From IMG/VR virus record IMGVR_UViG_3300046522_000097, positions 1 through 31,928 of that record: a DNA stretch of 31,928 bases. The stretch is one strand, 5' to 3'. Numbering within the stretch: the stretch's first letter is position 1; each line of letters opens with the position of its first letter. The notes under the pieces were generated by a model. It was not told where the DNA came from and did not search any database. It was given only the letters and a program-made list of their open reading frames with translations. This document shows, piece by piece, positions 1 through 31,928 of this stretch. The translations under genes were made by a program, and so were the position numbers. This stretch comes from a virus.

Positions 1-91
1 TTGATACGACGCATTGAAGACTCCAGATTGTGATGTCTTGAAAGGATGAAAATTATTTCGTATCGTCCACGCTTCACCTTGAGGAAAGTCG

Positions 92-262
92 ATGCGCGTC
101 CTGACGACGATTTATCACCTGATCTGCGGACATGGCTTTTGGCACATTCGCGGGGATGTCGATACCACAACATGGCGCCGCTGGCGTTCCGGCAAGTGGG
201 AATACCTACCGATGACGGCCAAGGAGCACGATGAGGAAATGATGATGCGGGCTATCCGGTAA
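92..262 (+). CDS. small hypothetical protein, 56 aa
   Basis: This short reading frame starts at an ATG preceded by a good ribosome binding site (GAGGAAA, five bases upstream) and ends one base before the convergent esterase gene ends. The product is rich in Trp, Arg and Met, with the segment TTTWRRWRSGKWEYLPM in the middle and an acidic stretch (KEHDEEMMM) near the end. It has no signal peptide or membrane segment and I do not recognise a family. The tight tail-to-tail packing and ribosome site favour a real gene over the longer frame that begins at 46. It may be the last gene of a plus-strand unit lying mostly left of the window. Confidence 0.55.
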   Translation: MRVLTTIYHLICGHGFWHIRGDVDTTTWRRWRSGKWEYLPMTAKEHDEEMMMRAIR

Positions 263-1411
263 TCACTTCCAGAACCCTATTGCGATATATCCAGGTATTG
301 CCCCAGCAGTCGCAGCACTGCCGACGACGCTAACAGAGCACCCGGTCCTGTTTGGGCTGTTTGACCCGCCAAAGCATCCCCACACCAGAAGCGAACCCCC
401 GGCGCTCTTGTCAGCGGTCGGCGTGACCATCGGTATCGAGACAAATGGCCTTGCGAAAGTGAATGCGATGATGGCGCCGTAAAACAGGGAGCCCGATGCA
501 TTAGATGTCAGCGTGACCGCAGAATGACGGCCCCAGCAGATCTGAAGCCCGCTTTCAAATCGCGTATACGATCCGCCAGATGGCGTAGTGCCAAACTCGA
601 CCATCGCCCCGGCTGATATCATGGCGGCGGTTAAGATCGTATCTGGCGGGAACACGCCCGAATATTCTGCGCTGTCGAGCACGTCTTTCACCCCAATGCC
701 AAAATCAATAATGCCAGGAAAACCCGCTGCCGTCTTGTATGCCTGCCAGTATCGCGTGTATCCAAGGTCGAACAGGCAATCGCCGTCGAAATGCAGACTG
801 TCAGGTGCCCGTAGACCTGTTGACGGAACGTAGGCGAAATATGGATCAGTGCCAGCAAGAGCTTCCAGCGCTGTATTCTTGGCTATCTCTGTTGCCCCTG
901 CCTCATAGATGCCGCCGATCAGGACAGGTGCGGTAGCCGCAATGATGTTGTTGCTTCTGAGATATCCGATCAGCTCGTTGAAATAGGTGGCATAATCGGC
1001 ATCAGACATGGCGAGGTCGCTTTCGCCCTGATGCCACAGAAACACGTCTGCGGGAGGCTGCGCCGAAACTGCCCATACAGAGACGATCTCGTCCCGCATT
1101 GGCGCGCTAGTTCCGTCGCCGGTCACCCATAGTCCGATACTCGATCCGCCTTGCGCAACCAGCGTGTAACGGACATCAACGTCCAGTTCATGCGCCATGT
1201 GATGACAGAACCAGAGGCCGAAATTATTGCCTGCGTTCGGGTCAAAGGTCGGGTTGGAGAGAGTAGGAACGACAAAGGCAGTCCCATCAGCCCCCAGCGG
1301 ATTGACGTTGTTCCACGCGGTCAAGCGCGGGCTTACGCCGCTGAATGATGGGCCACCTTTGCCGCGTCCATGTGCGTTGGATTGGCCAGAGCATAGAACG
1401 CGAATGACCAT
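263..1411 (-). CDS. SGNH/sialate O-acetylesterase-like tail spike protein
   Basis: The 382-residue product carries the landmarks of the SGNH hydrolase / sialate O-acetylesterase (SASA) family. GQSNAHG at residues 9-15 contains the nucleophile Ser11, followed by GGSSIG near 88-93, WHQGESD at 126-132 and DSLHFDG at 204-210, whose Asp204 and His207 complete the triad. Phage members deacetylate host surface polysaccharide. The part after about residue 225 is beta-rich, has no obvious catalytic motif, and may be a trimerisation or binding region. The start at 1411 overlaps the upstream stop as TAATG, so I prefer it to the GTG-frame extension upstream. Last gene of the leftward tail module, consistent with an adhesion or spike role. 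Family confident; substrate inferred. Confidence 0.8.
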   Translation of the reverse strand: MVIRVLCSGQSNAHGRGKGGPSFSGVSPRLTAWNNVNPLGADGTAFVVPTLSNPTFDPNAGNNFGLWFCHHMAHELDVDVRYTLVAQGGSSIGLWVTGDGTSAPMRDEIVSVWAVSAQPPADVFLWHQGESDLAMSDADYATYFNELIGYLRSNNIIAATAPVLIGGIYEAGATEIAKNTALEALAGTDPYFAYVPSTGLRAPDSLHFDGDCLFDLGYTRYWQAYKTAAGFPGIIDFGIGVKDVLDSAEYSGVFPPDTILTAAMISAGAMVEFGTTPSGGSYTRFESGLQICWGRHSAVTLTSNASGSLFYGAIIAFTFARPFVSIPMVTPTADKSAGGSLLVWGCFGGSNSPNRTGCSVSVVGSAATAGAIPGYIAIGFWK

Positions 1412-2427
1412 TAAATGTTCCCTCTCGTATCTACCCATCCCATTGTTGAAATAACCGCAGACGATGGCGTACCAACGGAGTTTGTAGCCGAGAAATAGAC
1501 CTGAGCGCTCGTATTCGTTGAAAACACAGTCGGAATGATGATTGAACTGATATCGCTCGTGTCACCAGCGCCTGTTGATGCTTGGATAACAGTCGTATCT
1601 GCCGTTCCAGCCGCAGCACTGCCGAAAGCCATGTTAGCGGAGACAGACGCGCCGACAGAGAGGAACGCGCGGCAGATTGGCTGGATAACGATCCCGGCAG
1701 GAATGGAGAGTGTCAGTAATGTAGAGGCAACGGGGACCGTGTTATTGCGGTCTGTCGCGGCTGTCACCCTTCGAAATATATCGCCGTTCTGGAAGAAAAG
1801 GACGATTGCAGCACTCTCGCGGAGGATGGAGCCGATGCGTCGCTTCCGGTCGTAGTTCGTCGGCATCGTCGGGGCCGTGGCCGAGGTGGAGAACAGCGCG
1901 TCAACAACGCCGGTATCGGATCGCTGGATGAGCCAGACGTGATAGGTCGTGTTGGCGATAGAGCCGGTATCAAGACCACCTTGGTTAGTACCGACTGCCC
2001 ACGCCGCGTCGAGGCGCTTGGTGAGCGTAGATGCGAGGCTCATTACATTGAACGGAGTCGTATCAGATGCTGCGTTACCAACCGCAATGTCAATATCATT
2101 CGTTACATCCGCGCCATTGTTAGAAAGCGTCAAACCATACAGCATGCCTTGGTTCTGAGCGCCGGAAAGAGTAATGGTGCTCAACTGTGAGAAATTGACC
2201 CCGTCAGCAGGGGAAGAACCAGCCGCAAGATTTACGATCTTGTTCGTGGTCCCCATGTTCAGAGGGCCAGTCATGGGGGCACGTCCATCACGGACCAGGA
2301 CGGCAGAAAGGCCATTGTCACGGATGTCTTCAAGGGGAGGATTGTGGTTGCTGGGCAATATTGTCTGGCCGGTTACTCCTAAGTACCCTGCTGTTAACGA
2401 CCAAATACCGTTTGAATCGAATGGCAT
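1411..2427 (-). CDS. putative tail fibre protein
   Basis: This 338-residue protein has the features of a fibre. The N-terminal segment includes VLVRDGRAPMTGPLNMG and a following KIVNLAAG...DGVNFSQL stretch, a pattern common at the start of phage tail-fibre shafts (an inter-strand repeat tied to particle attachment). The rest is Ser/Thr/Ala-rich, beta-prone and without catalytic motifs. Its stop overlaps the start of the esterase gene, so the two are probably translated together and may form a combined receptor-binding complex. Distance from the next upstream tail gene is enlarged by two plus-strand genes. Receptor unknown. Confidence 0.7.
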   Translation of the reverse strand: MPFDSNGIWSLTAGYLGVTGQTILPSNHNPPLEDIRDNGLSAVLVRDGRAPMTGPLNMGTTNKIVNLAAGSSPADGVNFSQLSTITLSGAQNQGMLYGLTLSNNGADVTNDIDIAVGNAASDTTPFNVMSLASTLTKRLDAAWAVGTNQGGLDTGSIANTTYHVWLIQRSDTGVVDALFSTSATAPTMPTNYDRKRRIGSILRESAAIVLFFQNGDIFRRVTAATDRNNTVPVASTLLTLSIPAGIVIQPICRAFLSVGASVSANMAFGSAAAGTADTTVIQASTGAGDTSDISSIIIPTVFSTNTSAQVYFSATNSVGTPSSAVISTMGWVDTRGNI

Positions 2428-2468
2428 CTCGTGCTCCTGTTGTGTCTTACGGCAATTCTGCCCCGCGA

Positions 2469-2497
2469 TTGCAGGGTTTAATTATGTTGTGTATGGT
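2469..2497 (+). promoter_or_regulatory. candidate sigma70 promoter for the lipoprotein/membrane gene pair
   Basis: TTGCAG and TATGGT are separated by exactly 17 bases, in the only non-coding stretch before the two plus-strand genes. Predicted initiation near 2504 leaves a short leader containing the strong GGAGGAATTGT ribosome site. Each hexamer has mismatches to consensus, so this is a candidate only. Confidence 0.4.
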
Positions 2498-2521
2498 GGT
2501 TGAGTTTCCCGGAGGAATTGT

Positions 2522-2812
2522 ATGAAGCTTTATGTCTTGGCGCTGAGTGCGCTAGCACTTGTTGGTTGCACAAAGACCGTAGAAGAAATGAGCTATTCGG
2601 AACGCAAGGCGCTAGCTCAGGAAATCGCTAACCGCTGCTATCAGCAGGGCGTCAAGTCGGGTTCCGCAGAATATGAGGAATGTTCACGCGTAGAAGTGCA
2701 GCGTGAGGTTTCAATGCGACGACGCCAAGCTTCTATAGAAGACGCCAGACGGTCTTCTCCTAGGATGCAAGCTTATTGCCAGAATTTCGGCGGGAACACG
2801 GTGTGTTTCTGA
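2522..2812 (+). CDS. small predicted lipoprotein, 96 aa
   Basis: The product begins with a classic lipoprotein signal: Lys2, a hydrophobic core, and the lipobox LVGC with the acylated Cys16. The mature part is charged and probably helical, has four further Cys residues, and ends in a QNFGGNTVCF tail. After cleavage by signal peptidase II it should be anchored in the inner or outer membrane, facing the periplasm. The GGAGGAATTGT ribosome site is strong. It is on the plus strand inside a minus-strand tail module, with its own candidate promoter: the arrangement of a moron expressed from the prophage. Superinfection exclusion or host-envelope modification are possible roles; none is shown. I do not recognise a named family. 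Confidence 0.75.
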   Translation: MKLYVLALSALALVGCTKTVEEMSYSERKALAQEIANRCYQQGVKSGSAEYEECSRVEVQREVSMRRRQASIEDARRSSPRMQAYCQNFGGNTVCF

Positions 2813-2849
2813 TGGGACATATTCGCCATATCTTCATGAAGGGCTTTAG

Positions 2850-3086
2850 ATGAAGTTGTTTTGTTTGGCAGTGACATCTGCTTTCAGTATCGGCATGTGG
2901 CTATTTCTGAAGTCACTTAGCCAAGAAACGATTTTCATCCTGTGCCCTGTTATAATCGTCACTTTCCTGTTAATCGCGCACCGGATGGATAAACGAGAGG
3001 CGCGGATCTTGAGAGAGCGTCAGCAATCGCCTGGGCACGTACTCGACTTGCCAAAGACTGATTACCATAGTTCGTCATCGCGTTAA
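2850..3086 (+). CDS. small membrane protein, 78 aa
   Basis: The sequence predicts two membrane segments, about residues 3-20 and 27-44, followed by a basic, Arg-rich tail starting RMDKREAR that should stay in the cytoplasm. It follows the lipoprotein gene by 37 bases and probably shares its transcript. Its last 43 codons overlap the 3' end of the convergent ejection-protein gene on the other strand, so either the C-terminal tail is recently extended or the two genes truly overlap. Function unknown; pairing with a lipoprotein suggests a two-part envelope function such as exclusion of other phages. Confidence 0.55.
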   Translation: MKLFCLAVTSAFSIGMWLFLKSLSQETIFILCPVIIVTFLLIAHRMDKREARILRERQQSPGHVLDLPKTDYHSSSSR

Positions 3087-5037
3087 ATGCCGTCTCAGCC
3101 TGCGCTTGAGGCATAGTCAGGTATCGAGCAATATCGGCAGCAAATGCCTGCCTCATGCCCCGTTTTGCCTCTGGCGTTCTGCCAGTTATGGTCTGAATGA
3201 CACGTTTACCAGCCGTTGGAATGTTTCCTTCCAAAGCCTCGCCAACGATGCCGTTACCAACATATTGATCCATGGCTTCGCGCGTGGCTGTTCGAACCGC
3301 CGTCTTGGAGTTTTCGGCAACGGCTGCTCTTAGATCGAAAGACATAGCAACGCGGTCTACTTCATCAAATAGCTTGTCTGCTGCGTCTTTTCCGATGGCT
3401 GCGGATACCTTTGTTCTATTAGCTCTTGAAGACAATTCCTTGATAGCCTTTACAGCCTCACGAGCATCCATATTCCCATCGGTAAGAGCGCGGGTGACAT
3501 TGGCCATTCGATTGTCGATATCGGAACGAATACCCTGCGCCACGCCACGTTTTTCAGCCGCTCCCATGCCATCAACCGCGATAGTTACATCATCCATGGT
3601 TTGTGATGGGGAGAGGAGACGAGAACCAAGCTTAACGGCCTGAACTTGGCTAATCGGATCTGCCGCCGTGTCCAGTGCTGTGCCATATTCCGGAACAGCT
3701 TGACGAAGTTTCCCACGTATGTCTCTAGCTAGGTTCTGGTATGCACTGCCAAGCTGAGTTTGACCACCTAGTGCGCCTTGACCCTCACCGCTTTCAGAAG
3801 CCTGCCTTAGAGCACGAGTGATGTAATCGAGTTGTCGAACATCTGGAAGGGTTTCGAAAGAAACAGTCCCATCATCTGCTACATTTGCAAGAATCTGCTT
3901 AGACTGCTCTCCGTTCAACCTCATCAGCCGGTTTGCATCATTGATGGCAGAAGCAGGAACGCGGTTCTTTACGATGTTTTCAAGGTCTTGCCCAAGTTGA
4001 GACGAATAATCGATGGGCTTTGAATAAGCGCCGTTAGGCCCTTGATAAACATCGGCCAAGGTTGGCCGCGCTGCATCTCTGATGCTAGTTTGAGCCGAGG
4101 TAATTCCTTCAGGAGTTCCTAACGTCTGATCAAGAACATTAGTTAGATCGGTTGCGCCACGATTGGCGCGGCCTTCGATGGCCTGGGAAGCCTGCCTTGT
4201 TCCCGGTCCCCCTTCTGCAATGATAGCATCCAATGCCTGCCTCGCATTCGGGCCTGCATCTACCAACATGGCTTCATTGCCAGCCTGAGCCATTCTTGCA
4301 CGGCCAGCGGGCCCAAGCGATTCATCAGACTGGAGAATATTTGTCATGTACCGCGCAACTTCGGGCGATGTTCCAGCTTGTTCAGCAGCCTTCCGTGCTG
4401 CCATGCGCTCAGCCAATGCGCCATATAGAGAGCTTGCACCCTTGGAGACAGCAGGCCCAGCAACGCCAAGAGTCCCGCCAATCAAAGTACCTGCAATTGC
4501 ATCCCGTAGACGATTGTCTCTATCGGCACGAACGGCGGCGTCAGTTCCTCCTAGAACTCCACCCGTAATACCTCCTAGCAGGGACCGCGCAAGAAGAGAT
4601 CCCCCCCCAGCGCCAAATGCGGTAGGGGCGGCAGCTATGAGAGGAATAGTCCCGCCAACCGCACCCGCAACATTGGAAGCAGTCGTAACATATGGGTGCT
4701 GCTGTTGAGCAGATTCTGTAATTCCCTGCGCTTGCGATAGGTTTTCTTCATATGGCTTATCGTTTATCAGGCTTGAGAGATAAGCCGATCCTTTCTGAGC
4801 TCCACTTACAAGAGAAGGACCGATAACCGGGATTCCTTCAATGTAACCGGTCATCCCTGCGCCCAATGCACCGGAAACGCCCTGTCCTGCTTCTTGCTGC
4901 TGGAGAAGCCTCTGGCCTTCCTCAAATGTCAGGTGTTGAGGCTGGCGACCAGCACCAACCATAGAAAACCCCTCAGGAGGAGAAGGCGCAGCGTCTACGA
5001 TGGAAAACCCCGGCGGCGGCTTAGGAATATCACTCAT
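2959..5037 (-). CDS. large internal virion / DNA ejection protein
   Basis: The 692-residue product is Ala/Gly-rich. It starts with two copies of a PPxGFS[IM]V peptide (residues 7-14 and 20-27: PPPGFSIV, PPEGFSMV) and contains glycine-rich hydrophobic segments around residues 120-200 that could insert in a membrane, then a long helical region. It is the last of three consecutive large genes upstream of the tail fibre, the position of the ejection proteins gp7, gp20 and gp16 in P22-type podoviruses, and its size and composition fit that role. It would be packaged in the virion and delivered with DNA into the cell envelope. Its start lies inside the end of the lysozyme-domain gene (8-base overlap). 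Assignment rests on position and composition, not on a diagnostic motif. Confidence 0.65.
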   Translation of the reverse strand: MSDIPKPPPGFSIVDAAPSPPEGFSMVGAGRQPQHLTFEEGQRLLQQQEAGQGVSGALGAGMTGYIEGIPVIGPSLVSGAQKGSAYLSSLINDKPYEENLSQAQGITESAQQQHPYVTTASNVAGAVGGTIPLIAAAPTAFGAGGGSLLARSLLGGITGGVLGGTDAAVRADRDNRLRDAIAGTLIGGTLGVAGPAVSKGASSLYGALAERMAARKAAEQAGTSPEVARYMTNILQSDESLGPAGRARMAQAGNEAMLVDAGPNARQALDAIIAEGGPGTRQASQAIEGRANRGATDLTNVLDQTLGTPEGITSAQTSIRDAARPTLADVYQGPNGAYSKPIDYSSQLGQDLENIVKNRVPASAINDANRLMRLNGEQSKQILANVADDGTVSFETLPDVRQLDYITRALRQASESGEGQGALGGQTQLGSAYQNLARDIRGKLRQAVPEYGTALDTAADPISQVQAVKLGSRLLSPSQTMDDVTIAVDGMGAAEKRGVAQGIRSDIDNRMANVTRALTDGNMDAREAVKAIKELSSRANRTKVSAAIGKDAADKLFDEVDRVAMSFDLRAAVAENSKTAVRTATREAMDQYVGNGIVGEALEGNIPTAGKRVIQTITGRTPEAKRGMRQAFAADIARYLTMPQAQAETAFNAMTNYGNQSLASRVRAQAIADALSRSAPLVYPSGARLTGK

Positions 5038-7189
5038 TCACAGTCACCCATTCCTTGCCGTTCCATTCCTTAACCTCTCCTGTGGAGTAGTTAACCGCTC
5101 TTGCTTTCGGGGCTGCTTGTGCCGTTTCGTCCTTGAACAAATCAGCCTCACCCAACCCACCAGCCGTACCGATAGAGTTTACCTTGTCACGGATTCGGCG
5201 TCTCTTGTCTGCAAGCGATTCCTTGCTTTCTCCGGGCTTTGGCATGAGCAAATTAGCCTGGGCTTCGACTTCCTGAATTGGAGCGGAAGCGCCAGAGGTG
5301 CTATAAATGGAGTTTGCGATGATGTTTTTCAGGCCATTGAACGCCTGCTGATATTGAGGCGTTGTCACGTAATCCGACAGCGGAAGCTTGCCAATAATCT
5401 GATCTGTAGGATTTGTTAGGGCATCAAAGTTCTGGATGACTACAGGATAATCATTCTTTGTGTTGTTGAAGAGAGAACGGTTACGCTGTTCGCTCTCAGT
5501 CAGCTTTGCAGGCGGCTTGCTTCCAGTGAGCGCAACAGATCCTGGAGCCATTCCGCTAGGTGCTTCATTGGCTTGAGGTACGGAAGAAGGTTGCGGCGTA
5601 GCCATGGGAGACGACTGAGGAGCGGGATTCTCTCCGAATAGATCAACATACGGCTGCTGTTGAGCGGCTTGAGGTTGCTGTCCACCTGCTAGAGCGTTAG
5701 CAGGGACGAAAGACATCGCCCCCGATGCTGGGTCGGTGATGACCTTTCCACCTAGATAATTAGCGGCCTGATCTTGAGTCCATTGCCCAGTTTTGACCAT
5801 GTAATTGGCCGTCTGAGCTTCTCCAGAATTACCGGAAAACAATGGTTCTCCAGCTCCGGCTTGGCCGGCAGGCGTAACGTCAACCCAATTTCCTTTTTCG
5901 TCCTGCTGGAGAAGGCGTTTATCAACTACCTGAGTTGGGCGTTGTCCAACCTTCCTTTGCGCTTCCTGAATCTGAAGCTGGCGAAGCGGGTCTGCTGCCT
6001 GCTGCTGTGCCTCATACTGCTGGCGAGCAAGCCAAGTCGCCTGTTCCTGCTGAGCCTGCTGCGCTGCCTGCTGGCGCTGGATGAGCGCGCTAGCGAGAGC
6101 CTTTGTCTGTGGGGAAGCATACGGGCTATTGACCGCTTGAATTGCCGCAGCAAGAGCTTGTGGCGCGACTTGGGGAACCTGCGGGAACTGGGCTTGCTGC
6201 GCTTGAGCGACCTGCACTGGAGGCTGAGCGGCTACGGCTGGAGGAGATGCAACTTCCGTAGCGGGCGGCAAAGCTGGCGCGGCCTGCTGCGGCGCATATG
6301 CGGTCGTAACAGATTGGTCTACAGCCTGAGGCATCGGAGACTGCGCGGCGATGGCATCAGTCGCCGTCTGAGGAGAGCCAAGAGCAGCCACCTCTACTGG
6401 CGCAACAGGCGCTGTCTGGACGGTTGGCAATCCTGCATAAGCCGCCGATCGTGCTGCTCTATGCTCTGGAGCGGGGCGAAGGAAGTTATTAACGATTCCC
6501 TGCGCAGCCGTAGCAGTATCTGGAGCGTTCAGGAATGTGGAAGCCGCCTGCGCTTCTGGCCCCTGTGTTTCATATTTCAGAAAGTCTAGCTGAGCGTCTA
6601 CATTATTTACAGGAACGCCACGTTCCTTTGCGAACGCTTCATAGGCAGTCCTGCGCGGTCCAGTAAGCTGGTAAAGGCCAAAGCCTCCGCGAGAACCGGG
6701 AACGGTTGGATTGGCTTCATTGATACCGGCATTCAGGCCGCTTTCGTCTTGGAAGTTTGCCAAGAATGCGTCTGATACCTGCGGGGAGAAACCGCGCTGG
6801 ATGAGCCCATTTCTGATATAATCGGCATCTGCCGTTTGCGGAACAGTGGCTTGCGGCGCAGGCGATGTTGCGGCCACTTCCCCTGCGGCTCCCGGCATCG
6901 GCATCGATGCGGATTGGCCACCTGTAAGGGCTTGCAGGAGGGGCGCGGCTAATGCAGTGTCTTCGGTACGATTGGCCGCGTCCGCTGCATTAAGGCGTCT
7001 TTCTCGCAGAACCCCGCCAAGAGCATCAACGACACGAGCAGCGCCTTGCGTCCAGTGACCCACTGGAGACGTGTCAACGCCTTGCAATTGCTTTCTTGCT
7101 TCAAGTGCTCTCAGCATTGAAACCTGCTCGGGAGTCAGCCTTTGACCGTTTGGACCCCACGTAAAGAATCCATTATCCTGCAAAGCCAT
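5030..7189 (-). CDS. virion protein with phage tail-type lysozyme domain
   Basis: The 719-residue protein has a peptidoglycan-cleaving domain at about residues 123-255 resembling the phage tail lysozyme family. FQDESGLN (146-153) carries the probable catalytic Glu149, followed by GSRGGFGLYQLTG (165-177), VDAQLDFL (197-204) and NFLRPAPEHR (235-244). The middle (about 260-440) is very rich in Gln, Ala and Pro, probably a flexible linker, and the C-terminal third is predicted helical. It would be carried in the particle and open the cell wall locally during DNA entry. The start is ATG at 7189, overlapping the upstream stop as TGATG; a GTG one codon earlier is possible. Neighbouring genes encode the other ejection proteins. 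Confidence 0.82.
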   Translation of the reverse strand: MALQDNGFFTWGPNGQRLTPEQVSMLRALEARKQLQGVDTSPVGHWTQGAARVVDALGGVLRERRLNAADAANRTEDTALAAPLLQALTGGQSASMPMPGAAGEVAATSPAPQATVPQTADADYIRNGLIQRGFSPQVSDAFLANFQDESGLNAGINEANPTVPGSRGGFGLYQLTGPRRTAYEAFAKERGVPVNNVDAQLDFLKYETQGPEAQAASTFLNAPDTATAAQGIVNNFLRPAPEHRAARSAAYAGLPTVQTAPVAPVEVAALGSPQTATDAIAAQSPMPQAVDQSVTTAYAPQQAAPALPPATEVASPPAVAAQPPVQVAQAQQAQFPQVPQVAPQALAAAIQAVNSPYASPQTKALASALIQRQQAAQQAQQEQATWLARQQYEAQQQAADPLRQLQIQEAQRKVGQRPTQVVDKRLLQQDEKGNWVDVTPAGQAGAGEPLFSGNSGEAQTANYMVKTGQWTQDQAANYLGGKVITDPASGAMSFVPANALAGGQQPQAAQQQPYVDLFGENPAPQSSPMATPQPSSVPQANEAPSGMAPGSVALTGSKPPAKLTESEQRNRSLFNNTKNDYPVVIQNFDALTNPTDQIIGKLPLSDYVTTPQYQQAFNGLKNIIANSIYSTSGASAPIQEVEAQANLLMPKPGESKESLADKRRRIRDKVNSIGTAGGLGEADLFKDETAQAAPKARAVNYSTGEVKEWNGKEWVTVNE

Positions 7190-8163
7190 CACGCGGCCTC
7201 CGTAGCGATTTCATAACGAACACGCTTGAGCCCATCTGCGCCGGTTGTTACGGCTTCCGGCCTGATTTCTTCGACTTCTTGAGCCATTAGACCGATATGA
7301 TATTCAGGAGATCCAATGTAGCGATAGAGATAGACGGACAAGCCGTTATCCAATGTGCCGACAACTTGGATATCGGTCTTTGCTCTGATATCTGACAGTA
7401 GACCAATGCCGCCGCTTAGAAGGCCAAAAAGGCCCCCCATTTTCGCTTGAGAGGCTTGGTTCTGCGCCTGATAATTAGCGTTTGAAGCCCCGATATAATC
7501 AACACCACCCACATTTGTTGTCGGCGTGTTCACAAAGTTAGGGTTTTGCACCTGAGATCCGCTCATCAGGGCGCTGATGGTGTTTACGGGGTTGTTGTAC
7601 TGCGTCAGGGCTTCTTGGAAGGCTTGGTTTCTCCCGGTCAATGCCAGTTGGTTGAGCTGATCCGTATTGGCATTTGTCAGGCGTTCTTGCTCTGCGTTCC
7701 ATGCTGCAGTGCCAGGACGGATGCCGGAAGCAATCAACTGCGACCGTAGAGCATCCGCGTTCTTTGCCTGCTGTGGAAGAATGCGCTGAGAACCAAGGTC
7801 ATAAGCCCAGTTTGAGGCATCATTATTGGTGAACTCGAACGGCTTCGAAAGCTGATTATTAATCGCTGCCGACTGATTAGCCGCCAATCCAGCAAGGTTC
7901 AACGAGGCTTGGTTGGTCTTGTCAAGGATAGCCTGTTGCGCCGGGGAAAGCGTGGTCGTCGCCGTATAGGTAGGCGTCGTTACCGTTCTGCCATTGGAAT
8001 CAACGAAGCTAGACGAACCCGTCTGATTATAAGTCAGGTTTCCATATGGGGTAATTTGATTGGTCTGGTTGATCTGCTGCTGGGTAAGGGCAGTATCTCG
8101 ATTCAAATTTGACTGCGCCTGAGCTTGGCTGGCCGCCGATTCAGGCTTGGGGGTAGATACCAT
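7189..8163 (-). CDS. internal virion protein with S74-like chaperone-type C-terminus
   Basis: The first 225 residues are rich in Gln, Asn and Thr, as in ejection proteins. Around 240-255 there is a glycine-rich hydrophobic stretch (GGLFGLLSGGIGLL). The last 75 residues, from SDIRAKTDI through HIGLMAQEVEEIRPEAV to VRYEIA, closely resemble the intramolecular chaperone (peptidase S74) domain that trimerises fibres and is then cut off, although I cannot confirm the catalytic Ser/Lys pair. In many podoviruses such a remnant sits on an ejection protein. First of three consecutive particle proteins; good ribosome site (AAAAGGATTG). Role in assembly or ejection inferred. Confidence 0.65.
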   Translation of the reverse strand: MVSTPKPESAASQAQAQSNLNRDTALTQQQINQTNQITPYGNLTYNQTGSSSFVDSNGRTVTTPTYTATTTLSPAQQAILDKTNQASLNLAGLAANQSAAINNQLSKPFEFTNNDASNWAYDLGSQRILPQQAKNADALRSQLIASGIRPGTAAWNAEQERLTNANTDQLNQLALTGRNQAFQEALTQYNNPVNTISALMSGSQVQNPNFVNTPTTNVGGVDYIGASNANYQAQNQASQAKMGGLFGLLSGGIGLLSDIRAKTDIQVVGTLDNGLSVYLYRYIGSPEYHIGLMAQEVEEIRPEAVTTGADGLKRVRYEIATEAA

Positions 8164-8184
8164 TTGTACAATCCTTTTAACGGC

Positions 8185-8817
8185 TTATCGGAATTTGAAT
8201 TCTTCCGAAAGAAGCCAAGACCAACTATCCCCGGCATGGATGTGGTAAACCATTGAACGAGAAACGCCGAAAAGCTTTGCAATAGACTTTTGCGATTCTT
8301 TGCCTTTCAAGGCATATATTCCCTTAGCAACGGCCTCTGTTATCTTGGCCCCGGGGTGGCTTTCACCCCTGCTAACAGTCCCATGACTGATCTTGTCGGC
8401 GTTGTTCTCTTTCGAAGTTTTCCAAGATAGATGTCCCTTAGCTACGCAACCAAGGTGCCCATTGCCGCAAGAATGGGCGGCCTCATGCTCTGTCGTCGGA
8501 GGGGGACCATGGATTTCTTCACATACGCGCCTGGAGACGATCGCCGATTTTCCGCTGTCCTTTTTTATCACCCCGTAACCTTTGCGCTCTCGCGCGTAAG
8601 GCCATATTAGGCATTCAACGCCTTCATAGTTTAAAACCGTCTCGTCATAGAACCTTTGAGGCTCGCCATCTTGCGCCCGATCAAAACCGCCTAGAGGATC
8701 CCCATGCCTCCAGTGCCGCAGATAATGCGCGTTGCAATAACCCTTTTTGCCGGCGGCTCGCCAATGAGCGTTTCCCTTGCACCCATCTACAGAACATGCT
8801 TTGAATTCATCAGCCAT
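8185..8817 (-). CDS. HNH homing-type endonuclease
   Basis: This 210-residue protein looks like a free-standing HNH homing endonuclease. An N-terminal zinc finger (CSVDGCKGNAHWR...YCNAHYLRHWRHG, residues 8-39) is followed by a central HNH region with HEAAHSCGNGHLGC and KGHLSW, then KENNADK. The C-terminus from about 150 (GESHPGAKIT...QKSIAKLFGVSRSMVYHI) is a helix-turn-helix of the kind used for site recognition. It lies alone between virion genes, the usual place for a selfish gene, and is separated from the upstream gene by a strong hairpin. It is not expected to contribute to the particle. Confidence 0.85.
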   Translation of the reverse strand: MADEFKACSVDGCKGNAHWRAAGKKGYCNAHYLRHWRHGDPLGGFDRAQDGEPQRFYDETVLNYEGVECLIWPYARERKGYGVIKKDSGKSAIVSRRVCEEIHGPPPTTEHEAAHSCGNGHLGCVAKGHLSWKTSKENNADKISHGTVSRGESHPGAKITEAVAKGIYALKGKESQKSIAKLFGVSRSMVYHIHAGDSWSWLLSEEFKFR

Positions 8818-8847
8818 TCGATCCTCACAACAGGTTCGTTTCGGTCA

Positions 8848-8887
8848 GGGCCTCGCGGTGTTAGCGCACCGTTTGAGGCCCGTTTTG
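8848..8887 (+). terminator. long hairpin with short T tract, possible plus-strand terminator
   Basis: GGGCCTC (8848-8854) pairs with GAGGCCC (8875-8881), with an inner CGGTG/CACCG stem. It is followed by GTTTTG on the plus strand only. The minus-strand side has no T run. It spans the stop codon of the GNAT-like gene and sits at the boundary with the homing endonuclease gene. It could terminate antisense transcription, or stabilise or attenuate the leftward transcript. Confidence 0.4.
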
Positions 8888-9280
8888 TATAACATGGTTA
8901 GGATTGAAAATCCATTCTTCCTTAAGGATTCCAATTATATACGCATCGCGACCGGGGCCGAAATGATTGCGGAGAAGCCCTTCGACCTGCCCTCCAAGGC
9001 GTTCTGCGAAGCGAACTACCTCAGGCTGCTCGGTGAGCGCTGTCATTCTCAGATAGCCAAGTTGCTCGAAGACGTATTCGCCAACGGCCTTGAGAAACGC
9101 CCGGTTCCACCCATGGCCGGAGACGGTTACGTGCACGTCCGAACCTTCGAAGCAGTTGAAAACTGTGCCCGCGATTATCTCGCCGTTCTTTTCGATTCCC
9201 AGGCATGTCCATGGGGGACAAAGACCGAAACCTAAATTTTCACTGACGAACTTGGCGACCCTCTCGTCAGTAACGATCAA
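8861..9280 (-). CDS. GNAT-like acetyltransferase fold protein
   Basis: The 139-residue product resembles the small GNAT-type proteins found among tail and head genes of many podoviruses. It shows the alternating pattern of that fold: ENGEIIAG-type strand (residues 30-40), a VHVTVSG strand, AVGEYVFEQLGYLRMTAL with the helix-strand before the cofactor loop, then VRFAERLGGQVEG near the end. Whether it binds acetyl-CoA or has only the fold is not clear. The start is TTG, overlapping the upstream stop by four bases (TTGA); no ATG is better placed. It follows a structural tail gene, so it may modify or chaperone a virion part. Confidence 0.65.
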   Translation of the reverse strand: MIVTDERVAKFVSENLGFGLCPPWTCLGIEKNGEIIAGTVFNCFEGSDVHVTVSGHGWNRAFLKAVGEYVFEQLGYLRMTALTEQPEVVRFAERLGGQVEGLLRNHFGPGRDAYIIGILKEEWIFNPNHVIQNGPQTVR

Positions 9281-11097
9281 GAGATAATTCCGCCGGTATC
9301 ATAGAGGATTTCGGTTCTGATGATTTCAGTATCCAGCGGGATCAAGGATCCGCTTGTCACTTGAACATCAGGAGCGACCGCATATCCCATGCCGCCTGTG
9401 GATTCCCAATCAAGGTTGGTGAGGAGCTGAGTGTTGCCGCCCCATGTGGATTGTCCCCATATCCCGGTTCCCCACTCCGAAGTTGATTCGATCATGGGCG
9501 CTTGAGGTGGAGAGAGGAACTGCGTCACGTAGTCGAATTGCATGTTGCCCTGAGGCTCGACAAGGCGAGGACCACGAGAGAAGACGCGGATATTATTGAC
9601 GACCTTCAGCGAGGCCGGTGAGCCAAGGTCATCGAACAGCGGGATATAGGTCGCCGTGTAGTTGACGCCCTGATCTGAGCCGGTGACGTTTGCCTCGATT
9701 ACCTTTCCGTTGCCAGAGCCGAAGAATAGACGCCCTTGGAAGGTCTCAAGGCAATTGCCATCCCAGTTGGTATAAGCCGTCCAGGCTCCAGTGCGGGCAT
9801 TCGTGATGATCATCTGCGCGGGTTGATCGTTGATCGTCGGTAGCGCGATGACGACCATCTGGTTTTCTGGCCATGTCTTGCAATGCCACGCTGCCCCATC
9901 ACGAAGCGTGACAAAGTTGTTCCACTCCGTCTCAATTGGATAGGAAACCGCCGAGGGAGACAATGCAGCCACGTCCTTGAGGAGGGCTTGGGAAAGAGGA
10001 ACGAAGCCGATTGTCGTGGCAATGATCAAATCGCCGCCGCCACGGATAAACGCCTTTGCTCCTAGTGGCTTCCCAATCTTGTAAATACCAACCTTTGACC
10101 ACGTTGCGACTGTAGCCGGATCTGTGCCTTGGAACGCGCAGACTTCGCCTTCATTCGTGACGAATACGCACTGCTCCGACAAGCCGCCATCGCCAGAGTT
10201 TTCAAGCGACCATGGTTGACCGAAGAGAAGAAATCCGCCAAGCGGAAAGTTTCCGCCAAGAGGTAGCGGAGACGCCACTCCGCCAATCTGATCAGCCGGC
10301 AGGAACCATGCGTTCAGCGAGTTCTTTTCGATGAAGAACACCCGGCCTTTGAACGACCAGACATAGATTAGGTCCGCCGTATCAACGCCAGTAATGCCAA
10401 CGAACAACTGAATGGCAGCACCATTGACCGTAGCAGAGCCGCCACCCCCGGAGATGATTTCGTTATCCTGAAACGTGCCGGTGATGTCCCCTACGATCAG
10501 CCAGCCCGTAGAACCGTTATCGACGATGGAAGTAATAACCGCTGTAGCGCCGGATGTCCCGCCAGTGACAGTTGCCCCGATAGTGACGAAGTTTGCTGTC
10601 TGGGCGTCGAAATTGATGCGGTTTACACTTTGGTTCGTGATGGCGTACCATGCTGTCCCATCGTAGATATGCATCGGGTCTGAGCCATTAACGGCAATGA
10701 GGAAGTCTCCACCAGTCGTAGAGAACTGCGTGAAATTCCAGTTTCCGTCCGTCAAACCCGTAACATCAGCAACAGGGCTTACATTCGGGTCAACGACCGA
10801 GGTGATATCGTAAATGGCATTATCCGTAGCGCCGAATAGCCGCTCATCATTGCCGCTGGAATATTGCATCAGCGTATCAACCGATAGAGAGCCATCGCCT
10901 ATTGTCGCATACTTCTCAGTTCCCCTCCTGAGGAGCAGAGAAGTAGCGGTCGGGAACCAGTTCTGGAGCAGATAGGCGCCATTGATCTGGCGATTTGGTG
11001 AAGCAAGGGACTGATTGGAAATCCAGCCACTATTGGCAGCCGCAAAGCTTGCCATCTTGGAAATCAATTGAGCTGCTGAAGCTGCTGCTTTTCTCAT
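9277..11097 (-). CDS. tail hub / DNA stabilisation protein (gp10-like)
   Basis: The 606-residue protein is rich in beta-strand sequence with repeated aromatic/Gly motifs (for example LFGATDNAIYDI, DLIYVWSFKGRVFF, NCLETFQGRLFFGSGNGKVIEA), suggesting a propeller-like fold. Its place directly after the tail adaptor gene and before the ejection genes matches the P22 gp10-type stabilisation/tail protein, and the N-terminus with SPNRQINGAYLLQNWFPT is reminiscent of that group. It likely plugs the connector and carries the distal tail. Adjacent start: the upstream stop TGA is immediately followed by ATG. A second Met at residue 15 is an alternative start. Confidence 0.7.
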   Translation of the reverse strand: MRKAAASAAQLISKMASFAAANSGWISNQSLASPNRQINGAYLLQNWFPTATSLLLRRGTEKYATIGDGSLSVDTLMQYSSGNDERLFGATDNAIYDITSVVDPNVSPVADVTGLTDGNWNFTQFSTTGGDFLIAVNGSDPMHIYDGTAWYAITNQSVNRINFDAQTANFVTIGATVTGGTSGATAVITSIVDNGSTGWLIVGDITGTFQDNEIISGGGGSATVNGAAIQLFVGITGVDTADLIYVWSFKGRVFFIEKNSLNAWFLPADQIGGVASPLPLGGNFPLGGFLLFGQPWSLENSGDGGLSEQCVFVTNEGEVCAFQGTDPATVATWSKVGIYKIGKPLGAKAFIRGGGDLIIATTIGFVPLSQALLKDVAALSPSAVSYPIETEWNNFVTLRDGAAWHCKTWPENQMVVIALPTINDQPAQMIITNARTGAWTAYTNWDGNCLETFQGRLFFGSGNGKVIEANVTGSDQGVNYTATYIPLFDDLGSPASLKVVNNIRVFSRGPRLVEPQGNMQFDYVTQFLSPPQAPMIESTSEWGTGIWGQSTWGGNTQLLTNLDWESTGGMGYAVAPDVQVTSGSLIPLDTEIIRTEILYDTGGIIS

Positions 11098-11799
11098 TCA
11101 GAAGCCACCCCATCCAAAATACTTGAACGGGTAATTCGATCTCCACCGGTTGCCGCCTACGATTTTGATCGTAGAACCCTTCTCCTGCGCCGTGATTTCT
11201 TCAAGACGGTTTTCGTAGTTGTCAAAATCCTGCGCATAGTCCATGCGCTTTTGCTGCCGCCACATCCATATGAGGCCAAGCGTCAGAAGGGATTCGTCAT
11301 AGATCAGAGAGTCTGTGTCGGCGGTGAACTGCGATTGAAACGTGCCGCCAGAATTTTGGACAATGTTTTTCGAGATGTAGAAATACTGCGCCGTCTGCCC
11401 CGTTTCTACAGGTGGCTGAAACTGCATCTGTCCATTAAGGATTATCCACGCTCCAGGGGAAATGAGGGGATATCCATCCAGATACATCATCCATGTATTC
11501 AGATCATCGACGGGGATGTAGGCCCATGTGGCCCAATCCTTATTCATCACCTTTGCGCCTTTCGGCATATGGTCGAAGTCTAAAGGAAGGTCGAAGCCGA
11601 TAGTTGTGCCGTCTCCGACCTGCTCTTTCAGAACCGTAAGCCTTCTCCAGTCGTGCCGCTTGACAAGATCCTCCACTACCTCATTCGACAGATCGCAGAT
11701 TTCTTGCTCAAACTTGTTGTTGCTTGAGAAGAACGTCTGCGGGATCTGCCCTTTGGAGAGGCGGATACTTGCCTTGCGTGCCGCTGCGAGAAAGGTCAT
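11098..11799 (-). CDS. tail tubular / head-tail adaptor protein
   Basis: The 233-residue product fits the phage adaptor family that attaches to the portal in short-tailed phages (gp4 of P22, tubular protein A of T7-like phages). It has a helical start (EICDLSNEVVEDLVKRHDWRRL, residues 32-53), a beta-rich middle with FDLPLDFDHMPKGAKVM, and a long C-terminal helical part beginning LGLIWMWRQQKRMDY. It sits between the HHH-like gene and the large tail gene, at the position where adaptors are expected. The start overlaps the upstream stop as TAATG. Confidence 0.75.
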   Translation of the reverse strand: MTFLAAARKASIRLSKGQIPQTFFSSNNKFEQEICDLSNEVVEDLVKRHDWRRLTVLKEQVGDGTTIGFDLPLDFDHMPKGAKVMNKDWATWAYIPVDDLNTWMMYLDGYPLISPGAWIILNGQMQFQPPVETGQTAQYFYISKNIVQNSGGTFQSQFTADTDSLIYDESLLTLGLIWMWRQQKRMDYAQDFDNYENRLEEITAQEKGSTIKIVGGNRWRSNYPFKYFGWGGF

Positions 11800-12533
11800 T
11801 AGGCTGCATTCTCCTGAGCGTGTTCCGCGACTTCCTGAGCCATACGGATCAAGGTATCTCGCGAAGGCTGTCCGCGTGGGGCTTGACCTGTCGTTTCCTT
11901 GATGAAGGCTTTGATCTCTTCGTCAGGCATCGACAGGAACTTGTTATCATTCGGAGCCGCAGCGAAGTTTGGCTTTGCCCCGCGCTCTTCCTCGAGCATG
12001 CGGCGAAGGTCGGCAATCTCAGCCGCCATCTTGACCACGTCTGCGGACCCTTTGGCGTTCTCCAGCCACGCCTTGGCTTCCTGCTGAAGCTGGCGTCCGC
12101 CCATGCCGAGATTGGAAAGCGCCGGACCATCCAGGGACGCGAGGACTTCGACGGAAAGCACGTTCATGGCCTTCAGTTCGTAACGCTTCGACTGGGTGAG
12201 GAACGGCAGGCTTTCAAGCGGCGTGCCGGTGATCGTCGGCGTGCGCTTCTGAAGCCAAGCCTCGTATTCCGGCTTGTAGTACATAGCGTAGGTGACGTCC
12301 TGCCCGTTGACCGTCACCTTGGGAGAATGGGCCGGGAAGACGCCGATGCGCTGGCGATCGGCAGGCCACCGGATTTCACAGAAGAGCATTTCCTTGTAGA
12401 CGGTATGGCCCGCATCGCGCGTGGCCCTATCGTCAATAAGACCGTCCATCTCTTCTTCCGTTGGATTTCGGAAGATGACAATGGCGTTGTCGTCTTTCTC
12501 TCGCGAGACTGCTTGATTGTAGATGTTGTACAT
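11799..12533 (-). CDS. conserved phage protein with HHH-like helical domain
   Basis: The 244-residue protein is of unknown function. Residues around 120-160 (ELKAMNVLSVEVLASLDG... through QEAKAWLENA) resemble the helix-hairpin-helix-type segment seen in phage structural proteins next to capsid genes, followed by a coiled-coil-like stretch (AAEIADLRRMLEEERG). A longer in-frame ATG at 12587 would translate an intrinsic terminator into a peptide, so I place the start at 12533, behind AGGAAACGC. First gene after that terminator; probably expressed by read-through. Possible head completion or assembly role. Confidence 0.6.
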   Translation of the reverse strand: MYNIYNQAVSREKDDNAIVIFRNPTEEEMDGLIDDRATRDAGHTVYKEMLFCEIRWPADRQRIGVFPAHSPKVTVNGQDVTYAMYYKPEYEAWLQKRTPTITGTPLESLPFLTQSKRYELKAMNVLSVEVLASLDGPALSNLGMGGRQLQQEAKAWLENAKGSADVVKMAAEIADLRRMLEEERGAKPNFAAAPNDNKFLSMPDEEIKAFIKETTGQAPRGQPSRDTLIRMAQEVAEHAQENAA

Positions 12534-12554
12534 GAAGCGTTTCCTGTCTGAGGG

Positions 12555-12585
12555 GAAAGAAAAGGGAGGGCCCGAAAACCCTCCC
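12555..12585 (-). terminator. intrinsic terminator downstream of the capsid gene cluster
   Basis: On the minus strand GGGAGGG and CCCTCCC form a perfect seven-base stem (12579-12585 with 12564-12570 as the two arms) around an eight-base loop, and the T-rich tract TTTTCTTTCC follows at once. It lies just after the putative decoration gene and before the tail/connector genes, so it would lower expression of the latter relative to the capsid gene unless read through. Confidence 0.8.
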
Positions 12586-12593
12586 ATATTGCG

Positions 12594-12923
12594 TTAGGCA
12601 GTCGGGACGACGTTGCCGGCGCGGGCGTGGAAGAACTCATTCGCGAGAACTGCCCCAACGGTGTAAAAGCCGCTCGTGCCGCCCGTAGTAGCGACAAACG
12701 TGCCATCGGAAGTGATGGCAAGCTGTGTCGTTGCCGCGATATTGGAGCCACCTGCTTTTACGTAGATATAATCGCAGCCGTCATTACCGGATACGCGAGA
12801 GCCGAGCTGATATGATGCAAGCTGAGCACCCGTGTTGGTGTTTGTCGTCAGGGCATCGAAATAGAATGCAGTGGAATGCTGCTCTACGTCGGGACCGAGA
12901 GATGGGGTCGTACGGAATGTCAT
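12594..12923 (-). CDS. putative head decoration protein, 109 aa
   Basis: This small beta-rich protein (for example QLGSRVSGNDGCDYIYVKAGG and TTGGTSGFYTVGAVLANEFFHARAG) directly follows the major capsid gene by 16 bases. Size, composition and position match capsid cement/decoration proteins, though no sequence signature proves it. It has no membrane segment or signal. It ends just before an intrinsic terminator, so it and the capsid protein are probably the best-expressed genes on this transcript. Confidence 0.55.
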   Translation of the reverse strand: MTFRTTPSLGPDVEQHSTAFYFDALTTNTNTGAQLASYQLGSRVSGNDGCDYIYVKAGGSNIAATTQLAITSDGTFVATTGGTSGFYTVGAVLANEFFHARAGNVVPTA

Positions 12924-12939
12924 GTCGTTTCCTTTCTTA

Positions 12940-13959
12940 TCACGGAGCCGAATCGAAGAGGCGGAAGTTGAAGAGAGGATTGGTCATGGTTACTTCGCCC
13001 ATCCACCCCACGAACTGCGCTAGTGCGTCTTGGTTGATCGGCTTCGCGCCATCGCCGGGGAACAGCGTGTCAAAGTTACGCTGCGGGTTGTAGCGCATAC
13101 GGAACGAGTCGGTTTCGAGGCCGAACGTCGTATTGGACGGCATGGACGTGCCTTTGCCGCCGCCGAACACGACTTCAATGCCACGACCCGAACCGGGGCC
13201 GATGTACTGAAGCGTGGTGAAGCCGAGGCGACCGATACCATTCTCGTTGGAAATGCGCTGATGGGCCACGAGAGACGCATCGTAGGCATTCCAGTGCTCC
13301 GAGGACATCAGCAGCAGGTCTGGACGGCGATTGCCGCGTGTGACCGTGTTGTAGATGGTATTGAGGATCGGGCGGATGGTCGTCGAGTCAATCTGCGTGC
13401 CGATAGTCGGGAATGCAGAGTTGGCATCGAACGAGTTGGTGCGCCAGATTGCGAAGTTGGTACGCGAAATACCGCCGTAGGTGCCCGTATTGGCGACAAT
13501 CGGAACGGCCAGACCAAGGCCACCGATTGCTTTGCCGCCGCCCAAAGTACCGTCCCCGAAGAGCGCCACTTCCATGCCGTTGGAAAGACCAAGCTCAGCA
13601 GCCTGGATATATTCTTCCATGACATCGAAGATCTGGCTGGCGCCTGCGTTGTTCAAGATTTCCTGCATGGTGAGGGAAATCGGGGTCGCTGCCATCTTCG
13701 GAGTGAAGTAGGCATCGTTGAACAGTTCGCGAGGCGGGTTGGTTAGGAAATCGTATCCCGAGTACCACTGAATCTGGGGGAGATCGAAGAGCAGCGTCTG
13801 GCGGATGGTTGGACCGGAATACGCCTGCCAAAGGCCCTTGCGACGGAGAACGTCGAAGAAGGGGATGGCGTTCGAGATGATATCCTGCCAGGTCCTTGAG
13901 CGATCCTCAAGGGCCATGGATAGCACCTGTTGGTAGTTGACGTTTGTATTAATTGCCAT
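12940..13959 (-). CDS. major capsid protein
   Basis: The 339-residue product follows the scaffold gene, the near-universal order in phage head modules. It has the features of capsid proteins in this type of phage: an N-terminal helical arm (QQVLSMALEDRSRTWQDII), the QIQWYSGYDFL segment near residue 73, an AYFTPKMAATPISLTMQEI strand, and FNFRLFDSAP at the end. Length suits an HK97-fold subunit. A good ribosome site precedes the ATG. The fold and role are inferred from order, length and pattern; no search was possible. Confidence 0.82.
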   Translation of the reverse strand: MAINTNVNYQQVLSMALEDRSRTWQDIISNAIPFFDVLRRKGLWQAYSGPTIRQTLLFDLPQIQWYSGYDFLTNPPRELFNDAYFTPKMAATPISLTMQEILNNAGASQIFDVMEEYIQAAELGLSNGMEVALFGDGTLGGGKAIGGLGLAVPIVANTGTYGGISRTNFAIWRTNSFDANSAFPTIGTQIDSTTIRPILNTIYNTVTRGNRRPDLLLMSSEHWNAYDASLVAHQRISNENGIGRLGFTTLQYIGPGSGRGIEVVFGGGKGTSMPSNTTFGLETDSFRMRYNPQRNFDTLFPGDGAKPINQDALAQFVGWMGEVTMTNPLFNFRLFDSAP

Positions 13960-13972
13960 TTGTTACACCTCA

Positions 13973-15088
13973 TTAGCCGAGTCGAGCGGCAGCTTTCTCA
14001 ATTGCTGCGCGGATTGATTTGGATGGTGCACCGCTCTTGATGGTGTCAGCATTTGGAGAGGGGGCGCCAGTGATGGATTTTTGCCCTGCTGGATTGGGCG
14101 CTGCCGGTGTGGCGTCTACTACAGCCGATGAGGACTGATTATTCGCGGGTGCCGATGAGGCGGGCATTGCGCTGGCCGATGAGGCGGGCGCGAACATTTT
14201 AACAAATTCGAATGCATCTTCAAGGGTATCGGCCTTCCCTGTCTTGAGGAGGAAGGCGATCTTGTCCGTGTATTCTTTGGCGTCTTCGTTCTTGGAGAAG
14301 AACTCGTTCACGATATTCGGGGCTTCTCTTTCCGCTTCGAATTCCTTGATCTTGGCTTCCAGCTCCTGAATACGCTGATGAGCCTGCGAGACTTGCTGGT
14401 TTGGCTGCTGCCCCATGAGATGAGCGGCCAAGGCATTGAGATTGACGCCCATACGCTGAGCAACGGCCTGCATTCCCTCGACAGGTCCACGACCGAAAGC
14501 ATCCTCGATAGCTTTCAACTGCCCGAGGGTGGCCTTGAGATCGCCACCGTTCTTGCGGGCAATCTCGTCGAACTCTTTCACACTTTCCCAGCGCTCAGAG
14601 CCTTCCTTGTGCTTGGTGTAGCCCTCTTCCATGTTCTTCAGAGCACGGTGGACTTCAGCCTGTACACTCTCAGGAGCCTTGGCCCATTCTGCCTTGCCCT
14701 GATCATTGAAGCGTGCCGGGGCTTCGTAACGTGTCACGCGCCCCTCAGACTGGCTTGTTTCCGCCGCCTGCGCCGGCACGTCCGCTGCCTTAGCCGGGGC
14801 TTCAGCAACCTTTGGATTCTGTGATTGGAACTTGCCGTCTTCCGAACGAGTGCGATCTTCCTTCGGGGCCGCTTCTTTCGCCTTGGGCTCTGCCTTGGGC
14901 TCCGGAGGATTGGCCTTGGCTTCCTGAAGCTTGGCCGATTCCTTGGCGGCGTTCTCGATCGTGTCGCGGAGAGAACGATTAGGCGGCTGGCCCTGCGACG
15001 ACTCTTCGCCCTTCTGTGGAACCTGAGAGCCTAGCGAACCTGTAGGTGTCGGACCTTGATTGGGGATTTCGATCTGCTGCTGTTCCAT
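13973..15088 (-). CDS. capsid scaffolding protein
   Basis: The 371-residue protein has typical scaffold composition: long charged helices, many Gln, Glu, Lys and Ala, and little hydrophobic core. Residues 40-110 are Pro/Lys/Glu-rich and probably disordered. A coiled-coil section follows (HQRIQELEAKIKEFEAERE, near 235-255), then a Ser/Ala/Pro-rich linker and a final basic helix (SIRAAIEKAAARLG), where scaffolds usually contact the capsid protein. Its ATG immediately follows the upstream stop TAA. It is expected to direct shell assembly and leave before DNA packaging. Confidence 0.75.
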   Translation of the reverse strand: MEQQQIEIPNQGPTPTGSLGSQVPQKGEESSQGQPPNRSLRDTIENAAKESAKLQEAKANPPEPKAEPKAKEAAPKEDRTRSEDGKFQSQNPKVAEAPAKAADVPAQAAETSQSEGRVTRYEAPARFNDQGKAEWAKAPESVQAEVHRALKNMEEGYTKHKEGSERWESVKEFDEIARKNGGDLKATLGQLKAIEDAFGRGPVEGMQAVAQRMGVNLNALAAHLMGQQPNQQVSQAHQRIQELEAKIKEFEAEREAPNIVNEFFSKNEDAKEYTDKIAFLLKTGKADTLEDAFEFVKMFAPASSASAMPASSAPANNQSSSAVVDATPAAPNPAGQKSITGAPSPNADTIKSGAPSKSIRAAIEKAAARLG

Positions 15089-15472
15089 TTACTTCACCTC
15101 CTCTAATTGAGCACGTGCGGCCGCAAGCTTTTCTTCAGCTTCTTTGGCGGCTTGCTCCATCAGATATTGGCGGCTGGCGCGCTTCGATCTGACGGCGTGC
15201 TTCATGTTGGAGGCGATTCCCTTCAAGGCGAGTCTCAGCTGGACCGCATCTGCTATTGCCTTGTCGAGCTGTTCTGAAACTTGGAGGAACTGTGCAGAAA
15301 GAAGGACGGCAATGTTCTCAAGGTCCTCATCGCCATTCACAGAATACCTGACATCGTGAGGCGCTATTTGCCTCTCTTTGAGGTATTCCATGAATTCATT
15401 TTTGCCGCGGCCACCTTCTAGGAAGTCATAGCCGTTGTACCACTGCACTGGGAGCGTATTAGTCTTTTCCAT
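15089..15472 (-). CDS. hypothetical protein with capsid-like N-terminal motif, 127 aa
   Basis: The first 20 residues include LPVQWYNGYDFL, close to a segment of the major capsid protein (LPQIQWYSGYDFL). The rest is a long alpha-helical, coiled-coil-like protein ending KEAEEKLAAARAQLEEVK. No known family recognised. It lies just before the scaffold gene, and its end carries the ribosome site of that gene (GAGGAGGTG). The combination of a capsid-like peptide and a coiled coil suggests an assembly or scaffold accessory, but this is inference. Confidence 0.6.
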   Translation of the reverse strand: MEKTNTLPVQWYNGYDFLEGGRGKNEFMEYLKERQIAPHDVRYSVNGDEDLENIAVLLSAQFLQVSEQLDKAIADAVQLRLALKGIASNMKHAVRSKRASRQYLMEQAAKEAEEKLAAARAQLEEVK

Positions 15473-15500
15473 GCGTCACCTTGTCTGAGGAGGTTTGCGG

Positions 15501-15842
15501 TTAAAGTCCTGCGATGGCCTTCGCCTTCTGAAGCGACTCCCTCACAGAGGATTTGTGCTGCTTTGTATCTGGCTGCGGTGCAGTCCTGATGGGCGCGTTG
15601 CCAATCTCCACGTAGCTTTCGCCCTGTGGATTGCCTGAAGGGCGATAGGTCGCCCTTAATGCTGCTTTGGAAGAGTACGTCCGACCGTCCGCCATGCTCG
15701 TACATGGTTCGATCGTGTCGCTGATGAAATACGGAACGGGGAGAGCATCAGATCGCGCCCGTTCCGGAATAACGTAACAGGCAGAAGGCCAATTATCGAC
15801 CTCGTGCCAGCTTGCGCAGTGCCGGCAAAACTTCTGCCTCAT
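15501..15842 (-). CDS. small protein with Cys-rich N-terminus, 113 aa
   Basis: The start at 15842 overlaps the upstream stop (ATGA); an ATG seven codons earlier is less likely. The N-terminus MRQKFCRHCASWHEVDNW has a CxxC pair, with further Cys in SACYV and EPCTS, so it may bind a metal. The segment GRTYSSKAALRATYRPSG..YVEIGN is reminiscent of small phage zinc-ribbon-like proteins. The last third is basic, perhaps for DNA contact. Function unknown; it sits in the head gene cluster between two other small unknowns. Confidence 0.6.
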   Translation of the reverse strand: MRQKFCRHCASWHEVDNWPSACYVIPERARSDALPVPYFISDTIEPCTSMADGRTYSSKAALRATYRPSGNPQGESYVEIGNAPIRTAPQPDTKQHKSSVRESLQKAKAIAGL

Positions 15843-16069
15843 GGGGTTACGTATGCTCCCCATGGCATTTTGATGCCGTCTGGGATCGCGTAGGTATCGA
15901 ATAATTTGAAGAGCTTTTCCTCTTCAATGCCGATCTCTAGAGAGATGAGAAGATTTTCGCGGGCATCCTTTTTGAATTTTCGCCCGTTGCGCTCTTCCCA
16001 TTCCATGACGGTGTCGACGAGGTATCCAGCGTCCGCTAGGCCTAGCTTAATCATCTTATCTTTATTCAC
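15839..16069 (-). CDS. hypothetical protein, 76 aa
   Basis: A predicted helical protein (MNKDKMIKLGLADAGYLV, then NLLISLEIGIEEEKLFKLF) with an aromatic end (GIKMPWGAYVTP). The start is GTG at 16069, overlapping the upstream stop as GTGA; an ATG at residue 6 is the alternative. No family or catalytic motif recognised. It is coupled on both sides by four-base overlaps, so it belongs to the head operon. Confidence 0.6.
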   Translation of the reverse strand: MNKDKMIKLGLADAGYLVDTVMEWEERNGRKFKKDARENLLISLEIGIEEEKLFKLFDTYAIPDGIKMPWGAYVTP

Positions 16070-16323
16070 GTCTTCAGCGCCGCGATGATGGCGTTTACCT
16101 TGTCTTCCAAGGCGCGGAAGTTGTTATTCAGCGTTGCCTGAACAAAAGACCCGCCAACATCCGCAATCGCGTTACCAGTCGTGCCAAACGCGCCCGTGAG
16201 AGCCGTAAGAGCCTGGACGTTGGCATTCTGGGAAGCGCCGGAAGCGATGGCACCGGCAACACTTGCTGCAAGCTGGTTGGGCATGCCGCCCTGGTTGAAT
16301 TTCGCTGCGTTTGACATGGCCAT
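16066..16323 (-). CDS. hypothetical protein, Ala/Asn-rich, 85 aa
   Basis: Predicted helical, rich in Ala, Asn, Gly and Gln, with no charged core and no signal peptide. The segment NNNFRALEDKVNAIIAALKT near the C-terminus may form a coiled coil. Such composition is common in virion proteins. The first Met or Met3 could be the start. A plus-strand gene starts 41 bases to the right, so this gene begins a new stretch of the leftward head cluster. Confidence 0.6.
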   Translation of the reverse strand: MAMSNAAKFNQGGMPNQLAASVAGAIASGASQNANVQALTALTGAFGTTGNAIADVGGSFVQATLNNNFRALEDKVNAIIAALKT

Positions 16324-16364
16324 TTCGGTAGTCTCCGTTTTAGATTTCGGGTAAAGTCTTCTGC

Positions 16365-16616
16365 ATGACCTACTTCAAACCGACGCCACATGCCTTTAGG
16401 CCGAAGAGATCACTACTAATCGCCGCTGCCGCTCTACTTGAGAGCGACGACTACATTTTCATGACTTGCGATCAATTCTGCGCCCGCATCATGTCGGCTA
16501 CCCGAGGTGCGGCGAACCTCAAGGAAGTCGAAAAATTGTATGAAGAACTTCTTCAAGAGGCTGGCGTAAGGCCCGATTGGCAGTTCAAGCTAACGAAACC
16601 AGAGACGGCAGATTAG
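16365..16616 (+). CDS. isolated plus-strand hypothetical protein, 83 aa
   Basis: This plus-strand frame fills a gap of almost 290 bases between two minus-strand genes and has a normal protein composition. A basic start (PTPHAFRPKRSLLIAAAALL) is followed by CDQFCARIMSATRGAANL and the charged helix KEVEKLYEELLQEAGVRPDW. It ends by overlapping the convergent downstream gene by four bases through complementary stops. Its ribosome site is weak and I found no convincing promoter. Strand reversal and isolation suggest an inserted accessory (moron) gene. No family recognised. Confidence 0.5.
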   Translation: MTYFKPTPHAFRPKRSLLIAAAALLESDDYIFMTCDQFCARIMSATRGAANLKEVEKLYEELLQEAGVRPDWQFKLTKPETAD

Positions 16617-17335
16617 CTCAACACAATGGCAGTTACGGCACCACCGGAGACCGTGAGCGTGGCCTTGGTGGTGTATGTGCCCGTTACGGGGATGGTGAGT
16701 TGCTGAGCGTTCGTCACTACGGCCTTGGTTGGCACGAGGGAGACCGTCACACTCTGAAGCGCTGCCGATGAGACATTCATCGTCGCGAAGTCGCTTCCGG
16801 CGCCGCTCACCCCGATTGATGCGCTGACATTTGTTGTAAAGGCGTTCGAAACAAGCGTGTCCGTAGTGGCCGCAAGAGCGATCCAGTTGATAAAACCGCC
16901 CGTGATCGATGCATTCCCGTTAAGCGCACCGGCGCCGCCGTTGTTAGCCACTTGGACTGACATGTTGTTGGTGACAAGCGCCGCCGTGCCTGGAACGGAG
17001 ACATAGGAGAGCTGGTTGGATCCTGCCGTAATGACCGCTGTAGAGCCTACCGTAGTAGAATCGGCATCCGTCACATTCACGCCACCAGCCTGATCGGTAA
17101 TGATCGTCGATCCTGCCGGTAGGGTGACAGTCAATGCGCCATTGGTAACGACAGCCGTTGCAGTTCCGCGTTGAGACGTGCCGTTGGTGCCGAAGATATT
17201 GACGGTAGATCCGTTGGGCACGACAGCAGCAGAACCGCCGGAACTGCCAACGATAGTGACCGGCAGCCCGATATTGGCAATCATGGCAGGCACGCCATTG
17301 TCTACGAGAACGATAGGCAAACCACCTTTAGCCAT
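16613..17335 (-). CDS. putative virion surface protein, Gly/Thr/Val-rich
   Basis: The 240-residue product is nearly all beta-strand forming: Gly, Thr, Val, Asn and Ser dominate, with very few charged residues. It lacks a signal peptide and does not look enzymatic. Such composition fits a head- or tail-surface protein or an immunoglobulin-like domain, as in capsid-bound fibres. The C-terminal segment (LTIPVTGTYTTKATLTVSGGAV) is the strongest Ig-like part. Lies among head genes, upstream of scaffold. Confidence 0.55.
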   Translation of the reverse strand: MAKGGLPIVLVDNGVPAMIANIGLPVTIVGSSGGSAAVVPNGSTVNIFGTNGTSQRGTATAVVTNGALTVTLPAGSTIITDQAGGVNVTDADSTTVGSTAVITAGSNQLSYVSVPGTAALVTNNMSVQVANNGGAGALNGNASITGGFINWIALAATTDTLVSNAFTTNVSASIGVSGAGSDFATMNVSSAALQSVTVSLVPTKAVVTNAQQLTIPVTGTYTTKATLTVSGGAVTAIVLS

Positions 17336-17336
17336 A

Positions 17337-18116
17337 TTAACCCCATGTACCCGGCATTGGATTGGCGCTGGCCACTTCCCATTTCGAAGTCGCTATCGAC
17401 CACATGAATGTCCAGATCATCGACTTGTTGATCAGGGTCGCTGCCCATAGCTCCGAAGACATCGCCGAATAGGCAGCATTCCATGTCAGCGTGCGGGACG
17501 TTCCGTTGTCTCTGATGCGGATACGAAGCTGCTGGCCGTCTACAGGCGTTCCCGTAGGCGCATTGATCGTGAGGTTGGCAGCAAGGGCAGAAACAGCATG
17601 AACATCCGTGGTGTCGGAGTTTGGCGTAATCGAAGAGGCGCTGGCCACCGTCGTGATACGCGGATTGATGCGAACATTCGAGAATGTCTGCGCGTTGGTG
17701 AACGTGACAGTGCCATTGAACGTTACCGTGTCCGAGAACGTCGATGCTCCGATAAAGAGCGACGTTGTCTGCACTGAAAGACTGCTGGAAAGATTCACCG
17801 GGCCCGAAAACGTTGCCGTGCCGGTAAACGTAGGGCTGGCGATATTTGCCTTCTCGCTATCCAGTTCTGCGAACGCGTCCTGCGCATTGGTGGCTGAAAT
17901 CCCACCGACAGGAGTAACCGTGACATTCGTGGCCGGAATGGTCGTAAATGCCGTAAACGCCTGAATGACCTTCAGAGGCGTCATATACTTGGTGTCGTTC
18001 GTCCCTGCCGTGGCATCCGCAGTCGTCGCCCTGATACCGTCAGCATCAGTTGTCGTCTGCATCGTGCCACGCATGGCCGGCGTGAAGTCGACTGTAACAG
18101 AGGTATCAATTGTCAT
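17337..18116 (-). CDS. fibre-like structural protein
   Basis: The 259-residue product shows the shaft repeats of phage fibres: PTFTGTATFSGPVNLSS followed by related [ST]F[ST][GDN]-type units (ASTFSDTVTFNGTVTFTNAQTF) at about residues 95-140, and an N-terminal TTDADGIRATTADATAGTNDTKYMTPLK pattern common in tail-fibre adaptors. The C-terminal third (LRIRIRDNGTSRTLTWNAAY and IWTFMWSIATSKWEVA) resembles fibre tip domains. Being between portal and scaffold genes rather than with the tail genes, it may be a capsid (head) fibre. Confidence 0.65.
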   Translation of the reverse strand: MTIDTSVTVDFTPAMRGTMQTTTDADGIRATTADATAGTNDTKYMTPLKVIQAFTAFTTIPATNVTVTPVGGISATNAQDAFAELDSEKANIASPTFTGTATFSGPVNLSSSLSVQTTSLFIGASTFSDTVTFNGTVTFTNAQTFSNVRINPRITTVASASSITPNSDTTDVHAVSALAANLTINAPTGTPVDGQQLRIRIRDNGTSRTLTWNAAYSAMSSELWAATLINKSMIWTFMWSIATSKWEVASANPMPGTWG

Positions 18117-18259
18117 GGAACGATCACTTGCTCTGCCGATTGGCCGGTAAAGGTGACGTAAAGGCCGTTGTAGAGAACGCAGAAATCGCCATGGAACGAC
18201 ACAAGAAGAGGCTGAGCGATACCTAGCTTGCCTGGATATGCTATCCGAACGTCAATCAT
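18113..18259 (-). CDS. small hypothetical protein, 48 aa
   Basis: Start at 18259 overlaps the upstream stop (ATGA), and the end overlaps the start of the fibre-like gene (ATGA). A clear ribosome site, GAGGAGCAAGAAGA, lies upstream. The product begins MIDVRIAYPGKLGIAQPLLV and ends GLYVTFTGQSAEQVIVP, a small beta-type sequence. Its double coupling suggests a real structural or assembly protein, but I do not recognise a family. Confidence 0.65.
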   Translation of the reverse strand: MIDVRIAYPGKLGIAQPLLVSFHGDFCVLYNGLYVTFTGQSAEQVIVP

Positions 18260-18420
18260 TTCTTCTTGCTCCTCATGGCGTGAACAAGCTTCTTCTTGTG
18301 CTCATCTGCCTGGACAAATTCCTTGGCCACCGACACGGCAATGCCGACCTTCTTGGCGAAGGAAGGATTGTGGCTAGCTGCCAACATGAAGCGGCGTTGC
18401 TTGGCGCTTGAGGACGGCAT
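18256..18420 (-). CDS. small basic phage protein, 54 aa
   Basis: The product begins MPSSSAKQRRFMLAASHNPS and continues FAKKVGIAVSVAKEFVQAD, then KKKLVHAM with a lysine-rich end. This KQRRFM...AHNP..FAKKVGI..SVAKEF pattern is recurrent in small phage proteins of unknown role located near portal and terminase genes. Four-base overlap with the next gene, two bases from the previous one, so it is translationally coupled. It is likely helical and DNA/RNA- or capsid-binding; that is inference. Confidence 0.75.
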   Translation of the reverse strand: MPSSSAKQRRFMLAASHNPSFAKKVGIAVSVAKEFVQADEHKKKLVHAMRSKKK

Positions 18421-18422
18421 CT

Positions 18423-19013
18423 CTAGCTTAGTCTTTCCTCAAACCGAGCTTTGAAAACCCCGGTAGCAGCCACTATCGCATTCAGCCTGAAGTAATACGT
18501 GCCAGCGCCTACGCCACGTTCATCACCGGGAACGGCACCAACGCTTGCAGCGAAATTGGAGTTATCCGCCGTCTTCTCCCAAAGCAGATCAAGGATAGTG
18601 CCGCCTGTATGCGTCCCGCCTGCCGTGAGTACCGTTGTCGGCGTGTAGATGGGCGTAGGGCGTTCAGACATCGTATTGCGCGGGAACAGAGGAAGCGTTT
18701 CAGAAAACGTTCCACCCTCCGTCCCGCCAGTGACGGTAGACAGTTTAATCTCTCCACTCGTCAGAGACAGTTCAAGGCCATAGAGGATGATATTCTTCGT
18801 CGTTACGGCCTTGATGACGTAGGTAGCAGCAAGGGCAATATTCAGCTCTTTGAATGTGCGAAACTGCCTGCCATCGAAGAATGACGGCTCCCCTACATCA
18901 ACGCGGATACGTGGGTTTGTGCCCGTAATTCCACCGCCTGAGATGAGAATATCGCTTGGGTTGATCGTTCCACCGACAACGACGACGGGAGCGCCAAGGC
19001 CATTAGCTGCCAT
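18423..19013 (-). CDS. putative virion structural protein, 196 aa
   Basis: The product is beta-rich with Thr/Gly repeats (GGTINPSDILISGGGITGTNP) and a middle with FDGRQFRTFKELNIALAATY, followed by LYGLELSLTSGEIKL and VGAGTYYFRLNAIVAATGVF. Such mixed Gly/Thr beta sequence is usual for capsid- or tail-surface proteins. It overlaps the end of the portal gene by 11 bases and is the first of four consecutive small-to-medium structural-type genes before the scaffold region. No family assigned. Confidence 0.6.
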   Translation of the reverse strand: MAANGLGAPVVVVGGTINPSDILISGGGITGTNPRIRVDVGEPSFFDGRQFRTFKELNIALAATYVIKAVTTKNIILYGLELSLTSGEIKLSTVTGGTEGGTFSETLPLFPRNTMSERPTPIYTPTTVLTAGGTHTGGTILDLLWEKTADNSNFAASVGAVPGDERGVGAGTYYFRLNAIVAATGVFKARFEERLS

Positions 19014-21324
19014 TCTTGCCTCCCAAGCCGGTCTCTTTCACCTTCGCGGCGCGCTCGTTAAGCTCTGCCTTCTGCCCAGCTTCGTTGCTCTTGAGGATTG
19101 AAGCCTGAACCTGTCCGGCGTTCGTCAGGCGCTTGTTCTCGATATCGAGGGCGCCCTTCTGAAGATCCTGATTATGCTTCTGCGTCTCCTGGGCGGACTT
19201 GACGACGAGATTGTTGATTTCCGTCTGGTACTTGTTGGCGATCTGCTGGCGTTCGAATTCAGCCGTTTCCTGCTTCTGTCGGATTTCCGTCTGCGTCACA
19301 GCGGCCTTGTCCCGCATGTCTTGCTCATGAGCCTGTTGTTTGCGAGCGTCATCCTGCGCCTTGAGCTGCATTTCCTGCTGCTTGGCCTGCGCCTCGGCCT
19401 GAGCCTTGATCGCTTCAGGATTGGGCTGCTCCTGCTGATTGACCTGCTGCGACATGGAATCAACGGCTTCGTCGATCTTGCCTTCGAGTTCACGCCCTGC
19501 CCTGAACGGAGCAATGGCGAACTTGAGGATGTCACCGAAGACAGGCGCAAGCTGCGGTATTTGCTGAACAACGGGGCCAAACTGTTGGAGCGTCCCACCC
19601 AAAGCCGTCAAGAACTCGGTTCTGGCCTGCTTCTCCGCCATCTCATCAACAGCAATCGTCGAATCTGTCTCGATCTCAAGGACGAAACAACGCGTCTTAT
19701 TGTCTCGCAGGAACTTCATCACCTGCTCAATGGTGGGCGTAGCCTCCAGCTTGGCGACCTGTTGTGCCGCCTGCTGGCCAATCTGCTGAATCTGTCCTTG
19801 AGCTTGCTGAAGAACCTGCTGTGCTTGCTCCGGGTTCTGCTGAGCCTGCGCCATCATCTGTGGGTTCGATGTGGCCTGCTGAATCTGTTGGTTTAGAGCG
19901 TCGACCTGCTGCTTGGCTTGCGCTTGAACCTGATTGACCTGCTTCCTGATATCGGCATCAGTCGGGATTTCCATCTGCGACATGGCAAGGAGAGTGTCCT
20001 TGGAGAACTCCTCCGCCATGATTTCAGCGGCGATGCGGACGATATCGCGGGCAATGCGGACCAACTCGGCCTGCTTGTCTCGAATGCGGACGGAACCGAA
20101 TTGGGCTTTTAGCTCCTGAGCCCCCTTGGTTTCATTAGGATCTGTCGAGCCACGCTGAATGTCGGAGATACCGACGATCTGGTAGACGTTGTTGATGACC
20201 TCGTTACGAAGCTGGATGACGCCCTGGATCGTCTGGGCTACGACTTCGATCGGCAGCCATATGATCTTGTCGCCACCATTGCCGAATGCCGCCCAGTTCG
20301 AGATGGGCACCATGATCTGCTCATCGTTAACCGCGTTGAGAGCAGCCTCGACAGCATCGCCAATCTCCCCCCCGGCAGGATAGAAGCCCTTGACCTTCAG
20401 GGAATCCGCTAGCGCATGGATGCGGTTTGTAAGCTGGTTGATTTCCTCAAGCTGATCCTTGTACAGCAGGTAATCTGGAACCGGGATCATGCTGTTGCGC
20501 TGAAGCGTACCAAACGCAGGCTTGGGGCACGGGAAGAAGCCTTCCAGATCAAGGTAGGGCTCGGATTCGTCCAGAGTGACCGGAACGCCCTCAGTGACCC
20601 AGACTACCTTTTCCTTGCTCTTGCACCACAGCTCCCAGACAGGTACTTTCTGCTGACGTGTAGCGCCTCCATCCCGCTTATCTTTATTGTCGACCTGAAG
20701 CGCAGCGCTGAGATAGGCATCACCAGAGAATTCCTGAAAGCGGTCCTTCATCTCCTCAAGCGTCATCCAGCAGCGGCGGGAAACCCAATCGTTCTCTGCC
20801 CATTCACGGCATGGCTGCATGAGAAAGTCGCGGCGGTTCACATGCTCGATGCAGACGCGCTCTGAGTATTGACCACGCTTGCGGCTGTCATACCGAATCC
20901 ATGCTGCACCACGGGCAATGATAGACAGATCATCGCGGATCTCTCGCATCACTCCGTCAATGTCAGTCAGGTCGAAGCTTGTGACGCTCGCACGCTCAAG
21001 AAGCTCTGACGATACGCGATAGAGCGGACGGCGATCCTTGAAGCGTGGTGTGACGACCGGGATAGGAGGGCGAGCGTAGATCGACGGGTTGATAACCTGA
21101 ATATTTGCCCAAAAGATCTGGTATTCACGGTCTCTAGCCACAGATGCGAGCCGCGTCAGGTCTGCATAAAGCTTCTCAATGCCATCGCAATAAGCGTTGT
21201 AATCACGCCAAACAGCCTCGGCCTCGTCGATCATGGTGAGCCATACTTGGCTCTCGCCTGTTACGGGCGTGTATTCGGGAGGATCAATGATGTCTTGATT
21301 ATCGCGTTCGTCAGCCAATGGCAT
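19003..21324 (-). CDS. portal protein
   Basis: The 773-residue product has the size and order (directly after large terminase) of podovirus portal proteins. The N-terminal half includes REYQIFWANIQVINPSIYAR and DGVMREIRDDLSIIARGAAW, the long core helices of a P22-like portal. The last third is a long Gln-rich coiled coil (about residues 480-560 and 640-750), where P22 gp1 has its barrel helices. It forms the dodecameric ring through which DNA passes and to which the adaptor binds. The ribosome site is GAGGC. The extended Q-rich tail is unusually long and may reach into the shell. Confidence 0.85.
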   Translation of the reverse strand: MPLADERDNQDIIDPPEYTPVTGESQVWLTMIDEAEAVWRDYNAYCDGIEKLYADLTRLASVARDREYQIFWANIQVINPSIYARPPIPVVTPRFKDRRPLYRVSSELLERASVTSFDLTDIDGVMREIRDDLSIIARGAAWIRYDSRKRGQYSERVCIEHVNRRDFLMQPCREWAENDWVSRRCWMTLEEMKDRFQEFSGDAYLSAALQVDNKDKRDGGATRQQKVPVWELWCKSKEKVVWVTEGVPVTLDESEPYLDLEGFFPCPKPAFGTLQRNSMIPVPDYLLYKDQLEEINQLTNRIHALADSLKVKGFYPAGGEIGDAVEAALNAVNDEQIMVPISNWAAFGNGGDKIIWLPIEVVAQTIQGVIQLRNEVINNVYQIVGISDIQRGSTDPNETKGAQELKAQFGSVRIRDKQAELVRIARDIVRIAAEIMAEEFSKDTLLAMSQMEIPTDADIRKQVNQVQAQAKQQVDALNQQIQQATSNPQMMAQAQQNPEQAQQVLQQAQGQIQQIGQQAAQQVAKLEATPTIEQVMKFLRDNKTRCFVLEIETDSTIAVDEMAEKQARTEFLTALGGTLQQFGPVVQQIPQLAPVFGDILKFAIAPFRAGRELEGKIDEAVDSMSQQVNQQEQPNPEAIKAQAEAQAKQQEMQLKAQDDARKQQAHEQDMRDKAAVTQTEIRQKQETAEFERQQIANKYQTEINNLVVKSAQETQKHNQDLQKGALDIENKRLTNAGQVQASILKSNEAGQKAELNERAAKVKETGLGGKNGS

Positions 21325-21327
21325 GCC

Positions 21328-22797
21328 TCATACTTTGATACGCCCGCGTGATGGCTGTTGAACTGGAGGGGGACGGAACATGCCGGGAGGCGGCTCTGGC
21401 AGCTTGTTGTCCTCATTCGGGACTTTCCCCGAAGTCATGCGGTCCAACAGCTGGCCAACGAGGCCGAGGGCGTCCACTTGGTCGTCATGAACACCCACAG
21501 GGAAACTCATCATTTCGTTGATAAGATCTGCCTTGTATGGTGCGTCCCTGAGAACTCTAAGTCCTCGCATGGCGATACGTCCACGAATTGACTGAGCACG
21601 GACGGCCTTGTCCCCCCTTGTCGGGAACTGCTCTCGGGCCACGTAAGAGCCGGTCTCCAGCATTCTCTTGATAAGGAATGGCCCAACGCCTGATTTGATC
21701 TGGCCTGTTTCTTCACCCCAACCGATCGGCTTCCACTTCCTCACTAGGTCGCAGAACGCATCTACCCACTTGTCTGAACTCGATTGATGGCGCCACAAAT
21801 CCAGGAGCCAAGGATTCCCTTGAGGATCGATGCCGATGATGACATGAACTGTATAATCGCCGCCATCAGCCGTAACTGCGTAGTCAGATGCTCCGTAGAT
21901 GTTCAGCGTATCGAGCGGCGGAAGCTGCTCAACCTCGAAGATCCACTCTTTCTTGAAATAGTCGCCAGTCTCTGGGCTTGGGCTCTGCTGGTAGAGCGCC
22001 GACCAATCACGAGGCGGAAGAGCGCGCTTGATCTGTTCCAGCGCCTCGATATCGTACTGTTCAGGCCACAGCGCTTCGCCAGCGTCATTTATGGCGGGTA
22101 GATTGAGTACTACCCATCCTTCGTGGGAATGCTCAGTCTGTAGCCATCCAGCTAGATCGTCTTCGTGCCAGCGCGTCTGGATGATGACGATGCGGCCGCC
22201 AGGCATCAAGCGCGTGTAGGCGGTCGAAGTATACCAATCCTTTGTCTTCTTGCGGATTATCTCGGATTCAGCATCCTCACGATTTTTGACAGGATCATCA
22301 ATGAGAAGCAGGTGAGCGCCACGTCCAGTGAGAGGACCGCCCACACCCACGGCATAGAATGCGCCTCGCTGTCCTGTGGAATGCTCGTACCCCCCAAGGC
22401 TGCCATCAATATGAAAGCGTTTGGCAGATTTGCTATCATCAGCAAGGGAAACGCCAGGAAAAATGGCTTGATAACCTGCATCCTCGATCTGGTTCTTGAC
22501 CTTTCGCCCGAAGTCATCGGCTAGTTCCTGCGCATATGTGGCCGTCACCACGTAATGTTCTGGGTTCCTGCCAATGTACCAAGCCGGGAAGAACTCCGAC
22601 GCCAACATTGACTTGCCGTGCCTTGGGGGCATCGTGATCATCAGGCGCTTGATATCGCCGCGTTCGACTGCCTCTAGATGCCGAGCGATCAGCCTATGGT
22701 GGTGTGAGTCGCGGTAGCCGGGCCATTGGTATGCTGCGTATGAGATGAGCCGCGAGAACGCGAAGTCCTCACCTGTCGGCGCGTGTTGCGGCTGCAA
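21328..22797 (-). CDS. terL: terminase large subunit
   Basis: The 489-residue protein is a packaging ATPase-nuclease. The Walker-A type loop is PPRHGKS at residues 57-63, the Walker-B strand is LLLIDDP at 163-169, the coupling motif region is QTRWHEDDLAGWL at 207-219, and the nuclease acidic residues are Asp305 (YGASDYA), the Glu pair in GWGEETG (362-363) and HDDQVDA (437-443). All key residues are present. The predicted start is TTG, overlapping the small-terminase-like gene by 29 bases; no ATG is nearer. It drives DNA into the prohead through the portal, encoded next. Confidence 0.93.
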   Translation of the reverse strand: MQPQHAPTGEDFAFSRLISYAAYQWPGYRDSHHHRLIARHLEAVERGDIKRLMITMPPRHGKSMLASEFFPAWYIGRNPEHYVVTATYAQELADDFGRKVKNQIEDAGYQAIFPGVSLADDSKSAKRFHIDGSLGGYEHSTGQRGAFYAVGVGGPLTGRGAHLLLIDDPVKNREDAESEIIRKKTKDWYTSTAYTRLMPGGRIVIIQTRWHEDDLAGWLQTEHSHEGWVVLNLPAINDAGEALWPEQYDIEALEQIKRALPPRDWSALYQQSPSPETGDYFKKEWIFEVEQLPPLDTLNIYGASDYAVTADGGDYTVHVIIGIDPQGNPWLLDLWRHQSSSDKWVDAFCDLVRKWKPIGWGEETGQIKSGVGPFLIKRMLETGSYVAREQFPTRGDKAVRAQSIRGRIAMRGLRVLRDAPYKADLINEMMSFPVGVHDDQVDALGLVGQLLDRMTSGKVPNEDNKLPEPPPGMFRPPPVQQPSRGRIKV

Positions 22798-23065
22798 CGG
22801 CTGCGTCTCGCTGTTCTTTGGTGGTCACGGTCACAGCGAGGTCTCCGGTGATCTGCATCGGAAGAACTTTGCCAAGCAGGCTTAGGAAGGCAGTCGGGTT
22901 AGCGTCTGCTTGCTTCTTGAGATACGTCACCATATTGCCATCGCCAGCTTCTTCAGCGGCTTGCAGGATTGCATCCTTGAGAAGCGCAGTGTGCTTGTTT
23001 GGCGATCCTTTGGGGCGACCCTTGCCTGCATTCCCCTTATTTTCGCCTTTTTTAGGCTCACTCAT
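22769..23065 (-). CDS. small terminase-like DNA-binding protein, 98 aa
   Basis: The ATG at 23065 follows AAGGTGCGCC. The product begins with a Lys/Gly-rich basic arm, then GRPKGSPNKHTALLKDAIL, a helical DNA-contact pattern, then AEEAGDGNMVTYLKKQADAN and FLSLLGKVLPMQITGD. This arrangement is known from proteins encoded immediately before large terminase in alphaproteobacterial phages, often annotated only as hypothetical or DUF5681-like. The position strongly suggests it recognises the packaging site, but it lacks a classical TerS fold signature. Its last 29 bases overlap terL. Confidence 0.6.
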   Translation of the reverse strand: MSEPKKGENKGNAGKGRPKGSPNKHTALLKDAILQAAEEAGDGNMVTYLKKQADANPTAFLSLLGKVLPMQITGDLAVTVTTKEQRDAAVAAATRADR

Positions 23066-23073
23066 GGCGCACC

Positions 23074-23301
23074 TTAGAATATTATTTCTACCGGCCCGTG
23101 GCGGATCATTTCGCAGACGAACCGATAAGCTGTCTCGATCAGGAATTGGTCTGGCTTTTGTGTCCCGCAATACCTGAAATGTAAAGGCATATCGTTGTGC
23201 TTATTCATGGGCGGTCTTCTCCCATATTTGGGGCAGTGAATTTCCCCAACTGGCCCGGCGAGTATTCCCTCTGTGAGGTCCGCACAGCACAACCAAATCA
23301 C
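23074..23301 (-). CDS. small hypothetical protein, possible zinc-ribbon remnant
   Basis: The longer form (75 aa, GTG start at 23301) has LCCADLTEGILAGPVGEIHC followed by PKYG, which resembles a small Com-type zinc ribbon with one cysteine replaced by Tyr. A shorter form (44 aa) starts at ATG 23208 behind GGGAGAAG and reads MNKHNDMPLHFRYCGTQ to a hydrophobic IEIIF-like end. I cannot decide between them. It lies between the NusG-like gene and the terminase genes; nine bases separate it from the latter. Function unknown. Confidence 0.4.
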   Translation of the reverse strand: MIWLCCADLTEGILAGPVGEIHCPKYGRRPPMNKHNDMPLHFRYCGTQKPDQFLIETAYRFVCEMIRHGPVEIIF

Positions 23302-23328
23302 TTGGGCGATTTATATGCTGATTTGGTT
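23291..23328. repeat. inverted repeat near the late gene start
   Basis: AACCAAATC (23291-23299) is the exact reverse complement of GATTTGGTT (23320-23328), around a 20-base spacer. It sits in the short gap after the NusG-like gene and overlaps the GTG start of the next frame. It could be a protein-binding site or RNA hairpin; no T run follows on either strand. Confidence 0.45.
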
Positions 23329-23342
23329 ATGAATTCAAGACG

Positions 23343-23984
23343 TCAAGCGACTTTCCCCAAATCGATTTCGTCACCTGTCAAACTGTCCAGTTCTTTAAGA
23401 ATCGCTTCGACCCGTTCGCGAGCCGGGCCCACCATCGTCTCAATGGCACGAGCGGCCTGCGCCCTCATGTTGATCCTAACGCCTCGCCCCTTCGGTATCA
23501 CCTTGCGCAAGCTGGCACGAAGTTCGAAGATGCGATGAGACTTAGCTTCCTCCTTGCGGCTGTGCTGCTCGAAGCGGAATTTCTGCCGGCGTTCGAAGTC
23601 ATCAAAGACTAGCTGTTCCATCACGCGGTCATGGAAACGGACTGGTCCGTATTCTCTGCCGAACTTGAGGAAGCACATCACCCCATCAGCGCAGCGGGCT
23701 ATCTCGTATTGCTCGTCTCGAATATTGACGAATGCATAACCAAGCAGCAATGGAAGGCGACGCTCTACATATCGGTTATTACGATGATGCTTCGTTTCGA
23801 ACCAGAAAGAAGGCATGAACACGTCAATACCCTCATTGCGGAGATTGCGCTCGACGATGCTCTCGCCCTTCCGGCGCTCTCGCTCGATCTTTTCTTCCTC
23901 AGTCTCATCAGCGGCCGGCTCCAAAGCTGTCGCCATCCGCTGATACCCAGGCTTCGTTCTGATCGCATACCATTTTGCCGCCAT
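23343..23984 (-). CDS. NusG-family transcription factor (putative late antiterminator)
   Basis: The 213-residue product starts WYAIRTKPGYQRMA (residues 5-18), the first strand-helix of a NusG N-terminal (NGN) domain, and continues after an acidic insert (24-40) with ERNLRNEGIDVFMPSFWFE and RRLPLLLGYAFVNI, the remaining NGN core. The C-terminal part is helical, with a degenerate KOW-like end (KGRGVRINM..., ELDSLTGDEIDLGKVA). NusG proteins bind RNA polymerase and control pausing and termination. Placed at the junction between early and late genes it is a good candidate for a late processivity factor, in the position of lambda Q, although that role is inference. Ribosome site GAGGAACAAG. Confidence 0.8.
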   Translation of the reverse strand: MAAKWYAIRTKPGYQRMATALEPAADETEEEKIERERRKGESIVERNLRNEGIDVFMPSFWFETKHHRNNRYVERRLPLLLGYAFVNIRDEQYEIARCADGVMCFLKFGREYGPVRFHDRVMEQLVFDDFERRQKFRFEQHSRKEEAKSHRIFELRASLRKVIPKGRGVRINMRAQAARAIETMVGPARERVEAILKELDSLTGDEIDLGKVA

Positions 23985-23999
23985 GGTGCTTGTTCCTCG

Positions 24000-24662
24000 T
24001 TAGTCGATGATGCTGTGTATCTCTGCTAGACGGGCCACCGCGTATGGGCTTGGCGCCATCTTCCGTCTCCGTGTCACGTGCTTGCGCTGCATCCACTCTG
24101 CCGCCTGTTTATCGTCGCTGGTCATGGACTCGATCTTGCGAACGGCGTGAAGCACCGTGGTATGATCGCGGCCACCGAACAGCCGCCCGATAGCCGGATA
24201 TGACAGGTCTTTGCGCTGCCTGTGGATTTCGTACATGCAGAGCTGGCGCGGATAGACGATGTTGCTTGTCCGATGTTTCCCTTTCAGGTCTTCCCATGTG
24301 ACGCCGGGGAAGTTTTCGAGCACTTCAGCAATGATGTGCTTTGTCAGCCGCCGGGGAATGTATTCCATCTCGTAGAGATCTGCCTTCTGAACGTGCAGGG
24401 CGGCGCGGAGGGCGACATTCTCATGCGCAAGGTCTGCCACCTGTCGCTCTATAGCTTCGTGCCAAACCTTGACGTGCCAGTCGAAATAGAGATCAACGAC
24501 AGCCCAGAGGGGCAAAGGAGCAAGCACGATAGGCTCAGGAGCCGGTTCTGGCTTCCTCGCTACCATCTGCGGGATGAAGCGAGCCTTCGTGGTGGGAACG
24601 CCGAATAGACGCTTCCTCACGTCCCGATAATGCGTCACTAGTTCGGTCGCGTGCATGTTCAT
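24000..24662 (-). CDS. DnaA domain IV protein without ATPase
   Basis: The 220-residue product carries the DnaA C-terminal DNA-binding helix-turn-helix. LCMYEIHRQRKDLSYPAIGR LFGGRDHTTVLHAVRKIE occupies about residues 141-178, with the signature GGRDHTTVLHA at 163-173. The preceding 95 residues do not contain the AAA+ ATPase (no Walker A), so it cannot replace DnaA by itself. It may recruit, titrate or compete with host DnaA at DnaA-box-like sites on phage or host DNA. Sits in the replication group just before the NusG-like gene. Confidence 0.82.
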   Translation of the reverse strand: MNMHATELVTHYRDVRKRLFGVPTTKARFIPQMVARKPEPAPEPIVLAPLPLWAVVDLYFDWHVKVWHEAIERQVADLAHENVALRAALHVQKADLYEMEYIPRRLTKHIIAEVLENFPGVTWEDLKGKHRTSNIVYPRQLCMYEIHRQRKDLSYPAIGRLFGGRDHTTVLHAVRKIESMTSDDKQAAEWMQRKHVTRRRKMAPSPYAVARLAEIHSIID

Positions 24663-24664
24663 GG

Positions 24665-25105
24665 CTACTTACTTTCCATAATCTTTGATACCGGCAAATC
24701 GGCCATGCGCCATACCGGGAGGTCGGGGTACATACGTTTGAGTTCTGCTGTTGCTGATACGTCTCCTTGGAGGGCGGCGTTGAGGAGCTTGAGCTTGCGC
24801 GGGTCAACAGGCTTTCCGACTGGCGCGGACTGCTGAACCTCGATCCGTGGGCGCGCTGCGGCCTCGATCGCCGCTTGCTGGTATCGGCACTGCTCGGCAA
24901 ACGAGGCACAGGACGGGGCAAAATTCCTGTTGTGGTCCTTCACCTGCCCTGTGATGAAAAGGCGTGCTGCTCGGGCTATCGCCTCGTGTGCAATGCCTTC
25001 AACGGCCATGAGGTAGGCTCGGATTGCCATGTCAGGATCAGTGCCGGCCGATGCTGGGAAGCCCGAAAGCATCGCTGCGATAATCATTGAAGTCTCGCGC
25101 TGCAT
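24665..25105 (-). CDS. putative replication accessory protein, 146 aa
   Basis: The ATG at 25105 is preceded by AGGAGCTTTGCCG, better than an ATG 16 codons upstream. The product begins MQRETSMIIAAMLSGFPASA, continues with AIRAYLMAVEGIAHEAIARA (an alpha-helical set), and a conserved-looking HNRNFAPSCASFAEQCR at about residues 60-75. The end includes AELKRMYPDLPVWRMADLP. The overall pattern resembles phage proteins that partner replication or helicase-loading factors, and it lies next to such genes. This is inference: no helicase-loader ATPase motif is visible. It overlaps the upstream gene by 68 bases. Confidence 0.5.
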   Translation of the reverse strand: MQRETSMIIAAMLSGFPASAGTDPDMAIRAYLMAVEGIAHEAIARAARLFITGQVKDHNRNFAPSCASFAEQCRYQQAAIEAAARPRIEVQQSAPVGKPVDPRKLKLLNAALQGDVSATAELKRMYPDLPVWRMADLPVSKIMESK

Positions 25106-25373
25106 CGGCAAAGCTCCTGCGTCCTGTGTTGCGTTGAGGCGGCTGGACCTCATCAGACCAGCGCTCTTGATTTAGCCAGGTCGATGGGTGCGGGATGAAT
25201 TGGGCGTCCTTGCTGGCGTAGTAGGCGATTTGGGAAAGAAGTCCGCGCATGATCTCGGAGAACGTTGCAACCTTGATTGCCTTCTCATAGGACTTGCGGG
25301 CGGCGCCCTTCCCGATCCGGCGGGGGTAATTGCGCCAGAACTCTTCGAAGTTTTCCAATTGCTGCTGGTTCAT
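25038..25373 (-). CDS. replication protein C-terminal-domain homologue, 111 aa
   Basis: Residues 8-30 (ENFEEFWRNYPRRIGKGAAR) and 60-75 (FIPHPSTWLNQERWSDE) form the motif pair usually found at the C-terminus of phage replication initiator/primosome proteins, after a winged-helix DNA-binding domain. Here the winged helix is missing and the piece stands alone. It may work with the next protein or with the DnaA-like protein to load the host helicase. Its ATG follows the stop of the DUF1064 gene directly, so the genes are co-transcribed. Confidence 0.6.
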   Translation of the reverse strand: MNQQQLENFEEFWRNYPRRIGKGAARKSYEKAIKVATFSEIMRGLLSQIAYYASKDAQFIPHPSTWLNQERWSDEVQPPQRNTGRRSFADAARDFNDYRSDAFGLPSIGRH

Positions 25374-25781
25374 TCAGATCTCCACGATTTCGAGGCCGGG
25401 GTAACAGGCTTCAACGATTGCCCGCTTGAGGATGAAAACTTGAGTGCGAACGCCCTTCACGTCTTCGCAGATGCGCTTGTTTCGCTCTGAGCAGAAATAG
25501 GCGAAGTCGCCTTTCCAGACGGCGTGGCGGCCGTTCTTGTATCGCGCCGATCGGATGAGGACCGGTGCGCCATTGCGGCCATAGAGCTTGAACTTAGGCT
25601 GGGTCTCCAGATGGGAGATGATGCCGGCGGCTTGCTTGGCTCGAAGAACTAGGTAGCGATTGTATTCCTTGACCGAGTCAAAGGTGATGCCATCATGCGT
25701 GACCTTGCGGTTCCCGTACTTGCTCTTGCGCTTGGGCTGGAGGAGCTTGCGGCCCTCTTCGCGTGAAAGAACCGCCGTCAT
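25374..25781 (-). CDS. DUF1064 nuclease-like protein
   Basis: The 135-residue protein has the known DUF1064 pattern: KSKYGNRKVTHDGITFDSVKEYNRYLVL (about residues 19-47), a SHLETQPKFKLY strand, KGDFAYF, and KRICEDVKGVRT with the Glu-Asp-Val-Lys core, then the end strand GLEIVEI. The Glu, Asp and Lys residues suit a PD-(D/E)XK-type nuclease, consistent with a Holliday junction or recombination role in phages, though the activity of the family is not proven here. Four-base overlap with the previous gene. Confidence 0.78.
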   Translation of the reverse strand: MTAVLSREEGRKLLQPKRKSKYGNRKVTHDGITFDSVKEYNRYLVLRAKQAAGIISHLETQPKFKLYGRNGAPVLIRSARYKNGRHAVWKGDFAYFCSERNKRICEDVKGVRTQVFILKRAIVEACYPGLEIVEI

Positions 25782-25987
25782 GCTGCTGCCTCGCTCTGCT
25801 TGCGTCTTTCAACGGCTTTCACGTATGCGCCGCGAAGCTCGGTGAACTTGGCGATGTCGTCTAGCTTGCCTGCTATGACCGTTTCCGGCATGGGGCGCTT
25901 ACCGCAGGGGCCATGGTCCTCGATGTAGGTGTTGAGGGACCACATGCGGCGATCGATCCAGTCGAGCATTTCTTCGGCTGGTATCAT
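25778..25987 (-). CDS. hypothetical protein, 69 aa
   Basis: A small, mostly helical protein starting MIPAEEMLDWIDRRMWSLNT and ending in a basic Ala-rich tail. Two Cys/His-poor helices and no signal. The start overlaps the stop of the HTH gene (ATGA) and the end overlaps the DUF1064 gene, so it is a coupled member of the operon. No family recognised. Confidence 0.55.
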   Translation of the reverse strand: MIPAEEMLDWIDRRMWSLNTYIEDHGPCGKRPMPETVIAGKLDDIAKFTELRGAYVKAVERRKQSEAAA

Positions 25988-26373
25988 GCCTTCGCCCTCA
26001 GTTCGCGCATCTCCTCACGGTATCTGCGCATCCAGTATTGCTGGAGAATTCGACGCTGCTCACGACGAACGGATTGCCTAATTGCGGCCTTGCGCTCAGC
26101 GTGTATTTGCTTCTCAACCTCGGCTTCGGTGAGGTGCAGGAATTGCCCGATCGCGATGTAGTCATGCCCTTTCTTGAACAAGCTCAAGGCGGATGTTTTC
26201 AGGGCCGCTTGCTTCGGCAACTCAACAGTCGGGACATGCTTGCCGGTATTGATGTTCGATATCGTGTGCTGTGCGATGCCAAGAAGCGCCTGGATATCCT
26301 TTTGCTTGGTGCCGGCAGCTATGAGGCGCCGAACTTCGAAGATCGTCTCGTCTGTGTGCTTTCTCTTCGTCAT
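25984..26373 (-). CDS. helix-turn-helix DNA-binding protein, 129 aa
   Basis: The first half contains a resolvase/transposase-type helix-turn-helix: ETIFEVRRLIAAGTKQKDIQ through LLGIAQHTISNINTGKHVP (residues 9-48). A second HTH-like segment (KKGHDYIAIGQFLHLTEAEV) follows at 68-87, then a long basic helical tail rich in Arg. Two potential DNA-binding units plus the tail suggest a regulator or DNA-organising protein. First gene after an intrinsic terminator; good RBS (AGAGGCAGCT). Confidence 0.65.
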   Translation of the reverse strand: MTKRKHTDETIFEVRRLIAAGTKQKDIQALLGIAQHTISNINTGKHVPTVELPKQAALKTSALSLFKKGHDYIAIGQFLHLTEAEVEKQIHAERKAAIRQSVRREQRRILQQYWMRRYREEMRELRAKA

Positions 26374-26387
26374 AGCTGCCTCTTGTG

Positions 26388-26418
26388 AAGAAAAACCCGG
26401 AGGGCATTACCCCTCCGG
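26388..26418 (-). terminator. intrinsic terminator in the leftward early operon
   Basis: On the minus strand CCGGAGGG and CCCTCCGG form a perfect eight-base stem with a six-base loop (GTAATG), followed by GTTTTTCTTC. It lies in the 95-base gap between the histidine-rich protein gene and the HTH gene. It should stop most transcripts entering the replication and NusG-like genes unless overridden. Confidence 0.85.
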
Positions 26419-26468
26419 TAGTTTCGGCTTGCTCCTTGGAGGAAGGAATGCAGCCGTGGGGAAATGGG

Positions 26469-26825
26469 CTAATCCGCCACGCGACGGGCTAGTTCTGCGT
26501 ATGGGTCGAACTCGCGATCGGTGCGGAACATGATCTTGTCACCGGCCTCAAATGAGTGAGGAGCATGGGTATCGTGGCCGCGAAGGTGATTGAGCGAGCC
26601 AGAGCTATCGAGGATAGCGTAAAGGATCGTCATGCCCTGCGGCGCTTCAGGATCGACGAAGACAGAAACGCGCTCGGCATCCAGAACATGATGGTGACCC
26701 GTTTCAGAGTGACCAATGATGAAGTGGCCGTTTTCCTCTTTCATCGGAGTTGCCCGAGCCGGAATTTCATCGACGCGGAATATTCTGATTTCGCCTTGAG
26801 CACCAAGAGTTTCGATAATGCGCAT
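26469..26825 (-). CDS. conserved histidine-rich phage protein, 118 aa
   Basis: Small beta-rich protein with the patch GHFIIGHSETGHHHVLDA (residues 33-50) and a second His group (HLRGHDTHAPHSF) near 80-92. Clustered histidines and the beta pattern suggest a cupin-like or metal-binding protein, a type repeatedly seen in phages next to DUF6745-like proteins. Ribosome site GAAAGGA. No active-site assignment is possible. It is the last gene before the terminator at 26388-26418. Confidence 0.55.
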   Translation of the reverse strand: MRIIETLGAQGEIRIFRVDEIPARATPMKEENGHFIIGHSETGHHHVLDAERVSVFVDPEAPQGMTILYAILDSSGSLNHLRGHDTHAPHSFEAGDKIMFRTDREFDPYAELARRVAD

Positions 26826-26837
26826 GTGTCGGTCCTT

Positions 26838-27968
26838 TCAGGTTCTGACCGTTGGGAATTGGAAGGAATCCACAGGGAGGCCGGTTAGCCACGCCTGAGC
26901 CTCAAAGACTGTGTTGATTTCGGGAGGTACGCCGATGGCGAACTCTCTTTTCGTGCCACACTGAGCATGAAGGAAACGGCTTTTGCGGTCCAAGTCTGGC
27001 AACTGCACTTCGACCAAAGCGCCATGCTCAAGGTCTTCGTGCTCGTCGATGACTGCGGCCTGCAGTTCACGTAGGACGTTGTGCCAGCCGACTATTTCAA
27101 GCGCAGCTCGGCGCTGCTCGATATTCTGCCATGTCAAAGCCGTCTTCGCAGTCAGGCTGGCCTTGTCGTCAATCCATTCACGAGGAACACGCGTTCCATG
27201 CCATGCATAGACGCCGAAGCCGTCGCGATATTCGATTGCTGGTCCCATATCGCAGTGCAGGCGGTTTTGGTCGTCGCGGCGTAGTGTCTTTGGTCGATCT
27301 GTAATGATCGCGGCGCCAGAGAAAAACCATACCCAACCGCACGACTGAGCAATGCGCAAAAGTGGATCGATATTCTCCGTGTTGGGAAGATTGCAAACGC
27401 GGCGAAAGAACGCCAACCACGACAACCATCCGGCCTCGTGTTGGCTATAGAAAGCCCGAGAGACCTGAGCCCTGACCTGATCCCTGACCTGATCCCTGAC
27501 CTGAGCCCCGACCTGATCCCAGACCTGAGCCCTGACCTTATCCCCGACCTGATCCCAGACCTGATCCCTGACCTGATCCCTGACCTGATCCCAGACCTGA
27601 TCCCTGACCTGATCCCTGACCTGATCCCAGACCTGATCCCCGACCTGATCCCAGACCTGATCCCTGACCTGATCCCTGACCTGATCCCAGACCTGATCCC
27701 AGACCTGATCCCAGACCTGAGCCCCGACCTCCTCACCAAGCCGCGTGTTCTTCAGTATCGCGGCACCTATGGCGCCCTCATGCGGGGAAGCGAGGCGGAT
27801 GAAGAGCTTAGGCGCTGGAAGACCTGCGACCGCGTATGCGTCCTTTACGGCCTGTTCTGCAGCGTCAAAATCTGCTGGTTCCGTCGATAGACCATGGCGC
27901 AGGAATTCGTCGCGTATGATTGGTATCTGCGCTTCCTGCTCGGGGGTTAGCTTGGTGATTTTCGTCAT
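26838..27968 (-). CDS. DUF6745-like protein with tetrapeptide tandem repeat
   Basis: The 376-residue protein starts with a helical 60-residue part (PEQEAQIPIIRDEFLRHGLS), then LASPHEGAIGAAILK. Next come 22 tetrapeptide units of the form QV-[WRG]-[DA] at residues 84-171. The second half matches the DUF6745 pattern: WVWFFSGAAIITDRPKTL, then HCDMGPAIEYRDGFGVYAWHG, REWIDDK, NIEQRRAALEIVG, and a C-terminal TVFEAQAWLTGL. The repeat is in frame on both strands in all frames, which explains the spurious frames around it. Activity unknown. Strong RBS (GAGGAGAGGAA). Confidence 0.75.
   Translation of the reverse strand: MTKITKLTPEQEAQIPIIRDEFLRHGLSTEPADFDAAEQAVKDAYAVAGLPAPKLFIRLASPHEGAIGAAILKNTRLGEEVGAQVWDQVWDQVWDQVRDQVRDQVWDQVGDQVWDQVRDQVRDQVWDQVRDQVRDQVWDQVGDKVRAQVWDQVGAQVRDQVRDQVRAQVSRAFYSQHEAGWLSWLAFFRRVCNLPNTENIDPLLRIAQSCGWVWFFSGAAIITDRPKTLRRDDQNRLHCDMGPAIEYRDGFGVYAWHGTRVPREWIDDKASLTAKTALTWQNIEQRRAALEIVGWHNVLRELQAAVIDEHEDLEHGALVEVQLPDLDRKSRFLHAQCGTKREFAIGVPPEINTVFEAQAWLTGLPVDSFQFPTVRT
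27456..27719. repeat. 12-bp tandem repeat (22 units) inside the DUF6745-like gene
   Basis: The core unit is CAGGTCTGGGAT or CAGGTCAGGGAT on the minus strand, encoding QVWD or QVRD, with a few QVGD, QVRA and QVGA variants toward the edges. There is a higher order of WD-RD-RD triplets (36 bp). The unit length keeps the frame, so copy number can change without breaking the protein. Confidence 0.9.
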
Positions 27969-28001
27969 TTCCTCTCCTCGTCCTTCTTCTCGTCGGTTTC
28001 T

Positions 28002-28352
28002 TTAAGCTCGGGGGCGATCGCGTAGGCCAAGCGCCTCGCGAAGCGCAGCAACCATCGTGCGAATGAAACGCGCATCCTCCCCAGCCAGGAGAGCGTTTGC
28101 CCGTTCAATTGCTTCGTCATTTTTCCGCATCTCCTCTCGTGCGTAGGTAAGCCCGCTGATCGCCTCGATACGGAACAGCTCGTGTGGCTTGATAGAAATC
28201 TTAGGGTCCGCGTACCAAGCATCTCGTGTTCTGGTGTATGACCACCCGAGCGCTCTGGCACCTGCGACGATGCGAGCCTTAACGCTGCCAATCGACGGCG
28301 GCGCAATCCTTTCGCGCAAAGCGTCTCGGCAAAAGAATTCAACTGTACTCAT
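28002..28352 (-). CDS. small DNA-binding-type protein, 116 aa
   Basis: The preferred start is ATG 28352, preceded by an AGAGAA-type ribosome site; an ATG ten codons upstream is in frame. The product reads MSTVEFFCRDALRERIAPPS, GSVKARIVAGARALGWSYTR, then RDAWYADPKISIKPHELFRIEAI, a helix-turn-helix-like segment, followed by a charged helical tail. Function not known; a small regulator of the early operon is possible. Confidence 0.6.
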   Translation of the reverse strand: MSTVEFFCRDALRERIAPPSIGSVKARIVAGARALGWSYTRTRDAWYADPKISIKPHELFRIEAISGLTYAREEMRKNDEAIERANALLAGEDARFIRTMVAALREALGLRDRPRA

Positions 28353-28453
28353 TTCTCTTTTCTCCGATGTCTTCTCGGGCATTTCCGACGACTCCTATGG
28401 GATTGTTATTTTGCTTAAGGAGCCCATAGAAATGTCGAAGCGTATTCACATTG

Positions 28454-28498
28454 GAGACGAAGGGACTGCCCTTGGCGGGGCGATTGCCCCTTCGTCTC
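28454..28498. repeat. perfect 11-bp inverted repeat
   Basis: GAGACGAAGGG (28454-28464) is the reverse complement of CCCTTCGTCTC (28488-28498), with 23 bases between. It lies just downstream of a small candidate frame on the minus strand. No T run follows on either side, so it may be a structural RNA element rather than a simple terminator. Confidence 0.6.
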
Positions 28499-28500
28499 AC

Positions 28501-28653
28501 TCAGGCCGCCGCACGCAACCCGTAATTCTCATTCACCGAAGCGCTCCGCCGCCTGTTGCTTCCGGTGATGCAGCCACGCTCGACGATTGTTTCGAGCCGT
28601 TGGGCGTGGCTGCCGTTCGTGTCATGGCGCGATTTACGCTGCCTCGTATGCAA
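28501..28653 (-). CDS. candidate small protein, 50 aa, TTG start
   Basis: The frame begins at TTG (28653), the only start that keeps the protein-like section; it has no clear ribosome site. The product is basic: RQRKSRHDTNGSHAQRLETI followed by a VERGCITGSN segment, and ends NENYGLRAAA. Codon use is like the surrounding genes. The frame is bounded by hairpins on both sides (28659-28699 and 28454-28498). A plus-strand frame over the same bases (ATG 28432, behind AAGGAG) is the rival reading. Confidence 0.35.
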   Translation of the reverse strand: MHTRQRKSRHDTNGSHAQRLETIVERGCITGSNRRRSASVNENYGLRAAA

Positions 28654-28658
28654 ATGTT

Positions 28659-28699
28659 GCCGGTCCCGGCCGGACGTGAGGAGGAGAGCCGGGACCGGC
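28659..28699. repeat. perfect 12-bp GC-rich inverted repeat
   Basis: GCCGGTCCCGGC (28659-28670) and GCCGGGACCGGC (28688-28699) are exact reverse complements around a 17-base loop. It would be a very stable RNA hairpin just after the 65-aa membrane protein gene in the leftward transcript. No T run follows. Confidence 0.7.
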
Positions 28700-28709
28700 G
28701 TCCGAACAG

Positions 28710-28907
28710 TCAGTGGGAGGAGGGCTGACGTTCTGGATTGAAATCTTTGAGTGCGCCTTCAATTGCGCAATAACAGAGAAAATCCAGCTCTTTCTGTTCC
28801 CTGCGGCTGCATCTACCAGAGGTGACGCAGATAGCGATGCAAAGGCCAGCGATAGCGATGGCAGGGACGCCGACGATAAGGAGAATTATGTATGACGTGT
28901 CGCTCAT
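28710..28907 (-). CDS. small single-span membrane protein, 65 aa
   Basis: Start at 28907 behind GAGGGGAAGCT; the ATG overlaps the upstream stop (ATGA). A membrane segment covers about residues 6-28 (YIILLIVGVPAIAIAGLC), followed by a Cys-containing basic hinge (CVTSGRCSRREQK) and a cytoplasmic or periplasmic tail with two more Cys (DFLCYCAIEG). A longer frame starting at 29063 has poor N-terminal character and is rejected. Function unknown; possible lysis-type or exclusion protein. Confidence 0.6.
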   Translation of the reverse strand: MSDTSYIILLIVGVPAIAIAGLCIAICVTSGRCSRREQKELDFLCYCAIEGALKDFNPERQPSSH

Positions 28908-29032
28908 AGCTTCCCCTCTTCCTTCGCCTTTCTCTCGATTTCGAGAGAGGCGAGTGTGTCTTGATGCCAAAGGATGGAAACGATGGTCAGCCATGTGAGG
29001 GAGGCTGCAGCCCATGAGAGAAGGTCGCTCAT
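28904..29032 (-). CDS. small membrane protein, 42 aa
   Basis: A tiny protein with one membrane segment: SDLLSWAAASLTWLTIVSIL (residues 2-21), then a charged tail with EIERKAKEEGK. The stop of the upstream gene overlaps its start (TGATG), and its own stop overlaps the next start (ATGA). Such coupling argues for real translation. It may be a membrane partner of the adjacent 65- and 96-residue proteins. Confidence 0.6.
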   Translation of the reverse strand: MSDLLSWAAASLTWLTIVSILWHQDTLASLEIERKAKEEGKL

Positions 29033-29322
29033 CACTGCGCCCTCGCCTGCTTGCCGACCGCACAAAAATCAGCAGTCGAGCCGATGACGTTGATTATGTC
29101 CGTGTATGCGATCTGCATGCCGATCGCGATCTTGCCCGCATCGTTGATTGTTATGTTTTCTTCCATGGAACCACGGACGAGAAGCTGCTGGATGATCTCG
29201 TTGGGGATCTTCGCACCGCAGGTATCGACCTGTACCGCAAGCTTGGCCGCCTCCCTCAGACTGTTGCCAGCCATTGCAGGGGAAGCCAGGAGAAGTGCTG
29301 ATAGTGCCAATGCGTATTTCAT
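29032..29322 (-). CDS. small exported protein, 96 aa
   Basis: It begins with a Sec signal peptide, MKYALALSALLLASPAMA, with predicted cleavage after residue 18 (AMA-G). The 78-residue mature protein is helical with two Cys (VDTCGAK and DFCAVG), able to form a disulphide in the periplasm. It overlaps the HNH gene by four bases (ATGA). Function not known; export and location near two membrane proteins suggest an envelope function. Confidence 0.7.
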   Translation of the reverse strand: MKYALALSALLLASPAMAGNSLREAAKLAVQVDTCGAKIPNEIIQQLLVRGSMEENITINDAGKIAIGMQIAYTDIINVIGSTADFCAVGKQARAQ

Positions 29323-30092
29323 TGCAGCGTCCCCGTTGTTCTGTCCGTGAGCTGGTCGATAAGGTCTTGAGAAACACCGTCCTCAATCACCCATTCGTCA
29401 GGAGCGGCAGGCGGACGGAAATCCGTCTCATCCCAATTGCCCTTCCCCATGTTGCATTCGTCGCAGAGTATCTGCAGGTTCGATCGTTCGAGCCGCAGGT
29501 GCCAATATTTCGAGATCGGCTTGATGTGATCGACGACGATGCGCACCGGTGCGCCGTCAGCCGCCGTCATTCCTGGCGTAGCGCCGCAGCATTGGCAGGA
29601 GCGACCTTGCTCCTTGAGAACTTCCATGCGGACAGTCCGCCATTCCCAAGATTTATAGAATTCGTCCTTGGAGGCAGCGGACGGGTTGGCCTTCTTTTGC
29701 TTCCCGCTGCGCTCAATCACTGCCTGCAGGATTTCAGGCTTTTTATCAGCCCACGTCCTTTTGGGCCGACAACCAAACCTGTTTTGCTGCTGGATTTGGA
29801 AGCATGGATTGCATTGAACTCTGTTGTATTTCGGTCCACTCTTATTGAAGTCGCCTATTTCAGTAATGGCTTGCCCACGGTTTTTAACGACCATGTCCTT
29901 CCCGCAGTCCTTGCATGCAATGCCGAGAAGTCTTGCGTGTCCTGCACGTTTCATCACTTGCTTGTCGCCCGTAAGGCTGAACCTGATCGCGATTTCCTTC
30001 ACCGCAGCGTCAGTCTGCCAATAGGCCTTACTGATCGGAGAAAACTCCAAAGGCACAGCTATCCCTACGAATGGAGCGTCAACGATGCTCAT
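29319..30092 (-). CDS. HNH endonuclease with zinc-finger pairs, 257 aa
   Basis: Start at 30092 overlaps the Cro-like gene stop (ATGA), so it is translated with it; a longer frame from 30167 is discarded. The C-terminal half has an HNH core with its beginning in DHIKPISKYW and continuing in NLQILCDECNMGKGN. Two Cys pairs in each half (CKDCGKD...CNPC; CQCCGAT...CDEC) may bind zinc. The N-terminal part, ISKAYWQTDAAVKEIAIRFS, looks like a DNA-binding region. It is in an early operon rather than between virion genes, so it may act in early DNA processing or be a mobile endonuclease. Confidence 0.8.
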   Translation of the reverse strand: MSIVDAPFVGIAVPLEFSPISKAYWQTDAAVKEIAIRFSLTGDKQVMKRAGHARLLGIACKDCGKDMVVKNRGQAITEIGDFNKSGPKYNRVQCNPCFQIQQQNRFGCRPKRTWADKKPEILQAVIERSGKQKKANPSAASKDEFYKSWEWRTVRMEVLKEQGRSCQCCGATPGMTAADGAPVRIVVDHIKPISKYWHLRLERSNLQILCDECNMGKGNWDETDFRPPAAPDEWVIEDGVSQDLIDQLTDRTTGTLQ

Positions 30093-30307
30093 GCCGCGCT
30101 CTCCGATTTCTTGGTGCGCCTGTATTCGCTCATGAAGATTCGGATTTTCTCCGCAGTCTCCGGCCATACGCGCCCACCGGACTCCAGCCGTTTCACCAGC
30201 TCTGAATTACCAGAGGCAACCTTGCCGAAGTACGAAACACCCATGCCGGTTTCGGCTATGAACTCTGTGACTTCGGAGAGAAGATTTTCAGTAGGAGTGT
30301 TTGTCAT
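30089..30307 (-). CDS. Cro-like early regulator, 72 aa
   Basis: The start at ATG 30307 faces the repressor gene across the shared operators. The product has GMGVSYFGKVASGNSELVKR followed by LESGGRVWPETAEKI, a short helix-turn-helix related to phage Cro/XRE proteins. It has no further domain. A longer in-frame start (30484) would run through the operators and is rejected. The gene is the first of the leftward early operon and is probably the competing lytic regulator at the operator array. Confidence 0.75.
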   Translation of the reverse strand: MTNTPTENLLSEVTEFIAETGMGVSYFGKVASGNSELVKRLESGGRVWPETAEKIRIFMSEYRRTKKSESAA

Positions 30308-30314
30308 GACGTCC

Positions 30315-30342
30315 ACTATATCCTCTAAAGCGGATACGTCAA
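30315..30342 (-). promoter_or_regulatory. leftward early promoter (PR-like)
   Basis: On the minus strand TTGACG and TATAGT are spaced by 16 bases, with the operator 30319-30336 filling the spacer. Predicted initiation lies just before the Cro-like ATG. Very close to sigma70 consensus. Architecture matches the right-edge promoter at 31848-31875. Confidence 0.8.
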
Positions 30343-30387
30343 GTGTCCTCAATGAAGGACGTGCAGAAATATCCCATTTAGAGGATA
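30319..30387. promoter_or_regulatory. operator array of three sites (OR-like)
   Basis: Three palindromic sites with the half-site TATCC/GGATA: TATCCTCTAAAGCGGATA (30319-30336), TGTCCTCAATGAAGGACG (30344-30361) and TATCCCATTTAGAGGATA (30370-30387). Their centres are 25 and 26 bases apart. The sites cover the leftward promoter and the start of the repressor gene, the usual switch arrangement. Confidence 0.85.
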
Positions 30388-30395
30388 TTGTGCGC

Positions 30396-30701
30396 ATGCA
30401 AGGTAGTGACTGGAGAGCGCGTCTTGAAGACGCCATCGAAAAATCAGGGCGGTCTAAGCGCGAGATATCCCTCGCCGCCGGCAAGGGACCTGGCTATGTG
30501 TTTTCCATCCTCAGTGAGGGAAAAGATCCGACGATCGACAACCTCATCAAGATCTGCGGGGCGATTAACGTCAGCCTGACCCAGATACTTTACGGGGTTG
30601 AGATGAGTCAGGAGACTCAAGAAATCCTGTCTCTGATAGAGTCGAATCCGAACATGCGGAGCGGCATTCTTCAGATCCTTCGTGAGAAAGATAAAGCCTG
30701 A
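30396..30701 (+). CDS. XRE-family phage repressor, 101 aa
   Basis: The product starts MQGSDWRARLEDAIEKSGRS and contains a typical XRE helix-turn-helix, KREISLAAGKGPGYVFSILS, followed by KDPTIDNLIKICGAINVSL. A helical end (SQETQEILSLIESNPNMRSG) likely dimerises. It ends at 101 residues with no LexA/S24 peptidase domain, unlike lambda CI. ATG 30396 is chosen; GTG 30390 is possible. The GAGGA in the operator may serve as its ribosome site, or the mRNA may be leaderless. It should bind the operators at 30319-30387 and 31824-31871. Confidence 0.85.
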   Translation: MQGSDWRARLEDAIEKSGRSKREISLAAGKGPGYVFSILSEGKDPTIDNLIKICGAINVSLTQILYGVEMSQETQEILSLIESNPNMRSGILQILREKDKA

Positions 30702-30810
30702 TCTTTCTCAGACAGTCGCGCCGTTGCTCCTCTGTTAGGGCGCTAATGATTCCAATAAAAACAGAAACGCGCATTTTTCTTGATCTTTCATAATCGCTGT
30801 CGGCGTTCAT
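30571..30810 (-). CDS. candidate convergent protein overlapping the repressor, 79 aa
   Basis: The frame starts at ATG 30810, with a GGGG-rich stretch upstream, and ends antisense to the repressor C-terminus. Its unique first part looks real: FIGIISALTEEQRRDCLRKI is an amphipathic helix. The last part, opposite the repressor, is Ser-rich and could be a shadow. A candidate promoter lies upstream (30847-30878). I see no known family. Confidence 0.3.
   Translation of the reverse strand: MNADSDYERSRKMRVSVFIGIISALTEEQRRDCLRKIRLYLSHEGSEECRSACSDSTLSETGFLESPDSSQPRKVSGSG
30684..30709. repeat. inverted repeat at the repressor gene end
   Basis: GAGAAAGAT (30684-30692) and ATCTTTCTC (30701-30709) are exact reverse complements around an eight-base loop that contains the stop codon. 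There is no T run on either side, so terminator function is doubtful; it may mark the repressor mRNA end. Confidence 0.5.
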
Positions 30811-30846
30811 GCAATGATACCCCACCCCATTACCCCCGAGGAGAAC

Positions 30847-30878
30847 ATTATAGGAACATTATCCTAACTCGGTGTCAA
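30847..30878 (-). promoter_or_regulatory. candidate promoter with embedded inverted repeat
   Basis: The minus strand has TTGACA and a perfect TATAAT, but with 20 bases between, longer than usual, so it may need an activator. The inverted repeat TAGGA-N6-TCCTA (30851-30866) lies across the downstream part, and GAACATTAT occurs twice (30843-30851, 30854-30862). It may be the operator for the nearby ribbon-helix-helix protein. The direction is toward the candidate convergent frame at 30571-30810. Confidence 0.35.
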
Positions 30879-30981
30879 TCATCCTCCCATATTCGCGCTC
30901 CGTGCGCATGGCACATTTATGGCACACCGACACCACGATTGCACCATTTTCACATCATAGGATTTCGGCCATAAGGCGATC

Positions 30982-31236
30982 ATGCCTCAGACCGATGACC
31001 AACGACACAATTTGCGATTACCGCTCGAACTAAAAAAGAAACTAGCGCATTCGGCTGTGGACAATGGCCGGAGCATGAACGCGGAAATACTTGCCAGGCT
31101 AGAAGCATCCTTCGCGCCCGATACAGCGCGCGAGATAGAGAATCTGTTGCGTGGTCTTAGCCGCCTCGACGAGAAAGACCGGTCTGCAGCTCTAGAATTG
31201 CTCACGAAGGCCACCAAAATTCTCAGCAAGATCTAG
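30982..31236 (+). CDS. ribbon-helix-helix (Arc-like) regulator, 84 aa
   Basis: Residues 8-42 (RHNLRLPLELKKKLAHSAVD then NGRSMNAEILARLE) match the Arc/Mnt ribbon-helix-helix pattern: a beta strand that enters the major groove followed by two helices. The C-terminal half is helical and charged (REIENLLRGLSRLDEKDRSA), possibly for oligomerisation. The RBS is AAGGCGATC. It lies in the immunity region between the two operator arrays, so it is likely part of the lysogeny switch, as Arc is for P22 immI. Confidence 0.8.
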   Translation: MPQTDDQRHNLRLPLELKKKLAHSAVDNGRSMNAEILARLEASFAPDTAREIENLLRGLSRLDEKDRSAALELLTKATKILSKI

Positions 31237-31276
31237 GATTGTTTTCTTTTGGGACACTATTGGAGGAATCGAAAGG

Positions 31277-31408
31277 ATGCCTCACGTTTCCTGTGGATCG
31301 GTCTGCTACGATTTCGGTTGCGCCCCGGATTTAGAACACGATCGCCTTAATAGTATTATTATTACTCTGCCTCTAAGTGGTATCTGCTCTTTGGTGAGAC
31401 CGTTGTAA
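31277..31408 (+). CDS. candidate Cys-rich micro-protein, 43 aa
   Basis: ATG 31277 is preceded by TTGGAGGAATCGAAAGG, a strong-looking ribosome site. The product has Cys at residues 6, 10 and 15 (SCGSVCYDFGC) and one near the end. It lies 40 bases after the RHH gene and is likely on the same transcript. Short, and composition is unusual, so real translation is uncertain. Confidence 0.3.
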   Translation: MPHVSCGSVCYDFGCAPDLEHDRLNSIIITLPLSGICSLVRPL

Positions 31409-31489
31409 TCTCCGCATACCAAGAACCCCGCCGTAAGAAACAGCGGGCTCCTGGGGCGAAAGGGGTAATCTGCTCTTCGGAGCCGACCG
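31379..31489. repeat. imperfect direct repeat pair
   Basis: Two related 24-26 bp segments (31379-31402 and 31464-31489) share the GGTA(A)TCTGCTCTT core and a GACCG end. Between them, CCCGC/GCGGG (31427-31447) is a weak hairpin that on the minus strand is followed by GGTTCTT. The remainder of 31490-31682 has no gene that I can see. Confidence 0.35.
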
Positions 31490-31682
31490 CCGCTTATTCC
31501 GCAATGTGCCGCACTATAGCCAGCCGCACATCTTGAGGTCGTTTTCAGGGGCTACCTGACGATAGGGCTACCTCACCAGCTCGCGCTGCCAGAGAACCCT
31601 TGGGCCTAATCGCATCCCGTTCCTTGCCCAAGCATCAACGCACGACCGAACCGGTTCCCGTCATTTCGTGCGCTCTGTCGGA

Positions 31683-31711
31683 TTGGCAAATCGTTTCGGA
31701 TGCGTTATAAA
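31683..31711 (+). promoter_or_regulatory. strong sigma70 promoter for a short RNA
   Basis: TTGGCA and TATAAA are separated by exactly 17 bases. Predicted initiation is near 31718, about 35 bases before a terminator stem, so no protein can be made from this transcript. Confidence 0.65.
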
Positions 31712-31717
31712 AAGCAC

Positions 31718-31795
31718 CACTGGCAACGGTTCGCAAATATCCGCCAGTCAACGCCCCGACGCTCTTGCAAAGCGTGCGGGGCATTTCTTTTTCTC
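31718..31795 (+). ncRNA. candidate short RNA, about 75 nt
   Basis: The predicted transcript runs from the promoter to the terminator. Its 5' part folds as a stem ACTGG/CCAGT with an inner CGG/CCG and a small bulge (31719-31748), and its 3' part is the terminator hairpin. It lies 30 bases before the right-hand operator array, in an intergenic region with no frame. Start and end are inferred. Confidence 0.4.
31753..31795 (+). terminator. intrinsic terminator before the right-hand operators
   Basis: GCCCCGACGCT (31753-31763) pairs with AGCGT-G-CGGGGC (31771-31782), an 11-bp stem with one bulged G, seven-base loop CTTGCAA, followed by ATTTCTTTTTCTC. It isolates the rightward promoter from upstream transcription. 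Confidence 0.85.
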
Positions 31796-31823
31796 ACATC
31801 GCTCTGCACCGCACAAGGGAATT

Positions 31824-31871
31824 CGTCCTCTATAGCGGATATTGTGCTTGACATATCCTCAATAGCGGATA
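31824..31871. promoter_or_regulatory. second operator array, two sites (OL-like)
   Basis: Two sites of the repressor type: CGTCCTCTATAGCGGATA (31824-31841) and TATCCTCAATAGCGGATA (31854-31871), with centres 30 bases apart. They share the TATCCTC/GCGGATA halves with the sites next to the repressor gene. Confidence 0.85.
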
Positions 31872-31875
31872 TTCT
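31848..31875 (+). promoter_or_regulatory. rightward early promoter (PL-like), leaving the window
   Basis: TTGACA and TATTCT are 16 bases apart, with operator 31854-31871 lying across the spacer and first bases of the -10 element. This copies the arrangement at the Cro-like promoter. Transcription goes right, out of the window, so an early operon should start there. Confidence 0.8.
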
Positions 31876-31928
31876 CAGTCCATCAAACACCGACCACCCC
31901 AACGACACCCACCGGGAAACGTCGAAGG

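Follow-up and report, generated by a model that had tools for sequence, protein, structure and literature searches.

A phage-encoded NusG-family protein and a structured RNA element at a putative late promoter: a candidate late-antitermination system of rhizobial phages

The virus record analyzed here over its full length (31,928 bases, hereafter the window) comes from a virus of soil bacteria which encodes its own version of NusG. The 213-aa protein is a phage-encoded member of the NusG family, and its gene is followed by an RNA element that comparison with relatives identifies as structured and covarying and that seems to begin at the expected start site of a putative late promoter or a few nucleotides after it (Table 1). 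We regard it as likely that the protein is a specialized NusG paralog acting as a processive late antiterminator, which is loaded at this promoter-proximal RNA element. The protein family as such is already known and annotated as NusG-like in Sinorhizobium and Rhizobium phages; what is new are the surroundings of the gene, namely the predicted helical end of its product, the RNA element and the promoter.

Table 1. Features of the window that bear on the NusG-like gene and the region following it.
Feature	Coordinates	Strand	Remarks
DnaA C-terminal-domain gene	24000-24662	(-)	upstream neighbor; near the nusG-like gene in relatives too
Phage NusG-family gene	23343-23984	(-)	213 aa, ATG start; NGN (residues 1-118) and predicted helical C-terminus (119-213)
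Helical C-terminal region (predicted), coding part	23346-23630	(-)	residues 119-213; K165-G166-R167 invariant
-35-like hexamer TTGAAT, putative late promoter	23333-23338	(-)	17-nt spacer to TATAAA
-10-like hexamer TATAAA, putative late promoter	23310-23315	(-)	element start at 23301
Inverted repeat	23288-23331		arms 23288-23300 and 23319-23331; flanks the -10 hexamer
Structured RNA element	23209-23301	(-)	GUGAUUUG, P1, PM, P2, P3, 3' block GAAGACCGCCC; directly 3' of the NusG-like gene
Element core (covariance model R1 match)	23250-23301	(-)	61.5 bits, E 5.1e-10 in 1.28 Mb
P3 hairpin	23228-23249	(-)	TTGGGG-AAATTCACTG-CCCCAA
44-aa ORF	23074-23208	(-)	directly 3' of the RNA element; motif R(Y/F)CGT..PDQFL
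Terminase small-subunit-like gene	22769-23065	(-)	probable ATG at 23065; first packaging gene, late block
Terminase large subunit (TerL)	21328-22797	(-)	PHROG 38, E 4.3e-114
Intrinsic-terminator-like site	12564-12585	(-)	late block; ~10.6 kb downstream; clearest candidate read-through target

Genomic context and relatives

The NusG-like gene is the last gene of a replication-side block encoded on the same strand, in which it is preceded by genes for a DUF1064 protein, a replication-initiator-like protein and a DnaA-C protein, and downstream of it lie the terminase genes and other structural genes. This agrees with the first-pass annotation, which had described the gene as the last early-type gene before terminase, and the order is kept among relatives: TerL was located on the same strand 0.8-5.3 kb downstream of the NusG-like gene in 67 of the 67 relatives in which it was found. 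The window TerL barely matches the TerLs of these relatives, yet the gene placement is constant. The assignment of the gene at 22769-23065(-) as terminase small subunit is probable, as judged from its position and from relatives. The upstream neighbor encodes the DnaA C-terminal DNA-binding domain only, as is the case in many relatives, and further upstream the protein encoded at 26838-27968(-) has a long tandem WDQVRDQV repeat.

A search of viral contigs with the single window protein returned no relative; with an alignment as query, 117 relatives were obtained. The named ones among the relatives are Sinorhizobium phage phiLM21 and Rhizobium phages RHph_N28_2 and RHph_TM3_3_3, with 44-49% identity, and all of them carry DnaA-C before the NusG-like gene (with an HNH gene in between in two) and terminase after it. 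The closest phage as judged by portal and coat genes is L007.

The NusG-like protein

The NGN domain that had been proposed at first pass is well recognized: Pfam NusG (PF02357) scores 36.2 bits with an E-value of 8.7e-9 against a cut-off of 22.2 bits, and PHROG 25909, 'transcription antiterminator', matches residues 3-205 with an E-value of 3.6e-71. The AlphaFold2 model, based on an alignment of 44 relatives and with a mean pLDDT of 83.7, places the NGN domain first, followed by helices at residues 119-162 (44 residues), 173-181 and 187-203. Structural comparison with NusG and RfaH, as suggested in the same annotation, identified RfaH in a transcription complex as the top match of the NGN fold (Z 11.7, rmsd 2.2, 99 residues) and a NusG chain with Z 10.3. 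By its predicted fold and its conservation, the NGN domain would be expected to contact host RNA polymerase much as in RfaH and NusG. The acidic insert noticed earlier is present at about residues 20-42; in the alignment it is common to the phiLM21 group and absent from other relatives.

By contrast, the degenerate KOW-like end described at first pass did not hold up in this form: the C-terminus is predicted to be all-helical and to lack a KOW beta-barrel. Pfam detected no KOW in the 213-aa protein, with the caveat that it also misses the evident KOW of L204, one of the phage-type NusGs with a KOW-like end present in other rhizobial genomes (L204, L205, L210 and L213). In an hhalign comparison of the window family with this KOW-bearing family, the NGN domain and the long helix align up to the first KOW strand, where the alignment stops; the last aligned segment, 'IPKGRGVRIN' in the window family and 'FPSGQSVFVV' in the KOW-bearing family, corresponds to the start of KOW. 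This suggests that the window family lost the KOW barrel beyond the first strand; the degenerate KOW of the first-pass annotation may reflect this. With regard to RfaH-type switching of KOW between alpha-hairpin and beta-barrel, the C-terminus folded in isolation is again helical, this being a prediction only. The motif around LPKGR in this region is nearly invariant among relatives. A Foldseek search of the C-terminus alone against the PDB gave no match below an E-value of 0.001, which does not imply a novel fold, and the family alignment profile matched none of the PDB sequences.

A structured RNA element after the gene

Within 170 bases after the stop codon a common block, GUGAUUUG .. GCGGACC(hairpin)GGGAAUACUCG.CGG.CC(hairpin)GAAA.GCGCC, was found in the window and in 83 of 83 close relatives examined, in a degenerate form in L034. 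RNAalifold recovered only 7 pairs from an unanchored alignment, and the alignment was re-anchored on GTGATTTG. The nested helices P1, PM and P2 show 95.2% standard pairs, compared to 30-57% in slid-partner controls, and their covariation amounts to 36 double-change cells as compared to 10.9 ± 2.6 in shuffles (0 of 500 reach this value), although such shuffle-based counts overstate independence since the relatives share kinship. Among 55 unique sequences P3 takes the form of 31 different stems, with a mean score of 5.95 versus 2.33 when shuffled, and its loop is often of the UUCAC type. Minimum-free-energy folding of single sequences was no more stable than that of shuffles (z of +0.62 for the window), so the structure is drawn from comparison only, and Rfam gave no gathering hit in the window, the best E-value for 23050-23400 being 2.5. 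The motif of the 44-aa ORF that follows the element is common to the phiLM21 protein encoded after its own element.

A putative promoter in front of the element

Just before the element, the pattern TTGnnn-N17-TAnnnT is present in 53 of 56 unique sequences, whereas random windows contain it in 0.3% and shuffles in 0.4% of cases; the window promoter, which is without the final T, is thus one of the three not matching it strictly. The promoter overlaps with codons of nusG in the majority of relatives. Coding constraint on nusG does not explain it, since the promoter-like pair is still present where the element stands away from nusG, as in L088, L089 and L007 (with a 16-nt spacer in L007). Given that the putative promoter ends just before the element, the element would head the late transcript.

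The first-pass annotation had reported a 9-bp inverted repeat close to 23.3 kb and had suggested that the protein may load on RNA polymerase there. The repeat is real, but its arms are 13 nt long and 92% complementary. As an RNA hairpin (z of -2.97) it was dropped: its upstream arm is located within the promoter, and hence it would not be transcribed whole from there. Arms of the type AAATCA..TGATTT recur around the promoter in several, but not all, relatives and could be a DNA operator. That the repeat brackets the -10 hexamer in the window, and that similar arms are present in several relatives, would fit a scheme in which the protein has an early role in general elongation or host takeover, while the block consists only of the late promoter and a repressor operator. 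Yet the repeat is missing from some relatives, and the conserved block reaches ~90 nt past the promoter and covaries as RNA; we consider this scheme very improbable. Loading close to 23.3 kb is retained as the best-supported reading, with the covarying element and the promoter located directly 3' of the gene, but the likely site is the element at 23209-23301 and not the inverted repeat. Neither the conserved RNA element nor the promoter had been noticed at first pass.

Linkage of the element and the protein gene

A cmsearch with R1 over 78 loci (1.28 Mb) yielded 73 hits, one in each of the 71 family loci and two extra, both of which are further-downstream copies in two family loci; R1 had no hit in the 7 non-family records. 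In the converse test, in which IMG/VR was searched for the DNA pattern, a NusG-like gene was located at most 1.5 kb upstream for 84 of 87 testable independent hits and at ~2 kb for two more. Some genomes contain element copies with no phage-type NusG gene nearby (G124, which is a weak hit, and G258:C37). In E. coli, the KOW domain of NusG contacts Rho and the ribosome, and the lack of KOW in the window protein might be seen in favor of RNA alone causing antitermination by direct binding to the polymerase, like HK022 put, while the protein acts separately, for instance by displacing host NusG and uncoupling Rho. The two-stem architecture right after the promoter, as in putL (PMC9378689), points in the same direction. 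However, element and protein gene are linked near one-to-one in both directions, which is left unexplained in this case because put needs no phage protein, and action of the RNA alone appears quite improbable to us.

The element is found 15-62 nt from the nusG stop codon in nearly all relatives, and a small ORF follows it directly in phiLM21 and in the window. Both observations would be compatible with the element regulating in cis, either the mRNA it belongs to or the gene behind it, and acting on stability or translation or by autoregulation through the NusG-like protein, instead of a late loading site. This we hold to be rather unlikely: the element has its own promoter in front, the gene after it varies, and copies are present behind the HNH gene inserted after nusG in L088 and L089, where promoter and element moved along with it, behind a short ORF in L007 (+190 nt), at 1-2 kb in L042, L078 and L204, at 4.1 kb in L205 and further away in G213.

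Elements analogous to this candidate loading site also appear to accompany diverged, KOW-bearing phage NusG relatives; these were compared by eye and by pattern, with no calibrated model. In L245, L246 and L248, the diverged KOW-bearing proteins are followed within ~100 nt of the stop codon by TGATTT, P1, a short inner loop replacing P2, P3 and the 3' block. The elements of L251, L252, L253 and L007 represent a further subtype, and L007 was not found by R1 although the arrangement is present 190 nt after its NusG gene. KOW-type genes with same-strand copies from ~1 to nearly 30 kb downstream were detected in G213, G267 and G064. One contig, G213:C76, harbors two phage-type NusG genes together with four copies of the element, at distances of up to nearly 30 kb downstream of a NusG gene. 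The inner hairpin of L251, L252 and L007 apparently has UNCG-type loops (UUCG, UGCG), a feature that recalls LoaP; this UNCG-capped hairpin was not recovered when single sequences were folded.

Terminators and downstream RNA genes

Two intrinsic terminators, at 12.57 and 26.4 kb, had been named in the first-pass annotation. Both stem-loops with T-runs exist (Table 1 and 26397-26418(-)), but the total of such sites in the window, 15 versus 20.0 expected from shuffles, is not above chance, and the 26.4-kb site, being located upstream of nusG, is no possible target for a factor loaded at 23.3 kb. The terminator scan of the window found none between the element and TerS. Of 69 unique relatives, 26 have terminator-like sites in the 600 nt following the element, as compared to 3.5% of random windows, and the scan detected none there in the other 43; part of this enrichment may be an effect of non-coding sequence, as 17% of the same 600-nt windows have such sites on the opposite strand. 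In most of the L011 group they start ~50 nt past the core, and the L245 element is followed at once by GCCGCCTTTCGAGGCGGCTTTTTC, which has a textbook terminator shape.

Other RNA genes are located in the same region of relatives. The Rfam sRNA ar35, an alphaproteobacterial sRNA, was recognized with 101 bits at L141:780-917, directly downstream of the element of a prophage and with its own terminator, and ar35-like sequence begins behind the element in L024, L043 and L078; sRNAs of the ar35 family may belong to the late-control regions of prophages. Moreover, tRNA-Met(CAT) follows the element on the same strand in many relatives (L002, L011, L021, L064, L072, L085 and L204), together with tRNA-Gly and tRNA-Thr in L072. 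The tRNA-Met of phiLM21 is placed on the + strand by ARAGORN and on the other strand in the deposited record.

Proposed mode of action and comparison with known systems

The role of a late antiterminator, put forward at first pass from the position of the gene, is now the best-supported reading of the sequence data, given the fixed place before terminase, the RNA element and the promoter. Following this, we propose that the NusG-like protein would be made last from the early/replication transcription unit, and that it would attach to host RNA polymerase through the NGN domain, in the RfaH/NusG manner. A sigma70-type promoter overlapping or just after the nusG 3' end would start the late transcript, and covariation indicates that its leading ~95 nt fold into the conserved element. 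The protein may recognize this nascent RNA, perhaps via its basic helical C-terminus, join the elongation complex at the element and ride into the terminase, head and tail genes, so that intrinsic termination, Rho termination or both are suppressed; as long as the protein has not accumulated, transcripts from the late promoter would end early. Polymerase binding, RNA recognition by the protein and read-through are the steps that we infer. With a confidence only slightly better than even, we extend this to a two-part late-antitermination system of rhizobial phages, in which a NusG paralog with a helical domain in place of KOW is recruited by a multi-helix nascent RNA, the nusG-like gene, promoter and element are kept as a unit before different late-gene blocks, and KOW-bearing phage NusGs have sister elements.

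Processive antitermination in phages is known from lambda N, Q, HK022 put and a few small proteins, whereas the NusG paralogs with defined loading sites are RfaH (DNA) and LoaP (RNA). If our reading is true, both lines would gain a KOW-less NusG paralog whose recruiter is a structured RNA at a late phage promoter, and it would provide a late-gene switch for rhizobial prophages with many natural protein-RNA pairs for study; the element could serve as a ready marker for the late promoter in these prophages. RfaH, itself a specialized NusG paralog and the best match of the NGN fold, loads at ops DNA and has a fold-switching KOW as its C-terminal domain. Ops-like DNA sites with one mismatch occur in the window at chance level (5 versus 5.07 expected), a comparison to be read with the proviso that the recognized sequence could differ.

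The phiLM21-type NusG-like anti-terminators (PHROG 25909) belong to the same family and take the same place after DnaA-C and before terminase, but they are annotated by homology only. The antiterminator is mentioned in a paper on phiLM21-like prophages, which does not refer to the promoter, the RNA element or the absence of KOW (PMC12429752), and the RNA element was not described in the literature searched, which left out most subscription papers. One alphaproteobacterial late antiterminator, GafZ of the Caulobacter gene transfer agent, is of a different kind (PMC11150451). Lambdoid Q is encoded last before the late genes and loaded near the late promoter (PMC7171158), and thus resembles the window protein in gene position and in the proposed loading close to a late promoter; however, the site bound by Q is DNA (the QBE, at a sigma-dependent pause), and Q is no homolog of NusG. 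In HK022, the two-stem nascent put RNA just downstream of a phage promoter brings about antitermination (PMC9378689), but put needs no protein of its own and its targets are early genes, whereas the window element goes together with a NusG-like gene and with late genes. LoaP of Bacillus is a NusG paralog that needs a leader RNA hairpin, the structured RNA heading a long operon with intrinsic terminators after it (PMC12691694). What the window has in common with LoaP is the pairing of a NusG paralog with structured RNA in front of a long operon. Contrarily, the hairpin read by LoaP is of the UNCG type and the operons under its control are antibiotic operons, while the window protein is phage-borne and predicted to lack KOW and its element is multi-helix, with non-UNCG P2 loops in the window as well as in close relatives. 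Taken all together, the best reading by analogy is that the proposed system would work like Q, put and LoaP, but from different parts.

What the first reader, a model, noticed from the sequence alone, without database searches (positions are those of the whole stretch)
30315..31875. Two matching operator/promoter arrays 1.45 kb apart, a lambda-like OR/OL plan
Five 18-bp sites share TATCC/GGATA halves: three between repressor and cro, two at the right edge. In both arrays one site fills the spacer of a TTGAC(A/G)-16-TAT(A/T)(G/C)T promoter. The arrays point in opposite directions, away from the repressor gene. Seen directly: the sites, spacing and promoter hexamers. Known: lambda CI uses OL and OR to loop DNA. 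Inferred: a 101-residue repressor without a peptidase domain would do the same here.
Basis: partly seen in the sequence, partly recalled or inferred. Interest (0 to 1): 0.7.

Follow-up and report, generated by a model that had tools for sequence, protein, structure and literature searches.

The report
Phage lysogeny switch with LexA-controlled antirepressor
A rhizobial phage carries a lambda-style two-ended DNA switch run by a very small repressor, beside a tiny unannotated gene that probably switches the repressor off when DNA is damaged; the same switch appears to have been kept by Bartonella bacteria in their gene-transfer machinery.

Summary
In detail: five 18-bp sites in two arrays, each array with one site filling the 16-bp spacer of an outward promoter. 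The OR/OL reading is well supported. In 27 non-redundant phage/prophage relatives OR1 is present in 25, and OL in 21 of 22 with enough sequence, although the interval (about 0.6-1.9 kb) and its genes change. Beyond the window, an otherwise identical contig has Gam-, RecT- and NinB-like proteins and an integrase behind PL. Looping is untested; the interval shows no helical phase.

(1) Tail-to-tail with the repressor gene lies an unannotated small gene whose protein resembles the repressor's C-terminal hairpin, preceded by an alphaproteobacterial LexA box (30843-30857). This probably explains how a repressor without a peptidase domain answers SOS. (2) The same switch sits in the run-off-replication locus of the Bartonella gene transfer agent. 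Of 57 genomes with it, 48 of 49 with LexA have the box; 8 of 8 without LexA lack it.

Sites, genes and conservation are shown by comparison; binding, induction and looping are inferred. I rate it a new variant of a known kind.

The parts
30089..30307 (-). cro-like gene, 72 aa; first gene behind the leftward promoter (PR)
   Evidence: Position and conservation: a tblastn match at the same place in 25 of 27 phage/prophage loci and 0 of 36 Bartonella loci; no Pfam or PHROG match. 'Cro' is positional inference.
30315..30342 (-). PR-like promoter TTGACG-16-TATAGT; its 16-bp spacer is filled by OR1
   Evidence: same 6-16-6 layout read in relatives
30319..30336 (.). operator OR1 (TATCCTCTAAAGCGGATA)
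   Evidence: OR1 of 18 bits or more in 25 of 27 phage and 36 of 36 Bartonella loci, 76-81 bp from the repressor start in 24 of 27 and 36 of 36
30344..30361 (.). operator OR2 (TGTCCTCAATGAAGGACG), weaker; centred 43.5 bp upstream of the repressor start
   Evidence: at +25 from OR1 with 13 bits or more in 22 of 24 phage loci
30370..30387 (.). operator OR3 (TATCCCATTTAGAGGATA); overlaps a GATATT that could be the -10 of a leaderless repressor transcript
   Evidence: at +51 from OR1 in 19 of 24 phage loci; the -10 and leaderless reading is inference
30396..30701 (+). repressor gene, 101 aa, HTH_3 plus C-terminal helical hairpin, no peptidase domain
   Evidence: Pfam HTH_3 1.6e-07; AF2 pLDDT 89, helices 72-83 and 85-100
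30571..30774 (-). unannotated convergent small gene (67 aa from ATG 30774; longer starts at 30810 and 30825); proposed antirepressor, overlapping the repressor 3' end
30843..30857 (.). LexA-box sequence GAACATTATAGGAAC upstream of the small gene; a TATAAT lies in it on the minus strand
   Evidence: box identity: PMC8565304 passage, lexA and uvrA of R. mesoamericanum
30982..31236 (+). Arc-like (ribbon-helix-helix) gene, 84 aa; probably a passenger
   Evidence: Pfam Arc 7.4e-13; a relative lies in the interval of only 3 of 27 phage loci (100%, 98% and 40% identity) and 0 of 36 Bartonella loci
31763..31781 (+). terminator-like stem-loop just before the right array
   Evidence: similar stem read by eye in L083; terminator-like matches as such are near chance (4 found, mean 1.8, sd 1.5)
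31824..31841 (.). operator OL2 (CGTCCTCTATAGCGGATA)
31848..31875 (+). PL-like promoter TTGACA-16-TATTCT, facing an early operon beyond the window edge
   Evidence: operon on L004
31854..31871 (.). operator OL1 (TATCCTCAATAGCGGATA), fills the PL spacer

Best explanation
This is the immunity region of a temperate phage of Rhizobiales built on the lambda plan. A 101-residue repressor binds three sites between itself and a cro-like gene (OR) and two sites 1.5 kb away (OL), and at each end shuts an outward promoter by sitting in its 16-bp spacer. PR leads leftward to the cro-like gene and on to endonuclease, resolvase and packaging genes; PL leads rightward to recombination genes and an integrase. 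Because the repressor has no RecA-cleavable domain, induction runs through a second gene. A small convergent gene starts beside a LexA box, so LexA would keep it silent. When SOS destroys LexA, the small protein, which looks like the repressor's own C-terminal hairpin, would pair with the repressor and disable it, as SinI does to SinR (that mechanism is recalled). Antisense transcription across the repressor's 3' end may help. The same unit lies in the run-off replication locus of the Bartonella gene transfer agent and probably controls it. Shown by comparison: sites, geometry, conservation, gene content, the box, the co-loss of LexA and box. Inferred: binding, repression, heterodimer, SOS induction, looping.
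For: Arrays: OR1 in 25 of 27 non-redundant phage/prophage and 36 of 36 Bartonella loci; OL (a site of 10 bits or more behind a TTGACA-like hexamer, or a pair of 14 bits or more) in 21 of 22 and 35 of 35 with enough sequence. OR2 and OR3 at +25 and +51 in 22 and 19 of the 24 phage loci with OR1 in place; OL pairs 29-32 bp apart within the 28-32 searched. Null: 200 palindromic column permutations gave a mean of 0.24 of 75 loci with an OL pair (maximum 38) against 53 observed. Gene content beyond PL. LexA box 50-200 bp past the repressor stop: 16 of 25 phage and 34 of 36 Bartonella loci, shuffle means 0.045 and 0.04, maximum 1. Small gene: dN/dS 0.50 (phage) and 0.38 (Bartonella), lowest of six frames in both; its profile aligns to repressor profile positions 74-100 with scores 27.3 and 23.0, reached by 0 of 100 column shuffles each; two helices, mean pLDDT 90-96 over residues 1-30. 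Co-loss: 8 of 8 ROR genomes without LexA have no box, 48 of 49 with LexA have it. The SinR chain of the SinR/SinI complex ranks fourth in Foldseek (E 0.0024).
Against: No binding, transcription or induction data. The box is missing in 9 of 25 phage loci tested. The small gene has the +75 start in only 15 of 27 phage loci; 10 more have an ORF from other starts, chosen leniently. Phage and Bartonella small-gene profiles align poorly to each other (hhalign probability 3%), and the phage small-gene profile against the isolated phage repressor C-terminus also gives only 3%, against 80% with the full repressor profile. In Bartonella one other sense frame has nearly as low a dN/dS (0.45). GAACN7GAAC is not enriched genome-wide in B. 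koehlerae (32 sites, 48 of the reversed control) or R. mesoamericanum (202, 189); one is expected by chance in the window. LexA losses fall in three places of a tree with weak backbone support. OR2 and OR3 are not recognisable by the model in any of 36 Bartonella loci. Published work links BaGTA to ppGpp and growth (PMC6899734 passages), and attempts to UV-induce Atu_ph08 lysogens failed (PMC6630229 passage).
Confidence: 0.73

Rival explanations
1. Only the operator plan is real: a lambda-like OR/OL immunity region with a short repressor. The convergent ORF is a non-functional frame, and induction uses an unknown antirepressor elsewhere, as in Gifsy phages.
For: The operator evidence stands without the small gene. 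[quoted passage not shown] The box is absent in 9 of 25 phage loci.
Against: The ORF is present in 36 of 36 Bartonella loci, 35 with the same start, with a GGAG-like leader read by eye; dN/dS below 1; column-shuffle control; LexA and box co-loss.
Confidence: 0.16
2. The small gene acts mainly as an antisense RNA: LexA-controlled transcription into the repressor 3' end reduces the repressor, and the protein is incidental.
For: In all 61 loci where an ORF was found it overlaps the repressor codons on the other strand.
Against: The part of the small protein that is conserved and looks like the repressor C-terminus lies mostly outside the overlap.
Confidence: 0.1
3. The GAACN7GAAC element is a site for a factor other than LexA.
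For: ROR-bearing Bartonella lack the box at lexA (0 of 18 fetched) and uvrA (0 of 16 fetched), so their LexA regulon is not shown elsewhere.
Against: Co-loss with LexA: box absent in 8 of 8 genomes without LexA and in 1 of 49 with it; LexA DNA-binding domains of B. koehlerae and R. mesoamericanum 54 of 63 identical; the box is at lexA in 12 of 12 and at uvrA in 14 of 14 fetched Bartonella-genus genomes outside the 57; published motif (PMC8565304 passage).
Confidence: 0.1
4. The two arrays are brought together by repressor-mediated DNA looping, as in lambda.
For: Two arrays of the same sites are kept while the intervening length and genes change.
Against: No helical phasing (Rayleigh p 0.63 for phages and 0.58 for Bartonella at 10.5 bp; 0.81 and 0.61 at 10.4; 0.067 and 0.51 at 10.6). 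No domain like the CI C-terminal domain. Two separately repressed promoters need no loop.
Confidence: 0.35

Closest known systems
Phage lambda immunity region (CI, OR, OL, PR, PL) - recalled
   Same: Three sites between repressor and cro, sites at a distal early promoter, operators inside promoters, outward transcription, Gam/recombination/integrase genes behind PL, variable genes in the interval.
   Different: Repressor 101 aa without the S24/LexA-type domain; OL has two sites, not three; the interval holds a convergent small gene and a LexA box; Arc-like gene instead of rexAB.
Gifsy-1/-3 prophages: GfoR/GfhR repressors and GfoA/GfhA antirepressors (PMC3121763, abstract and passages)
   Same: Short non-cleavable repressor; small antirepressor under direct LexA control.
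   Different: Here the antirepressor gene is inside the immunity region, convergent with and overlapping the repressor gene, and it resembles the repressor's own C-terminus. Sequence relation to GfoA was not tested.
SinR/SinI of Bacillus subtilis (PDB 1b0n)
   Same: XRE HTH plus C-terminal helical hairpin; antagonist resembling the partner's hairpin (recalled for SinI). 1b0n_A is rank 4 in Foldseek; SinR makes up 3 of 5 profile hits in PDB, by the HTH.
   Different: Phage switch; antagonist convergent with the repressor gene and next to a LexA box. The VIA alignment to 1b0n_A covers residues 5-69 only.
Repressor of a Salmonella temperate phage (PDB 5d4z; SPC32H Rep as recalled)
   Same: Short phage repressor; Foldseek TMq 0.62 over 96 columns, E 0.032. 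Control by an antirepressor is recalled.
   Different: Relation of the antirepressors not tested.
Agrobacterium phage Atu_ph08 (MF403009; PMC6630229)
   Same: Same five sites, small gene and LexA box; repressor AUZ95489.1 is 70% identical.
   Different: The interval gene is annotated 'putative periplasmic protein' (probably the gp71 that the paper calls a Clp protease). The paper (abstract and passages) names gp1 and gp65 as candidate regulators and reports failed attempts to UV-induce lysogens.
Bartonella run-off replication (ROR, brrA-G) locus of the gene transfer agent (PMC3610622, PMC6899734, PMC2697382, passages)
   Same: Repressor 52-60% identical, OR1, OL pair, small gene and LexA box in the same order.
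   Different: No cro relative found (0 of 36) and OR2/OR3 not recognisable; OR faces a primosomal gene and a helicase, OL faces a 129-aa gene and a YqaJ exonuclease.

Membership tests
lambda-like OR/OL immunity | operator array between repressor and a divergent cro-position gene | tested here: met
lambda-like OR/OL immunity | second array of the same sites at a distal early promoter | tested here: met
lambda-like OR/OL immunity | PL operon with recombination genes and integrase | tested here: met
   L004: Gam-like, RecT-like, NinB-like, integrase
lambda-like OR/OL immunity | repressor with C-terminal S24/LexA-type domain | tested here: not met
   101 aa; only HTH_3 above its cut-off; C-terminal helices only
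lambda-like OR/OL immunity | cooperative binding and OR-OL looping | not testable with these tools
   only indirect: no helical phasing
lambda-like OR/OL immunity | N-type antitermination of PL | not tested
   no search made
LexA-controlled antirepressor systems (Gifsy type) | repressor too short for self-cleavage | tested here: met
   98-116 aa in 27 phage loci and 101-105 aa in 36 Bartonella loci
LexA-controlled antirepressor systems (Gifsy type) | LexA box at the antirepressor gene | tested here: met
   by sequence only: window, Atu_ph08, 16 of 25 phage and 34 of 36 Bartonella loci; co-loss with LexA
LexA-controlled antirepressor systems (Gifsy type) | antirepressor gene outside the immunity region | tested here: not met
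   it lies between OR and OL
LexA-controlled antirepressor systems (Gifsy type) | antirepressor binds and releases the repressor from DNA | not testable with these tools
   needs protein work
SinR/SinI-like pair | antagonist resembles the repressor's C-terminal hairpin | tested here: met
   hhalign to repressor profile positions 74-100, 0 of 100 column shuffles reach it in either group; weaker when only the phage C-terminus is used
SinR/SinI-like pair | heterodimer that blocks DNA binding | not testable with these tools
   no complex prediction offered
Bartonella ROR locus | exonuclease, primosomal/O-like gene and helicase around the repressor | tested here: met
   L057: YqaJ, DUF1376 primosomal, primase/helicase; published gene content. 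One species annotated.

The most novel reading that the evidence does not exclude
In ROR-bearing Bartonella the phage switch has been domesticated whole, and LexA has been narrowed towards one duty: gating run-off replication and so gene transfer. The LexA box is absent from lexA and uvrA in every ROR-bearing genome fetched (18 and 16), yet stays beside the antirepressor in 48 of 49 with LexA; where LexA itself is lost the box is gone but the antirepressor gene remains. A bistable repressor and its self-mimicking antirepressor would then explain why the gene transfer agent fires stochastically in a subpopulation.
Probability: 0.35. Interest if true: 0.9.

Novelty: new variant of a known kind. 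Interest (0 to 1): 0.74.

Why it matters
A review says that Bartonella gene transfer is turned on stochastically in a subpopulation and that ppGpp controls it 'through a yet elusive mechanism' (PMC6899734, passages). This gives a concrete switch with named sites, a repressor and a candidate antirepressor to test. It also points to the likely lysogeny repressor of Atu_ph08, offers a route from SOS to a repressor that cannot be cleaved, and shows a lambda operator plan kept by a repressor without the lambda C-terminal domain.

Tried and rejected
Helical phasing of the OR-OL distance: no signal at 10.4 or 10.5 bp, p 0.067 for phages at 10.6 bp. Rfam on 2 kb around the arrays: no match. Pfam and PHROGs on four small proteins: no match except a PHROG at E 0.2. 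Arc-like gene as part of the switch (P22 immI idea): dropped, because only 3 of 27 phage loci have a relative of it. L006, whose HTH resembles the repressor but belongs to a 208-aa protein with a peptidase-like C-terminus (my reading of the sequence, no database match made): no operator above threshold, no box and no related small ORF downstream; one case only. POI1126 (L008, 28% identity): a GTTCN7GTTC and a convergent ORF exist, but no operator match; left open. Loci L070-L072 were dropped before the counts as partial or doubtful relatives (no sites). In one search, 3 of 60 fetched loci (G062, G048, G008; 53-57% identity) have no OR1/OL and were left out of the 57. The permutation null had a maximum of 38 of 75, presumably a permutation close to the true motif. 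L030 has OR1 but no OL was found. VIA-align matched mainly the HTH half of the repressor, so the C-terminal half is not shown to match SinR by that program. Prior description in print: searches (listings); in PMC3610622 and PMC2697382 'repressor' and 'operator' do not occur, in PMC6899734 'repressor', 'operator' and 'LexA' do not occur. The original 2017 BaGTA paper and two phage 16-3 repressor papers are not held, so prior description there cannot be excluded. That the repressor is brrD (reported essential) is my inference from gene order only. The confidence of the main explanation was lowered from 0.75 to 0.73 on re-check, because the C-terminus-only comparison and the missing OR2/OR3 in Bartonella had to be told.
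Full report
WHAT IS THERE. The window (a 31,928-bp virus record) has five 18-bp operator-like sites in two arrays, at 30319, 30344, 30370 and at 31824, 31854. Three have both exact halves, one has one, one has neither; all fit one palindromic model, TATCCTCTATAGAGGATA (the model was seeded with them and with those of two relatives). The exact pattern is found only there, 3 times against 0.005 expected. In each array one site exactly fills the 16-bp spacer of an outward promoter. The left array lies between the starts of a cro-position gene (72 aa, leftward) and the repressor (101 aa, rightward, Pfam HTH_3 1.6e-07).

THE PLAN IS CONSERVED. Scans with the repressor, an alignment of relatives and two operator patterns brought in phage, prophage and Bartonella loci, plus Atu_ph08 from the phage collection. 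The counts use the window, Atu_ph08 and L023-L095 (75 loci), less three doubtful relatives and near-duplicates: 27 phage/prophage and 36 Bartonella-type loci. OR1 is present in 25 of 27 and 36 of 36, and lies 76-81 bp from the repressor start in 24 of 27 and 36 of 36. OL is found in 21 of 22 and 35 of 35 loci with enough sequence (a lenient rule, given under evidence). Of the 24 phage loci with OR1 in place, 22 have OR2 at +25 and 19 have OR3 at +51; in the 36 Bartonella loci neither is recognisable by the model. In 200 palindromic permutations of the motif columns the mean number of loci with an OL pair was 0.24 of 75 (maximum 38), against 53. Two of the loci were found by their operators, but the 73 loci L023-L095 were found by the repressor alone. 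From OR1 to the promoter-filling OL site is 578 to 1,879 bp in phages, 2,505 to a further array in L083, and the genes between change: an Arc-like gene here and in two of the other 26 loci, another gene in Atu_ph08. The distances show no helical phase at 10.5 bp (17 phage and 36 Bartonella loci entered), so conservation speaks for two regulated promoters and neither for nor against a loop.

BEYOND THE RIGHT EDGE. Contig L004 is identical to the last 2,006 bases of the window. Behind its OL promoter it encodes a Gam-like protein, a RecT-like annealing protein, a NinB-like protein and an integrase, all rightward (10 of the ORFs were searched). In Atu_ph08 the same promoter faces a run of genes from 56,594 down to 44,102.

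REPRESSOR. The AlphaFold2 model (pLDDT 89) is an HTH followed by two C-terminal helices (72-83, 85-100). Foldseek lists the SinR chain of the SinR/SinI complex fourth (E 0.0024), and a Salmonella phage repressor (5d4z, E 0.032) has the highest query TM-score of the 50 rows shown, 0.62; no match reaches E 0.001, so these are leads. The VIA look covers mainly residues 1-69.

A SMALL CONVERGENT GENE AND A LexA BOX. Past the repressor stop a minus-strand ORF runs back into the repressor gene: window 30774 to 30571, 67 aa. Its ATG is exactly 75 nt past the repressor's last sense codon in 15 of 27 phage loci; from other starts, chosen leniently, an ORF is found in 10 more, and in Bartonella in 36 of 36, 35 of them at 63 nt. 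In the part that does not overlap the repressor gene dN/dS is 0.50 (15 phage loci) and 0.38 (34 distinct Bartonella sequences), the lowest of the six frames, though one other frame in Bartonella gives 0.45. The profile of the small protein aligns to positions 74-100 of the full repressor profile; 0 of 100 column shuffles reach the score in either group. Against that, the phage and Bartonella small proteins hardly match each other directly, and the phage profile hardly matches the isolated phage C-terminus, while the Bartonella one does, at 87%. The model gives two helices with mean pLDDT 90-96 over residues 1-30; the rest is near 50-57. Upstream lies GAAC-N7-GAAC, window 30843-30857: within 50-200 bp of the stop in 16 of 25 phage and 34 of 36 Bartonella loci, against 0.045 and 0.04 in shuffles, and in 2 of 1,711 and 12 of 2,467 other 150-bp stretches. 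In the window as a whole one such match is expected by chance, so the case rests on position and conservation. GTTC-N7-GTTC is given as the LexA motif of Alphaproteobacteria in PMC8565304 (passage), and R. mesoamericanum, which carries a close relative of this prophage, has it at lexA and uvrA; at recA only one-mismatch forms were seen.

BARTONELLA. The Bartonella relatives lie in the run-off replication locus: in B. koehlerae, the one annotated here, the OR side faces a DUF1376 primosomal gene and a primase/helicase, the OL side a 129-aa gene and a YqaJ exonuclease. PMC3610622 (passages) describes ROR as a phage remnant with exonuclease, helicase and a lambda-like origin gene. Along 35 aligned Bartonella loci the OL pair, OR1 and the box stand out by eye as conserved islands. 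The repressors form one clade with Tokpelaia beside it (100/98 and 98/81; few columns, midpoint root). Of 71 Bartonella-genus genomes, 57 have a repressor of at least 72% identity, 8 a weaker best match (45-56%) and 6 none.

CO-LOSS WITH LexA. Of those 57, eight have no LexA by PF01726, and the same eight have no S24 match of LexA strength. None of the eight has the exact box, though five keep a form with one mismatch among other one-mismatch stretches; of the other 49, 48 have it, the exception being G019 (Fisher 5e-9, which ignores kinship). On a tree of the locus the eight fall in three places with weak backbone support, so independent events are few. The small ORF is present in all 57, as are OR1 and a site behind a TTGACA-like hexamer, of varying strength. 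Genomes outside the 57 have the box at lexA (12 of 12 fetched) and uvrA (14 of 14 fetched); those within have it at neither (0 of 18; 0 of 16). Only 30 lexA and 30 uvrA loci were fetched, and recA was looked at in B. koehlerae alone. If the box is LexA's, the ROR box is the best kept of those examined.

HOW IT PROBABLY WORKS. The repressor shuts PR and PL. OR2, centred 43.5 bp upstream of a probably leaderless repressor start, and OR3, over its likely -10, would give lambda-like activation and self-limitation (inference from spacing; the lambda figure of -42 is recalled). SOS removes LexA, the small protein is made, and it disables the repressor by taking the place of its partner hairpin. The failed UV induction of Atu_ph08 (PMC6630229, passage) is neutral or mildly against: with the box present one would expect induction, but the passages seen do not show that lysogens existed.

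KNOWN OR NEW. Two-array operators (lambda, recalled) and LexA-controlled antirepressors (Gifsy, PMC3121763) are known. New here, as far as the held library shows (searches), are the combination inside one immunity region, an antirepressor that resembles the repressor's own C-terminus and lies tail-to-tail with it, and its presence in the Bartonella gene-transfer locus. The main papers on 16-3 and on BaGTA genetics were not available.

Noticed in passing
L083 8398-8446 (IMGVR_UViG_2844454524): A third operator pair with a TTGACA-like hexamer lies 1.3 kb beyond the second array; no exact GAACN7GAAC box beside the repressor in this phage.
   Followed up: partly
L017 2455-2553 (IMGVR_UViG_2639762749): Four tandem copies of the operator 27 bp apart with no repressor relative within the 6.6 kb held.
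   Followed up: no
L006 9983-10606: Same HTH (56% over 48 residues) in a 208-aa repressor whose C-terminus looks like a peptidase domain by eye; no LexA box or related small convergent gene. May show exchange between two ways of induction.
   Followed up: partly
G006, G011, G012, G014, G040, G045, G046, G050 (Bartonella-genus genomes): Eight small Bartonella genomes lack LexA by two domain searches.
   Followed up: partly
lexA loci L103, L106-L134 and uvrA loci L135-L164: LexA boxes at lexA and uvrA are present in the fetched Bartonella without the ROR repressor and absent in the fetched ones with it: the SOS regulon may have shrunk in the ROR-bearing lineage.
   Followed up: partly
e.g. G001:C1:1455211-1455492: Many Bartonella genomes hold a second short regulator 32-35% identical to the ROR repressor.
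   Followed up: no
L008 (Ochrobactrum phage POI1126) downstream of 2180: A distant repressor (28%) also has a convergent small ORF and a GTTCN7GTTC nearby.
   Followed up: partly
L065, L068 (Candidatus Tokpelaia): Repressor relatives (48-49%) that branch beside Bartonella; a PL-like site scores 18.3 in L065 and 13.8 in L068, no exact box.
   Followed up: partly
window 26838-27968: DUF6745 protein (Pfam 4.9e-32) among phage genes.
   Followed up: no
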